Positions 1 to 64,000 of a stretch of 64,000 bases of DNA are shown here, piece by piece. Numbering within the stretch: the stretch's first letter is position 1; every line of letters begins with the position of its first letter. The stretch is taken from assembly GCF_947498095.1 (NCBI RefSeq), contig NZ_CANMJE010000005.1, positions 62,001 to 126,000 on the forward strand. The letters are read 5' to 3'. The position numbers and the translations under genes are program-made. A model generated the notes under the pieces. The model had not been told where the DNA came from. It saw only the letters and a list, made by a program, of their open reading frames with translations, and made no database searches. This stretch comes from an uncultured Shimia sp. (GTDB taxonomy: Bacteria > Pseudomonadota > Alphaproteobacteria > Rhodobacterales > Rhodobacteraceae).

Positions 1-338
<338 letters not shown>

Positions 339-415
339 CTAGGTAATGCTGCCTTGACCTTTTCGCCACCCCCTTTTGCGACCCAAGGCGTGTCACCTTG
401 CGACAAAATTAAAAT

Positions 416-430
416 GTTCTATATTTGTTC
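416..430 (+). promoter_or_regulatory. Alphaproteobacterial LexA (SOS) box GTTC-N7-GTTC
   Basis: GTTCtatatttGTTC at 416-430, exact match to the known alphaproteobacterial LexA consensus. Confidence 0.75.
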
Positions 431-432
431 TC

Positions 433-792
433 ATGCACACTCATCCCCCATATGACCTCTGGCCGCGCCCGCCCTCGGCCATCACAGCCACGCAATTGGC
501 AATTCCGCCCAATGGCGCACGGGTCACGGTGGCGGGGCTGGTGATTCTGCGCCAACGGCCGGGCACGGCAAAGGGCGTGATCTTCCTCACACTTGAAGAT
601 GAAACCGGGGTGGTGAATATCGTCGTATGGCGCAAGATGTACGAACATTTTCGTCGCGCGGTAATCGCGGGGCGCCTGTTGCGCATTACCGGACCGATCC
701 AACGCGAAAACAATGTGACCCATGTGATCGCCGAGAAGATCGAGGATATTTCCGAAATGCTCGACATGCTTCTGCTCCCGGCAGACGCATAA
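433..792 (+). CDS. Stand-alone OB-fold protein, remnant of the C-terminus of error-prone polymerase DnaE2
   Basis: VTVAGLVILRQRPGTAKGVIFLTLEDETGVVNIVVWRKMYEHFRRAVIAGRLLRITGPIQRENNVTHVIAEKI resembles the DnaE2 C-terminal OB fold; no polymerase domains upstream. Confidence 0.75.
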   Translation: MHTHPPYDLWPRPPSAITATQLAIPPNGARVTVAGLVILRQRPGTAKGVIFLTLEDETGVVNIVVWRKMYEHFRRAVIAGRLLRITGPIQRENNVTHVIAEKIEDISEMLDMLLLPADA

Positions 793-854
793 AGCTTTTG
801 GAACCGGCCAAAACCGGGTAAAAGGGACAAAAGTCCCGTCAGAGGCACACGAGC

Positions 855-1415
855 ATGTTTTTGTCCGTTTCCCGGTTTCCAAAGCTGGCCTGCGCCGTGG
901 CGCTGGCGGCTCTGGCGGCCTGCGATCCCGCTGAGATCGCCCCCCCGGACCTTGCGGCCCTGGCCGAACCCGACGTCGTGCGCAGCTCGGCCACGTCAGG
1001 ACCTCCCGGCGCTAAGCCAGGCACTTGTTGGGGGCGCGAGGTCAGCCCAGCCGTGATCGAAACCGTGACCGAGCAGATCATCGTACAACCGGCTGAAGTC
1101 ATGGCCGACGGCACCGTCATCAGCCCGGCCGTCTATCGCAGTGAAACCCAGCAACGCATCGTTCAAGAGCGTCGAGAGACCTGGTTTGAAACACCTTGTG
1201 ACGCAGTATGGACCGAGGAATTTACCGCCTCACTACAACGGGCTTTGAAAGCGCGCGGCCATTACACCGGCCCCATCACCGGCCTCCGCGACAAACGCAC
1301 CCGCGCCGCCATCCGTCGTTACCAATCTGCGCAAGGTCTGGATAGTACGATCCTGTCACTGGAAGCAGCTCGACAGCTTGGGCTGGTAGCCGTCGAATTG
1401 GAGAGCTCAGACTAG
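855..1415 (+). CDS. Lipoprotein with C-terminal peptidoglycan-binding domain
   Basis: Signal peptide with lipobox (LAALAAC); LQRALKARGHYTGPITGLRDKRTRAAIRRYQSAQGL is PG_binding_1-like. Confidence 0.8.
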   Translation: MFLSVSRFPKLACAVALAALAACDPAEIAPPDLAALAEPDVVRSSATSGPPGAKPGTCWGREVSPAVIETVTEQIIVQPAEVMADGTVISPAVYRSETQQRIVQERRETWFETPCDAVWTEEFTASLQRALKARGHYTGPITGLRDKRTRAAIRRYQSAQGLDSTILSLEAARQLGLVAVELESSD

Positions 1416-1550
1416 GTTCACACGAACCCGGCGCTCTGAGCCGAACGTGCAGATCTGGCAGCGATCCAAGCTCAAAAAGAGATTCTGATCCGACCGATGT
1501 CGCCAAGGCCTGCGTGTAGGTGTGAAACAACTGGCCCAAAGCGCCAAAGC

Positions 1551-1575
1551 AAAAGGGCGCCTCGAAAGGCGCCCC
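1551..1575 (-). terminator. Rho-independent terminator of the degP-like gene
   Basis: GGGCGCCT-CGAA-AGGCGCCC hairpin at 1555-1574, followed on the minus strand by TTTT. Confidence 0.75.
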
Positions 1576-1596
1576 ATTTCCGTCACTCTATGAGGA

Positions 1597-3111
1597 TCAC
1601 TCTTCGATGTTCAGTGCCACGAACCTTGGCTCGCCACCACGTCGCACCAGCAACAACAGCGACTTGCGGCCCGCTTGGCGGGATTCTTCGATGCGCGCTT
1701 CGAGGTCAGCAACCGAGGTCAGCTTTTTCTGACCGGCTTCGGTCAGAATGTCACCAGCCCGCAGCCCTTTGTCAAAGGCGTTCGAAGCTTCATCAACATT
1801 GGTAACAACAAGGCCCATCGTACCTTCGTCCGCGCCCAGTTCCCCACGCATTTCGTCGGTGAGCGGAGTCAGTGTTAGACCAAGGATCTCTTTTTCCATC
1901 GGCTCTTCGGAAGGTTGTGGGGTATCCGGCGTCTCGCTGCTTTCAGCGGTTTCACGTCGCCCCAGAGTAACCTTGAGTGTCTGGGTTTTACCATCACGCA
2001 GCACCACCACGCGAACGGCTTTGCCGACCGGAGCATTGCCGACCTGTTTGACCAGACCGCGCACGTCTTTGACGTCGTTGCCGTCGAACTCAAGGATCAC
2101 GTCGCCAGACAGCATGCCCGCTTCTTTTGCAGGCCCTTCAGGAACGTCGGTGATCATCGCGCCTTCGGCAGCTTCCAATCCGTCAATGGCTTCAACCATG
2201 TCTTCCGACACATTCTGAATGCGCACACCCAGCCAGCCACGGCGGGTTTCACCGAACTCTTTCAACTGATCAACCACGCGGGTCACCACGTTGGATGCCA
2301 TAGAGAACCCGATCCCGATCGAGCCGCCATTGGGTGACAGGATCGCGGTGTTCACACCCACGACCTGTCCATCCATGTTGAACAACGGACCGCCCGAGTT
2401 GCCCCGGTTAATAGCGGCATCCGTCTGGATGTAGTCGTCGTATGACCCCGAAAGTGCACGGCCCCGAGCCGAAACAATCCCTGCAGACACCGAAAAGCCC
2501 TGCCCCAGCGGGTTGCCCATAGCAATTACCCAGTCGCCGACGCGCGCCGTGTCACTGTCGCCAAAGGACACAAAATCCAGCGGTGTATCGGATTCCACTT
2601 TCAACAGCGCAATGTCAGTGTTGGGGTCTTTGCCGATCACCGTTGCAGGCAGTTCTTCGCCCGAGAAAAACTCGATCAGGATCTCGTCGGCCCCGTCAAT
2701 GACGTGATTGTTAGTCACCACATAGCCATCTTCGGAAATGACGAACCCCGAGCCCAGCGCCGAAGTCCGACGCGGTCTGTCGCCATCGTTGCCACCGCGG
2801 TCCTGGAATTCACGGAAAAAGTCTTCGAACGGAGATCCTTCGGGCACGATGCCCTGCGGACCCGTGCGCCCGGCGACAACAGTCGACGTGGTGATATTCA
2901 CCACAGCAGGGCTGATCTCTTCGGCCAGATCAGCAAAGCTGTCGGGACGCGCCTGCGCCGCAATGGATTGCGCCAGCAAAAGAACGAGCCCAAGTGCCGC
3001 GATCCACATAACCTTGAACTGCGCCAACGGGGCGCGCGAAACTGCGATTGCCTGAGTGTTCACTCTGAGTGTCTCCTGTCTATTCATCTTATCGATCAGC
3101 CTATCGCACAA
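1597..3111 (-). CDS. degP: DegP/Do family periplasmic serine endoprotease
   Basis: Trypsin-like protease with GNSGGPLF and two PDZ-like regions; 504 aa. Confidence 0.92.
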   Translation of the reverse strand: MCDRLIDKMNRQETLRVNTQAIAVSRAPLAQFKVMWIAALGLVLLLAQSIAAQARPDSFADLAEEISPAVVNITTSTVVAGRTGPQGIVPEGSPFEDFFREFQDRGGNDGDRPRRTSALGSGFVISEDGYVVTNNHVIDGADEILIEFFSGEELPATVIGKDPNTDIALLKVESDTPLDFVSFGDSDTARVGDWVIAMGNPLGQGFSVSAGIVSARGRALSGSYDDYIQTDAAINRGNSGGPLFNMDGQVVGVNTAILSPNGGSIGIGFSMASNVVTRVVDQLKEFGETRRGWLGVRIQNVSEDMVEAIDGLEAAEGAMITDVPEGPAKEAGMLSGDVILEFDGNDVKDVRGLVKQVGNAPVGKAVRVVVLRDGKTQTLKVTLGRRETAESSETPDTPQPSEEPMEKEILGLTLTPLTDEMRGELGADEGTMGLVVTNVDEASNAFDKGLRAGDILTEAGQKKLTSVADLEARIEESRQAGRKSLLLLVRRGGEPRFVALNIEE

Positions 3112-3256
3112 CGGCGATCAATGTGACGATTAGATGTATGTATGTCCTATCATGTGCAACTCAACGCACATCGCAAGACAACAAATTGATGTGAAAGGTC
3201 CGTGAAGGGGTCAAATGCGAGAAAAATGGCGCATGCGGCCACTGGTCGTGACCCAA

Positions 3257-3454
3257 TCAGGCACCCAGCGCTTTGCCCAGCCAGATCAACACCACACCGG
3301 ACCCCAGTGCAATCAGCCCCAAAGTACGTCTTTGACCCTCGGGAAGGGCCCGCAACGCTTCAAGCAGTTGCTCAACAAGCGAAGGGGCCAGTGCATAGAC
3401 CAGCCCCTCAATCACCAGCACAAGGCCGATCGCCAGTAGCGCAGCCCCGATCAT
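3257..3454 (-). CDS. DUF2065 family small membrane protein
   Basis: 65 aa, two hydrophobic segments, immediately downstream of hflC. Confidence 0.8.
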   Translation of the reverse strand: MIGAALLAIGLVLVIEGLVYALAPSLVEQLLEALRALPEGQRRTLGLIALGSGVVLIWLGKALGA

Positions 3455-4323
3455 TGATCGGGGTTGGCTGATTTCAGATAGTTAAAGAAGTCGCTGTCGG
3501 GCGACATGACCATCGACGAGTTGCCCTCGAGCAAGGCTTTGCGATAGGCCTCAAGCGAGCGGTAGAATTCAAAGAACTCCTGATCCGCGCCATAGGCGGT
3601 TGCAAAGATGCCGTTGCGTTTCGCATCGGCTTCACCGCGAATGATCTCGGACTGGCGGTTGGCGTCTGAGACCAGTTCAACTACGGTCCGATCCGCCTGA
3701 GCCTGAATACGCAGCGCAGCCTCTTTACCACGCGCGATCTCGTCCGCGGCTTCCCGCTCACGTTCTGCGCGCATCCGGGCAAAAGTCGCTTCAAGGTTGG
3801 CTTGCGGCAGGTCAGTGCGTTTCAGACGCACGTCAATCACCTCAAGACCCAGCGAACGGGCTTCGGTAATGGCCGCGTTTCGAATACGCAGCATCAGCGT
3901 GGCACGATCAGAGGACAGGATATCGTTGGACGACACCTTACCAAGAACTTCCCGGGTCTGAGACCGCAGGATGTTATCAAGGCGCTGTTCGGCCAACTGA
4001 ATCCCGCCAGCACCAACCGCTTGGCGGAACTGAACCACGTCTGTGATCCGGTAACGCGCAAAGGCGTCAACGATCAGACGACGGTCATCCGACGGGGTGA
4101 TTTCAAGCGGGCCAACTTCACGGCTGAGGATCCGGTCATCATAAGTGACGACCTCTTGGATCATGGGCACCTTGAAATAAAGGCCCGGCTCTTCCTTAAC
4201 TGACACAACTTTACCAAATTGCAGAACCAGCGCTTTTTCACGCTCGTCCACAATAAACAGCGACGACAGCGCCCCGATTACGACAAGTACGAGGACGGGC
4301 AACAGATATGTGGTCTTCCTCAT
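3451..4323 (-). CDS. hflC: Protease modulator HflC
   Basis: SPFH/prohibitin family sequence, adjacent to hflK. Confidence 0.95.
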   Translation of the reverse strand: MRKTTYLLPVLVLVVIGALSSLFIVDEREKALVLQFGKVVSVKEEPGLYFKVPMIQEVVTYDDRILSREVGPLEITPSDDRRLIVDAFARYRITDVVQFRQAVGAGGIQLAEQRLDNILRSQTREVLGKVSSNDILSSDRATLMLRIRNAAITEARSLGLEVIDVRLKRTDLPQANLEATFARMRAEREREAADEIARGKEAALRIQAQADRTVVELVSDANRQSEIIRGEADAKRNGIFATAYGADQEFFEFYRSLEAYRKALLEGNSSMVMSPDSDFFNYLKSANPDQ

Positions 4324-5468
4324 TGGTCCGCTCCCTTCTTCTTACCGAGTTCATTGAGCGGCAAGTACGGCACGACACCGCTGCCTCCGGACTCTTCGTC
4401 AATAATGACCTTGTCGACGCGGCTCAGAACTTCTTCCATCGTTTCCAGATAGAGACGTTTGCGGGTCACTTCAGGGGCCTTGCTGTATTCTTCCAGAACG
4501 GCTGTAAACCGGCTGGCCTCACCTTCCGCCTCGTTCACGACCTGAGCGCGATAGGCTTCGGCCTGTTCCAAAACCTGCGCCGAGTCACCACGCGCCCCGG
4601 CGAGAACCCGGTTGGCATAGGCGTCAGCTTGCTTCTGAAGACGGTCACGCTCTTGCGATGCGGATTGCACTTCACGGAAGCTGTCTTTTACAGGTTCGGG
4701 CGGATCGGCACCGTCAAAGTTCACCCGGATGACATTCACGCCAGCATCATAGCTGTCGAGGGTCGATTGGATCAGCTCCAGCAAACGATCTGCGATGACG
4801 TCACGATCCCGGTTAAGGATCGGTGCCAGCTCCGACTGCGCAATAATCTCACGCATGGCCGATTCCGACACGGCGCGGATTGTTTCTTTCGGGTCACGCA
4901 AGTTGAACAAGTACTGCGCCGGATCATTGATGTTCCAAACCACTTGGAAATCAATATCAACGATGTTCTCGTCACCGGTCAGCATCAGGCCATCACCAGA
5001 CCGGCCAGACGAAGGAATTTCTTCGGTCTGTTCGCGGGTCACGGGGATGATCTCGGCAGTGACCAGCGGCCACGGCGCAAAGTTCAGACCCGGCTCGCCC
5101 GTTGACATATACTCACCCAGGAACAACTCAACCGACAACTCTTCGGGCTTGACCGAGTAAAAACTCTGGAGCGCCCAGAAGCCAGCAGCCGCCAGCACAC
5201 CAATGGCAACTGTGCCTTTGCCGATGCCACCACCCGAAGGACGACGACCGCCCCCTTGATTGCCGCCGCCAGAACCGCCGCGACCGCCCATAAGGACGCG
5301 CAACTGATCCTGACCTTTTTTCATCAACTCATCGATATCGGGAATCTGAGGGCCATCATCGCCGGGGCCACGGCCATCGCCGTTATTGCCACCGCCGTTG
5401 TTGCCACGGTTTCCACCGCCGCCCTGATTTCCGCCGCCGCCCCAGGGGCCGCCACTGTTACCTGCCAT
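4320..5468 (-). CDS. hflK: FtsH protease activity modulator HflK
   Basis: Gly-rich N-terminus, TM segment, SPFH domain; overlaps hflC start. Confidence 0.95.
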   Translation of the reverse strand: MAGNSGGPWGGGGNQGGGGNRGNNGGGNNGDGRGPGDDGPQIPDIDELMKKGQDQLRVLMGGRGGSGGGNQGGGRRPSGGGIGKGTVAIGVLAAAGFWALQSFYSVKPEELSVELFLGEYMSTGEPGLNFAPWPLVTAEIIPVTREQTEEIPSSGRSGDGLMLTGDENIVDIDFQVVWNINDPAQYLFNLRDPKETIRAVSESAMREIIAQSELAPILNRDRDVIADRLLELIQSTLDSYDAGVNVIRVNFDGADPPEPVKDSFREVQSASQERDRLQKQADAYANRVLAGARGDSAQVLEQAEAYRAQVVNEAEGEASRFTAVLEEYSKAPEVTRKRLYLETMEEVLSRVDKVIIDEESGGSGVVPYLPLNELGKKKGADQ

Positions 5469-5534
5469 AAAGGTCCATCCCTTTGTTCATACCGTCTTGG
5501 CTCGTATCTTAAACTGTGTGTCCACAGAAGAAAA

Positions 5535-6890
5535 TCAAGCTGTTCGTGTTGGTGTTTTCATCGTCACGATTTCTTCGGACATGGTCGGGTGCACCGCCAC
5601 GGTCCGATCAAAATCTTCTTTGGTTGCACCCATCTTGACTGCGATCCCCGCCAGCTGGATCATTTCTCCGGCACCGGGTGCCACAATGTGACAGCCCAGA
5701 ACCTTGCGGGTCTTCTGGCTGACAACCAACTTCATCAGCACACGCTCGCTGCGGCCGGCAAAAGACTGCTGCATAGGCTTAAAACTGGTGGCATAAACCT
5801 CAATCGGTTCTTGCTCACGTGCGTCTTCCTCGCTCAGGCCTACGGTCCCCATTTCAGGTTGGGTGAAGATCGCGGTAGGGATAAGCTCGTGATCGGGCTT
5901 GGTCGGGTTGCCTTTGAACACGGTCTCAACAAAGGCCATGCCTTCGCGAATGGCCACAGGCGTGAGGTTCACTCGGTCCGTCACATCGCCCACAGCATAG
6001 ACAGAGGGGACTGCGGTCTGACTGTAGTCATCAACGACGACCTCTCCCTTGCGACCGATCTCAACGCCGATCTCTTTCAGGCCCATATTCTCGGTGTTTG
6101 GGGCGCGACCCGTGGCGAACATCACGTGATCAAAGACCCGCTCATCGCCGTTGGTGGCCTTGACCCAAACCTTGTCGCCCTCTTTGCGCATCTCAAGAAC
6201 GTTGGTTCCCAAATGCAGATCGATGCCTTTCTGGCACATCTCTTCCGAGACCAGCCCACGCGCCTCATCATCAAAGCCGCGCAGGATTTGCGCACCGCGA
6301 TAGTATTGCGTCACTTTCACGCCCAGCCCGTTCAGGATGCCTGCAAACTCGGAGGCGATGTAGCCCCCGCCAACGATCAGGATCGACTCGGGCATTTTTT
6401 CCAAATGGAAGATGTCATTTGACGTGATACCGTTCTCATCCCCAGGAATACCGGGCATAACCGGGCGTCCACCCATCGCAAGCAGGATATGCTTGGCCGT
6501 CTTGCGGGTGCCATCGGCCAATTCCACGGTATGCGCATCGGCCAGCTTGGCGCGCTGGTCAAAGGTCTCAACACCGTTGTTCTTCAGAATGCCGCGATAG
6601 ACGTTCTCAAGCCGATCCAACTCTGCATAAAGCTTGCCGCGAAACACATCCCAGTCGAACCCGCCGGCGTGGACCGTCCAGCCATAAGCCTGAGCATCTT
6701 CGACCATGCCGGAATACTCGCTGGCAAAAACCATCAACTTTTTGGGAACACAGCCTCGAATCACACAGGTTCCGCCGTAGCGGTCTTCTTCTGCGAGAGC
6801 CACTTTGGCCCCTTCTTGAGCCGCAACGCGCGCAGCCCGAACACCACCGGAGCCACCGCCGATGACAAACAAATCGTAGTCGAAATTCAT
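5535..6890 (-). CDS. gor: Glutathione-disulfide reductase
   Basis: FAD motif GGGSGGVRAAR and redox motif GGTCVIRGCVPKK. Confidence 0.95.
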   Translation of the reverse strand: MNFDYDLFVIGGGSGGVRAARVAAQEGAKVALAEEDRYGGTCVIRGCVPKKLMVFASEYSGMVEDAQAYGWTVHAGGFDWDVFRGKLYAELDRLENVYRGILKNNGVETFDQRAKLADAHTVELADGTRKTAKHILLAMGGRPVMPGIPGDENGITSNDIFHLEKMPESILIVGGGYIASEFAGILNGLGVKVTQYYRGAQILRGFDDEARGLVSEEMCQKGIDLHLGTNVLEMRKEGDKVWVKATNGDERVFDHVMFATGRAPNTENMGLKEIGVEIGRKGEVVVDDYSQTAVPSVYAVGDVTDRVNLTPVAIREGMAFVETVFKGNPTKPDHELIPTAIFTQPEMGTVGLSEEDAREQEPIEVYATSFKPMQQSFAGRSERVLMKLVVSQKTRKVLGCHIVAPGAGEMIQLAGIAVKMGATKEDFDRTVAVHPTMSEEIVTMKTPTRTA

Positions 6891-6899
6891 GTTTCGCCC

Positions 6900-7688
6900 T
6901 TAATCCACCAGATCCGCGAAGAGGTTATCCGACTCGGCAAAGTCGAGCAGGCTCTCTTCGATCGTGCCGGCATTGATGTCGCGCACTTCAACGCGCCCGT
7001 CACCGTATCCAACAACCACTGCGTCACAGATATCGATGAAAAGGCCGTTTTCAACCACCCCTGGCATCTGGTTCAACACCATGGCCAGCTGGCGGGCATC
7101 GCCAATGCGATTCAGGTGCAAATCCAGGATGTGATTGCCCTCATCCGTCATGTAGGGGCTGTCGTTATTCATACGCAGAGTCGAGCTACGCCCCAGCACA
7201 TCCATGCTGACTAGGGTCTCCTCGATCAGTGCTTGTGTTGTCTTCCAGCCAAATGGGATCACTTCGACCGGCAGAGGGAAAGTTCCCAGCGTTTCGACCT
7301 CTTTCCCGACATCGGCAATTACAACCATCTGGTCTGATGCCGTGGCGACGATCTTTTCCTGCAACAAAGCGCCGCCGCCGCCTTTGATGAGGTTCAGTTC
7401 ACTGTCAAACTCGTCTGCGCCATCAATGGTCACATCCAGCCAGCGTGCTTCGTCAAGGCTCACCACCTCAATACCGACCTCTTTGGCCAGCTGCGCGGTG
7501 CGCGTCGATGTGGGAACGCCTTTGATGCGCAGCCCTTCATCACGAACCAGTTCTCCAAGACATCGGACCAGCCAAGCAGCGGTCGAGCCCGTGCCTAATC
7601 CGACGCGCATCCCGTCTTCGACATAGTCTGTTGCCTTCTTGGCAGCGACGAATTTGGCCTTATCGATAGGCGACAATTCTCCGGACAT
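6900..7688 (-). CDS. rpiA: Ribose-5-phosphate isomerase A
   Basis: GLGTGSTA, DGADEFD and KGGGGALLQEKI motifs; start chosen at MSGELSPIDKAKF. Confidence 0.95.
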   Translation of the reverse strand: MSGELSPIDKAKFVAAKKATDYVEDGMRVGLGTGSTAAWLVRCLGELVRDEGLRIKGVPTSTRTAQLAKEVGIEVVSLDEARWLDVTIDGADEFDSELNLIKGGGGALLQEKIVATASDQMVVIADVGKEVETLGTFPLPVEVIPFGWKTTQALIEETLVSMDVLGRSSTLRMNNDSPYMTDEGNHILDLHLNRIGDARQLAMVLNQMPGVVENGLFIDICDAVVVGYGDGRVEVRDINAGTIEESLLDFAESDNLFADLVD

Positions 7689-7970
7689 ACGGCGACTCCC
7701 TTGATCTTCTTGCAAAGGTTATAGGCAAGATGCGCGCGCGGGACCACGGGGAAATCGCGATATTGGTGACTTCTACATCCACATTTTGGCGTCGGTTACC
7801 TTTTTCATCGCTTCTGTGCCCGTGATCTTCTCGTCACCGCTTTGATTTCCGGAAGCGGTGCCGTTGGTCTCTGCGACGACAAAACCGCAGCATCGCAAAC
7901 TAGAGGGCCGTGAGTTTTCGGACCAGAAAGTGCGATTTTGGAAAACTTATGTGCAGAAATGCATAATTGC

Positions 7971-8010
7971 ATAGCGCGCTATTTGAATTTATCTACATAG
8001 CAAGCTATTT
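7971..8010. promoter_or_regulatory. Twin palindromes ATAGCGCGCTATTT / ATAGCAAGCTATTT, candidate MarR/SlyA-type operators
   Basis: 7971-7984 and 7997-8010, 26 bp apart, just upstream of the ATG at 8026; close to the SlyA consensus TTAGCAAGCTAA. Confidence 0.5.
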
Positions 8011-8025
8011 AACTGGAGAAACGCT

Positions 8026-8475
8026 ATGAAACTACCCCTTCACGCCGCCGCTGGTTGTCTTGCCCTTTTGGCCATTTCGACCTTCTGGGTCAGCACTGTC
8101 ACCTCCGAGTTGTTCGGTGACAACGCGACCATCGCTTCCGTCAAACAGATGGTTCTGTGGGGGATGCTGATACTTGTGCCAGCTATGGCGACGGTTGGAG
8201 CGACCGGTGCCAGCCTCGGTAAAGGATGGCGTCTGCCGCAGGTTGTCCGCAAACAAAAGCGTATGAAAATCATCGCGGCCAATGGTCTGCTGATCCTGCT
8301 CCCCAGTGCGGTGTTTCTTGCCACGCGCGCCGGTACGGGCACCTTCGATGGCGTGTTCTACGTGGTTCAGGGGGTTGAGCTGATTGCCGGCGCAACCAAC
8401 ATTACCCTGTTGTCCCGCAGCCTGAAAGATGGTCTGTCGCTGCGCAAACGCCGCCAATCACGCGCCAAGGCTTAA
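8026..8475 (+). CDS. Hypothetical integral membrane protein (about 4 TM)
   Basis: 149 aa, hydrophobic segments, SD CTGGAGAA upstream. Confidence 0.75.
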   Translation: MKLPLHAAAGCLALLAISTFWVSTVTSELFGDNATIASVKQMVLWGMLILVPAMATVGATGASLGKGWRLPQVVRKQKRMKIIAANGLLILLPSAVFLATRAGTGTFDGVFYVVQGVELIAGATNITLLSRSLKDGLSLRKRRQSRAKA

Positions 8476-8482
8476 TTCAGCA

Positions 8483-8510
8483 AGGCGCCTCGCATCTCTG
8501 CGAGGCGCCT
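8483..8510. terminator. Perfect 11-bp stem hairpin
   Basis: AGGCGCCTCGC-ATCTCT-GCGAGGCGCCT immediately after the stop at 8475; no T-tract. Confidence 0.5.
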
Positions 8511-8542
8511 GCCATGTGCAGCCCAAGGTCTTGCCCCGACCC

Positions 8543-8776
8543 TCAAGCTTCCGCGCGAATCCGCCCGATGATTTCACGCGCATCTTCCAGAGAGACCCAG
8601 CCATCACGTCCAAATGCACTGAGTCCAGGAACTTTGCGGCCTCATTCTTGTGCGTGCGTGCTACTCTGCAAGACAATACACTCAGCGATCAGTGCCTCTT
8701 CAAGCGGTTGTGCCTTGGCCATTGAAACCCAGAGACCAATTACGATCAGTACCATTCCACGAACCCAAAAAGACAT
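8543..8776 (-). pseudogene. Small secreted protein ORF interrupted by one in-frame TGA
   Basis: Minus-strand translation MSFWVRGMVLIVIGLWVSMAKAQPLEEALIAECIVLQSSTHAQE*GRKVPGLSAFGRDGWVSLEDAREIIGRIRAEA*; strong SD GGAGGGAAG before ATG; TGA at 8642-8644. Confidence 0.4.
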
Positions 8777-8908
8777 CTTCCCTCCTACGGTTATTGAGAC
8801 ACTAGCCCGGCATTCCTAACGGTCGGTTAACCACGCTCAGCCGGGTTTCCGATAGGAAACGTCGCTTTGGGAACGACAAACGCGGCGCGCGCGACATATC
8901 TTTGCCAG

Positions 8909-9613
8909 ATGGATGGAAAACTGCGCCTTCACTATGCCCCGGACAACGCCTCACTTATTGTGAGGTTGGCGTTGGAGGAATTGCAGCTTCCGTATGAAAC
9001 TGTGTTGGTTGATCGCGCCAAAGATGCCCAGAACAGTGCGAGCTATCTAGCGATCAATCCGGCCGGTCTGATTCCTGCGATGGAAACGCCTGACGGCCCG
9101 CTGTTTGAAACAGCTGCGATTCTCTTGTGGGTTTGCGAAACGCAGGATGCACTCGGGCCACAACCGGGCCACCCGGAACGCGGTGCCTTTTTGAAGTGGA
9201 TGTTCTATGTTTCGAACACCGCGCATACAAACCTGCGGCTGAACTTCTATGCCGAAAAATACGTGGGCTCAGATCGCGACAAACAGGTGGCGTTGCGCAA
9301 AGGCGCGAGGCAAAACCTTACCCGCAGCTTTAACCTGCTGGATGAATTGCTGCGAGAAGGGCATGATTGGTTTGGTGGCGACCACGTCGGAGCACTTGAC
9401 CTTTACATCTGTGCGATGCTGCGCTGGTCTGCACTTTACCCGCAAGGCGACACACAGTGGTTTGATCTACAAGCCTTCCCTGACCTACAGGGTCTAGCAC
9501 AACGCATCGAGGTCCGCGACAGCGTGCTGGCCCTTTGCAAGGCCGAGGGCATGGCCCCGCGCCCCTTTTCCAAACCTGACTACCCCAATCCCCCAGAAGG
9601 AGTGGCGATCTAA
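8909..9613 (+). CDS. Glutathione S-transferase family protein
   Basis: MDGKLRLHYAPDNASLIVRLALEELQLPYE... typical GST N-domain; start chosen at internal Met. Confidence 0.88.
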   Translation: MDGKLRLHYAPDNASLIVRLALEELQLPYETVLVDRAKDAQNSASYLAINPAGLIPAMETPDGPLFETAAILLWVCETQDALGPQPGHPERGAFLKWMFYVSNTAHTNLRLNFYAEKYVGSDRDKQVALRKGARQNLTRSFNLLDELLREGHDWFGGDHVGALDLYICAMLRWSALYPQGDTQWFDLQAFPDLQGLAQRIEVRDSVLALCKAEGMAPRPFSKPDYPNPPEGVAI

Positions 9614-10987
9614 ATGTTCCTGTCTGTTTTCGACATGTTCAAAGTGGGTATTGGCCCGTCTTCGTCCCACACGATGGGTCCGATGGTGGCCGCAGCTCGC
9701 TTTCTTGACCTGATGCGCGCCTCTCCGTTCGAGTTTCACGGGTTGCGCGCCAGCTTGCACGGCTCACTGGCTTTTACTGGCGTTGGACATGCAACGGACC
9801 GCGCCACAATCCTGGGCCTGGCTGGTTTTCTGCCCGACACCTATGACGCGGATCAGGCCGAAGCCGTTTTGCAGGCAAACCGAGACACGGATCTGCTCCG
9901 CCCCGAAGGGTTGCCCGCATTGTCATTTAATCCACGCGAAGACCTCAGGTTCGACTTTGGCCCCAACCTGCCCGGACACGCCAATGGTATGATCCTGATG
10001 GCGACCGATGCCCAAGGCGACGTCATACTGCAAGAGACCTATTACTCAATCGGTGGTGGTTTCGTCATGACCGAAGCTGAGTTGGCCGAAGGCAAAGACA
10101 CCAACGACGGCCCGCCCGTCCCCTACCCGTTCCATACCGCAGAAGAGATGCTGCAGATGGCGGAAACCTCGGGCAAGACCATTGCGGAAATGAAAAAGGC
10201 CAATGAAATTGCCCGAGGCTGCCCCGAGAGCTTTGCCAAAGGTGCCGCTCGTCTCTGGGAGGTTATGAACGGCTGTATTGAGCGCGGTTTGACCACAGAG
10301 GGCATTCTGCCAGGTGGGTTGGGCGTAAAACGTCGCGCCAAAGGCATTCATGATGCGTTGGTTGCAGAGCGGGGGATGAATCTGAACGCACCACATACGA
10401 TCAATGACTGGATGAGCGCATATGCTATGGCGGTCAACGAAGAGAACGCGGCTGGAGGTCAGGTTGTCACCGCTCCCACCAATGGTGCTGCAGGCGTGAT
10501 GCCTTCGGTTATTCGGTATTGGCTGGACCATGTGCCCGGCGCCACCACCTCTCGGATCGACGAATTCCTGTTAACCGCTGCTGCTGTCGGTGGCTTGATC
10601 AAGTACAACGCGTCAATTTCTGGCGCCGAGGCCGGGTGCCAAGCCGAAGTGGGCAGCGCCGCAGCCATGGCCGCCGCAGGCTTGTGCGCGGTGATGGGCG
10701 GCACACCCGAACAGGTGGAAAACGCAGCCGAAATTGCTCTTGAGCATCACCTTGGCATGACATGCGACCCCGTTAAGGGGCTTGTACAAGTGCCCTGTAT
10801 TGAACGTAACGGTCTTGGCGCCATCAAAGCCGTCAGTGCGGCTTCGCTGGCCCTGCGTGGCGATGGGCAACACTTTGTGCCACTTGACGTGGTGATTGAA
10901 ACCATGCGCCAAACCGGTGCGGACATGCATGAACGGTACAAAGAAACGTCTCTGGGCGGCCTCGCGGTCAACGTCCCCAACTGTTGA
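9614..10987 (+). CDS. sdaA: L-serine ammonia-lyase
   Basis: KVGIGPSSSHTMGPM start and C-terminal EHHLGMTCDPVKGLVQVPCIERN. Confidence 0.96.
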   Translation: MFLSVFDMFKVGIGPSSSHTMGPMVAAARFLDLMRASPFEFHGLRASLHGSLAFTGVGHATDRATILGLAGFLPDTYDADQAEAVLQANRDTDLLRPEGLPALSFNPREDLRFDFGPNLPGHANGMILMATDAQGDVILQETYYSIGGGFVMTEAELAEGKDTNDGPPVPYPFHTAEEMLQMAETSGKTIAEMKKANEIARGCPESFAKGAARLWEVMNGCIERGLTTEGILPGGLGVKRRAKGIHDALVAERGMNLNAPHTINDWMSAYAMAVNEENAAGGQVVTAPTNGAAGVMPSVIRYWLDHVPGATTSRIDEFLLTAAAVGGLIKYNASISGAEAGCQAEVGSAAAMAAAGLCAVMGGTPEQVENAAEIALEHHLGMTCDPVKGLVQVPCIERNGLGAIKAVSAASLALRGDGQHFVPLDVVIETMRQTGADMHERYKETSLGGLAVNVPNC

Positions 10988-11036
10988 GAGCAAACCGTTT
11001 TAGCACTGTCGCCGACAAGATACTGACCTCGCCGGA

Positions 11037-11858
11037 TCAGTTCAGAACAAAAACGCACCCATCTGAGAGCAGTTCTGGCGGCGTGCGGCAGAGATTTCGC
11101 GCCACGGCATAAGCTGAGAGCACCTTGGGCACATAGTCTCGGGTCTCGGCGAACTTAGGCACCCCTTGCGCTTTGCGCACAGCGTTCTCACCGGCGTTGT
11201 ATCCTGCAAGGACAAGAATTGGGTCGTCGTCAAAGCTCTCCATCAAAAGGTTCACAAACGCCACGCCCCCAGAAATGTTCTGACGACTGTCAAAAGGATC
11301 CTCGACGCCAAACCTTTTGGCAGTCACAGGCATAAGTTGCATCAACCCTTGCGCACCTGCATGGCTTGTCACATCCACTTGGCCGCCCGATTCAACGGCA
11401 ATCATCGCCAGAACCAGTGCAGGAGACACATTGGTACCCACGGTCGCCCCTAAAATCTCGGCACTGTGAGTGCTGGCGATTCTCATCAGATCATCAAGGC
11501 GGGGTTGCTTAACCAAAATACCCTCGGGTGGCTGCAGCAACGTTAACAGTGCTGGCTCTAGCCGCCCGGGACCTTTGTCCTGAATATCCGGGGACACAGA
11601 ATCCCAAAACCAGGCATAATTGCCGATTGCCGCAGGCGTCCCCTGATCCGTCGACGTCTCAGCCGGAACGGAAACCACCGTATCTTGCCGCGTGATCTGA
11701 ACATCGATCTTGGGCGGCTGCCCTTCGGGCGGAGCCTTAATTCGTTTGGCGCTGAAATCCGGAAATGGAGGTGGAGACTCGGCCGAAGCAGCATGGCCAA
11801 ACGCGACTATCACCAGGACTGCAATGCTTAGGATTCTGGACCGCATATTACGCCTCAC
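11037..11858 (-). CDS. Lytic transglycosylase, SLT domain (secreted)
   Basis: AMIAVESGGQVDVTSHAGAQGLMQLMPVTAKRFG...YNAGENAV. Confidence 0.9.
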   Translation of the reverse strand: MRRNMRSRILSIAVLVIVAFGHAASAESPPPFPDFSAKRIKAPPEGQPPKIDVQITRQDTVVSVPAETSTDQGTPAAIGNYAWFWDSVSPDIQDKGPGRLEPALLTLLQPPEGILVKQPRLDDLMRIASTHSAEILGATVGTNVSPALVLAMIAVESGGQVDVTSHAGAQGLMQLMPVTAKRFGVEDPFDSRQNISGGVAFVNLLMESFDDDPILVLAGYNAGENAVRKAQGVPKFAETRDYVPKVLSAYAVARNLCRTPPELLSDGCVFVLN

Positions 11859-12051
11859 ATCGTTTTGTGGGAATCTTCGCAGAAATTGAGCATTTGCACC
11901 AGTCTGCCACCTGACTCTGCGGCCATTCTACGGCTTTGCTCTGGAAAATTCGCTGTTAGCAATCGCATTTTGTACTTTTTTTACCAATATTTCAGCGCGT
12001 TAAGGAAATTCTTACTAAAATCTGCAGACGTTACAAAATGGATCCAATCAC

Positions 12052-12068
12052 GCCCCATTCGCGCCCCA
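12052..12068 (+). promoter_or_regulatory. GCCCCA-N5-GCCCCA direct repeat upstream of flp copy 1
   Basis: GCCCCA at 12052-12057 and 12063-12068. Confidence 0.5.
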
Positions 12069-12181
12069 ATCCCCACTGATATTTGCTGCATACCAAGTCG
12101 GACACGGGCCAGAATGAAACGCCCATCAACTGCCCGGTCTGGTGAAGAGAGAAACTAAACTATCCTCTGGAGGGATGAACC

Positions 12182-12361
12182 ATGATCAAACTTATCAAAA
12201 ACTTCCGCAAAGACGAAGCTGGCGCCGTAACTGTTGACTGGGTTGTACTGACCGCAGCCGTTGTTGGCCTGGCCGTTGCAGCTTACACAGCTATCGAGAC
12301 CAACACCAAGTCGCTGGCTTCGGCCGCTGCTGGTGCGATCTCGTCTGAAGACGACTTCTAA
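12182..12361 (+). CDS. Flp-type pilin, copy 1
   Basis: Own translation, 59 aa: MIKLIKNFRKDEAGAVTVDWVVLTAAVVGLAVAAYTAIETNTKSLASAAAGAISSEDDF; below ORF-track length cutoff. Confidence 0.92.
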   Translation: MIKLIKNFRKDEAGAVTVDWVVLTAAVVGLAVAAYTAIETNTKSLASAAAGAISSEDDF

Positions 12362-12387
12362 GCCTTTACCGGGTTAACCGGTACAGG

Positions 12388-12419
12388 GACCGCGTCGGTT
12401 TCCGGCGCGGTCTTTTTTT
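12388..12419 (+). terminator. Rho-independent terminator after flp copy 1
   Basis: GACCGCG...CGCGGTC followed by T7. Confidence 0.85.
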
Positions 12420-12505
12420 GTCTGAAGCTTGCTGTCTAAGCGGACAGCATTCTTGCAGATCTCCACAAATCTTTCGCTAAATCGTACCGAAATCGCACGA
12501 TTGCC

Positions 12506-12522
12506 GCCCCATTCACGCCCCA
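12506..12522 (+). promoter_or_regulatory. GCCCCA-N5-GCCCCA direct repeat upstream of flp copy 2
   Basis: GCCCCA at 12506-12511 and 12517-12522. Confidence 0.5.
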
Positions 12523-12635
12523 TTCCCAAGCGATATTCGCAGCATGCCAAGTCGGACACGGGCCAGAATGAAACGCCCATCAACTGCCCGGTCTGGTGAA
12601 GAGAGAAACTAAACTATCCTCTGGAGGGATGAACC

Positions 12636-12815
12636 ATGATCAAACTTATCAAAAACTTCCGCAAAGACGAAGCTGGCGCCGTAACTGTTGACTGGGTTGT
12701 ACTGACCGCAGCCGTTGTTGGCCTGGCCGTTGCAGCTTACACAGCTATCGAGACCAACACCAAGTCGCTGGCTTCGGCCGCTGCTGGTGCCATCTCGGCA
12801 GAAGACGACTTCTAA
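12636..12815 (+). CDS. Flp-type pilin, copy 2
   Basis: Near-identical 59-aa protein (ends GAISAEDDF). Confidence 0.92.
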   Translation: MIKLIKNFRKDEAGAVTVDWVVLTAAVVGLAVAAYTAIETNTKSLASAAAGAISAEDDF

Positions 12816-12841
12816 GTCGACGCCGGATTAACCGGTACAAG

Positions 12842-12872
12842 GACCGCGTCGGTTGCCGGCGCGGTCTTTTTT
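12842..12872 (+). terminator. Rho-independent terminator after flp copy 2
   Basis: GACCGCG...CGCGGTC followed by T6. Confidence 0.85.
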
Positions 12873-12961
12873 CTGCCTGGATTTCAGTGTCTCAAGCCTT
12901 TCAGGCCTCTGGTGTCGTTCACGAAACCAACGACAAAACGTACTGAAATCGCACGAATGCT

Positions 12962-12978
12962 GCCCCATTCACGCCCCA
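12962..12978 (+). promoter_or_regulatory. GCCCCA-N5-GCCCCA direct repeat upstream of flp copy 3
   Basis: GCCCCA at 12962-12967 and 12973-12978. Confidence 0.5.
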
Positions 12979-13086
12979 ATTCCGGGTGATGTTTGCTGCA
13001 TACCAAGTCGGACACGGGCATGAGGCCCACCAATTTGCCCGGTCTGGTGAGGAGAGAAACTGAACTATCCTTTGGAGGGATGAACC

Positions 13087-13266
13087 ATGATCAAACTTAT
13101 CAAAAACTTCCGCAAAGACGAAGCTGGCGCCGTAACTGTTGACTGGGTTGTACTGACCGCAGCCGTTGTTGGCCTGGCCGTTGCAGCTTACACTGCCATC
13201 GAGACCAACACCAAGTCGCTGGCTTCGGCCGCTGCTGGTGCCATCTCGGCAGAAGACGACTTCTAA
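13087..13266 (+). CDS. Flp-type pilin, copy 3
   Basis: Same deduced protein as copy 2. Confidence 0.92.
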   Translation: MIKLIKNFRKDEAGAVTVDWVVLTAAVVGLAVAAYTAIETNTKSLASAAAGAISAEDDF

Positions 13267-13285
13267 GTCGACGCCAATGGCTTTT

Positions 13286-13317
13286 GGGCCGTGCCGATCT
13301 TCGGCGCGGCCCGTTTT
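13286..13317 (+). terminator. Terminator after flp copy 3
   Basis: GGGCCG-T-GCCGA...TCGGC-G-CGGCCC then TTTT. Confidence 0.75.
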
Positions 13318-13407
13318 GTGAAGTACCAGTGCTTCCGCCGTAATGCTTTTTGTGCGGAAAATGGGGAAAACCGAAGACCCAGGGGGCCTAGGTTTTTGAG
13401 GTGTCAA

Positions 13408-13602
13408 ATGACTAACGAGATAAAGAAACCCGTTTGGACAGATTTCCGCGACAGTGAGAGCGGCGCTGTAACCGTCGATTGGGTCGTGATCACCGCGGCC
13501 GTTGTTGGCTTGGGCATCACAGCGATGGCGCTGATTGAGACCGAAGCAGTCGGCTTGGCGACGTCTACGGGCGAAACCATTTCTGACGGTGTTGGGGACT
13601 AA
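13408..13602 (+). CDS. Divergent Flp-type pilin (copy 4)
   Basis: MTNEIKKPVWTDFRDSESGAVTVDWVVITAAVVGLGITAMALIETEAVGLATSTGETISDGVGD; same G-AVTVDWVV processing region. Confidence 0.85.
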   Translation: MTNEIKKPVWTDFRDSESGAVTVDWVVITAAVVGLGITAMALIETEAVGLATSTGETISDGVGD

Positions 13603-13623
13603 ACCAACAATTCCCTAAGAACT

Positions 13624-13648
13624 CCCGCCTAGTGCGGGGTTTCTTTTT
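13624..13648 (+). terminator. Terminator after pilin copy 4
   Basis: CCCGC-CTAGT-GCGGG followed by TTTCTTTTTT. Confidence 0.75.
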
Positions 13649-13787
13649 TGGACGTAAGGGGGCGAGTTGGCCCCTAAACCAACCAGAATCCACCCCTATT
13701 TCGCCATAATACTTCGGCAGGGTGAGTTCAGAAATATAGCGAGCAGGTGCCGTAAACAGCCCTGCAATCAAATGAGAGGTAGCAGCC

Positions 13788-14648
13788 ATGCGCATGATTT
13801 TTGCTTTGGTGCTTTTGGTCGGGCTTGGCCTCGCGGGCTTCGCCGTCTACTTGGCACAAGATTACATTTCGGGTTTCGAGTCGGCACTCGAAAGAGAGCG
13901 GGCCAATAGCAAACCCGCCATCGAAACAGTTGAGCTCTTTGTCGCAAAACGTACGCTGGCCTATGGTGAGAGGATCACCAAGGAAGACGTTGCTTTGGTC
14001 AAGTTTCCAAAACAAGCCGTTCCAGAAGGCGCCTTCTTGAAAGTCGAAGACCTGTTCCCGGTGAACGAGGACCGCCCTCGCCATGTTGTGCGCGCGATGG
14101 AAGCAAAAGAGGCGCTTCTTGCGGTCAAAGTTACCAAGCCTGGTGAAGAGGCCGGACTGACAACGCGCCTGAAACGCGGTATGCGCGCTTTCGCAATCAA
14201 AGTTGATGTGGCTTCTGGCGTATCCGGCTTCTTGCGTCCCGGTGACCGCGTTGACGTCTATTGGACAGGACGCGTTAAAGGTTCGGGCTCAGATTTGGGC
14301 AATGACGAGGTCACCAAGCTGATCGAAGCCGGTGTCGACCTGATCGCCATTGACCAAACAGCGAACCAAGACGTCGAAGAAGGCCAGGTCGCTCGTACGG
14401 TAACGGTCGCGGCAACGCCGCAGCAGGTTGCAGCGCTGGCGCAGGCACAATCGACCGGAACCTTGTCGCTCTCATTGGTTGGTGCAACGGACGATACTGT
14501 CGCCAAGGCCATCGAAGTCGACCAACGCAGTTTGTTGGGCATTGAACGCGCCGAAGTTGCTGTGGAAGTTGAGGAACAAAAGGAATGCACCATTCGAACC
14601 CGCAAAGGGGCCGAGGTCGTGCTCATTCCAATCCCGTGCACAAACTGA
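13788..14648 (+). CDS. cpaB: Flp pilus assembly protein CpaB/RcpC
   Basis: N-terminal TM plus SAF-like domain; RPGDRVDVYWTG; position in tad locus. Confidence 0.9.
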   Translation: MRMIFALVLLVGLGLAGFAVYLAQDYISGFESALERERANSKPAIETVELFVAKRTLAYGERITKEDVALVKFPKQAVPEGAFLKVEDLFPVNEDRPRHVVRAMEAKEALLAVKVTKPGEEAGLTTRLKRGMRAFAIKVDVASGVSGFLRPGDRVDVYWTGRVKGSGSDLGNDEVTKLIEAGVDLIAIDQTANQDVEEGQVARTVTVAATPQQVAALAQAQSTGTLSLSLVGATDDTVAKAIEVDQRSLLGIERAEVAVEVEEQKECTIRTRKGAEVVLIPIPCTN

Positions 14649-14840
14649 CGCAGTTTCAAGAACTTGCAGGGCGCCACAGATGCTGGCGCCCTTTGCCGTT
14701 TCAGCGCCTGTTGCCCGAGACACACATCAGATTCGACCCGGAAGTCATTGATTCTTGCAATGAAACTCGTTTTGGCGCACAGTGCCTGCAAGAGTGGGCA
14801 AAAGATCCACACCCGAGGCGTGATCAAAAAGGCAGGTCAC

Positions 14841-16238
14841 ATGACATATCGTAGAATGATCGGCGCGGCCCTCTTGGGCTTGGCCATTGGCGTATTTCCC
14901 GCAGTGTATTCGACTGCGCAGGCAGAAAGCTTGCGCGTCGTACGTAACGGAACCGACTCGGTTCTCAGTGTCCCCATGAACAGGGCGGTGGTTGTAGAAA
15001 GCGACGTTCCCTTTGCGGAACTCTCAATCGCGAACCCGGGGATAGCAGACATATCCTCACTTTCGGATCGCACAATTTACGTGCTGGGCAAAGCACCCGG
15101 CGCAACGACGCTGACGCTTCTGGATGCATCCGGACGTCTTATTACAAATGTAGAGGTTCGCGTCGCACCAGACATCAGCGAATTCAAAGAGCGTCTTCGC
15201 CAGGTACTGCCTAACGAAAAAATCGAAGTGCGTACTGCCAATGATGGCATTGTGCTTTCGGGTACGGTTAGCAGCATTCAGCGCCAGCAACGCGCGCTTG
15301 ATCTGGCGCAACGTTACGCCCCCGAGCGGGTGTCGAACCTTATGACCGTGGGTGGCATCCAACAGGTGATGCTCAAAGTGCGTTTTGCCGAAATGCAGCG
15401 CTCTGTCTCAAAAGCGCTCAGCTCTTCTATCGTTGCCCAAGGTGGCAGTGGCTTTGCTGAAACCGGCTCGTTGCTAGGCAGTATTGCTGCAGGCACAGCT
15501 GGAACCTACCGCGAAGGCACTTTGGGTGCCTTAGGCTTTACTTTTGACATCGGGTCACTGGAAGTTGGTGTTCTGTTGGAAGCCCTTGAACAAAAAGGGG
15601 TTGTTCGCACACTTGCTGAACCAAACCTGACCGCCCTGTCCGGCCAAGAGGCCAAGTTCCTTGCAGGCGGCGAATACCCAATCCCGGTTAGCCAGGAAAA
15701 CGGTGCAGTTACTGTTGAATTCAAACCTTTTGGTGTGGAACTCAACTTTATTCCACGTGTTGTGGACGGCGACTTGATCAATCTGGAACTCGAAGCCGCC
15801 GTGTCGGCAATCGACACATCCAACGCTTACGAAGATGGCACATTCTCGATCGCTGCCTTCCGGCGCCGTGAAACCTCGACAACAGTTGAACTGCGCGATG
15901 GCGAGAGCTTTGCGGTCGCAGGGCTGTTGCAGGATGATTTCCAAGATGCCAACGGCCAAATCCCATGGCTCGGTGACATTCCAGTCCTGGGCGCGCTGTT
16001 CCGCAGTGCAGAATACCAGCGTGACCAATCTGAACTGGTTATCATTGTGACCGCGCATCTGGTGACACCAACCCGTGGCGAGGCATTGGCCCTTCCCACA
16101 GACCGCGTGAAACCGCCAAGTGAAAAAGACCTGTTCCTCTATGGCAAAGTTGCCAAGGAAAAACGCCCAACGACGGGCGCCGCCGGTGAAGTCGCCAAGC
16201 AAGACTTCAATGGCTCTTATGGCTACGTAATGGACTGA
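14841..16238 (+). CDS. cpaC: Flp pilus outer-membrane secretin CpaC/RcpA
   Basis: Signal peptide, BON-like region, GSPII secretin core; start chosen at MTYRRMIG. Confidence 0.92.
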   Translation: MTYRRMIGAALLGLAIGVFPAVYSTAQAESLRVVRNGTDSVLSVPMNRAVVVESDVPFAELSIANPGIADISSLSDRTIYVLGKAPGATTLTLLDASGRLITNVEVRVAPDISEFKERLRQVLPNEKIEVRTANDGIVLSGTVSSIQRQQRALDLAQRYAPERVSNLMTVGGIQQVMLKVRFAEMQRSVSKALSSSIVAQGGSGFAETGSLLGSIAAGTAGTYREGTLGALGFTFDIGSLEVGVLLEALEQKGVVRTLAEPNLTALSGQEAKFLAGGEYPIPVSQENGAVTVEFKPFGVELNFIPRVVDGDLINLELEAAVSAIDTSNAYEDGTFSIAAFRRRETSTTVELRDGESFAVAGLLQDDFQDANGQIPWLGDIPVLGALFRSAEYQRDQSELVIIVTAHLVTPTRGEALALPTDRVKPPSEKDLFLYGKVAKEKRPTTGAAGEVAKQDFNGSYGYVMD

Positions 16239-16252
16239 GGGGAGTGAGAACC

Positions 16253-16891
16253 ATGAAACACGTCATCGCATCCGTTTCGTTGATCGCACTCAGCGCCTGC
16301 AACTGGGACAGCTACCCAGAAGCTGGCGGCACGCTGGATCGTGGCAACTTTGGCTATGCCACGATCAACAATCAGCAAATCCAATCCGGCGAAAAAGACT
16401 ATGTCATTGGCCTGGCAAATCGCTTCGCGACCGAGGTCAACTCGACCGTGAACTTCGCGTTTGACAGTGCACAGCTGGATGAACAGGCACGGGCAATCCT
16501 GCGCCAACAGGCCCAGTGGATCCGCCAATTTCCCGAAGTACGCTTCCGGGTCTATGGTCACACCGATTCCGTTGGTTCGGACCAATACAACTACAACCTC
16601 GGTAAACGCCGCGCCAACGCCGCGGTACGTTTCCTGACCAGTCAAGGCATTGACCGGAGCCGTCTTGAGGCCGTGGTATCCCGTGGCAAAACTCAGCCAC
16701 TTATCGTCTCTCAGGGCCGCGAACGTAAAAATCGCCGCACTGTGACCGAGGTGACGGGCTTTGTGAAACGTCACCCCTCCATAATGGACGGGAAGTACGC
16801 TGAAATCGTCTATCGTGAATACGTAAACAGCGCGACGGCACCAACTGGTCTGACCGGCATTGCCGGCAGCGATTTCGAGACATCTGAATAA
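16253..16891 (+). CDS. OmpA-family lipoprotein in tad locus (occupies the usual CpaD position)
   Basis: Lipobox LSAC; OmpA C-terminal VYGHTDSVGSDQYNYNLGKRRANAAVRFL. Confidence 0.88.
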   Translation: MKHVIASVSLIALSACNWDSYPEAGGTLDRGNFGYATINNQQIQSGEKDYVIGLANRFATEVNSTVNFAFDSAQLDEQARAILRQQAQWIRQFPEVRFRVYGHTDSVGSDQYNYNLGKRRANAAVRFLTSQGIDRSRLEAVVSRGKTQPLIVSQGRERKNRRTVTEVTGFVKRHPSIMDGKYAEIVYREYVNSATAPTGLTGIAGSDFETSE

Positions 16892-16942
16892 GGGCCGATT
16901 GGCCCTTATCGTCGCAAGATTCCGCACAATTTCGGTTTTTTG

Positions 16943-16959
16943 GCCCCAATGTTGCCCAA
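16943..16959 (+). promoter_or_regulatory. GCCCCA-N5-GCCCAA direct repeat upstream of cpaE
   Basis: GCCCCA at 16943-16948 and GCCCAA at 16954-16959; also reads TGGCCCCAATGTTGC (GG-N10-GC). Confidence 0.45.
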
Positions 16960-17107
16960 GTTTAGGGTGAAATTCAGTCCAAAGGTAGCAGTGCGTCCGA
17001 TTTGAGTCGGGCGTGGGTTCCTTGGATGACGGGACAGGCCGCGAGTGTGTGCAGCCAATCTCCGAAAACGCATCCAGGGACCTGATAAAAAAGGACCTGA
17101 GGCTGAT

Positions 17108-18370
17108 ATGACGAGTGACGCAACCATTCAAGAAGACCAAAGCCCTATCCTGGCATGCACTGTATGTCGGGACGTTCAGAATTTTGAACTTCTGATCGTC
17201 GACATGGAAGCGGCACTGGGTGAACAATGGGGTGACCTTGGCTTTACCGATGCGCTAATGTTTTTCGACCAGCCGGACGCCAAAAGCCTTGAGTTCGTCG
17301 CGCTGGCGATCGACGACTACGACGAAGACAACCTTGCACAGCTCATGGAAGTGATCGACGCCGCCAAATCGCGTGGCATTCGCACCATCCTAATCGCCGA
17401 AGACGTCACACCTGCATCATTGCACAAGTTGCTGCGCCACGGCGCGGATGAATTCATCCCCTACCCTCTTCCTAAGGGTGAACTCGCCGAAGCCATCGAA
17501 CGCTTGCGCCGTCCCGCAGTTGTTGAGGCTCCGGAACCCGAAATTCAGGAAGAAACGCCCGCAGCTGTATCGCTAAAAAGTGGATCTCATTCCCGCGAAG
17601 GCGTTGTTCTCGCGGTTCATGGTTTGGCCGGCGGCACTGGTGCCACGACTTTGGCCGTGAACCTCGGCTGGGAGCTCGCCAATGTTCGCAAAGACAATCC
17701 CCCGCGAGTTTGCCTGATTGATTTGGATTTCCAGTTCGGATCTGTTTCGACCTTCCTGGACTTGCAACGCCGCGAGACTGTCTTTGAACTGCTTTCAGAC
17801 ACCGAGAGCATGGACAGCGAAAGCTTTGGCCAAGCCCTGATGCAATTCGAAGACAAGATGAGTGTCCTCACAGCGCCCACGGATATGATCCCTTTGGACT
17901 TGATCCAACCCGAAGACATTGAACGCATCCTGGAAACGGCGCGCCGTCATTATGACTATGTGATCGTCGACATGCCCAAGACACTGGTGCAGTGGTCAGA
18001 AACCGTTCTTACCGCGGCACATGTGTATTTTGCTACGCTCGAAATCGACATGCGCTCAGCCCAGAATGCGATGCGCCTGAAGCGCGCGCTGCAGGCCGAG
18101 GACCTTCCGTTTGAAAAGCTCCGCTATGTGCTGAACCGCGCACCGAAGTTTACCGACCTTGCCGGCAAAAGCCGCGTAAAACGTCTGGGCGAGAGCCTTG
18201 GAATAACCATCGAACTCTTGTTGCCAGACGGCGGACGTCAGGTGATGCAAGGCTCGGATCACGGATTGCCGCTTGCAACATCGGCGTCAAAGAATCCACT
18301 TCGCAAAGAAATTGTGAAGCTCGCAGAAAGCCTGAACGATTTGGATCAATCCGATCCACAAGCCGCGTAA
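17108..18370 (+). CDS. cpaE: Pilus assembly ATPase CpaE/TadZ
   Basis: Receiver-like N-terminus and MinD/ParA-like domain (GLAGGTGATTLAVNLGWEL, CLIDLDFQFG). Confidence 0.92.
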   Translation: MTSDATIQEDQSPILACTVCRDVQNFELLIVDMEAALGEQWGDLGFTDALMFFDQPDAKSLEFVALAIDDYDEDNLAQLMEVIDAAKSRGIRTILIAEDVTPASLHKLLRHGADEFIPYPLPKGELAEAIERLRRPAVVEAPEPEIQEETPAAVSLKSGSHSREGVVLAVHGLAGGTGATTLAVNLGWELANVRKDNPPRVCLIDLDFQFGSVSTFLDLQRRETVFELLSDTESMDSESFGQALMQFEDKMSVLTAPTDMIPLDLIQPEDIERILETARRHYDYVIVDMPKTLVQWSETVLTAAHVYFATLEIDMRSAQNAMRLKRALQAEDLPFEKLRYVLNRAPKFTDLAGKSRVKRLGESLGITIELLLPDGGRQVMQGSDHGLPLATSASKNPLRKEIVKLAESLNDLDQSDPQAA

Positions 18371-18385
18371 AACAAGGGGGTTTAC

Positions 18386-19840
18386 ATGTTTTCACGCTAC
18401 AAAAAACCAACAGACGCCAAGCCAGTAGAGGCTAAAGCTGCCCCCGCTGAGGCCGAAGCGACTGCACAAGCAGAAGCCGGGGTTGCGGCGCCGATCAAAA
18501 AGGTGTCGATGCGCAAACCGATGCCAAAGACATCGGCCCAGGCAGCCCCCGCAGACAAAGAGCGCAAACGCAAAGAACGTCTGGGAGAGATCAAGCTTGA
18601 GCTGCATCGTGAATTGCTGGACAATCTCAACCTTTCTGCCCTGGAATCCGCCACGGAATCCGACTTGCGCAATGAAATCAGCGCAATCGCCAGCGAAGTT
18701 CTGCAAGAACGTGCGATCGTTCTAAACCGCGACGAGCGCTCGACGCTTAATCAGGAACTCTATGACGAGGTTACAGGTCTTGGCCCGCTCGAGCCGCTTT
18801 TGAAAGACGAAAGCATCAGCGATATCCTGATCAATGGCCCGCAACAGATTTTTGTGGAACGAGAAGGCCGACTGCAAATCTCGGACGTTACGTTCAAAGA
18901 CGAAAAACACCTCTTGCGGATCATCGACAAGATTGTGTCCGCTGTTGGCCGTCGTGTCGATGAATCAAATCCTTATGTTGACGCCCGTCTTCAGGATGGG
19001 TCGCGTTTCAACGCAATGGTACCTCCGATTGCCGTTGACGGATCGCTGGTCTCAATCCGGAAGTTCAAAAAGGACAAGCTGGGCATCGATGACCTGGTGA
19101 GTTTCGGTGCGTTCTCGGAAGAGATGGCCGTATACCTTCAGGCCGCCGTCGCGACACGACTGAACGTGATCGTTTCGGGTGGTACGGGCTCAGGTAAAAC
19201 CACGACCCTAAACGCGCTGTCATCCTTCATCGACAATGCCGAACGGATCCTCACGATTGAGGATACAGCGGAGCTCCAGTTGCAACAGACGCACGTGGGT
19301 CGGATGGAAAGCCGCCCGCCCAACGTCGAAGGCAAGGGCGAAGTTTCGCCACGCGACTGTTTGAAAAACGCTCTGCGTATGCGTCCGGACCGGATCATCG
19401 TGGGTGAGACCCGCGGCGAAGAAGTAATCGACATGTTGCAGGCCATGAACACCGGCCACGACGGATCAATGACCACAATCCACGCCAACAACGCGCGCGA
19501 TGGTATCGCGCGTCTTGAGAACATGATCGCGATGGCAGGTATTGAAATGCCGCTCAAGGCTGTGCGGTCTCAGATCTCTTCAGCTGTGAACCTGATTGTT
19601 CAGGCGTCGCGCCTGCAAGACGGGTCACGCCGCATGACCTCAATCACAGAGATCACCGGCATGGAAGGCGACGTCATCTCAATGCAAGAGATCTTCCGCT
19701 TTCAACGCACCGGGCTTGGTCCCGACAACAAAATCATGGGCCACTTCACGGCCACCGGCGTCCGCAGCCACTTCTCCGAGCGTTTCCGCCTCTGGGGATA
19801 TGATCTGCCTGCCGAAATTTATGAACCGACAGCGGGGTAA
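18386..19840 (+). CDS. cpaF: Secretion ATPase CpaF/TadA
   Basis: [46 protein letters not shown]. Confidence 0.95.
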
Positions 19841-19845
19841 GAGAC

Positions 19846-20814
19846 ATGCCATTTAGCCCAGAACTTCTGATCTACGGAATGATCTTTATCGGCGTCGTCG
19901 TACTGGTTGAGGGCGTCTATCTGACGGTTTTTGGCCGCTCGATCAGCCTGAATAGCCGCGTCAATCGCCGCCTCGAAATGCTCGACAAAGGTGCGCGCCG
20001 CGAAGAGGTGCTGGAACAGCTGCGCAAGGAAATGCAGCAGCACAACAGGGTTCTATCCATCCCGTTGTATTCCATTCTGGCCAGCAAAGCCCAGAAAGCG
20101 GCCATCGCATTTACGCCCAAGCAACTCATGCTGATCATGGTTGCTGTCACCATTCTTTCATTCTTTGCCCTGACTATTGGCACATCCACCGGCACCACGA
20201 TGAACATCGCAATCTCGCTGATCGCGGGTATCGGTGGCGTCTATTTCTGGGTCAGCACAAAGGCCAACAAACGCCTGTCAAAGATCGAAGAGCAATTGCC
20301 CGATGCCATTGAACTGATGGTGCGGTCACTGCGTGTGGGCCACCCGTTTACATCGGCAATCCAGATCGTTGCGAAAGAGATCGAAGATCCGCTTGCGACG
20401 GAATTTGGTGTGATCGCCGACGAAAGCGCCTATGGCCGTGACGTAGGTGAAGCGCTGAAGGAAATGGCCGAGCGCCTGGACATGCAAGACCTTCGCTTTC
20501 TGGCGGTCGCCGTGACCATCCAGCAGCAGTCAGGTGGTAACCTCGCCGAAATTCTCGCTGGCCTGTCCAAAGTGATCCGCGCGCGTTTCCGCCTGTTCCG
20601 CCGCGTGAAAGCAATCACCGCCGAGGCCAAGTGGTCGGGCAAGTTCCTGTCGGGCTTCCCAGTTGGCTGTCTGATTTTCATCAACCTCAGCGACCCGCAT
20701 TACTATGACGAAGTGATGACCCACTCGCTGTTCATCCCCGCCTGTATCACCGTCGGCCTTTTCCTGGCTGCCAACCTGTTCGTGATGCGCATGCTGACGG
20801 ACATCAAGGTCTGA
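19846..20814 (+). CDS. tadB: Type II secretion F family protein TadB
   Basis: T2SSF domain; order cpaF-tadB-tadC. Confidence 0.93.
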   Translation: MPFSPELLIYGMIFIGVVVLVEGVYLTVFGRSISLNSRVNRRLEMLDKGARREEVLEQLRKEMQQHNRVLSIPLYSILASKAQKAAIAFTPKQLMLIMVAVTILSFFALTIGTSTGTTMNIAISLIAGIGGVYFWVSTKANKRLSKIEEQLPDAIELMVRSLRVGHPFTSAIQIVAKEIEDPLATEFGVIADESAYGRDVGEALKEMAERLDMQDLRFLAVAVTIQQQSGGNLAEILAGLSKVIRARFRLFRRVKAITAEAKWSGKFLSGFPVGCLIFINLSDPHYYDEVMTHSLFIPACITVGLFLAANLFVMRMLTDIKV

Positions 20815-20833
20815 GACCTAAGGAGCCAAACCC

Positions 20834-21790
20834 ATGATGGACTTGCTTACCAATACTCTTGGCCCATTTGGACCGGTGATCGCTGTTGGCGCACTCGGGC
20901 TTTTGATGGTGCTCGCGACCATTCCTCTAATGATCAGGCAGCGCGAAGATCCGCTGGATAAGTTGAAACGCAATGAAGCGGGCGGTGGTGGCAAACGCGA
21001 CGACCGCAAAGAAAAGCTGCGTCGTGCGTCATCGAATGAGAAACTGGCCAAGTACAAAACCTTCCTCGAACCACAAAACGAAGAAGAATTGGCCGGGATC
21101 AAACTGAAACTGATGCAGGCCGGCTATCAGTCGCGCGATGCTGTTCGGGCGTTCCACCTGGCGCAGATGCTGTTGGGTGTTGTTGGCCTGATCGGTGGGG
21201 TCGCGTATTTCATGATGACCAAGGCCGGAACTGGCGCTTCAACTCAGGATACGTTGTTTAGTATTCTCGGGCCGGGTGCTGTTGGGTATTTCTTGCCAAA
21301 GTACTGGGTGACCCGCCGTGTCGAGACCCGCAAAGAGGAAATCACCCAAGGTTTCCCCGACGCGTTGGACATGTTGCTGGTCTGTGTGGAAGCCGGACAG
21401 TCTCTGGATCAGTCGATCGTGCGCGTGGCACGAGAACTGCGTGCCTCTTACCCATCTCTAGCAGACGAATTTGAAATCGTTTCTTATGAAATGAAAGCTG
21501 GTAAGGACAAGTCCGCCGTTCTGGGAGACATGGGTGAGCGATGCGGCGTTCAGGATGTGGCCTCGTTCACGACAGTTCTGATCCAATCGACCAGTTTTGG
21601 TACCTCTATCGCGGACGCCCTAAGGGTTTATGCCGAAGAAATGCGGGATAAACGTGTGATGCGTGCTGAAGAGGCGGCAAACAAGTTGCCAACGAAGATG
21701 ACGCTTGCCACTATGATGCTCACAGTACCGCCACTGCTGATCATTCTGGTTGGCCCGTCGGTGCACAATATTACGCAGCTCGGGCAGTAG
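20834..21790 (+). CDS. tadC: Type II secretion F family protein TadC
   Basis: T2SSF domain; order. Confidence 0.93.
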   Translation: MMDLLTNTLGPFGPVIAVGALGLLMVLATIPLMIRQREDPLDKLKRNEAGGGGKRDDRKEKLRRASSNEKLAKYKTFLEPQNEEELAGIKLKLMQAGYQSRDAVRAFHLAQMLLGVVGLIGGVAYFMMTKAGTGASTQDTLFSILGPGAVGYFLPKYWVTRRVETRKEEITQGFPDALDMLLVCVEAGQSLDQSIVRVARELRASYPSLADEFEIVSYEMKAGKDKSAVLGDMGERCGVQDVASFTTVLIQSTSFGTSIADALRVYAEEMRDKRVMRAEEAANKLPTKMTLATMMLTVPPLLIILVGPSVHNITQLGQ

Positions 21791-21803
21791 AGACACAAAA
21801 ACG

Positions 21804-22364
21804 ATGCAATCCGCCAAGACCCTGGCGATACTGGGTCTGATCATGACCCTGGCCGCCTGTAATACGGGCGGCCTTGGCACGTCCAAAGACAACCCCTATG
21901 CACCAACCGGCACCTCAAAAAATGCCGCTGTCGACGGGCTTGAAGTAGGGGATCGCCTTATGGATGCCGGGGAATATGAACTGGCGCTCGAAGCCTATTA
22001 CCGGGCCGCTGCGGCGCAAGGCATCACCGCTGAAATTCTGACATCCGTGGGCTGGGCCAACCTTGCGTTAGGTCGTTTGGGTCAAGCTGAAAAGCAATTT
22101 CGGGACTCGCTGGACCTTGATGAGACCCGACCCGACACGTGGAACAACCTAGGCGTGATCCTGATGGAACGCGGCAATTATAGCGAAGCAGTGCAGATTT
22201 TTCAGAAGGCTTATGCCCTCGACAATGGCGAAAGTGACTCAATTCGCGATAATTTGCGCTTAGCACTCGCAAAAATGGAAAATCCATCCTATGATGATGG
22301 CAATTCAGAATACAAATTGGTGCGGAGAGGTGGCGGAGATTACCTGATCCGAACAACACCATAG
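21804..22364 (+). CDS. tadD: TPR lipoprotein, TadD-like
   Basis: Lipobox LAAC, TPR repeats; position downstream of tadC. Confidence 0.8.
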   Translation: MQSAKTLAILGLIMTLAACNTGGLGTSKDNPYAPTGTSKNAAVDGLEVGDRLMDAGEYELALEAYYRAAAAQGITAEILTSVGWANLALGRLGQAEKQFRDSLDLDETRPDTWNNLGVILMERGNYSEAVQIFQKAYALDNGESDSIRDNLRLALAKMENPSYDDGNSEYKLVRRGGGDYLIRTTP

Positions 22365-22396
22365 ACGAGGCAAGAGCAGTAAAAGGACGCAGAAAT

Positions 22397-23245
22397 ATGC
22401 GCCATCCCATTCTTGTATCCCTGTTTCTGACCGGTGCCATCGTGGTCGCTGGTTGTAGCGAAACTGAGGATGAATCTGTTGAACGTGCGTTGCAGGACGT
22501 GAACGCGATTGATGAAACAAACCTGTCGGACGTGATGTTGACAGTGGCTGATCCCAATGAAGCGGTCAGTTACTTCCAACGAACGCTGAAAGAAAACCCG
22601 GATCGCATTGACCTTCAGCGCGGGCTTGCGCTGTCCTTGGTGCGCGCCCGGCGTTTTACCGAAGCGGTTCCGGCTTGGAAAACAGTCGTGAAACACAAAG
22701 AGTCCACCAATGTGGACCAGGTCGATCTGGCGGACGCTCAGATCCGTGCCGGGGATTGGAAAGAAGCGGAAAAAACGCTTGATACGATCCCGCCAACGCA
22801 TGAGACCTTTAAGCGTTATCGGCTTGAGGCCATGATCGCCGACTCCAACAAAGAGTGGAACAAGGCAGACAGCTACTATGAAACCGCCGTTGGTCTGACC
22901 ACGCGCCCCGCGAGCGTGATCAACAACTGGGGTTACTCCAAGTTGACACGCGGTGATTACGCCGAGGCCGAGCGCCTGTTTGGGGACGCAATTCGCAACG
23001 ACAGCTCCTTGTTCACGGCCAAGAACAACATGGTTCTCGCCCGTGGTGCTCAACGCAAGTACACATTGCCCGTCGTGCCGATGGACCAGACCGAGCGGGC
23101 GCAATTGCTGCACACTCTGGCCCTGTCTGCCATCAAGCAAGGCGACACGGAAACCGGAAAAACGCTGTTGCGCGAGGCCATTGAGACTCACCCGCAACAC
23201 TTTGAGGCAGCCGTTCGGTCCCTGAGAGCGCTCGAGAGCAGCTGA
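22397..23245 (+). CDS. Second TPR lipoprotein of the tad locus
   Basis: Lipobox VAGC, TPR-like repeats. Confidence 0.8.
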   Translation: MRHPILVSLFLTGAIVVAGCSETEDESVERALQDVNAIDETNLSDVMLTVADPNEAVSYFQRTLKENPDRIDLQRGLALSLVRARRFTEAVPAWKTVVKHKESTNVDQVDLADAQIRAGDWKEAEKTLDTIPPTHETFKRYRLEAMIADSNKEWNKADSYYETAVGLTTRPASVINNWGYSKLTRGDYAEAERLFGDAIRNDSSLFTAKNNMVLARGAQRKYTLPVVPMDQTERAQLLHTLALSAIKQGDTETGKTLLREAIETHPQHFEAAVRSLRALESS

Positions 23246-23257
23246 GGCACAAAACCG

Positions 23258-23791
23258 GTGCATATTTCCGCTACAACGGCGCTGTGGTTCCTGATCCCGG
23301 TCGCTCCGATCTGCTTTTATGTCTTCTACGCGGACATGAAGTTCAAAAAGATTAGCAACAAGGTCGTTTGGTTGCTGTTCTTTGTCTTTGTTGTCATTGG
23401 GCTTTTACAGCTTCCATTTCAGGAGTTCCTGTGGCGGTTTGCGAATTATGCTGTGGTTTTCGCCATTGGCCTCATCATGTGGATGGCCCGTCAGGTCGGC
23501 GCCGGGGACGTGAAATTCGCAGCCGTGATTGCGCTGTTCATTGATCCCCAAGACGCCGCCATTGCCTTGTGGATACTGTTTGCAGCGATCATGGCGGCGA
23601 CGGTCGCGACGCTGATTGCGCGGTATTCGCCGATCTGGAAAGTTGCGCCTGACTGGGCGGCCTGGCGCATGCGCAATCCCGACGATCCAAACTCGGTTGG
23701 CGGGGGTAAGCAGATGACGTTGCCAATGGGAACGGGCCTGGGGCTGGCACTTTGTGCTTATCTCTTGCGCGGATTCCTTGCCGGGGCCTGA
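23258..23791 (+). CDS. cpaA: Prepilin peptidase (CpaA/TadV-like)
   Basis: Polytopic protein with GAGDVKFAAVIALF (GxGD peptidase motif). Confidence 0.87.
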   Translation: MHISATTALWFLIPVAPICFYVFYADMKFKKISNKVVWLLFFVFVVIGLLQLPFQEFLWRFANYAVVFAIGLIMWMARQVGAGDVKFAAVIALFIDPQDAAIALWILFAAIMAATVATLIARYSPIWKVAPDWAAWRMRNPDDPNSVGGGKQMTLPMGTGLGLALCAYLLRGFLAGA

Positions 23792-23894
23792 TTATTGCCA
23801 TTTTTCTAGTGTCTAAAGGGCCGGAACACTCCGGGTGATCTGTGTCTTTTTGACCCCGGTACATCAATCCCTGTGCGAGATCGAGGTCGCCCTG

Positions 23895-25202
23895 ATGAAC
23901 ATGCAAACCGGCAACGTGATGGCCCCTCCGGCCCCAAAACGTTTGGAAGAAATGCAACTGCCCGTCGTGATGATGCGCGACATCCTGTTGAAAACCATGT
24001 TCCGCAAGAACGTGGATATGGTGTCTGACGTGGCGGCGGCCGTCTGTTTGCCAACGGCGGTGACTCAACAACTGATCGACATGGCCCGCGAACAACGGTT
24101 TCTCGAGGCCACTGGCACACTCAACGCCAACAGCGGCAACGAGATGGGATATCAATTGACCGATGCCGGCAAAGCCCGTGCCTTGGACGCCCTCTCACAA
24201 TCCGAATATTTTGGCCCTATGCCAGTACCGCTTGATGTGTATCGCGAGCAAATCAAACGCCAATCTATCCGCAACATTCAGGTAACCCGCAAACAATTGA
24301 CCGATGCGATGGGTCATCTGATCTTGCCTGACAGCCTGTTGGACCACCTCGGCCCAGCTGTCGGCTCAGGGCGTTCCATTCTGATGTACGGACCACCCGG
24401 CAACGGTAAATCTTCGATCTCGAACGGCATCCGCGATGCGATGGGTGACAAGATTTACGTACCGCGCGCCATCGAATACGCCGGACAGGTCATCACAGTG
24501 TATGATCCGATCGTTCACTCTAAGGCCGAAGGTGATGAACAGGATCCCAGCTCTCTGCGGCGCGTTGCCCGGTTCGACACCCGCTATGTGAAATGTGACC
24601 GCCCAACCGTGATCACAGGTGGTGAACTCTCGCTGAGCATGCTGGACCTTGTCTACAACCCAACGGCGCGGACCTATCAGGCGCCGCTGCAGCTGAAATC
24701 TACTGGCGGCATCTTTATCGTCGACGACCTTGGTCGTCAGGAAGAACCCCCGCAAGCGCTGGTGAACCGCTGGATCGTTCCGCTGGAAGAAAGCAAAGAC
24801 ATTCTGGCGCTGCAATCGGGTGAAAAGTTCGAAGTGCCGTTTGATACGCTGGTGATCTTCTCAACCAACTTCCACCCCAATGAAATCTTTGACCAGGCTG
24901 CGTTGCGTCGGATCTTCTACAAGATCAAAATCGATGGACCAAATCAGGAAAACTTCCTCAAGATTTTTGCATTGGTCGCCAAGAAAAAAGGCATGCCACT
25001 GGACGAGTCTGCCCTGATCCATCTCTTGAAAAAGAAATACCCGACGATCGAAAATGTCTATGCCAACTATCAGCCCGTCTTTTTGATCGACCAGATGATT
25101 TCCATCTGCGAATTCGAAGGGATTCCCTATCAGATGACACCCGACCTGATAGACCGCGCTTGGGCGAACATGTTCGTCAAGGACGAGCATATCGTGAATT
25201 GA
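23895..25202 (+). CDS. AAA+ ATPase with N-terminal winged-helix-like region, tad-linked, function unknown
   Basis: Walker A GPPGNGKSS, Walker B GIFIVDDLGRQ; co-directional with tad genes; start chosen at MNMQTGNVMAPP. Confidence 0.85.
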   Translation: MNMQTGNVMAPPAPKRLEEMQLPVVMMRDILLKTMFRKNVDMVSDVAAAVCLPTAVTQQLIDMAREQRFLEATGTLNANSGNEMGYQLTDAGKARALDALSQSEYFGPMPVPLDVYREQIKRQSIRNIQVTRKQLTDAMGHLILPDSLLDHLGPAVGSGRSILMYGPPGNGKSSISNGIRDAMGDKIYVPRAIEYAGQVITVYDPIVHSKAEGDEQDPSSLRRVARFDTRYVKCDRPTVITGGELSLSMLDLVYNPTARTYQAPLQLKSTGGIFIVDDLGRQEEPPQALVNRWIVPLEESKDILALQSGEKFEVPFDTLVIFSTNFHPNEIFDQAALRRIFYKIKIDGPNQENFLKIFALVAKKKGMPLDESALIHLLKKKYPTIENVYANYQPVFLIDQMISICEFEGIPYQMTPDLIDRAWANMFVKDEHIVN

Positions 25203-25206
25203 TCCC

Positions 25207-25234
25207 GTAGGTCGGACAAAATTGTCCGACCTAC
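25207..25234. repeat. 28-bp extragenic palindrome
   Basis: GTAGGTCGGACAA-AA-TTGTCCGACCTAC, 13-bp perfect arms. Confidence 0.85.
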
Positions 25235-25298
25235 CCACATATCCTTTCCAGTCCGATCCCCCACAATTAAGCTCCAAAAAAGCTGTTGGAGTTTTGCT

Positions 25299-26114
25299 AT
25301 GGAATTGACGGGGATTGGCGTTGCTGGATGCGGCCGCATGGGCGGTCCGATGCTGGCCTCATTGATCCAGGCGGGGTTTGACGCAATCGGCTACGATGTG
25401 CGCCCCGCAAAGGATTTCAGTGAAATGGCGCCTAAGATGCGTTCCAGACAGGGGTTTTCAGAAAGCTTGCGCATTCTGATCTCGGTTGTGCGGGATATTT
25501 CACAAACCGAAGACGTACTCTTTGGGGCGCAAGCTTTTGCAAACGCGCCCAACCTGCAAACGATCATCCTGTCCTCTACGCTGTCACCGCGATACGTCCG
25601 GGATCTGAGGGCAAGAATCCCCGCACACATCACCATGATCGACGCCCCGATGTCCGGTGCTGCCATTGCCGCGCAAGAGGCACGATTGTCCTTCATGCTG
25701 GGTGGCAAAGACGCCGTTCTTAATGCCCACCAACCGCTGTTTGACGCCATGGGTGCACACTTTCATCGCATGGGCGGCTATGGCGCCGGCATGCAGGCCA
25801 AGGTTCTGAACAACATGTTGGCGGCATCGCACACAGCCATGACGCGCCTTGTCTTGGAATGGGCAGATCGGGCTAATCTCGATGAAGCAAAACTGTTGAA
25901 CCTGATCCACACGTCATCAGGACAAAACTGGCTCGCAACCGGATTTGACGACATCGAATTCTCTCGAGATGGCTGGCAGGATGACAACACAATCGGCATT
26001 TTGACAAAGGATGTCGCCAGCGCATTGGATGCAGCGCCCGAAGGTGCCGACACCAGCCTGCCCGAAGTGGTTCAGGCGACCATTCGGGCTTTGCGGCAAA
26101 GACCGCAGCGCTGA
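25299..26114 (+). CDS. NAD(P)-dependent oxidoreductase, 3-hydroxyisobutyrate dehydrogenase-like
   Basis: GVAGCGRMGGPMLASLIQAG; DAPMSGA; AGMQAKVLNN. Confidence 0.85.
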   Translation: MELTGIGVAGCGRMGGPMLASLIQAGFDAIGYDVRPAKDFSEMAPKMRSRQGFSESLRILISVVRDISQTEDVLFGAQAFANAPNLQTIILSSTLSPRYVRDLRARIPAHITMIDAPMSGAAIAAQEARLSFMLGGKDAVLNAHQPLFDAMGAHFHRMGGYGAGMQAKVLNNMLAASHTAMTRLVLEWADRANLDEAKLLNLIHTSSGQNWLATGFDDIEFSRDGWQDDNTIGILTKDVASALDAAPEGADTSLPEVVQATIRALRQRPQR

Positions 26115-26198
26115 GTTGATGTCTCTTCGCGTGGAGATCTGACATCTTAATAAATACCCGGCGTTGCGCCGCGCACCGTTTTCCTGCATGACACGTGC

Positions 26199-26891
26199 AT
26201 GACACCTCAAGCTCGTGCCCTCTCCGTTCATCTGTTTACTGCAACCGGCGCCGTTTTTGCCATGCTCTCTATGCTGGCCGCCGTTGACGGTAATTGGAGC
26301 CTCATGTTCCTCTGGCTGGTCGTCGCGTTTTTCGTGGATGGGCTGGATGGCCCCATGGCGCGCAAGTACCACGTCAAGAAATACGCACCCGAGTTTGATG
26401 GGGTGCTTCTAGACCTGATCATCGACTACCTGACTTATGTGTTTATCCCGGCATTTGCCCTGTTCAAATCCGGGTTGATGGATGGCTGGACCGGATGGTT
26501 TGCGATCATCGTCATCACCTTTGCAAGCGCTATGTACTTCGCCGATACACGCATGAAAACAAAAGATAATTCCTTTTCCGGCTTCCCGGGATGCTGGAAC
26601 ATGGTGGTGCTTGTTATCTTCGCGTTAGAGCCAAACTTCTGGGTATCTTTCGTAATTGTTTCTGCACTGGCGGTCTCGATGTTTCTTCCGCTGAAATTCA
26701 TCCATCCTGTGCGCACAGAACGCTGGCGTTGGGTGTCGTTGCCGATGGCGCTGGCATGGACGTTTTTTGCAGGTTGGGCAGCGTGGGTGGATTTCCACCC
26801 GGAAAGCTGGGCCCATTGGGGCCTGGTCGTGACGTCGCTTTACCTGCTGTTTGCGGGCGTCGCGCAACAGATCCTTCCCGAACGCTCTTAG
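26199..26891 (+). CDS. pcs: Phosphatidylcholine synthase
   Basis: CDP-alcohol phosphatidyltransferase motif DGLDGPMARK...FDGVLLDLIIDYLTYVFIPAFAL characteristic of Pcs. Confidence 0.9.
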   Translation: MTPQARALSVHLFTATGAVFAMLSMLAAVDGNWSLMFLWLVVAFFVDGLDGPMARKYHVKKYAPEFDGVLLDLIIDYLTYVFIPAFALFKSGLMDGWTGWFAIIVITFASAMYFADTRMKTKDNSFSGFPGCWNMVVLVIFALEPNFWVSFVIVSALAVSMFLPLKFIHPVRTERWRWVSLPMALAWTFFAGWAAWVDFHPESWAHWGLVVTSLYLLFAGVAQQILPERS

Positions 26892-27340
26892 ATTAAGAAA
26901 CCACCTGCGCCCTCATGGCGCAACAACGCCACTTTGGTTTCCACACCCCCAGCCCCGGAAAACCCTGTTAGACCCTTGGCGCCCATGACCCGATGGCACG
27001 GGACAATGATGGGAATTGGATTGCCCCCACACGCCTGCCCCACCGCTTGCGCAGGCACGCCGAGATCTTTGGCAATCTCTCCGTAGGTCTTGGTGTATCC
27101 GAAAGGAATGGCGCTCATCGCGTCACAAACCGCACGCTGAAAATCTGACCCGGCAACGTGCATCGGTAGATCAAATGCCTCGCGCGTCCCGGCGAAATAC
27201 TCATCCAATTGCTCGACTGCACGTCGCAATAGCGGCGAGTCATCCTGCCGCCCTCGCCCCCAATTGACGCGAGTGATCGCGCCATCCTCTTCGGTGATGC
27301 GCAACAGTCCAACCGGGCTTTGAGTTGTCGTTTCAAACAT
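26888..27340 (-). CDS. ogt: Methylated-DNA--protein-cysteine methyltransferase
   Basis: IPIIVPCHRVMGAKGLTGFSGAGGVETK; start chosen at MFETTTQSPVG. Confidence 0.94.
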   Translation of the reverse strand: MFETTTQSPVGLLRITEEDGAITRVNWGRGRQDDSPLLRRAVEQLDEYFAGTREAFDLPMHVAGSDFQRAVCDAMSAIPFGYTKTYGEIAKDLGVPAQAVGQACGGNPIPIIVPCHRVMGAKGLTGFSGAGGVETKVALLRHEGAGGFLI

Positions 27341-27460
27341 ATCCCCACCCTGCGCCACAAAAAAACGCCCCGCAAGCGGGACGTCTGAATTTGCGCATCT
27401 TTCGGAGTGCGGGGCCGGTTTGCCGCGCCCCTCCGCGGGGGGCGACAAACCGATTCCCTT

Positions 27461-30370
27461 TTATCCCAATGCTTCGTCACACCGACCGCAAACGGCCTCA
27501 TGGCTGTGGGTTCCAACATCTGGCAGGATTTTCCAACAACGCTGGCATTTTTCACCTTCGGCTTTTTCGAACACAACGCCCACACCTTCGGCTTCCGGCA
27601 GACGGAACGCTTCGGCAGGCATCGGATCATTTGACAGCTGTATAGCAGAGGTGATGCACACATCGTCAAAGGCCACAGATTTCAGGGCCTCCAAAACATC
27701 ACGGTCGCGCACGTGCACCACCGGTGCAGCCTCGAGCGAGGCGCCGATGACCTTGTCTGTCCGCTGTACTTCCAGCGCTGCAGTAACCACCCGGCGGACG
27801 TCGCGCACCTGTGACCACTTCGCTGCCAGGGGCTCATTCAACCAATTGGCAGGCGTATCCGGGATATCGACAAGGTGGATGGACGACGTGTCCCCCGGGA
27901 ACCGCTCAAGCCAGATTTCTTCCATGGTGAACACCAGAACCGGGGCCAGCCATGTGGTCAAACGGTGGTAGAGGATGTCCAACACGGTCCGCGCTGCGCG
28001 GCGGCGCAGTGTGTCACCATCGCAATACAGCGCGTCCTTGCGGATATCGAAGTAGAAAGCCGACAAATCCACTGTGGCGAAATTGAACACGGCTGAAAAC
28101 ACGCCCGAGAAATCGTAGGCTTTGTAACCTTCGCGAACCTTGTGATCCAGCTCCGCCAGGCGATGCAGAACCCAGCGCTCCAGCTCTGGCATCTCAGCCG
28201 GATCAACCCGATCCGCTTCGGTGAACTCACCCAACGCCCCCAGCATGAACCGCATTGTGTTGCGCAGTCGCCGATAGCTGTCTGCCACGCCTTTCAGGAT
28301 TTCCGGCCCGATCCGCTGATCATTGGTATAGTCTGTCTGAGCCACCCAAAGACGCAGGATATCTGCGCCGTATTGCTGGACAACCTTCTCGGGCACGATG
28401 GTGTTGCCGAGCGATTTGGACATCTTGTTGCCCTTCTCGTCCAACGTGAATCCGTGCGTCAAAACTCCGTGGTACGGCGCGCGCCCTCTGGTGCCACAGG
28501 CCTGCAGCATGGACGAGTGGAACCACCCGCGGTGCTGGTCAGTGCCTTCCAGATAGAGATCGGCCAGCCCATCGTCGGACCCGTCTTCGCGATCGCGCAA
28601 AACAAAGGCGTGGGTTGAACCAGAGTCAAACCAAACATCAAGAATATCAAAAACTTGCTCGTAATCGTCCGCATTGTGGTCGTTGCCTAGGAAGCGCTCT
28701 TTGGCTCCTTCGGCATACCAGCAATCAGCCCCTTCAACCTCAAATGCTTCTGCAACCCGTGCATTCACAGCCGGATCACGCAACAGGAAATCCTCGTCCG
28801 TTGGCAGAGCCCCTTTCTTGGTGAAGCATGTCAGCGGCACACCCCAGGCGCGTTGACGCGACAGAACCCAATCGGGGCGTGCTTCGATCATCGAATAGAG
28901 TCGGTTGCGTCCGGTCTGTGGTGTCCATTTCACGAGCTTGTCGATCGAGGTCAGAGCGCGTTCACGGATTGTCGTACCATAGTCGTCCTGACCGTCTTCA
29001 ACCTCACGATCAACCGCGGCAAACCACTGCGGTGTGTTGCGGAAGATCACCGGAGCTTTGGAGCGCCAAGAATGTGGATAGCTGTGCGTTACACGACCAC
29101 GCGCGATCAGGGCACCAGCCCCGGCCAGAGCATTGATAACAGCAGTATTGGCGCCGCCTTCTTTGCCTTTGGGCGTAATGATGACTTCGCCACCAAACAG
29201 AGGCAAGGACGCGCGGAATGACCCATCTTCGATGACGTTGTGAGTCATCTGAAGCCCGTGCTTTACGCCCAGGATATAGTCGTCGGCCCCGTGGCTTGGT
29301 GCCGTATGAACAAAGCCTGTACCGGCATCATCGGTCACATGGTCACCCGGCAACATCGGGACGTTATAATCCCACTCGCCTGCGCCACCTTCGACACCGT
29401 TCAACGGGTGCGCACAGACCAACAGGTCCAGCTGGGCCGCGGTGACGTCACGCTTGCGGATATACTCGTCGACCTTGGCAGACTTCATCACGTCCTCGGC
29501 CAGATTGTCGGCCAAGAGATAGTGATCGCCTTTTTGCGCCCAGTTGCCCTCGGGCGCCTCAGTAACTTTGTAGAGGCCATAAGACAGCGCCGGGTTGAAC
29601 GCGATGGCGCGGTTCGAAGGGATCGTCCAGGGCGTCGTCGTCCAGATCACCACATTGACGCCCAAGAGCCCCGAGCGTGCACCGGTGGGTTCCACGGCAC
29701 TTTGTACCGGGAATTTCACCCAGATCGTGTGAGACTTGTGATCGTGATACTCGATCTCAGCTTCGGCCAGTGCGGTCTTTTCCACCGGCGACCACATCAC
29801 AGGCTTGGAGCCCTGATACAGTGTGCCATTCATCAGGAACTTCATGAATTCCTCGGCAATCACACGTTCAGCATGAAAGTTCATGGTCAAATAGGGGTTC
29901 GACCATTTGCCGGTCACACCCAGACGCTTGAACTCATCGCGCTGGATATCGATCCAACCCTCGGCAAACTTGCGGCACTCCTGCCGGAAGTCGATGACAG
30001 GGACTTCGTCCTTATCTTTGCCCTTGTTGCGATATTGCTCTTCGATCTTCCACTCGATTGGCAGACCGTGGCAGTCCCAACCGGGGATATAGCGCGCGTC
30101 CCTGCCCATCATCTGCTGCGAGCGCACGACCATATCCTTGAGGATCTTGTTCAGTGCGTGGCCGATGTGCAGATGACCATTGGCATAGGGTGGGCCATCA
30201 TGCAGCGTAAAGGACTCGCGGCCCTCTTTCTCGCGCAGGCGGTCATAGATGCCGATCTCGGCCCAGCGCTCCAGCCATTGGGGTTCGCGTTTGGGCAGAC
30301 CTGCGCGCATCGGAAAATCGGTTTTCGGCAGGTTCAGCGTGGATTTGTAGTCAGGGGTCTCGGCGCACAT
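27461..30370 (-). CDS. ileS: Isoleucyl-tRNA synthetase
   Basis: HIGH motif (HIGHALNKIL), KMSKS (KMSKSLGN), C-terminal zinc-binding cysteines. Confidence 0.97.
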   Translation of the reverse strand: MCAETPDYKSTLNLPKTDFPMRAGLPKREPQWLERWAEIGIYDRLREKEGRESFTLHDGPPYANGHLHIGHALNKILKDMVVRSQQMMGRDARYIPGWDCHGLPIEWKIEEQYRNKGKDKDEVPVIDFRQECRKFAEGWIDIQRDEFKRLGVTGKWSNPYLTMNFHAERVIAEEFMKFLMNGTLYQGSKPVMWSPVEKTALAEAEIEYHDHKSHTIWVKFPVQSAVEPTGARSGLLGVNVVIWTTTPWTIPSNRAIAFNPALSYGLYKVTEAPEGNWAQKGDHYLLADNLAEDVMKSAKVDEYIRKRDVTAAQLDLLVCAHPLNGVEGGAGEWDYNVPMLPGDHVTDDAGTGFVHTAPSHGADDYILGVKHGLQMTHNVIEDGSFRASLPLFGGEVIITPKGKEGGANTAVINALAGAGALIARGRVTHSYPHSWRSKAPVIFRNTPQWFAAVDREVEDGQDDYGTTIRERALTSIDKLVKWTPQTGRNRLYSMIEARPDWVLSRQRAWGVPLTCFTKKGALPTDEDFLLRDPAVNARVAEAFEVEGADCWYAEGAKERFLGNDHNADDYEQVFDILDVWFDSGSTHAFVLRDREDGSDDGLADLYLEGTDQHRGWFHSSMLQACGTRGRAPYHGVLTHGFTLDEKGNKMSKSLGNTIVPEKVVQQYGADILRLWVAQTDYTNDQRIGPEILKGVADSYRRLRNTMRFMLGALGEFTEADRVDPAEMPELERWVLHRLAELDHKVREGYKAYDFSGVFSAVFNFATVDLSAFYFDIRKDALYCDGDTLRRRAARTVLDILYHRLTTWLAPVLVFTMEEIWLERFPGDTSSIHLVDIPDTPANWLNEPLAAKWSQVRDVRRVVTAALEVQRTDKVIGASLEAAPVVHVRDRDVLEALKSVAFDDVCITSAIQLSNDPMPAEAFRLPEAEGVGVVFEKAEGEKCQRCWKILPDVGTHSHEAVCGRCDEALG

Positions 30371-30617
30371 CTTTTGGCGTCCTCGTCAAAGTTCGGATCA
30401 TGATTTTATGGGTCGGCGCGGTATTTCATACGCCTTGTCCCGGCGGCTCGTCTGGTTCAGAGCGCCGGGCTGATAATTCGAATAATGATCGCGAATATCC
30501 GTGTCATGCGCTGCCTTATATGCCTGTGTGCATGGGGCGTAAAGGCACAATGGCACGGCCTTGCACTGGTCGGAGCAACGTGCCAACTGATGAGGCAACT
30601 CAAGAGACGGAGATCGC

Positions 30618-31031
30618 ATGGCCAACCCTTTGCAGATGTTTGACATCACAGCCGATCAAATTGACCAAGTGGTCGGCGTTTTCTATGCCCGTGTCCGTCA
30701 ACATCCCGAGTTGGGCCCCGTCTTTGCCGCACATATTGCACCCGAGGATTGGCCCGCGCATGAGGAGAAAATCACCCGTTTCTGGCGCAATGCGATCTTG
30801 AAAGAGCGCTGTTATGACGGCCAGCCCATGCGGGTGCATCTAGAACGTCCAAAGGTCCAGACCAAGCATTTTACAGTTTGGCTGGAACTGTTTGACCAAA
30901 CCCTAACTGAACTCTTGCCAGCCGAGAGCGCATTGGCGTTTTCAAACCTCGCGCACCGTATTGGCGACGGTTTCCGCTTTGGCATTGAGGCCCGCGACAG
31001 GCGCGCGGATCAGCCACCATCGCTGCTATGA
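30618..31031 (+). CDS. Group III truncated haemoglobin
   Basis: ITADQIDQVVGVFYARVRQHPELGPVF...HEEKITRFWRNAIL. Confidence 0.88.
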   Translation: MANPLQMFDITADQIDQVVGVFYARVRQHPELGPVFAAHIAPEDWPAHEEKITRFWRNAILKERCYDGQPMRVHLERPKVQTKHFTVWLELFDQTLTELLPAESALAFSNLAHRIGDGFRFGIEARDRRADQPPSLL

Positions 31032-32021
31032 GGCCTTGGAAAACAACCCGGTAAGCGCGCGTTGGACCAATCCAGTAACTGCAGGGCGTTTGACGGTGGA
31101 GAAAGGTAACGGGCGACAGACCTCCATCGCGGCAACACCGACACGCGCTGTCAGTGCACCATTCACAAGACCTTCGCCAAAGCGGCGACTGATCTTGGCC
31201 AAGGCGCCCCCACCAGCCAACGTCCCGATCATGTCGTCGCCGATCGCAACAGCGCCTGTGGCCACAAGATGCGTCATCACGGCGCGCAAAAGGCGCCAGC
31301 TGCCCAAGGTTCCGGCTCGCCCGCCATAAACCTCCGCGATACGGCGAATCATACGCATATTGGCGGTCAACGCTGTGACCACATCGGCCAACGCCAAAGG
31401 TACTAAGGCAGTGACCGTCGCAACTTGGCGAGCTGCGGCCTCGACCTCGCGCTGCGCGGCTGCATCCAGCGGCACCAAAATCTCGGTTTCTACCAATCCC
31501 AGCAAGGCATCAGCATCCATCAAATCGGCCTTGCGCTCTTGCACCCGTTCGCGACCCCAAGCCGTATCCGTACGGTTCGCATAGAGCCGCGTCAGCTGGT
31601 CCAAAACCCGGTGCGCATCGGACATGTTCCCAGAAGCCAAGGCGCCGTCCGCCCCGGCGCGCAACGCATCAACACGGCGCAATCGGGCAAAACCCGCCAG
31701 TTCCCGCAGGATCATGGCCAGCGCAACGATCAGGAACACACCCACCAAAGCTGTAACAATGCCACCAAGAATTGGTGACCGCGCCACCAGACCGGTCACA
31801 AAATCCCACGCGGCGATCGAAATCACCGTTGTGAGGATCAGGCCCAAAAGGCTCCAGAACCAACGCGCCAACCGTGAAGGGCGACGTGACGCCAATTGCG
31901 CGGCCACCTGCATCGCCTGCCCTTCTGGCAGGCTATCTGGCAAGTCCGGCACCGGCGGCGCCTCTGCTACATTGGGCGCGCTTTCGGTGTCCAGGTCGAT
32001 CAGAACCGGGCCTTTGGTCAT
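31026..32021 (-). CDS. YcjF/TIGR01620 (DUF697) family membrane protein
   Basis: Two TM segments, C-terminal DUF697-like region; paired with YcjX. Confidence 0.85.
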   Translation of the reverse strand: MTKGPVLIDLDTESAPNVAEAPPVPDLPDSLPEGQAMQVAAQLASRRPSRLARWFWSLLGLILTTVISIAAWDFVTGLVARSPILGGIVTALVGVFLIVALAMILRELAGFARLRRVDALRAGADGALASGNMSDAHRVLDQLTRLYANRTDTAWGRERVQERKADLMDADALLGLVETEILVPLDAAAQREVEAAARQVATVTALVPLALADVVTALTANMRMIRRIAEVYGGRAGTLGSWRLLRAVMTHLVATGAVAIGDDMIGTLAGGGALAKISRRFGEGLVNGALTARVGVAAMEVCRPLPFSTVKRPAVTGLVQRALTGLFSKAS

Positions 32022-33433
32022 AGTCGATCTCCGATCAGAAACTCTGTTGCCTTGTCCAAACGAATGTGCGGTGGGCCTTCGCCGGGCTTCAGGGTCAGCC
32101 GGGCCGGCGCAAAACTCATCACCTGATAATCCTCATCCAGCCAGCTGGTCGCGCCTTCGCGCGCCGGGGTCAACAGGTGGTTGGGATCTTTGGGCAAGGC
32201 TCCGGGATAAAACGCCGCGTTCTTGCCAGTGTCCAGCAAACGCCCCTGCACACATTCCAACGTCTTGCCATCATGTGTGAGCGTGGTCTCTGTGGTTGCG
32301 CGCACCGACGCCAAGGCCAACGCATGTGTTCCAGCTCCGGCAAACCGTGCGCGATCCGCTGCATCGCGGGTCAACGACTGCATGATGGCACTGGCTTGCG
32401 GATGCTGGGAATGATGCAAATGGTCGGATTTGGTCGCCGCAAACAGGATTTTCTCCACCCGTTTACCCCGCAAAAGGCGCGCCAAGAACCCGTTTGATCC
32501 GGGTCGAAAGGCCGTAAGTATTTCGGACATCGCGTCTCGCATTTCGTTAACCGCACGCGGCCCCTTGTTGATTGCCCCCAACGCATCAACCAGAACAACC
32601 TGCCGATCAATGCGGGCAAAATGGTCGCGAAAAAACGGTTTCACGACCTTGGATTTGTAGGCCTCGAACCGACGTTCCATCTCACGGTGAAGTGTGCCGC
32701 GACGGGACGCGCCATCAATTGGGATTGGGGCAAAGGTCAGAACGGGCGACCCTGCAAGATCCCCTGGCAACAAGAAACGACCTGGCGTGCAGCGGTAGTG
32801 CCCCTCGTCTCGGGCCTGGCGCAAACTGGTGGTGAATCGTTTCGCCAGATCCTGAGTGACGGTTTCGTCATGCCGGGCATTCGGGTCTACATCCCGCGCG
32901 CGCTCCATGAAGCCTTGAGCGCTTGCGCGCCCGTTCATCCAACTCAGCGTATCGTCGGCCCACTGATCATAAGTCTTGTCCATCAGCGCAAGATCCAGCA
33001 GCCATTCCCCCGGATAATCGACAATATCCAGATGTATTGTGCGTGGGCCTTGCAGACCACCCAGCAATCCAGAGGGGCGAACCTTGAGCGACAATCGCAA
33101 TTCGCTCACGGCCCGGGTGCTTTCCGGCCAGCGAGGTTCGGCCGACGTCAGTGCGCCCAAATGGGTTTCATAGTCGAACCGGGGTACAGTGTCGTCAGGC
33201 TGCGGTTGCAAATAGGCGGCTTCAATCCGCCCTTCGGCTTGAGCCATCAGACCCGGCATACGACCGCGATCCATCAGATTGGCTACCAGCGACGTGATGA
33301 ACATGGTCTTTCCCGAGCGCGCCAGCCCGGTCACACCAAGGCGGATCACAGGTTCAAACAACGCCTCGGAAATCGAATCGCCCACCGCTTCAACGCTGCG
33401 CGTCACCGTGTCTGCCAGAGAAGAAATGACCAA
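32018..33433 (-). CDS. YcjX family P-loop protein
   Basis: GLARSGKTMFITSLVANLM; LDIVDYPGEWLLDL; overlaps the YcjF-like gene. Confidence 0.92.
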   Translation of the reverse strand: MVISSLADTVTRSVEAVGDSISEALFEPVIRLGVTGLARSGKTMFITSLVANLMDRGRMPGLMAQAEGRIEAAYLQPQPDDTVPRFDYETHLGALTSAEPRWPESTRAVSELRLSLKVRPSGLLGGLQGPRTIHLDIVDYPGEWLLDLALMDKTYDQWADDTLSWMNGRASAQGFMERARDVDPNARHDETVTQDLAKRFTTSLRQARDEGHYRCTPGRFLLPGDLAGSPVLTFAPIPIDGASRRGTLHREMERRFEAYKSKVVKPFFRDHFARIDRQVVLVDALGAINKGPRAVNEMRDAMSEILTAFRPGSNGFLARLLRGKRVEKILFAATKSDHLHHSQHPQASAIMQSLTRDAADRARFAGAGTHALALASVRATTETTLTHDGKTLECVQGRLLDTGKNAAFYPGALPKDPNHLLTPAREGATSWLDEDYQVMSFAPARLTLKPGEGPPHIRLDKATEFLIGDRL

Positions 33434-33545
33434 AAGGGCCTCCTTGAATACTCACCTGTGAACCTATGCAGCGCATGAGCGCATTGCTAGGGGGGAGAAG
33501 CCGCGACACCTTCCCCTCTGGCAACAAATCCGCTACCCACAGGCC

Positions 33546-34322
33546 ATGCCCAGAATAGCGCTCAAAGTTGAATATCACGGCAAACCTTTTGCCGGTTGGC
33601 AGCGACAGGCCGATCAGCCTTCGGTGCAAGGTGCGATCGAGGACGCGCTGGCCAAGTTAGAGCCGGGTCATCGCACCATTGCCGCTGCCGGTCGCACAGA
33701 TGCAGGTGTGCACGGTCTGGCTCAAGTGGCCCATTGTGACCTGAAAAAGGACTGGGATCCGTTTCGACTGTCCGAGGCTTTGAACCACCACCTAAAACCT
33801 CTGCCAGTGGCCATCGTGGATGCCGCCAAGGTCCCCGAAGACTGGCACGCCCGTTTTTCCGCTGTTGAGCGGCGGTATTTGTTCCGCATTCTGATGCGAC
33901 GGGCGCCAGCAACACATCTTGCTGGGCTGGTGTGGCGGGTCAATCAGCCACTGGACGCGCGAGCCATGCAAGACGGTGCCAATCATCTGCTTGGCCATCA
34001 CGACTTTACGACGTTCCGCAGCTCGATCTGCCAAGCGTCCAGCCCGGTCAAAACACTGGACCAGCTTGACATCGAAGAGATCGACACGCCTTGGGGTCCC
34101 GAAATCCACTTTCATGTGCGGGCACGATCATTTCTTCACAATCAGGTGCGCAGCTTTGTTGGAACACTGGAACGCGTGGGGGCCGGTTCTTGGGCGCCCG
34201 AGGACGTGAAATCCGCTTTGGACGCGGCAGACCGGGCCGCTTGTGGTCCAGTTTGCCCGCCTCAGGGCCTCTATCTTGCCGGTGTCGGCTATCCAGACGA
34301 CCCTTTTTCCCAAGAACACTAA
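33546..34322 (+). CDS. truA: tRNA pseudouridine(38-40) synthase TruA
   Basis: [18 protein letters not shown]. Confidence 0.96.
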
Positions 34323-34411
34323 GGGATCTGCGCCGATCTTCCCTTAGGGCAACCCTTGACCACGGCAGACGATTTGGTGCTTTCTAGGACGCACCCAAAA
34401 CTGAGGTCTTC

Positions 34412-35533
34412 ATGTTCACTCCTGTCATCACCGGAACCGGCGTTTACACTCCGGAGCAGATCATCACCAACGATGAGCTCGTCGAAACGTTCAACGCTTA
34501 TGCCGACAAGGTGAACGCCGAGAATGCCGATGCCATCGCCGCGGGTGAGATGGAACCTCTGGAGCATTCCTCAACCGACTTCATCTTCAAGGCATCCGGG
34601 ATCGAGCAACGATATGTCATAGACAAATCCGGTGTTCTGGACCCAGATGTGATGCATCCCTTGCTTCGGCAGCGCTCGGACGACGAGCCGTCGTTGATGA
34701 CTGAAATGGCCGTCGACGCCTGCCAAAAGGCGCTCGAGAAAGCTGGGATTGAGGCCAGTGACATTGACCTTGTGATCTGCGCCGCATCGAACCTCGAGCG
34801 GGCCTATCCGGCAGTTGCTATCGAAATTCAACAGGCGCTTGGTGCCGGCGGATTTGCCTTTGATATGAACGTCGCCTGTTCATCGGCCACATTCGGCATT
34901 CAAGCCGCCGCTGACATGATCCGGTCAGGCTCGGTCGGTAAAGCCATCGTCGTGAACCCGGAAATTTGTTCGGCTCATCTGGAATGGCGTGACCGGGATT
35001 GCCACTTTATTTTTGGCGACGTGGCCACCGCGACCGTGATTGAACGCGAAGACGCCGCAAAGGGTGAATATTTTGAAATTCTGTCGACCCGCTGCGCAAC
35101 ACAATTCTCAAATAACATTCGCAATAACAATGGCTTCCTGCGCCGCTCGCGCCCAGACGGCGTTGCAGATCGCCGCGACATGCAGTTCATGCAAAACGGT
35201 CGCAAAGTGTTCAAAGAAGTGCTGCCGATGGTGTCAACGCACATCCTTGATCACATGAGCGACAACGGGGTGGCGAACACAGATCTGAAACGCATCTGGC
35301 TGCACCAGGCGAACAAGACAATGAATGACTTTATTGGCAAAAAGGTTCTGGGCCGCACGCCTGAGCCAGGCGAACAACCCAATATTTTGCAGGATTATGC
35401 CAATACGTCTTCTGCCGGATCGATCATTGCCTTCTCAAAGAACTCGGAAGACTTGCAAAGCGGAGATCACGGTCTGATTTGTTCGTTCGGAGCCGGGTAT
35501 TCGGTGGGCTCAATCCTGGTACGCAAACACTAA
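34412..35533 (+). CDS. Beta-ketoacyl-ACP synthase III family protein
   Basis: Thiolase fold; DMNVACSSATFG, WLHQANKTMND, YANTSSAGS. Confidence 0.9.
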   Translation: MFTPVITGTGVYTPEQIITNDELVETFNAYADKVNAENADAIAAGEMEPLEHSSTDFIFKASGIEQRYVIDKSGVLDPDVMHPLLRQRSDDEPSLMTEMAVDACQKALEKAGIEASDIDLVICAASNLERAYPAVAIEIQQALGAGGFAFDMNVACSSATFGIQAAADMIRSGSVGKAIVVNPEICSAHLEWRDRDCHFIFGDVATATVIEREDAAKGEYFEILSTRCATQFSNNIRNNNGFLRRSRPDGVADRRDMQFMQNGRKVFKEVLPMVSTHILDHMSDNGVANTDLKRIWLHQANKTMNDFIGKKVLGRTPEPGEQPNILQDYANTSSAGSIIAFSKNSEDLQSGDHGLICSFGAGYSVGSILVRKH

Positions 35534-35603
35534 GGCGCCAAACGCACCCTAAAAGTGTGCCGGATCACTCAGGTCGCCGCTAAACACCTCAGCTGACAGA
35601 CGA

Positions 35604-36086
35604 TCAGATAGATTCTTCTTCGAGATGCAGTTTCATCTCAATCAGAACATGCTGCAACGCGGCTGTTTCTTTCAGCATGCGCTTGGCCTCGTTCATCGTG
35701 ATGATTCCATCTTCGATCGACTGATTATACTCGGCCATCAGCATGGCAAAGCGCTGGCTCAGCGCGATCACATCCTTGTTCACACCGCCTTCACGATCCG
35801 ATTCGTTGCGGCGGCTTTCATTGTAAGACAGGCTGATGCCCTTCAATTCTGCCAGTGCCGAGGTCACATGCGGATAGCTGGACGCCTCTTCAAGCGCTGC
35901 AACAGCGTCAATTGGCATGAACCGGTCACCGTGTTCTTCGTTGTGGGAATAGTACCGACCCAGCGTTGCCTTGGACTTTCCGGTCAATTCGCACGCGGCT
36001 TCAATGCCGACGTCTTTGACCAGAGCCTCAGAATGCTTCTTTAGATAAGAGCCAACACTGGCCATACTCATGTCCCCCAAAAACAC
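35604..36086 (-). CDS. Hypothetical protein with phage CII-like HTH N-terminus
   Basis: LVKDVGIEAACELTGKSKATLGRYYSHNEEHGDRFMPIDAVAALEEAS resembles CII-type regulators; recognition only. Confidence 0.55.
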   Translation of the reverse strand: MFLGDMSMASVGSYLKKHSEALVKDVGIEAACELTGKSKATLGRYYSHNEEHGDRFMPIDAVAALEEASSYPHVTSALAELKGISLSYNESRRNESDREGGVNKDVIALSQRFAMLMAEYNQSIEDGIITMNEAKRMLKETAALQHVLIEMKLHLEEESI

Positions 36087-36433
36087 AGACCCCCCGAAGG
36101 GGAAATCACACAGTCGTTTCCCCTTAAAGGGTTAAGGCCAAAATGTCATTTGTAAAGTGTTCGCGTAATGTCGCGGGCATCCGGATGTCCACTCTCTCGG
36201 TTAGGGGCATTCGCATGGGGGCGCCTGGTACGCAGGTTCTGTTTGTCAGGTGTGCTGCCGGAAAAGTACGAGTGTTTTGCTTTCCACCATCCCCAATGAG
36301 GCACTGTCTCGGGAAAGCAAGGTTTAGTGATCGGCGGCACCGGAGGGATCGTGTTCGTGATATCTCCGGCCCTGTGCCCGGTGGGAAATGAACCCTCTTG
36401 CATCCCCGGTATCCGGCGTCTTATCAGATGCGC

Positions 36434-37015
36434 ATGGCCAAACTGTATTTCCACTACTCAACCATGAATGCCGGCAAATCGACGGTTCTTTTGCAGGCGT
36501 CCCACAACTACCGTGAACGCGGCATGGACACCTATCTGCTGACCGCGCGCTTTGACAAACGCGCTGGTGAAGGGCGCATTGCATCGCGCATCGGCATTGG
36601 GTCTGACGCAGACACGTTTGATGAGACCAATGACCTGTTCGACAAAATCAAAAACCGTTTGCAACAGGGCGATTTCGCCTGTGCGTTCGTGGACGAAGCC
36701 CAGTTCCTGACAGAAGATCAGGTTTGGCAATTGGCCCGTGCCGTGGATGATCTGGGTGTGCCTGTCATGTGCTATGGGTTGCGCGTGGATTTCCGCGGCA
36801 AACTCTTCCCCGGATCAGCCGCTCTCTTGGCATTGGCAGATGAAATGCGAGAAGTTCGCACGATCTGTCATTGCGGAAAGAAAGCCACGATGGTGGTTCG
36901 ACAGGACGAAAGTGGACAAGCCCTCAGCCAGGGCGCACAGGTTCAGATTGGCGGCAACGAAACCTATGTCTCCCTTTGCCGCCGCCATTGGCGCGAAGCG
37001 GTGGGGGAAGCTTAA
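36434..37015 (+). CDS. tdk: Thymidine kinase
   Basis: MAKLYFHYSTMNAGKSTVLLQ; FVDEAQFL; zinc-binding CHCGKKA. Confidence 0.96.
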   Translation: MAKLYFHYSTMNAGKSTVLLQASHNYRERGMDTYLLTARFDKRAGEGRIASRIGIGSDADTFDETNDLFDKIKNRLQQGDFACAFVDEAQFLTEDQVWQLARAVDDLGVPVMCYGLRVDFRGKLFPGSAALLALADEMREVRTICHCGKKATMVVRQDESGQALSQGAQVQIGGNETYVSLCRRHWREAVGEA

Positions 37016-37968
37016 GGCACCAAGTTTGGGAGTGGTCGGCCTGAGTGATGCGCACGAAGGTTTTCAACGGCCATCATACCCATATTGATCCGCACCTCTC
37101 GGGCAGCTGTACCCAGATGCGGCAGCAGAGTCACATTCTCAAGGTCCCGCAAGGCCGCTGAAACACTGGGTTCATTTTCATAGACGTCCAACCCGGCCCC
37201 TGAGATCTGCCTCTCGTGCAAAGCAGCAATCAGATCGGTTTCATTCACCACATCACCGCGTGAAATGTTGATGAAATGCCCATGCGGCCGCATGGCGGCA
37301 AACACGTCAGCGCCGATCAGGTGCCGCGTTTCCGCACCACCGGGGACGGCTGCAACCAACACGTCCACTTGCCCCGCCAATTCTGTCAGCGTCTCAATCT
37401 GCTCCGTGTCAAATTCCATATGCTTGGGTGAGCGGTTGAAGAACTTCACGCTCATGCCGAAGCCAAAGTAACATCGCTGAGCGATCGCTTGGCCAATGCG
37501 GCCCATCCCGACGATCCCAACAGTTTTGCCCGAAAGATGCATGCCCAGCATCTGGGTTGGATGCCAACCCTGCCACTGCCCAGAGCGCACAAGGCGCTCG
37601 CCTTCTCCGGCGCGACGCGCGCTCATTAGCATGAGCATCATCGCAATGTCTGCCGTGGCATCGGTGACCGCACCGGGTGTGTTGCTGACAGTGACACCGG
37701 CAGCCGCCGCTGCCTGGGTGTCGATATGATTGTACCCCACCCCAAAGTTTGCCAGCACTTGGCAGCGGGGCTGGCCAACATCCTGAAAAACCTCGCGCTG
37801 AAACATATCCCCCAGCGTTGGCAAGACCGCATCATAATCGGTCAGGGCCAAACGCAGCTCTGTGTCGTCGAGCGGCGTATTCAACTGGCGTACAGTAGTC
37901 TCGTAGAGGCCCTCAAGCGCGGCGAGGACTTCTTCGGGCAAGGGGCGCGTGATCAGGAGTTTTTTCAA
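37012..37968 (-). CDS. D-2-hydroxyacid dehydrogenase
   Basis: NAD motif GMGRIGQAIAQR; ISRGDVVNE; glyoxylate/hydroxypyruvate reductase type. Confidence 0.9.
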   Translation of the reverse strand: MKKLLITRPLPEEVLAALEGLYETTVRQLNTPLDDTELRLALTDYDAVLPTLGDMFQREVFQDVGQPRCQVLANFGVGYNHIDTQAAAAAGVTVSNTPGAVTDATADIAMMLMLMSARRAGEGERLVRSGQWQGWHPTQMLGMHLSGKTVGIVGMGRIGQAIAQRCYFGFGMSVKFFNRSPKHMEFDTEQIETLTELAGQVDVLVAAVPGGAETRHLIGADVFAAMRPHGHFINISRGDVVNETDLIAALHERQISGAGLDVYENEPSVSAALRDLENVTLLPHLGTAAREVRINMGMMAVENLRAHHSGRPLPNLVP

Positions 37969-38303
37969 TGCATCCGCCCCCCGCTAGGTACCGGTTTGTC
38001 CGGGCCGATCAGAACAATCTCACCATCGTCATCCGGCAGTCCGAGAACCAGAATTTCGGACATGAACTTGCCAATTTGGCGGGGTGGAAAGTTGACGACT
38101 GCCATAACCTGCTTGCCGATTAACGCCTCAGGCTCATAGTGTTTGGTGATCTGGGCCGAGCTTTTGCGCTCACCCAGCTCATCGCCGAAATCCACCCACA
38201 GCTTTATGGCGGGTTTGCGGGCTTCGGGATAAGGCTCTGCACGCGTAACCGTGCCCACGCGAATATCCACTTTCAAAAAGTCGTTAAAATCAATCTCAGC
38301 CAT
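37965..38303 (-). CDS. tRNA-binding (CsaA-like OB-fold) protein
   Basis: FLKVDIRVGTVTRAEPYPEARKPAIKLWVDFG. Confidence 0.88.
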   Translation of the reverse strand: MAEIDFNDFLKVDIRVGTVTRAEPYPEARKPAIKLWVDFGDELGERKSSAQITKHYEPEALIGKQVMAVVNFPPRQIGKFMSEILVLGLPDDDGEIVLIGPDKPVPSGGRMH

Positions 38304-39108
38304 CGGCCAACTCCCGCGAGCGGTCCGCAGCTGCGGCCACTGTTTTGCGCATAAGGTCCGGCAGTCCAGTGGCCTCATCCATGAGAACCTCTAGCCCGGC
38401 TTGTGTTGTGCCATTCGGGCTGGTTACGTTGACCCGCAATTCAGCCGGAGTTTCCTCCGCTTCCTCGGCCAAGGTCCCTGCCCCGGCCACTGTGGCCTTG
38501 GCCAACGCCATGGCGAGGTCTGGTGCAAGCCCTTGCGCCTCTCCGGCGGCGGCAAGCGTTTCAATCATGTGAAAGACATAAGCCGGACCCGATCCACTGA
38601 CGCCGGTTACGGCATCCATCTGATCCTCAGCCTCAAGCCGGACAACTTGACCAACCGCTGATAACAACGCTTCGGCAAGGTCCAGTTGGGATGCGCCCTG
38701 TGTATTGCCAACAATCGCAGTAATGCCCTTGGCGACGGCCGCAGGAGTATTTGGCATGGCGCGGATCACCGGCGTTTGCCCACCCAGAACGTCCTCGTAA
38801 TGTGCAATTCCGATCCCAGCGGCCACAGACAGGAACAGAGTGTCGCGATTGCCCATAGGTTGGAGGATTGGCAGTGCCTCGGCCATGATTTGGGGTTTAA
38901 CGGCAACCAGAACAACAGCCGGGGCCTCTGGAAGTGTCTGGTTCACATGCACGCCGGACGCCTTGACCCAATCACTGGGAAACGGGTCCTGCACCCAAAC
39001 CGACGCGGCAGGCAGTCCTTGCGCCAACCACCCTTGCAACATGGCCGATCCCATCTTGCCGCAACCCAACAATACCAAACCTCGTTTGGCAATCACGTCC
39101 AATGTCAT
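38296..39108 (-). CDS. proC: Pyrroline-5-carboxylate reductase
   Basis: GCGKMGSAMLQGW; AVTGVSGSGPAYVF; TSPNGTTQAGL. Confidence 0.95.
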   Translation of the reverse strand: MTLDVIAKRGLVLLGCGKMGSAMLQGWLAQGLPAASVWVQDPFPSDWVKASGVHVNQTLPEAPAVVLVAVKPQIMAEALPILQPMGNRDTLFLSVAAGIGIAHYEDVLGGQTPVIRAMPNTPAAVAKGITAIVGNTQGASQLDLAEALLSAVGQVVRLEAEDQMDAVTGVSGSGPAYVFHMIETLAAAGEAQGLAPDLAMALAKATVAGAGTLAEEAEETPAELRVNVTSPNGTTQAGLEVLMDEATGLPDLMRKTVAAAADRSRELADG

Positions 39109-39143
39109 GATATCCCCCTCTGTCTTGCCCTTGGGGGAAAGGT

Positions 39144-39644
39144 TTAAGCCCGACCGTAGGCCTCTGCAATGGCGACCTGCATCGCGTCATCAACGGTGCG
39201 ATCTCCCCAGACGACCAGTTGCAGAGCGGGGTAAAACCGCTCTGAACTCATCACAGCCGCTTGAATCATCGTATCGATCTGATCCGGGCTTGCCACCTGG
39301 CCGCCAGCCAGGACAAGCCCGTAGCGATAAATCATCAATTGTTGTGGCTTCCAGAAGGTGAACGCGCCCGCCCAGCATTGGTCGTTTACTGCGTTCAGTG
39401 TCTCATAAAGCTGAAGCAGTTTTTCCTCCGGAGGTTCCATTTCAAAGGAACAGACTAGCCGCAAAGTTTCATCATAGGCGGACCACGCCAAAGTGATGGA
39501 ATAGGTGCGCCACTGGCCTTCAACCGCCATGGCGATTTGATCATCCGCAATCCTGTCAAAGCTCCAGTCGTGGTATTCCGCGATGTGCTCAACGATGTCG
39601 ATCGGATGCGCGTCTTCTTCCAGATATGTCTCTGACAGTGCCAT
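39144..39644 (-). CDS. YbjN domain-containing protein
   Basis: YbjN-like fold sequence; conserved neighbour of proC. Confidence 0.8.
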   Translation of the reverse strand: MALSETYLEEDAHPIDIVEHIAEYHDWSFDRIADDQIAMAVEGQWRTYSITLAWSAYDETLRLVCSFEMEPPEEKLLQLYETLNAVNDQCWAGAFTFWKPQQLMIYRYGLVLAGGQVASPDQIDTMIQAAVMSSERFYPALQLVVWGDRTVDDAMQVAIAEAYGRA

Positions 39645-39785
39645 GGCCCCACCTCTTTTCTGCTCTTGCGCCGGGGAAATGGCAGCGCCCCTAGCGCTTG
39701 GTGCCTGCTCTAGGGAAAGCGACTTTTTGCGCCTTCCTTACTAGATATGGTGGTGCGTAAGGGGCTTTGTGTAAAGCAAAATATT

Positions 39786-39823
39786 TGTGGATAACGCAAT
39801 AAGTTGTGGATAGTTCATCCACA
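39786..39823. promoter_or_regulatory. Cluster of three DnaA-box-like 9-mers
   Basis: TGTGGATAA (39786-39794, exact reverse complement of TTATCCACA), TGTGGATAG (39805-39813), TCATCCACA (39815-39823). Confidence 0.65.
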
Positions 39824-39889
39824 GGCACAAGATCACAGCACGTGCTTTGTCGAGAAATCAGGCGCGAATTTTGGGTTCATAGTCCGCTT

Positions 39890-41122
39890 TTACTGTGCCG
39901 TACGCGGGGCGACCTTGGCCCCGGCAGTCAGTCCGGCAGAAGGATAAAGCACGACCTTTTCGCCGTCGTTCAATCCTTCAAGAATTTGCACGTCGATGCC
40001 GTTGTTCTGCCCCGGCGAAACGCGGCGCAAGGTGGCGACACCAGCCTCAACCACGAACACGGCCCAATCCCCATTATCCCGGAACAAGGCGCTTGATGGC
40101 GCGATCACGATGTCGTTGGCCTCCCAGACAACAATGCGGGTCTCCACTCGGAACCCATGGCCCAGTGTGGCACGGCTTTCTGGTGGGTCCGTGAATTGGA
40201 TCACGGCATTCACCCGCTGCTCTTCCACGCCCAGCGCCGAGTATTTTGTGTATCCCCAGGGATCGATACGTTCGACTTCGCCGTTCAACGCATCGCCTCC
40301 GCCCCAATTGGTGATAAGAACCCGATCACCGGCTTTGACCTTAACTGCGTCGGTCGACAAAAGCTCGACCACAACTTCCAGATCGGTGTCGGTATCCCCA
40401 ACCTCAAGCACCGGCGCACCGGCAGGCAGGATCGTCTCGCTTTGTTGGATCACCTGCAACACCACGCCCGTAATCGGAGACGGCAGGTCGATGGCCTCGG
40501 ACGCTGTGGCAGCACGGTTTTGGCCCCCGGTGTCAAAGCTGATGAGGTTCGCACGGGCATTGTTCAGATCGGCAATGCGCATGGAAATCGCGGCCCGGGC
40601 AGTGTCCACGATGGCCTCAGACGCACGCATCTTACTGACATTGCGATCTAATGTGGCCTTTGAGACATTTTCCTGTTCATAGAGCTGCCGCGCTCGTTCT
40701 AGGTCGGTGCGCGCGAGATCGCGGTCCGCCATCGCTTTGTTGAGGTCAGCTTCGGAGACACGTAGGGCCGCCTCGGCTGCCGCAATGGCCGCCTTGGCCT
40801 GCTCGCGTGTCCGGATATCCAATGCGGCTGGGTTGGTTGGCAGCATGCGCGCCACGATGGTCTCACCTTTTGTCACATGATCGCCCGGCTGCAGACCCAC
40901 GCGCAGCAAATGTCCCGCGATGGGTGTTGAAACGACATAGGGGTCACGCACCCGCGTGCGGGCCTCTTCATCGACGGTCTGCATCATCGCGCCGGTTCGC
41001 ACCGTGCCAATATCCACCAGCATCGGCTGCGGCCAAAAGGCGGCGGCCAATCCGGCAACGACCAACGCGGCCGCCCCAAGCGTCAGGATTTTCCGAGACT
41101 GTTTTTTAGCCATGACACTCAC
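39890..41122 (-). CDS. Efflux periplasmic adaptor (HlyD/MacA-like)
   Basis: N-terminal TM, biotinyl-lipoyl-like and coiled-coil regions; operonic with ABC permease. Confidence 0.88.
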   Translation of the reverse strand: MSVMAKKQSRKILTLGAAALVVAGLAAAFWPQPMLVDIGTVRTGAMMQTVDEEARTRVRDPYVVSTPIAGHLLRVGLQPGDHVTKGETIVARMLPTNPAALDIRTREQAKAAIAAAEAALRVSEADLNKAMADRDLARTDLERARQLYEQENVSKATLDRNVSKMRASEAIVDTARAAISMRIADLNNARANLISFDTGGQNRAATASEAIDLPSPITGVVLQVIQQSETILPAGAPVLEVGDTDTDLEVVVELLSTDAVKVKAGDRVLITNWGGGDALNGEVERIDPWGYTKYSALGVEEQRVNAVIQFTDPPESRATLGHGFRVETRIVVWEANDIVIAPSSALFRDNGDWAVFVVEAGVATLRRVSPGQNNGIDVQILEGLNDGEKVVLYPSAGLTAGAKVAPRTAQ

Positions 41123-43503
41123 TCTCTTGTCTTCAGGGTCGCCACGAGGTCGACCTTGTCAATATCACGTTTCACCAACCAACCCGACAGGATTGACGCC
41201 AGCACGACCGCCAGCGCCGCGGTACCGTAGGCATCGGGCTGAAAGGTGGTGGGAATTTGGTACAAATCGGTGCTGAAACCAGCAGCGATCAGGAAGAACA
41301 GGTAATAGCCGATGCCAACACCCAAGGGGATTGCCAGCAAAACCACGATCGCCAGTTCGCCTAGCAAAATGAATGAGGTTTCGCCACGCGTGAACCCGAT
41401 CACGCGCAGGCTGGCCAAATCACGCGCCTGTTCGCCAAAGGCGATGCGGGCCGCATTGTAGACAATGCCAAATGTGATGATCCCAGCGATCGCCGCCATC
41501 ACGTAACGCATGGCGCCTGCGCCTGTATCCATCAGCTTTTGCATCGCGGCCCGCGCATCTTCGCGCCGCGTAACCTCGGCCACCGAGGGCGTTTCTTTCA
41601 GGGCCTCGTACAGTTCCGGTAGCCGATCACTATCGACACGCAGATAGGCTCCCGACACCCGGCCCCATTCGCCAAGGTCGCGGTTCAATGTATCCATGCG
41701 CATATAGGCCGGTGACCCCAAAAGCGTTTCAGAAATCGACGCCACTGGCACTTCTAGGACCGGACGTTTGCCTTCTAGCACTTCGACCATCAATGTTTCA
41801 CCGGGGCCAATGTCCAGAATATCCGCCAGGGCGCGGGCCAGGACGATACCTGTCTCGGGCATGGCGATATCTGTCATGTCCTTGTTGACGGCCCGATTAA
41901 GGCGGGCCTCTCCGACAAGACCCGTGACCCCACCGCGATAAGAGTTCAACCCGTTGCGCAGCACCGCACTCACACCGCGCGTGGCTTCAACTTCGATCAC
42001 ACCGGGCAAATGGGCGAGATCAAACGCGGTCTCTGCGGGCATGGGTTCAAAAAAGCTGACTGAAACGTCCGAGCGATCAATCACGCCAAAGGTCAAGTCC
42101 AGCGTTTCGTCAAACCCCGACATCACCGACAATTGTGCCGACGACAGGCCCATGCCAACTGCAATGCCAATGACCGAGCCAAAGATACGTCCCGGATTGC
42201 GGAAGATGCGCCGCAACACCATGCGACTGGGTTGGTCCAGCCAATTCTTGAGCCGGTCATTCAGCGCTCCAGACCGAGAGAAATCCATAGGCGCAGGCGG
42301 GCGCATTGCGACGGCAGGCGTCAGCCGGAACACACGGCGCAACACGAACAATCCGCCAGCCGAGGCCGACATGACAGACACCCCGACACCCATCACAAAG
42401 CTCGAGGCATCCACTCGGAACACCAGAAACGGAAACTTATAGACCGCCTGATAGAGCCCAGCCATGCCCCGCCCGGCCCAAATGCCCAGAACACAGCCCA
42501 AAAGCGCACCTGCCACAGCGATCACCAGCACCATCTTGAAATAGTGCCATGCCACTTCCCAGTCAGTGTACCCAAACGCCTTGATCAAGCCGATCTGCTC
42601 TCGCTCAGACTGCACCAAACGGGTGATCACGATGTAGAGCAGAAAGGCAGCCACCCCCATAAAGATCGGCGGCACAGCGACAGAAGTTGCCTGAAGACCG
42701 CTGATCTCCTCGGAGATAAAGCGGTCGGAAACATGATCATCCCGGGAATAAGCCCCGAGTGATCCGTACCGGTCCAACAATCGGTCTATGGCCGCCAGAA
42801 CCGGTTCGGCGCGTGCGTCACGTTCTAACGAGACCAAAGCCTCGTTAAAGGCGCCTTCGACGTCATAGGCCGCGGCAAGCGCCTCTTCGTTCATCCACAA
42901 CACGGCAAACCGCGCATCATCAGGCACAAACTCGCCCGGGGCGGTGGTGAACAGGAACTCTGGCGCCATTGCAAAGCCGACAATGCGAAAGTCGCGCAAG
43001 GATCCGTGCATGGTCGCGCTCAGATAATCGCCCAGTTGCAGATCATGTGCCTCGGCAAAGGTTTGCAGCACGATGACTTCTTCGGTGCGCCCCGGCGTGA
43101 GCATACGCCCATCACTCAGATAGATTTCGTTCAGCTTGGGCGCACGATGCGCGGGCAGTGACAGAGCTGTGGCGCGCACCGGCAAGGCCTGCCCAGCGAT
43201 GTCAACAAGCGCGCCGCCCTGCACACGGCCCTCAACCGCGGCAACACCCGGTATTTCGGCAATTCTGTCCAGCATACCCAAAGGTGCCCGCGTCACCGGG
43301 GCAAAGATATCCGCCAAGCGGTAGCGTTCATAATAGGTTTCACGAGTCTCGATGAGTGAGGACAACATGCCCGACATCATGACCAAAAGCATCACGCCGA
43401 CTGCCACGACCAAGGCAATGGCCGTGGCCTGCCCCTTGATCCGCCAAAGATCGCGCATGAGCTTATGATTGAGAGCCGTCATTGTCTTACCACTGAATCT
43501 CAT
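41119..43503 (-). CDS. ABC transporter permease, FtsX family, duplicated
   Basis: 794 aa with two FtsX-like TM blocks. Confidence 0.9.
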
Positions 43504-44203
43504 CGGGGCTTAGGCGAGTGTCATTGGTTTCGACCCGGCGAATGGCGCCGTCGGCGAAATGGATGACCCGATGCGCCATAGCGGCCGTGGCCGCGGCATG
43601 GGTCACGATCATCACGGTTGCCCCAAGTTTGGCATTCACATCATTCAACACATGCAATACCGCGCGACCCGTCTTAGAATCCAATGCCCCCGTCGGTTCG
43701 TCGCAAAACAACACCGTAGGGTTTTTGGCAATGGCCCGTGCGATGGCAACGCGCTGTTGCTCACCGCCCGACATCTGTGCCGGAAAATGGTCCATCCGTT
43801 CACCAAGGCCGACCAGCCGCAGCGCCTCGTCCACGTCCATCGGATCATCTGCAATCTCGGTCACCAGTTCGACATTTTCCCGCGCGGTGAGCGACGGCAT
43901 GAGGTTGTAGAACTGAAAAACAAACCCGACATGGTCGCGCCGGTACCGGGTCAGATCACGGTCCGACATGGCGGTCAGATCCTGGTCTTCGAACATGGCC
44001 TTGCCGTCCGTGGCCCGATCCAAGCCGCCGATGATGTTCAAAAGGGTGGATTTTCCTGACCCTGACGGCCCCAGCAGAACAACGATCTCACCACGTGGAA
44101 TGTCCAAATCGACACCCCGCAGCGCATGCACGGCGGCTTCACCCTCACCGTAAACCTTGGTTACGCCCCGCGTTTCAAAAGTGTTCTTGATGTCTTTTGA
44201 CAT
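43487..44203 (-). CDS. ABC transporter ATP-binding protein (LolD/MacB type)
   Basis: [32 protein letters not shown]; start chosen at MSKDIKNTF. Confidence 0.94.
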
Positions 44204-44354
44204 GATGCCCCTCGCCTGTCCCAAAGCGCCCGAAATTCGGGCACGGGGGCAGCAAGTCGATGAGACAGGCGGGGACATTTCCCCTCGCACCAAACGGCGC
44301 GCACCCCCGGATATGTCCGTCAGGTGGATAAGGGCGCCAGAGCGCCCCGATCAC

Positions 44355-44594
44355 TTACTTTGCTTCAAGGGCATCCAAACGTGCCTTTAGCGCCTCGTTT
44401 TCTTCGCGCGCTTTTTGCGCCATGGCACGCACCGCGTCGAATTCTTCGCGCGTGACGAAATCGCGGTCCGCAAGCCAGCGGTCCATCATCGACTTCAGCG
44501 CGTTGTCCGCCTCGTCCTTGGCGCCCTGCGCCACGCCCATCGCGTTAGTCATCAGTTGCGAAATGTCGTCCATAATCTTGTTGCGAGTCTGCAT
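44355..44594 (-). CDS. UbiK/BMFP family accessory factor
   Basis: 79 aa, C-terminal coiled coil EEFDAVRAMAQKAREENEALKARLDALEAK. Confidence 0.85.
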   Translation of the reverse strand: MQTRNKIMDDISQLMTNAMGVAQGAKDEADNALKSMMDRWLADRDFVTREEFDAVRAMAQKAREENEALKARLDALEAK

Positions 44595-44688
44595 GTGAGT
44601 CTCCAGCGTCTATCCGCCCTCTATATGGGGTGCATTCTGCCGGTGCACAATGGTTGACTTCGCCGCGTCCTCGTGGCCAACAAGAACC

Positions 44689-45573
44689 ATGCGAGCGATG
44701 ATCCCCTTTCCCGAAATGTCACCCGAGATCTTCTCGGTTTCTGTGTTTGGCTTTGAATTGGCCCTGCGTTGGTATGCGCTGGCCTATATCGTCGGCATTC
44801 TCATTGGCTGGCGTATCGTGGTCGCAGCGCTAAAGCGACCGACACTTTGGGGATCGAACGGCGCCCCCATGACCCCGCGCCAATGCGAAGACCTTCTGAC
44901 GTGGGTCATTGTCGGGGTAATCTTTGGGGGGCGTATCGGATATGTTTTGTTTTATCAGCCGGGCGAATACCTCTCACGCCCCGGCGACATCCTGAAAATC
45001 TGGCAAGGCGGAATGTCATTTCACGGTGGTCTGATCGGCGTCATCGTGGCGGCATGGTTGGTCGCCCGCAAAGAGAACCTGCCGAAACTGCGAACCGCGG
45101 ATGCAATGGCACTGGGAATCTGGCCCGGGCTACTACTGGGGCGGATTGCGAATTTCATCAATGCCGAGCTTTGGGGGCGACAGACCGACCTGCCATGGGG
45201 CGTGGTGTTTCCGGGTTACAACGCCCAAAACTGTGGACAGGCTGCCGCTGAGTTCTGCGCCCGTCACCCTTCGCAACTCTATGAGGCGCTGCTGGAAGGC
45301 GTGGTTCTGGGCGGCGTCTTGCTTTGGGCGGCTTGGAAACGCGACGCACTGAAGTTCCCGGGCCGTTCCGCCGGCATTTTCTTTGCCGGCTATGGTCTGG
45401 CCCGCTTTGTGGTTGAGTTTGTTCGCCAGCCAGACGCCCAGTTTGTGACCGAAGGCAACCCGCTGGGCCTTGCATGGCATGTCAGCGGATATGGCTTGAC
45501 GATGGGGCAGCTGTTGTCGCTGCCGATGATTGTCGCCGGTGCTTGGCTGATCTCGAGGTCACGCCGTGTCTGA
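44689..45573 (+). CDS. lgt: Prolipoprotein diacylglyceryl transferase
   Basis: [33 protein letters not shown]. Confidence 0.95.
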
Positions 45574-46627
45574 CCTTGCAACGCATTTGATGGCGCGGAT
45601 CACTTCGCAGGGGCCGCTGACGATTGCCGACTACATGGCCGAATGTCTGCTGCACCCTGAGTTTGGCTATTACACCACACGCGATCCGCTCGGGGCAGAG
45701 GGAGACTTCACGACAGCGCCGGAAATCTCGCAGATGTTCGGAGAAATGCTGGGGCTGTCGCTGGCACAGTGTTGGATGGATCAAGGCGCGCCCACACAGT
45801 TTGTGCTGGCCGAGGCTGGCCCCGGTCGCGGCACACTCATGGCAGATGTCTTGCGCGTTGTGCGCGCTGTTCCTGGTTTTGCCGAGGCGGCAGAGGTGCA
45901 TCTGATTGAAGCCTCTCCAACGCTGCGTAAAAAGCAGCAAGAGAAGCTTGGCGCTGACGTGACATGGCATGACAGCGTTGCGACTCTCCCACGTGATCTG
46001 CCCCTCTTCTTCCTCGCGAACGAGTTTTTTGATGCCCTGCCCATTCGTCAGTTTCAACGCGATGGCGATGGATGGCGGGAACGTCTTGTGGGGCTGAAGG
46101 CTTCGGCTCTCACCCCGGGTTTAGGGGATCGGGTGGACGTGCCCAGCCTGCGCGCACGGCTGGAAGACACACAAGACGGTGACATCGTCGAAATCTGCCC
46201 GTCAGCCGAACCTATCATCACTGAGGTGGGCCAGAGAATCGATGCCAACGGCGGTGCAGCCCTGATCATCGACTACGGTGACTGGCGCTCTCAGGGGGAT
46301 ACGCTGCAGGCCCTTAAAGCCCACCAGTTTGTCGATCCCTTCACGGCCCCCGGCAGCGCCGATCTGACCGCACATGTGGATTTCGAAGCCTTGGCGCAGG
46401 CTACCCCATCCGGCCACAGCCGATTGACCCCTCAGGGCGTTTTCCTCGAGCGTCTTGGGATCACCCACCGCGCACAAGGGCTGGCACAGACCCTGTCCGG
46501 CGATCGACTCAACGCGCATATCGCCGCGCATCGCCGCTTGACGCACCCCGAGGAAATGGGAAACCTGTTCAAAGTGCTTGCGCTGTTTCCCACGGACGGC
46601 GCGCCCCCACCCGGATGCGAAACATGA
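45566..46627 (+). CDS. SAM-dependent methyltransferase, MidA/NDUFAF7 (DUF185) family
   Basis: [43 protein letters not shown]. Confidence 0.92.
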
Positions 46628-47382
46628 CGCTTGAAATTCTGACCTCGGACAGTCTCACTCCGTTCCGCCACGGCTTCTTCACTCGTAAAGGCGGCGCCTC
46701 ATCCGGCGTGTTTGAAGGGCTAAACTGCGGCCAAGGGTCGTCAGATCAAAGTGAGATTGTCGAGATCAATCGCAGGCGTGTTGCCGATGCGATGGATGCA
46801 CCGGTTGAGCAGCTTGTGACTGTGCATCAGGTTCATTCTCCTGATGTTGTCGTTGTTGAGGAACCATTCACCGGGTCCCGCCCCCGTGCCGATGGCATCG
46901 TGACCCGAACGCCGGGGCTGGTGCTGGCCATTCTGACCGCAGATTGCCAGCCGGTTTTGTTCGCCGATTCCCGTGCGGGCGTCGTGGGTGCGGCCCATGC
47001 GGGCTGGCGCGGTGCGTTGGACGGCGTACTGGAGGCAACGGTTGAGGCCATGGAAGACCTTGGCGCCAAACGTGACAACATCACTGCGGTCATCGGCCCG
47101 TCAATCAGCCAAAGCGCATATGAAGTCGGGCCCGAGTTCCTTGACGACTTTCTGCAGGAAGACGCCGAGAACAGCCGCTTTTTCGCCGGTGGCGAGGGCG
47201 ATCGCATGATGTTCGACCTGCCCTCATATGGTTTGCATCGCTTGCGAAAGGCCGGTGTCGGAGACGCCACGTGGATTCGCCACTGCACCTATGGTGACCC
47301 CGAGCGGTTTTATTCCTATCGCCGCGCCACCCACGCGAAGGAGGCCGACTATGGCCGCCTGATTTCAACCATCCGCCTGTGA
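46624..47382 (+). CDS. pgeF: Peptidoglycan editing factor PgeF (laccase-domain)
   Basis: ADCQPVLFADSRAGVVGAAHAGWRG; IGPSISQSAYEVG. Confidence 0.94.
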   Translation: MTLEILTSDSLTPFRHGFFTRKGGASSGVFEGLNCGQGSSDQSEIVEINRRRVADAMDAPVEQLVTVHQVHSPDVVVVEEPFTGSRPRADGIVTRTPGLVLAILTADCQPVLFADSRAGVVGAAHAGWRGALDGVLEATVEAMEDLGAKRDNITAVIGPSISQSAYEVGPEFLDDFLQEDAENSRFFAGGEGDRMMFDLPSYGLHRLRKAGVGDATWIRHCTYGDPERFYSYRRATHAKEADYGRLISTIRL

Positions 47383-47455
47383 CACTCAGCCTGCCCCAAT
47401 CCGATCAAACTGCCCTAAAATCATCCGCGTATTTTCCCTAAATCTGACTATTCCT

Positions 47456-47472
47456 GCCCCATCTCTGCCCCA
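47456..47472 (+). promoter_or_regulatory. GCCCCA-N5-GCCCCA direct repeat upstream of small ORF
   Basis: GCCCCA at 47456-47461 and 47467-47472, same 11-bp period as at the flp genes. Confidence 0.5.
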
Positions 47473-47548
47473 ATTCGAGGCGAAATTGGTTTCGAGGCAA
47501 GAAACAAAGTGTTCACGAAAAGCGGACACGAAATCAGGAGAATACGAA

Positions 47549-47692
47549 ATGTCGAGCAACAAGCGTTTCATCAAATCGATCACCGCCACCGCCAAGAGCG
47601 ACACCCCCGCCATGCCGTGGGCCCGTGGCCAGCGCCGCGCAGCGTTTATCGCCAAGCGCAATGCCCAAGTGGTTGAGAAAAAAGCGGCTTAA
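47549..47692 (+). CDS. 47-aa basic small protein
   Basis: MSSNKRFIKSITATAKSDTPAMPWARGQRRAAFIAKRNAQVVEKKAA; SD AGGAG; followed by a strong terminator. Confidence 0.8.
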   Translation: MSSNKRFIKSITATAKSDTPAMPWARGQRRAAFIAKRNAQVVEKKAA

Positions 47693-47712
47693 CCCCGCCC
47701 GATATCCACGAC

Positions 47713-47756
47713 AACGAAGCCGCGCCGGAACAACCGGCGCGGCTTCGTTGATTTTG
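47713..47756 (+). terminator. Strong Rho-independent terminator
   Basis: AACGAAGCCGCGCCGG-AACAA-CCGGCGCGGCTTCGTT, 16-bp perfect stem then GATTTT. Confidence 0.85.
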
Positions 47757-47771
47757 AATTCCGAATATGGC

Positions 47772-48272
47772 TTAGGCGTCGCGGCTTAACCGCTCTTCAA
47801 GTACATCAAAGGGCACACCCGGTTCGTCCTTGGCGCCCCGAATGACCAGCGAGGTTTTGACGCTGGCAACGTTGTCGGCCTTTAACAGTTCCTCGGTCAG
47901 GAATGTCTGGAATGTCGACAGATCAGGTGCCACGCATTTCAGGATAAAATCCACCTCGCCGTTCAGCATGTGGCATTCACGAACCAACGACCAATTGCGG
48001 CAGCGCTCTTCGAAGGCCGACAAATCAGCTTCGGCCTGACTGACCAGCCCGACCATGGCAAAAACCTGCACCTCGAACCCAAGCTCGCGTGCATCTACAT
48101 CTGCGTGATACCCGCGAATGAACCCAGCCTCTTCGAGCGTCCGCACACGCCGTAGGCACGGTGGCGCGGAAATCCCGACCCGCTTGGCCAGCTCCACATT
48201 GGTCATGCGACCATCTGCCTGAAGTTCTGCGAGAATCTTGCGATCAATGGGATCAAGCCGCGTTCCGGGCAT
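47772..48272 (-). CDS. Lrp/AsnC family transcriptional regulator
   Basis: LDPIDRKILAELQADGRMTNVELAKRVGISAPPCLRRVRTLEEAG. Confidence 0.95.
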   Translation of the reverse strand: MPGTRLDPIDRKILAELQADGRMTNVELAKRVGISAPPCLRRVRTLEEAGFIRGYHADVDARELGFEVQVFAMVGLVSQAEADLSAFEERCRNWSLVRECHMLNGEVDFILKCVAPDLSTFQTFLTEELLKADNVASVKTSLVIRGAKDEPGVPFDVLEERLSRDA

Positions 48273-48486
48273 GGTATGTCTTTCCTATTGGAATTTGCGG
48301 TTCTTATATCATCACCCGTCGCACGCGCAATAATATTTCACGTTAGCGCAAGATCATTTTCCGACAATTTCCGGAGACACCCCAATTGCGTGGATTCCAT
48401 CATGTGAAGTATGTGGGGTTTTCCCCGCCGCGTGGGATGGCTATATCCCCTATCTGACTCGCTCATGTAATACGGAAGGCGTCCCA

Positions 48487-49428
48487 ATGGCCGACACAAA
48501 GCACACCAAGGTTCTGATCATCGGTTCTGGCCCTGCAGGCTATACTGCGGGCGTCTATGCCAGCCGTGCCATGCTAGAGCCTATTCTGGTTCAGGGGATT
48601 GAACCAGGTGGCCAGCTGACCACAACCACCGAGGTCGAAAACTGGCCCGGCGACACCGAGGTGCAAGGTCCCGACTTGATGGTGCGCATGGAAGCCCATG
48701 CCAAGGCGATGGGCTGCGAGATTATTGGTGACATCATTAACAATCTCGACATGTCCAAACATCCCTTTACGGCCACCGGAGACAGCGGAACGGTTTACAC
48801 TGCAGATGCCGTGATCCTTGCCACCGGCGCACGCGCCAAATGGCTGGGCATGGAAAGCGAAGAGAAATTTAAGGGCTTTGGTGTCTCTGCCTGTGCAACC
48901 TGCGACGGCTTCTTTTATCGCGGACAGGAAATCGTGGTGATCGGCGGCGGCAACACCGCGGTCGAAGAGGCGCTGTTCCTGACTAATTTTGCCTCCAAGG
49001 TCACATTGATCCACCGCCGCGATGAATTGCGTGCAGAAAAGATTCTGCAGGAACGCTTGCTGAAGCACCCAAAAATTGAGCCAATGTGGTTCAACACGCT
49101 GGAAGAAGTCTATGGCACCGACACCCCGCTTGGAGTTGAGGGTGTGAAAGTGAAGAATGTCAAAACCGGTGAGATCACAGACATCCCCTGCAAAGGTGTT
49201 TTTGTCGCCATTGGCCACGCACCTGCCAACGAGTTGGTGAAAGACACGCTTGAGATGCACAATGGCGGCTATGTCGCGGTCAAGCCCGGCACAACCGAAA
49301 CCTCGGTGCCTGGCATCTTTGCCGCGGGTGATCTAACAGATCACAAATATCGTCAGGCCGTCACTTCGGCTGGCATGGGCTGTATGGCGGCGCTGGACGC
49401 AGAACGTTTTCTTGCGGAACAGGTCTGA
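48487..49428 (+). CDS. trxB: Thioredoxin-disulfide reductase
   Basis: [27 protein letters not shown]. Confidence 0.95.
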
Positions 49429-49522
49429 TCCACTCCTGACATGACACAGATGTGTCAGGGCGCACACAAGCTGCGCCTTGACCCGCTGAACGCTGCCGCG
49501 CAGTCTGCCACAAAAGGAAAGC

Positions 49523-51229
49523 ATGATGGCGCGAGCGGAAAGTAAACTCTGGCAAGGGAACTGGCGTACTAAGGCCCGCATTGTTTCGGGCCTGATCCTG
49601 TTTTTTTATGTATTCTTCCATCTTATCAGCGTTGGCATGGGTCTGTTTTCGCTCGGCGCTATGGAAATCTCACAAGGCATCCTCAGCCTGATTACCAAAA
49701 ACCCGGTCGGCACAATTCTGCTTTACGGTGCTCTGCTCACGCACCTTGGCCTCGCGCTTTATCGTCTGGCGCGTCGTCGCACCCTGCGTATGCCGATGAG
49801 CGAAGCTTCGCAGATCATTCTCGGTATCAGCATACCGTTCTTGCTGATGGTGCATTTCGTACACACGCAAATCGCCGAAAGACAATTCGGTATCAACGTC
49901 GAGATGGGCTATATCGCCGGGCTGATCTGGGACACCACAAGTGGATGGCAGCAGGGTATACTCGTGCTGGTCGTTTGGATCCACGGCTGCATCGGCCTGC
50001 ACTTCTGGCTGCGCGTTACGGACCTTTGGAAGCGATTGCAGCCCCTGCTGATTGCCTTGGCGGCCCTGATGCCGGCCTTTGCACTGGCCGGTTTCTTGGT
50101 GCAGGGGCGAACACAATCCGAGCGTTTGTTTCGCTCGGATGAGGGGCCTGCGCTGGCAGCCAGCTACAATTTTCCTTCGGCAGAAACCTTTGGAGCCCTG
50201 AATCAAATCACCGATTCCGGACTGACAATCTTTGCCGGATTGCTGGCCCTCACCGCCGCCGTCTTCATTGCCCGCAGACTTACCGGCCATCGCCATGCCC
50301 TGCGCATCCAGTACATTGATGGACCGGAAATTCAGGGGCAACGCGGCATGACATTGTTGGAAATGTCTCGCGCCTCCGGCGTGCCACACATGTCGCTTTG
50401 CGGCGGCCGGGGTCGCTGCACAACCTGCCGGGTGGTCATTGAAGAAGGCGCCGATTTGCTACACCCGCCCAGCCCTCAGGAAGAGTCCAGCCTGCGCGCT
50501 GTGAATGCCCCACCCAATGCGCGACTGGCCTGTCAAATCCGCCCCACGAACCCGGCCACGGTTCTGCGTGTTTTCCGGGCTGACGGGCAGCGCGCCCGGG
50601 CGCACGAAAGCCTAGGCCAAGAACGTCGCCTCGCCATTCTATTTCTGGATATGCGCGGTTTTACGGCGCGGACAACAGGGCAGCTCCCTTATGACGTGGT
50701 TTTCCTGCTCAATCGGTTTTTTGATGCGATCGTGCCTTCGATCACCGGCGTCGGTGGCACAGTCGACAAGTATTTGGGTGACGGACTGTTGGCCCTGTTC
50801 GAACTTGATACCGAAGAAGAGTCAGCCAATGCCGCGTTGCAGGCAGCAGCAGGAATCAGCTCAGCGCTTGAGATTTTCAACAAGTCCCTGGATGCCGAAG
50901 GATCTGACAACGTGCGCATCGGTATCGGTCTGCACCTTGGCGATCTGGTTTTGGGTGAGATTGGCGCCGCAGAGAACGCGCCACGCACCATCATTGGCGA
51001 CACGGTCAATGCCGCCAGTCGATTAGAGAGCGAAACCAAGGTTTTGGGTGTGGAACTCTTAGTCTCCGAAAGCCTGCTTGAGGCTGCAAATGCGCCGCTG
51101 GATGGGCTGAGGCTGTTGCCTTTGCGGCTGAGAGGCGTGGCCCACACGGTGAACGCGCTCGCGGTTCCGCAAGGCAGCACATTGCCGCAAATTCTGAAGA
51201 AAGCGGCGCAGGATCTAGAGAACGCCTAG
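49523..51229 (+). CDS. Membrane adenylate/guanylate cyclase with 2Fe-2S ferredoxin domain
   Basis: N-terminal multi-TM, ferredoxin motif CGGRGRCTTCRVVI, class III cyclase domain AILFLDMRGFTART...KYLGDGLLALF. Confidence 0.9.
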   Translation: MMARAESKLWQGNWRTKARIVSGLILFFYVFFHLISVGMGLFSLGAMEISQGILSLITKNPVGTILLYGALLTHLGLALYRLARRRTLRMPMSEASQIILGISIPFLLMVHFVHTQIAERQFGINVEMGYIAGLIWDTTSGWQQGILVLVVWIHGCIGLHFWLRVTDLWKRLQPLLIALAALMPAFALAGFLVQGRTQSERLFRSDEGPALAASYNFPSAETFGALNQITDSGLTIFAGLLALTAAVFIARRLTGHRHALRIQYIDGPEIQGQRGMTLLEMSRASGVPHMSLCGGRGRCTTCRVVIEEGADLLHPPSPQEESSLRAVNAPPNARLACQIRPTNPATVLRVFRADGQRARAHESLGQERRLAILFLDMRGFTARTTGQLPYDVVFLLNRFFDAIVPSITGVGGTVDKYLGDGLLALFELDTEEESANAALQAAAGISSALEIFNKSLDAEGSDNVRIGIGLHLGDLVLGEIGAAENAPRTIIGDTVNAASRLESETKVLGVELLVSESLLEAANAPLDGLRLLPLRLRGVAHTVNALAVPQGSTLPQILKKAAQDLENA

Positions 51230-51238
51230 TCTCCCGTC

Positions 51239-51259
51239 GCAACGTGAACGCCACGTTGC
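51239..51259. repeat. Inverted repeat after the cyclase gene
   Basis: GCAACGTG-AACGC-CACGTTGC. Confidence 0.6.
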
Positions 51260-51333
51260 AGCGCAGCAACGGTTGCAGTTTTCCGCCGCACAAGGCGATT
51301 TCCGCTTTCCCAACGTCTTTGATTATGCGATGC

Positions 51334-51347
51334 GTTCATTCGTGAAC
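51334..51347. promoter_or_regulatory. Palindrome GTTCA-TTCG-TGAAC upstream of the MarR-Sat ORF
   Basis: Perfect 5-bp arms, about 20 bp before the ATG at 51367. Confidence 0.35.
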
Positions 51348-51366
51348 ACATTTTGAGTCGTACCGC

Positions 51367-53442
51367 ATGCCCGCCACTTTGGCAAAACCTGTTTCCGACG
51401 AGGAAGACCTGCTCTTCCGCCTCCTGCGCCAGCTTGATGCTGCGCCGGGTGCCTCGCAGCGGTCGACGGCAACTGCCTTGGGCATCTCGTTGGGACGATT
51501 GAATGCACAGTTGCGGGCAAATGTTGACGCTGGCCTCATCACGATCAGCGATCGATCAGGCCCGGATAAGCGCCAGCGCTTTGCCTATACGCTGACATCA
51601 CGTGGCGCGACGGAAAAGACGCGCCTCACAGACAAATTCCTTGCCCGCAAGCTCGCTGAATACAACGCGTTGCATGCGGAGCTGACCGGCACCGCCAGCG
51701 GGCTTGCCCCGCTCAAACACAGGACCCATCCAATGCAAAACAATTTGACCCCAATTCCAGAGCTATTTGTCTCTTACGAAAGCGCGCAAAAACTCAAGTT
51801 CGAAGCCGCAGACCTGACCAGCCACGATCTGACACCACGTCAGATCTGCGATCTGGAACTCTTGATGAATGGTGGTTTTAACCCGCTCAAAGGCTTTTTG
51901 ACCGAAGAAGACTATACCAATGTTGTCGACAACATGCGGTTGGCGGACGGAACACTATGGCCCATGCCCATCACGCTGGATGTCAGCGAAGACTTTGCTC
52001 AGACCATCGAATTGGGTCAGGACATTGCGCTGCGTGACCAAGAGGGCGTGATCCTCGCCACCATGACCGTGACCGACCGCTGGGAGCCGAACAAAGCGCA
52101 TGAGGCCGAAATGGTCTTTGGCGCTGATGACGACGCGCACCCCGCCGTGAACTATCTGCACAATCAAGCCGGCAAAATCTATCTCGGCGGTCCGGTTGTC
52201 GGCATCCAACAACCTGTTCACTATGACTTCCGCGGACGTCGCGACACGCCCAACGAAATGCGCTCATACTTCCGCAAGCTGGGCTGGCGCAAAGTGGTGG
52301 CCTTTCAAACCCGCAACCCTTTGCACCGTGCGCACCAGGAATTGACCTTCCGCGCCGCGAAAGAGGCTCAGGCCAACCTGCTGATCCACCCCGTTGTGGG
52401 CATGACCAAACCCGGTGATGTGGATCACTTTACCCGCGTGCGCTGCTACGAGGCGGTTCTCGACAAGTACCCCCAGTCAACAACGTCCATGTCTTTGCTG
52501 AATCTGGCGATGCGCATGGCTGGCCCCCGCGAGGCGGTCTGGCACGGCCTGATCCGCGCCAACCATGGCTGCACCCACTTTATCGTTGGTCGCGATCACG
52601 CAGGCCCCGGCAAAAACTCGGCTGGTGAAGACTTTTACGGCCCCTACGATGCGCAGGATCTGTTCCGCGAGCATCAGGCCGAAATGGGCATCGAAATGGT
52701 CGATTTCAAACATATGGTCTGGGTGCAGGAACGCGCGCAATACGAGCCGATGGACGAGATCAAGGACAAGGATGACGTCACCATCCTGAACATCTCGGGC
52801 ACCGAACTGCGCCGCCGTCTGGCCGAAGGTCTGGAAATCCCCGAGTGGTTCTCGTTCCCCGAAGTGGTCAAGGAACTGCGTAAGACCAAGCCGCCGCGTT
52901 CAAAGCAAGGCTTTACCGTGTTCTTCACCGGCTTCTCTGGGTCGGGCAAGTCCACCATCGCCAACGCTTTGATGGTCAAGCTGATGGAGATGGGCGGTCG
53001 CCCGGTGACATTGCTGGATGGGGACATCGTTCGTAAGAACTTGTCGAGCGAGCTGGGCTTTTCGAAAGAGCACCGCGATCTCAACATTCGCCGCATCGGT
53101 TATGTGGCCTCTGAGATCACTAAGAACGGCGGTATCGCCATCTGTGCGCCAATTGCGCCCTATGCAACGACCCGCCGTGCCGTTCGCGAAGACATTGAGC
53201 AATTTGGTGCCTTCATTGAAGTCCACGTTGCGACTTCAATCGAAGAGTGCGAGCGCCGCGATCGCAAAGGCCTTTATAAGTTGGCCCGCGAAGGTAAAAT
53301 CAAAGAGTTTACTGGCATTTCAGACCCTTATGATGTGCCTGCCGATCCAGAGCTGCGGGTTGAAACCGAAAATGTCGAAGTCGACAACTGCGCGCATCAG
53401 GTCATCCTGAAGCTCGAGAGCATGGGGCTTATCGCTGGGTAA
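51367..53442 (+). CDS. MarR-type winged-helix domain fused to bifunctional sulfate adenylyltransferase/adenylylsulfate kinase (canonical Sat-CysC would start at 51733)
   Basis: 691 aa without stop; N-terminal LLFRLLRQLDAAPGASQRSTATALGISLGRLNAQLRANVDAGLI...LTSRGATEKTRLTDKFLARKLAEYNAL is EPS-associated MarR-like; then QTRNPLHRAHQEL (Sat) and FTGFSGSGKSTIANAL (APS kinase). Confidence 0.88.
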   Translation: MPATLAKPVSDEEDLLFRLLRQLDAAPGASQRSTATALGISLGRLNAQLRANVDAGLITISDRSGPDKRQRFAYTLTSRGATEKTRLTDKFLARKLAEYNALHAELTGTASGLAPLKHRTHPMQNNLTPIPELFVSYESAQKLKFEAADLTSHDLTPRQICDLELLMNGGFNPLKGFLTEEDYTNVVDNMRLADGTLWPMPITLDVSEDFAQTIELGQDIALRDQEGVILATMTVTDRWEPNKAHEAEMVFGADDDAHPAVNYLHNQAGKIYLGGPVVGIQQPVHYDFRGRRDTPNEMRSYFRKLGWRKVVAFQTRNPLHRAHQELTFRAAKEAQANLLIHPVVGMTKPGDVDHFTRVRCYEAVLDKYPQSTTSMSLLNLAMRMAGPREAVWHGLIRANHGCTHFIVGRDHAGPGKNSAGEDFYGPYDAQDLFREHQAEMGIEMVDFKHMVWVQERAQYEPMDEIKDKDDVTILNISGTELRRRLAEGLEIPEWFSFPEVVKELRKTKPPRSKQGFTVFFTGFSGSGKSTIANALMVKLMEMGGRPVTLLDGDIVRKNLSSELGFSKEHRDLNIRRIGYVASEITKNGGIAICAPIAPYATTRRAVREDIEQFGAFIEVHVATSIEECERRDRKGLYKLAREGKIKEFTGISDPYDVPADPELRVETENVEVDNCAHQVILKLESMGLIAG

Positions 53443-53461
53443 TGCGCTCAGAAAACCAAAC

Positions 53462-53491
53462 AAAAAGGCCGCTCAATCGGGCGGCCTTTTT
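53462..53491. terminator. Bidirectional Rho-independent terminator
   Basis: AAAAAGGCCGC-TCAATCGG-GCGGCCTTTTT. Confidence 0.9.
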
Positions 53492-53520
53492 CGTTCTGTT
53501 ACGATCAGTTCAACGCAAGG

Positions 53521-53748
53521 TCAGTGAACGGTCACAGGGTCAAAATCATGTTCGCGGGCAAGAATAAACGCCAACGTGCGTTCTTTGACCAACGCAAGCC
53601 GCTCACCGTCTGCACGATGGACAGCATAGAGCGTTTTGGTGCCTTCAACCTGATCCTGTACGTCTTGCGGCAGATCCGAGACTGCGACCTCACGCACATA
53701 GACGATGCGGTTTTCCGTTTCAGGACCGAAATCATAGGGTGCATGCAT
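53521..53748 (-). CDS. DUF1150 family small protein
   Basis: 75 aa; conserved neighbour of Hsp20 in alphaproteobacteria. Confidence 0.75.
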   Translation of the reverse strand: MHAPYDFGPETENRIVYVREVAVSDLPQDVQDQVEGTKTLYAVHRADGERLALVKERTLAFILAREHDFDPVTVH

Positions 53749-53751
53749 CTC

Positions 53752-54171
53752 TTATCCTTTCTTTATCTCAATCGTTTGCACGACCGTTTCAGGCCGCGAG
53801 CGCGTCAGGTCGACATGCAACAGGCCATTTTCCATAACCGCCTCACCGACATCGACTCCATCTGCCAGAACAAAGGAGCGCTGAAACTGGCGCGCCGCGA
53901 TTCCACGGTGCAAAAAGATCCGGTCGGCACTGTCATCTTGCTGACGGCCTCGGATCACCAGCTGGCGGTCTTCAACGGTGATCGACAGGTCTTCTTCGCG
54001 AAATCCGGCCACGGCCAAAGTAATGCGATAAGAATGGTCAGAGGTTTGTTCGATATTGAATGGGGGATACCCTTCGTTGCCCGATTTCGCGGTGCGTTCC
54101 AGAAGGCGTTCCAGTTGCTCAAAGCCCAGCATATGCGGGTAAGAGCCCAAAGTCAGTTTTGTCATCGACAC
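53752..54171 (-). CDS. Hsp20 family small heat-shock protein
   Basis: YPPFNIEQTSDHSYRITLAVAGFREEDLSITVEDRQLVIRG alpha-crystallin domain. Confidence 0.93.
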   Translation of the reverse strand: MSMTKLTLGSYPHMLGFEQLERLLERTAKSGNEGYPPFNIEQTSDHSYRITLAVAGFREEDLSITVEDRQLVIRGRQQDDSADRIFLHRGIAARQFQRSFVLADGVDVGEAVMENGLLHVDLTRSRPETVVQTIEIKKG

Positions 54172-54326
54172 GTCCTTGGCTTAAGCGACAGTCCATTTGT
54201 GGGCCCCGTTCTGGCGACCCGCTCATTTAGGAATATGGGAAAGACCTTGTCCGAGTGCAAGAGCTTTGCATGACGCGTCGCGACTCGCTATCTTTGAAGA
54301 AAGAGTCGTTAAGGAACAAAGCCAAA

Positions 54327-54551
54327 ATGAATGCCCCACGCGACCTGTCGATGAAGACCGATGAAGTTCTGCGGGTAGAGCTTGAAGTTTTCAAGCAAGA
54401 ACACCGTGATCTCGACGACGCGATCCGCGCGTTAGTCGAGCGCGCAACAGGTGATCAATTGACGATTCAGCGCCTAAAAAAGCAAAAGCTTCGCCTCAAG
54501 GACATGATCGCCCTGATCGAAGACCGCCTGACCCCGGATATCATCGCCTGA
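54327..54551 (+). CDS. YdcH/DUF465 family small protein
   Basis: LEVFKQEHRDLDDAIRALVE...IQRLKKQKLRLKDMIALIEDRLTPD. Confidence 0.88.
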   Translation: MNAPRDLSMKTDEVLRVELEVFKQEHRDLDDAIRALVERATGDQLTIQRLKKQKLRLKDMIALIEDRLTPDIIA

Positions 54552-54646
54552 GCACGGCATTCCCCTGAAAAACAAAGCCACCGCGCCGCATTGCGGAAAT
54601 TTTGCAATGCTCTATAAACCGGGCTTCAGTTCTGGCAGAGGCAAAC

Positions 54647-55135
54647 ATGACAGACATAAAAGTTGGCATCATTATGGGCAGTCAGTCTGACTGGCCCACC
54701 ATGAAACTGGCAGCGGATATCCTGGACGAACTGGGCATTGCCTATGAGTCTAAGATCGTGTCGGCGCATCGTACGCCTGACCGCCTCTGGACTTACGGCA
54801 AGGAGGCCGCAGGGCGCGGTTTACAGGTGATCATTGCTGGCGCAGGCGGTTCCGCACATCTGCCCGGCATGATGGCCTCAAAAACCCGCATCCCCGTCGT
54901 TGGCGTACCGGTCCAAACGCGCGCCTTGTCGGGTGTTGATAGCCTCTATTCCATCGTGCAGATGCCCAAGGGCTTTCCTGTTGCCACAATGGCCATTGGT
55001 GCAGCCGGGGCTTCCAACGCTGGCCTGATGGCAGCAGGCATTCTTGCGTTGCAGGACCCTGACCTTGCAGAGCGGTTGGATGCCTGGCGCGATACCCTGT
55101 CTGCTTCAATCCCGGATGAGCCCCAAGATGACTGA
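54647..55135 (+). CDS. purE: 5-(carboxyamino)imidazole ribonucleotide mutase
   Basis: [41 protein letters not shown]. Confidence 0.97.
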
Positions 55136-56204
55136 TATGCTTGCTCCCGGCGCGACGATTGGCATTCTGGGCGGCGGCCAATTGGGTCGCATGCTCTCGG
55201 TTGCGGCCTCGCGCATTGGCTATGTGACGCACATCTTTGAGCCCGGTGCCAATCCACCCGCCGGACAGGTCGCAGATCGCGTTACAACCGCGTCCTATGA
55301 TGACGAGGCCGCGCTAAAGGCTTTTGCCGCGACAGTGGATGTCATCACCTACGAATTTGAGAACATTCCGACATCCGCGCTCGACATCCTCGAAGCGCAT
55401 CGCCCAATCCGTCCCGGCCGCGAAGCCTTGCGGGTCAGCCAAGACCGTTTGGTCGAAAAAGAGTTTCTGCAAGGCCTGGGTCTGAAAACGGCCCCCTTTG
55501 CCGACATAAAAAATCGCGATGATCTGGCGGCGGCAGTTGAAACCATCGGCACGCCTTCGATCCTCAAGACCCGGCGTTTTGGCTATGACGGCAAAGGCCA
55601 GTCGCGCTTGAAGTCATCTGACGACATCGACACCGCGATGGCCGATATGTCGGGAGCTCCTGCCATTCTCGAAGGGTTCATCGACTTCACCCACGAGGTG
55701 TCGGTCATTGCGGCACGCGGCCTGACCGGCGAAGTCGCCTGTTTTGACCCCGGTGAAAACATCCACCGCGACGGCATCCTGCACACAACCACGGTGCCTG
55801 CGACCCTGACCGCAGCCCAACGTATGGACGCCGTTTTGCTGGCCGCCCGCATTCTGAACGAACTGGATTACGTCGGTGTCCTCGGCGTCGAACTGTTCGT
55901 GACCCCGCAAGGATTGATCGTGAACGAGATTGCCCCGCGTGTGCACAACTCGGGTCACTGGACGCAAAATGGCTGTGCCATCGACCAGTTCGAACAGCAT
56001 ATCCGCGCCGTAACCGGCCTGCCCCTTGGCGACGGCAAACGCCAGAATGATGTCGTGATGGAGAACCTGATCGGCGCCGATATGGACCGCGTGCCGGACA
56101 TCCTGAGCGAACCCGCTAGCGCCTTGCACCTTTACGGCAAGGCCGAGGTTAAACCGGGCCGCAAAATGGGCCACGTGAACCGCATCCAGCTCAAAACCGT
56201 CTGA
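55128..56204 (+). CDS. purK: 5-(carboxyamino)imidazole ribonucleotide synthase
   Basis: [34 protein letters not shown]; overlaps purE. Confidence 0.97.
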
Positions 56205-56230
56205 GCCTTCATTTGGCAAAAAATTCCCTC

Positions 56231-56274
56231 GGGGGCGAAGTGCCCCTAGGGGCAAGATGGGGCACAAAGCCCCC
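56231..56274. terminator. Complex hairpin between convergent purK and phnM
   Basis: GGGGGC-gaa-GTGCCCC-(12)-GGGGCAC-aaa-GCCCCC nested stems. Confidence 0.55.
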
Positions 56275-56281
56275 TAACGCG

Positions 56282-57421
56282 CTACTGTGCTGCCAAAAAG
56301 CGCGCGGCAACCTCACCAGCCATGTGACTGATCCGGCCGCCACAAATCGTGGCGCCGATGCGACCGGTTTCAGGCTCCATGACCACAAGATCAGCTCGCA
56401 GACCCGGCACCAATTGCCCCCGATCACCCAATCCCAGAATGCGTGCAGGAGTTTCCGAAACCAGCTTCCAGGCCCCGGCAAAATCAAGCACGCCCTCTGC
56501 CACGAGCCGCATCATCGCCTGCCGAATGGCCGGATAGTGGTAGTCAGACGCCAACGCATCGCCAACTCCTGCCTGCAACAACTCTGCCGCACTGACATTG
56601 CCGGAATGCGATCCGCCCCGCACAACGTTCGGCGCGCCCAGAACGACCGGATCACCCGCCTCATGGGCCGCCTGTGCTGCAGCTTTCGTTTCCGGAAACT
56701 CGGACATCTTCACGCCAATGCTGCGCCATGCGAGGCGGGCTTCGGCTGTTCGATCATCATGGCTGCCCAACAAGACGCGCTTGGCCGCCAAACGTGTGGC
56801 TAGCTTTGAGACGGCCTCGGGCACTTCATCAGACCGGCGGTGCAAGTCTTGCAGGAAGGCTAAATGCGCATCGGGACTGCGACCACTTTTAAGTGCCTGT
56901 CCTGTCAGACGCGGCGGTCGCTTGCCCTTGGAAAGGGCATCATGCGGCACATGATCGTTGAACACCACAACCCGAGCCCCGCTCTCAGCGACCAGCGCTT
57001 CAAAGCGGTCGTAGTCGTCCAAAAGATGGGTCTCAAACCGCAGCTGTAAATGCATGTCTGTCAGCAAGGACGCTCGCGCCTCGGCTAGCGCCATACAAAA
57101 CCGCTCGGCAAAGTCCCGGCCACGCATGCCGCCTTCCCAACTGAAGAATTGCGCCAGCATGGCGGTCGTGATGCCATTGGCCGCCAGTTCGGCATCCACC
57201 GACATCAGCCCCTGCCCCAAGTCACGCATCACCCCTCGCCTTGGGGCGATATGGCGCTCAAAGCCATCACCATGCATGTCGATGATGCCGGGCAAAACGC
57301 GATATCCTGACAAATCCACCACAGGCCCACCAGATTGCTCTGCGATCACGCCACCAACCAGCGACACAGGCCGCTGGTCGAATCCCTCGGGGTATAGAAC
57401 CTCAGCGCCCTTCAGTTTCAA
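56282..57421 (-). CDS. phnM: Alpha-D-ribose 1-methylphosphonate 5-triphosphate diphosphatase (PhnM-like)
   Basis: Amidohydrolase, [44 protein letters not shown]. Confidence 0.9.
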
Positions 57422-58145
57422 CGTCTGTCTCGCCGAATTTCACAATGTCAGAAAAGCTCATTTTTCCGTGGAAGTGGCCGTGCCGCAAAAAGTAAAGCGA
57501 CTCGGCGATGACTTCGGGATTGTTCATCATAAAAGTATGCGTCACCGGTCGCACCAGATGATCCCGCATGCCCTGAGCTTTGGTCGAATTCACCGAGACC
57601 TTACCGTCATCATCTCCATCGATCAGGGCTGAATAAAACGGATTAAGTGACCGGTTTCCGGCAATGACGCCCAGCTCGAAATCAACAGGTGGCAAATGAG
57701 ATGGCAACCCATCGGTACCCAACTGCGATCCAGCCGGACCGTTGATCCACTCAAAAGCCTCGATTTCACCCAGAACATCCACCAGTTCACTGCCCTGATT
57801 GGGTGGCCCAAGCATTACAACACGACCCATGTTGTCAGGTTTGTTGTCCCCCAACCAGGCGCGCAAGAGGATGCCACCCATCGAATGCGTGATGAAGTGT
57901 ACTGTCTGATCTCCACAAGATTCGATCGCTTCAGGTAATGTGGGATCAATCAGTTCTTCAACTGATTCCTTGGTCGACGCGTATCCGGGGCGTACAACAT
58001 CAAAGCCTTCGTTCTCCAACGCGGCTTCCATCAAAACAAAGGATTGTTCTGTTCGGGCCAGACCATGAAGCAGCACAACGCAATCAGCCAAAGCCGGTAG
58101 GGGAAAAATCAAAAGGGCTACAGTCAGTAGGCGCATGCCGTGCAC
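57402..58145 (-). CDS. Secreted alpha/beta hydrolase (lipase-like)
   Basis: Signal peptide; [29 protein letters not shown]. Confidence 0.85.
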
Positions 58146-58306
58146 ATAAGTTGGATTGAGCCATGTGAAAAGAGGTCACCTCTCCACGTCACTTGGCATC
58201 GGCTTGTTCTCGCAAGGCAATCTTGCCAGTCACAGCGTCTTTTAAGGGCAAAATTGTTCTACCTGTCAACACCGATGAATCTAGAGGCCCAAACGCTCCA
58301 CTTTTG

Positions 58307-58774
58307 TTATGACATGAAGGGCTCTGCATAGTTTAGGGTTTGCTCGGACGGTGGCTGTGTCCCCTCTGGTAGGTATAAGCCCGTATGCTCTACAGGGAAT
58401 GGCGATGTAAGCGCACCGGTTTGCTCAAACACAAACCCAAAACGGCTGTAATAGTGGCGGTCTCCCAAAACCACGACGGGCGCATTGGCATAGTCCAACG
58501 CCATCTGGCATAGCACGCTGCCGATGCCTTTGCCTTGTTGCTTTGGGTCGGCGCAGAGTGGCGCCAATGCCAGCCAGCCCTTGGGGGCCTGCAGACGGGA
58601 CAGGGCAACGTGGCCAAGGATCTTCTTGCGCGATTCCGCCACAAGTTCGAGGGCCATGTCCCCAGTCTCACGCAAGGCTTGCACCAGATCAGCCTCATCC
58701 GGCTGACCAAAGGCGCGTGTGAGCAGATCGCGCACGGCGCGGCCGTCAGAGTTCGTATATCCACGGATGATCAT
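58307..58774 (-). CDS. GNAT family N-acetyltransferase
   Basis: LAPLCADPKQQGKGIGSVLCQMALDYA. Confidence 0.9.
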   Translation of the reverse strand: MIIRGYTNSDGRAVRDLLTRAFGQPDEADLVQALRETGDMALELVAESRKKILGHVALSRLQAPKGWLALAPLCADPKQQGKGIGSVLCQMALDYANAPVVVLGDRHYYSRFGFVFEQTGALTSPFPVEHTGLYLPEGTQPPSEQTLNYAEPFMS

Positions 58775-58810
58775 GGCGCGACCTTAGGTTTCGCAGACCG
58801 CGCCGACAAG

Positions 58811-59641
58811 TCAGGTTTTGCGCAAGGATATGACCACTCCGGCGATGACCAACGTGGCAGCCAAGGCAAATCGCAGTGTCAAAGCTTCGTTCAGGAAGAC
58901 CATGCCCCCAGCCAGAGCAATAACCGGCACGCTGAGTTGCGCCACTGCAGCCCGGCTGGCGCCCAGCTCTGGCAGGATGCGATACCAGAGAGCGTATCCC
59001 AATCCAGACGTGACCACACCCGACAGAATAGCCAAGGAAGCGCCATAGGCAGGTACCGAGAGATCGCCGGACACGGCGGTCAACACGAGACCAACAGGAG
59101 CCGCCAAAATGAAGTTCATCGCCGTGGCCTGCAGCGGGTCTTTTGCGCCGCGCCCCAACAGTGAGTAGATCCCCCACCCGACACCGGCAAATGCCATTGC
59201 CAGCACGTGCAAACCCGAGGCCGTCGTGCCATCGACTGGCCACAACAGCCAGGCCAGCCCCCCCATCGCTAGGACCGCTCCGATCCAACGTGTAACGGGC
59301 ATCGCGTCGCGAGACAGTAGTGCCCCGGCGAACATCGTCACTTGTACGACACCAAACAGAATGAGCGCACCAAATCCCGGGTCCAGCACGTCATACGCCA
59401 GCGAAAAGCCAAAGAGATAGGTCAATAATGCGGCGACCGCCCAAACACGCCCCCGCCCACCCAGCGCAAAGCCGCGCCGTTGCAGCAAAACCAACAGCGC
59501 CAGCGCAAAGGCGCCACTCACCAATCGGATAACGCCAAAAGACACGACATCCATATCCCCCGACGCCAAAGCCATCCGGTTCAGCACCGAGTTGGCGGCA
59601 AAGGCAATCATGGTAAGAACGGTCAGAAGGAAAAGGCGCAT
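58811..59641 (-). CDS. EamA/DMT family transporter
   Basis: About 10 hydrophobic segments, EamA repeats. Confidence 0.88.
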   Translation of the reverse strand: MRLFLLTVLTMIAFAANSVLNRMALASGDMDVVSFGVIRLVSGAFALALLVLLQRRGFALGGRGRVWAVAALLTYLFGFSLAYDVLDPGFGALILFGVVQVTMFAGALLSRDAMPVTRWIGAVLAMGGLAWLLWPVDGTTASGLHVLAMAFAGVGWGIYSLLGRGAKDPLQATAMNFILAAPVGLVLTAVSGDLSVPAYGASLAILSGVVTSGLGYALWYRILPELGASRAAVAQLSVPVIALAGGMVFLNEALTLRFALAATLVIAGVVISLRKT

Positions 59642-59702
59642 AAAGCTCTTTGACACGGCAGGTTTTGCGCCACAACGCACAATACTGTCAGGGCGGTCAG
59701 GC

Positions 59703-60968
59703 TCAGTGCAAATCTACACCCTTGGCAGATCCATTCGCCCGGGTGACAATCCACAAGTTCAGGCGCCAAATACCCCACGCCAGTGGGATCGCAGCCAGAC
59801 CGCCTATGACATAGGCCAAGGGTTCACTGTAAAAACTCTCGAAAACCTGCGTGTATCCGTGAATGCCCGCAAAAGTCAGCGCCGTATTGAACAAGCCGCG
59901 CCGATTCCCGTGCGTAGACCACGCAATAATAACTGCTAGGGCCATGGCCCAAATGATCGCATAGACCTGTTCAGACACAATCAAGGTTGTTCCCCGGAAC
60001 GCCTCTTGTGCTGCGCTCCAGTCTTCCCAACTCATGTCCCGACTTCGTCTCCATGAACCCGGGCCCCAAATGGTCTCTCCGACCACATCACCCCAGATCG
60101 ACCCGACCAACGCACAGAGATTGGCCACAATGAACGCCATCACCGCCAGAACGACCGCATGGCGCGAAGACCGCTCTGGCAGGCGCAACGCAAGCCAAAG
60201 ACAGAGACCTATCAGCGCTGACATCTGCAAGATCGACAGGGTCGCTTCCGGGGAATAGAAAACATAGGCCGCGGTAAAATAGTAAGTTCCGGTATCCAGA
60301 ACCTGCGCAAATGGTGCAATCGCCAGCGCAGTCACCAACCTGACATCTGTCACCCAACCTGCTGCAATCAACGCGCCAGTGACATAGAGGTAGAACAAAC
60401 TCATCAAGGGGCCGGAGATTTGTTCCTGATGAAGAAGAAAACCGACACCAAAGATATGCATGGCAACCCCCATCAAAAGAATTGCCCCAGTCACAAACCG
60501 CGTTGATGTCGCCTTGAATACGTAGCTTGCGCCGGTGATCACGGCGATCAGCGCGCCCAACAGGGCCATGCCCAGTCCCGCAACCGGCTCATATTTGTCC
60601 AGCAACTCGACACTGGCACCACCGATGAGCATTCCGGCCCCTATCAGGGTCGAAGCGTTACCGAACATCCGAAACATCTCGCCACCGCGAAACAGGATAA
60701 ACAAGCCAAGCCCCAGCGCGATACCCCCACTCACCGCAACGGCCAGTGCGCTTGCCAGAAAAAGGATGAGGCCCGCGGTGGCCGCGACGATGCCAGAGCA
60801 TAAAAGGGCATTGATTGCGAGCTGAACCATGCTGTCACGCGCGCGCGCTTCAATCTCTGCGGCTTGTGACGCGGTGATAATCCCGTCTGCAACCAGTTTA
60901 TCGGTATCGGCTATGGCCTGCATGATCGTACCCACTTCGTCACTTCGACAAAGTTCTACATCAAACAT
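59703..60968 (-). CDS. DUF2157-like polytopic membrane protein
   Basis: N-terminal ADGIITASQAAEIEA, many TM segments. Confidence 0.7.
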   Translation of the reverse strand: MFDVELCRSDEVGTIMQAIADTDKLVADGIITASQAAEIEARARDSMVQLAINALLCSGIVAATAGLILFLASALAVAVSGGIALGLGLFILFRGGEMFRMFGNASTLIGAGMLIGGASVELLDKYEPVAGLGMALLGALIAVITGASYVFKATSTRFVTGAILLMGVAMHIFGVGFLLHQEQISGPLMSLFYLYVTGALIAAGWVTDVRLVTALAIAPFAQVLDTGTYYFTAAYVFYSPEATLSILQMSALIGLCLWLALRLPERSSRHAVVLAVMAFIVANLCALVGSIWGDVVGETIWGPGSWRRSRDMSWEDWSAAQEAFRGTTLIVSEQVYAIIWAMALAVIIAWSTHGNRRGLFNTALTFAGIHGYTQVFESFYSEPLAYVIGGLAAIPLAWGIWRLNLWIVTRANGSAKGVDLH

Positions 60969-61087
60969 CTGAGCAGCGCGAGAAAATCAACCAGAAGGCG
61001 GCATCGTATCTGCTGGCAAGCCTACTGTTTCAACAAAAAGGGGCCGCCCAAAGGCGACCCCAAATTCTTCCGGATGGAAGGCGTGAC

Positions 61088-62749
<1,662 letters not shown>

Positions 62750-62772
62750 TCAGTAGATGTTCTTGGCGACAA

Positions 62773-63060
62773 TCAGGCAATGATGCCCATGATGTCGGAT
62801 TCTTTCATGATCAGCAGCTCTTCACCGTCGATGGTGATTTCGGTGCCAGACCACTTGCCAAACAGGACTTTGTCGCCTGCTTTGACGTCCAGTGCGATGC
62901 GATCGCCGTCGTCGTCACGCAGACCTGCGCCAACAGAAACGATCTCGCCTTCGGCGGGTTTTTCTTTTGCGCTATCGGGGATGATAAGGCCGCCTGCGGT
63001 TTTTTCTTCGCTTTCGGTGCGACGAACCACAACACGGTCGTGCAGAGGTGTAAATGCCAT
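62773..63060 (-). CDS. groES: Co-chaperonin GroES
   Basis: [38 protein letters not shown]. Confidence 0.99.
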
Positions 63061-63109
63061 TGTCTAGGTTTCCCTAACTAGTTGTCTCCCTGACTCCTCA
63101 GCGGAGTCG

Positions 63110-63136
63110 TTATCACTCCCTACCGGCGAGTGCTAA
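63110..63136 (-). promoter_or_regulatory. CIRCE element (HrcA operator)
   Basis: Minus strand TTAGCACTC-N9-GAGTGATAA, one mismatch to the consensus TTAGCACTC-N9-GAGTGCTAA, upstream of groES. Confidence 0.92.
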
Positions 63137-63206
63137 CAGCGCATAGCTAGAGAGTCCAAAACCCCGAGTCAACCAAGTGATAAGAAAAAATGAAATCAGG
63201 CGTGGA

Positions 63207-63980
63207 TCAGGTGGCGCCGCCGGTTTCAATATGCACCACGGCACCACAGTGTTTGCAATGAACCGCGTCCGCATCATGACGCTCCAACCCGCAAGTTTTA
63301 CAGAGATGCCGCACTTTGGACGGCATCACGATGGTTCGGGCCAGATGTACAAACAACGAGACACCAACGACCATGATCATTACGGCTGCCACCTTGCCGG
63401 TAATTGAAGTGGGCGTGATGTCCCCATACCCTGTCGTGGTGAGCGTCGTCACCGTGAAGTACAATGAGTCCACATAGCCTTCGATGCCGGATTCAACCTT
63501 GGCAAACAGGGTATAAACCGCGGATGTCGTGGTAAAGACGAACACCAACAAATTCAAACTGGCAACAATGGCATCCTCCCGGAGCCGGAAAAAGCTGCTC
63601 GAAGCCCGCAGATCCTGTAACAGATAAAACGAGTGCGCCAATCTAAGACCCCGCAGGATCCGTAAAAACGAGAGATCGACAGGTACAAACTGGTTAAGAA
63701 AGATCGCGAACAGCACGATCGCGTCCGCCCATACATAAATTCTCGACAGGTGCGCGCGCTTGTCCGGTGCAATCCACAGCCGCGCCAGGAAATCCAGCAG
63801 AATTACCATGGCGATGACTGCATTGATCGAACGGATCGTTTCGTTGGTTGGATAGATTGTGACGACAATAAAGTAGCTGATGGTCACAATATCAAAGGCA
63901 AACAACAGGTAGCGAAACCAGATCGAGCGCTTTGACGGCCCGGTGTAAAGGTCATTGATGGCTGTTTTGAAACCACTCAT
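63207..63980 (-). CDS. Voltage-gated-like potassium channel with C-terminal zinc ribbon
   Basis: Six-TM channel with TTGYGDITP selectivity filter; C-terminal CKTCGLERHDADAVHCKHCG. Confidence 0.88.
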   Translation of the reverse strand: MSGFKTAINDLYTGPSKRSIWFRYLLFAFDIVTISYFIVVTIYPTNETIRSINAVIAMVILLDFLARLWIAPDKRAHLSRIYVWADAIVLFAIFLNQFVPVDLSFLRILRGLRLAHSFYLLQDLRASSSFFRLREDAIVASLNLLVFVFTTTSAVYTLFAKVESGIEGYVDSLYFTVTTLTTTGYGDITPTSITGKVAAVMIMVVGVSLFVHLARTIVMPSKVRHLCKTCGLERHDADAVHCKHCGAVVHIETGGAT

Positions 63981-64000
63981 TAGGCACCACCTTGGCTGAT

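Follow-up and report, generated by a model that had tools for sequence, protein, structure and literature searches.

Why should a gene that codes for nothing but the terminal OB-fold domain of an SOS polymerase stand behind a LexA-type box at a site where no polymerase is encoded? This question is raised by a short ORF near the start of the DNA analysed here, a 64,000-nucleotide stretch of an uncultured Shimia sp. genome (the window). A sequence-only reading had attributed it to an internal deletion of an imuA-imuB-dnaE2 cassette at this site, leaving either a decaying scar or a domesticated SOS-inducible OB-fold protein. Comparative sequence evidence instead makes it quite likely that the OB domain of DnaE2 was split off as a gene of its own, and that its product rejoins the remainder of the polymerase in trans as a subunit.

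A stand-alone OB domain of DnaE2

The ORF opens at the ATG at 433 and ends at 792, as the sequence-only reading had it, and its identification there as the C-terminal OB domain of DnaE2 is borne out by profile searches: it belongs to the PRK05672/NF004225 error-prone polymerase family, aligning to about positions 943-1038 of the 1047 in the profile with an E-value (9.9e-32) far ahead of that of the best DnaE1 model (1.3e-8). The Pfam tRNA_anti-codon OB-fold model (PF01336) also matches the ORF (E 2e-13). AlphaFold2 predicts a confident OB barrel for the encoded protein (mean pLDDT 87.8), with strands at residues 30-38, 49-56, 59-66, 82-92, 95-99 and 102-105, and Foldseek comparisons with the PDB return OB proteins (Stn1, RPA and class II tRNA synthetases). 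In a complete DnaE2 a single chain holds PHP, the polymerase core, (HhH)2 and the OB domain; the window ORF encodes the OB domain alone. Stand-alone OB proteins have the core motifs of cis OB domains, the sequences being about 60-70% identical to the nearest of these. Two features set them apart: 1) a conserved WPRPP motif ahead of the barrel (Table 1), absent from the linkers of three full-length DnaE2 proteins compared; and 2) the absence, from the window protein, of the SRDFH-type C-terminal tail (...HPR..FPSRDFH) of full-length DnaE2.

The divergent 2Fe-2S ferredoxin gene on the other side of the promoter is a syntenic neighbour to which we ascribe no part in function. It is found beside the OB gene in all stand-alone loci read except L086 and L114, and the linkage extends to four lineages with small, AT-rich genomes, where identity is 41-46%. 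Hence what occupies this ferredoxin-linked site in many genera is a stand-alone OB gene and not a cassette scar. Downstream of the OB gene, on the same strand (855-1415), lies a gene for a peptidoglycan-binding-domain protein with a lipoprotein-like start; it is often conserved beside the OB gene and has no obvious SOS link.

Table 1. Features of the OB-gene locus in the window.
Feature	Position	Strand	Remarks
2Fe-2S ferredoxin gene, divergent	3..308	-	PF00111; runs off the window
-35 element TTGCGA	398..403	+	TTG at -18 from box start in 65/106 orthologous promoters
LexA box GTTCTATATTTGTTC	416..430	+	exact GTTC-N7-GTTC; 2 bp before ATG; upstream of 42/47 and 77/80 orthologues
-10 element TATATT	420..425	+	inside LexA-box spacer; 16 bp from -35; spacer conserved
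Stand-alone DnaE2 OB-domain gene	433..792	+	119 aa; NF004225 and PF01336 matches
WPRPP motif	460..474	+	residues 10-14, before the OB barrel; near-invariant in 51 orthologues
OB barrel	523..750	+	residues 31-106; PF01336 match over these; AlphaFold2 strands

A probable LexA operator overlapping the promoter

The perfect box ahead of the gene follows the published alphaproteobacterial LexA motif GTTC-N7-GTTC (PMC3323433), and the recA and lexA genes of the same genome carry exact boxes of this type. In the window alone it would pass for a chance match, as two exact occurrences are observed against 2.55 expected in shuffles, and the box by itself is not significant; the other occurrence (45354-45368, GTTCCCGGGCCGTTC) has a GC-rich spacer and is probably fortuitous. 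Chance is nevertheless ruled out by conserved position across orthologues: among 47 orthologues from family genomes, 42 have a box at most 120 bp upstream, where 0.0016 would be expected per locus, and in a set of GTDB contigs that overlaps the first in part the same holds for 77 of 80 loci. We thus take the box, already recognized in the sequence-only reading, as real because of its position and conservation.

An alignment of 106 distinct orthologous promoters, anchored on the box, reveals a common plan: TTGC at -18 to -15 from the box start (T92, T66/G33, G88 and C66 at the successive positions), followed by GTTC-TAT[A/T]TTT-GTTC and then the start codon. Fixed positions of the spacer are 83-95% conserved, and a distance of 17 nt separates box start and start codon in 81 of the 106 promoters, so that the ATG is usually 2 bp behind the box. 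Since the spacer doubles as a -10 element 16 bp from the -35 element, the LexA operator would overlap the -10, and transcription is expected to begin with the ATG or right next to it, pointing to leaderless translation. By virtue of this conserved operator at its promoter, the window OB gene is a predicted member of the LexA (SOS) regulon.

The rest of the polymerase lies elsewhere in the genome

The absence of a polymerase near the OB gene holds for the window, but one is encoded elsewhere in the same genome. The DnaE2 gene at another locus (G000:C9, about 171,176-174,100) codes for a 974-residue protein in which PHP, polymerase, finger and HHH_6 domains are present but OB is absent; it matches NF004225 from 6 to 939 and then stops, its C-terminal tail reading ...TLRSHPVALLRHLLTPDKPDPNLRHG (also given as ...LTLRSHPVALLRHLLTPDKPDPNLRHG) up to the stop codon. 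The body and the OB protein, whose match starts at 943, are thus complementary on the profile, with three positions between them. A second, weaker match in this genome (G000:C7) is the replicative DnaE1. With complementary halves at two loci nothing was deleted: the coding sequence of a single enzyme is divided between two sites; a cassette deletion at the window site does not agree with an intact DnaE2 body at another locus that lacks precisely the OB domain. The bodies of six further loci (L069, L072, L074, L080, L083 and L084) share a tail of the form HPR..PLPIP.TRANPD or FTRGNPD, which resembles the HPR..FPSRDFH tail of full-length DnaE2.

Distribution of the two halves

We surveyed 298 genomes of the family, assigning classes by hand from several profile and sequence searches. 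The window ORF has a match in 258 of them and DnaE2 a strong one in 257. A DnaE2 body ending near profile position 938-940 is present in 128 and a stand-alone OB gene in 130. Named relatives of the gene come from Shimia, Ruegeria, Roseovarius, Marivita, Tropicibacter, Sagittula, Tateyamaria and Gemmobacter, among others. The truncated body and the separate gene occur together in 124 genomes, 119 have full-length DnaE2 only, and few are mixed; the complementary halves thus reside in the same genomes. Fisher's test for this co-occurrence gives p 5e-63 when genomes are treated as independent, which they are not. From this co-occurrence we infer that the partner of the OB protein is the DnaE2 body.

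The exceptions are few. Four genomes have a body with no OB gene found (G044, G064, G163 and G181), and six have an OB gene but no intact split body, namely G051, G238, G295 and three whose broken assemblies contain fragments of a body. In two of the 298 the OB gene accompanies a full-length DnaE2 without an intact split body. G238 is of this kind, with split-type body fragments (L099, C11:322372-323414) alongside a full-length DnaE2 and the stand-alone OB gene. G051, a 7-contig, 100% complete genome, has an OB gene (L102, C4:2083564-2083893) with LexA box and ferredoxin neighbour; in it DnaE2 was not found, only DnaE1. G051 and the four body-only genomes may reflect assembly gaps, recent losses, or halves able to work apart. 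In a further genome, G035, both forms coexist: the largest contig carries the split pair, and a contig of 126,304 bp carries a full-length cassette. A class-wide survey of 385 genomes yielded 173 with a strong DnaE2 match, a few of these being family members. Among the matches listed, those from outside the family run to about profile position 1024-1047, and we found no convincing split outside the family, the remainder checked being full-length, in-frame neighbours or partial, with G644, G515, G523 and G341 left aside.

Other components of the mutasome

The remaining parts of the system likewise carry LexA boxes. Close upstream of 38 truncated bodies an exact box is present in 13 and a box with one mismatch in 23, against 2.4 expected. 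ImuB was present in all 43 genomes tested, and an exact box precedes imuB in 8/8 loci read from other genomes; in the window's own genome imuB and dnaE2 lie side by side, diverging from a single box, GTTCTCTTTTTGTTC. In most split genomes tested the dnaE2 body and imuB lie far apart, and a contiguous imuA-imuB-dnaE2 operon is not what one finds. An ImuA-like protein of about 200-217 aa is encoded at yet another locus, with an exact box in 6/6 loci read. Its identity as ImuA is best regarded as likely because the matches are weak (E 1e-7 to 5e-11 in the four proteins scanned) and fall below the curated cut-off. The window's genome encodes a 205-residue version (L230 1098-1715, minus strand; G000:C2, about 25097-25714), whose box, GTTCTCTTTTTGTTC, is identical to that shared by imuB and dnaE2 on a different contig. 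Given the separate boxes at the OB gene, the bodies, imuB and the ImuA-like gene, the mutasome is scattered over separate SOS loci.

Origin and selection

In a tree of body sequences the 38 truncated bodies fall into one group with support 100, which also holds G295, and in a subset tree with out-of-family roots the 18 sampled members of the split group form a 100/100 clade. The OB domain alone is too short for a resolved tree. Because the same ferredoxin-linked site recurs nearly everywhere and the bodies group together, the data support a single relocation of the OB gene, kept since; the shared site itself suggests that the ferredoxin-linked gene arose once. Since two split genomes (G195 and G084) and a full-length one (G279) branch just below the main split clade, the history may have comprised either one fission followed by re-fusion or several fissions. 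In G195 (L086 2127-6870) some 1 kb, occupied by one gene in reverse orientation, separates the body from the OB gene, each with its own LexA box, and the OB protein retains the ancestral HPR...SRDFH tail (...HPRDQAKRLFPSRDFH); it possibly represents a fission intermediate. G295 was considered as an undivided ancestor inside the split clade and rejected, as its full-length DnaE2 (L100, C88) is a mosaic whose first 700 residues are nearest to split bodies and whose last 400, including the OB domain, are like other DnaE2; possibly recombination restored a cis OB domain, or the protein is an assembly error or chimera. A plasmid origin of the stand-alone gene was also set aside, since most plasmid sequences among the matches listed are annotated as error-prone polymerases of full length (the top-ranking one shares about 62% identity across the entire query), as was a phage origin, with one weak phage record.

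The OB gene evolves as a gene under purifying selection would: there are no internal stops in 122 sequences, and dN/dS is 0.00-0.09 in the five closest pairs, with a median of 0.24 over more distant, partly saturated pairs. These values, far below 1, argue against decay. OB and body distances correlate with r 0.93 (0.71 without the AT-rich rows), and the correlation persists once that with the ferredoxin next door is allowed for (partial r 0.78, falling to 0.61 when the AT-rich rows are left out; partial Mantel p 0.001), though part of this covariation could be explained by shared regulation and general rate effects.

A polymerase probably reassembled in trans

The OB domain of Pol III alpha contacts the single-stranded template and influences processivity. 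We propose that its counterpart here is supplied separately, as follows: 1) the polymerase body, comprising PHP, palm/thumb/fingers and (HhH)2 and ending just after the latter, is encoded at its own locus. 2) LexA is predicted to repress both the body gene and the OB gene, and upon DNA damage both proteins would be made. 3) ImuB would bring the body to the beta clamp as usual. 4) The OB protein would dock on (HhH)2 at its free end and so give back to the enzyme the domain for gripping ssDNA that is part of the same chain in other DnaE2, with the WPRPP motif, at a guess, as the docking element. The division of labour between steps 3 and 4 is suggested by models of ImuA-ImuB-DnaE2 in which the DnaE2-ImuB contacts lie in PHP and (HhH)2 (PMC12926913), both kept by the body. 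Fission and co-regulation are backed by sequence, and from these would follow the physical re-assembly, with binding in trans, ssDNA contact and a role of the OB protein in translesion synthesis. The missing SRDFH-type tail of the OB protein counts against this picture, as do the genomes in which one half was found without the other. More speculatively, and with considerable doubt on our part, the detached domain could be a reversible, separately dosed subunit that sets the residence time of the error-prone polymerase on DNA, perhaps being lent to other polymerases, in a mutasome built from individually LexA-timed parts.

An alternative that we consider unlikely is that the OB domain took up an independent SOS job, for instance binding ssDNA as a small protein or competing with or assisting DnaE1, while the body works without it. 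The additional N-terminal motif, the genomes that keep one half where the other was not found, and the existence of DnaE3 variants without OB, described in an earlier survey (PMC3919608), would fit such a role; the near-exclusive occurrence of the OB gene in genomes with an OB-less DnaE2, the core motifs shared with cis OB domains, the covariation with the body, and the presence of a full-length DnaE2 in G238, where the split body is degraded, argue against it. The idea of a domesticated SOS-inducible OB protein came close, in that an SOS-type gene does stand behind a LexA-type box, but the evidence favours a split polymerase over an unrelated new job. The scar of a deleted cassette, which a DnaE2-like tail beside a LexA box in a window without polymerase would suggest, is highly improbable in view of the wide occurrence of uninterrupted, selectively constrained orthologues with the same site and promoter and of the otherwise intact DnaE2 elsewhere. 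That the halves are joined by a split intein, as in the cyanobacterial DnaE likewise encoded as a Pol III alpha-type protein in two genes, can practically be discounted, because the body ends 12 residues past its LLTP motif and the about 30 residues before the OB barrel are the linker itself, leaving no room for intein halves, and because other bodies have short or variable tails and other OB proteins likewise short or variable N-termini.

Relation to known systems

The split DnaE2 thus differs from the full-length enzyme (ImuC), with which it has in common the LexA-type box and co-occurrence with ImuB, in that the OB domain following (HhH)2 in one chain is here the product of a second gene, at a second locus, each with its own LexA box. 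The imuA-imuB-dnaE2 cassette, as on plasmid pDSHI03 of Dinoroseobacter shibae, places the same components under LexA in an operon, whereas in most split genomes read they occupy separate boxed loci. Unlike the cyanobacterial DnaE, the enzyme has no intein, the break falls between (HhH)2 and OB, and an SOS rather than a replicative polymerase is divided. A 2026 survey of bacterial polymerases distinguishes 11 mutasome types and describes DnaE2X systems in which a mutasome protein is likewise in separately encoded domains (iPolY plus ImuB-C); the protein so divided is ImuB, not the polymerase as in the present case. The main text of that survey does not contain the terms "OB domain" or "OB-fold" (PMC12926913). 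Several DnaE2 without an OB domain, likewise truncated after (HhH)2, are noted by Timinskas et al. 2013 (PMC3919608), in the available part of which we found no mention of a separate OB gene. In the open-licence literature we found no report of a split DnaE2 or of a DnaE2 with separate OB, and hence no earlier description of the two-gene arrangement.

Thus, a DnaE2 whose end piece is encoded under its own predicted damage-controlled promoter is conserved in many of these bacteria, and that piece is probably a working part of the enzyme. This would add to the known mutasomes an architecture comprising a non-intein, two-gene C-family polymerase under scattered LexA control, in marine bacteria that are abundant and include tractable strains. 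As the OB domain here has a gene of its own, which can be removed or switched on independently, its role in an SOS polymerase, hard to address in other species, becomes directly testable. The arrangement also offers an explanation for OB-less DnaE2: in the Roseobacter-type group the domain would have been moved, not lost.
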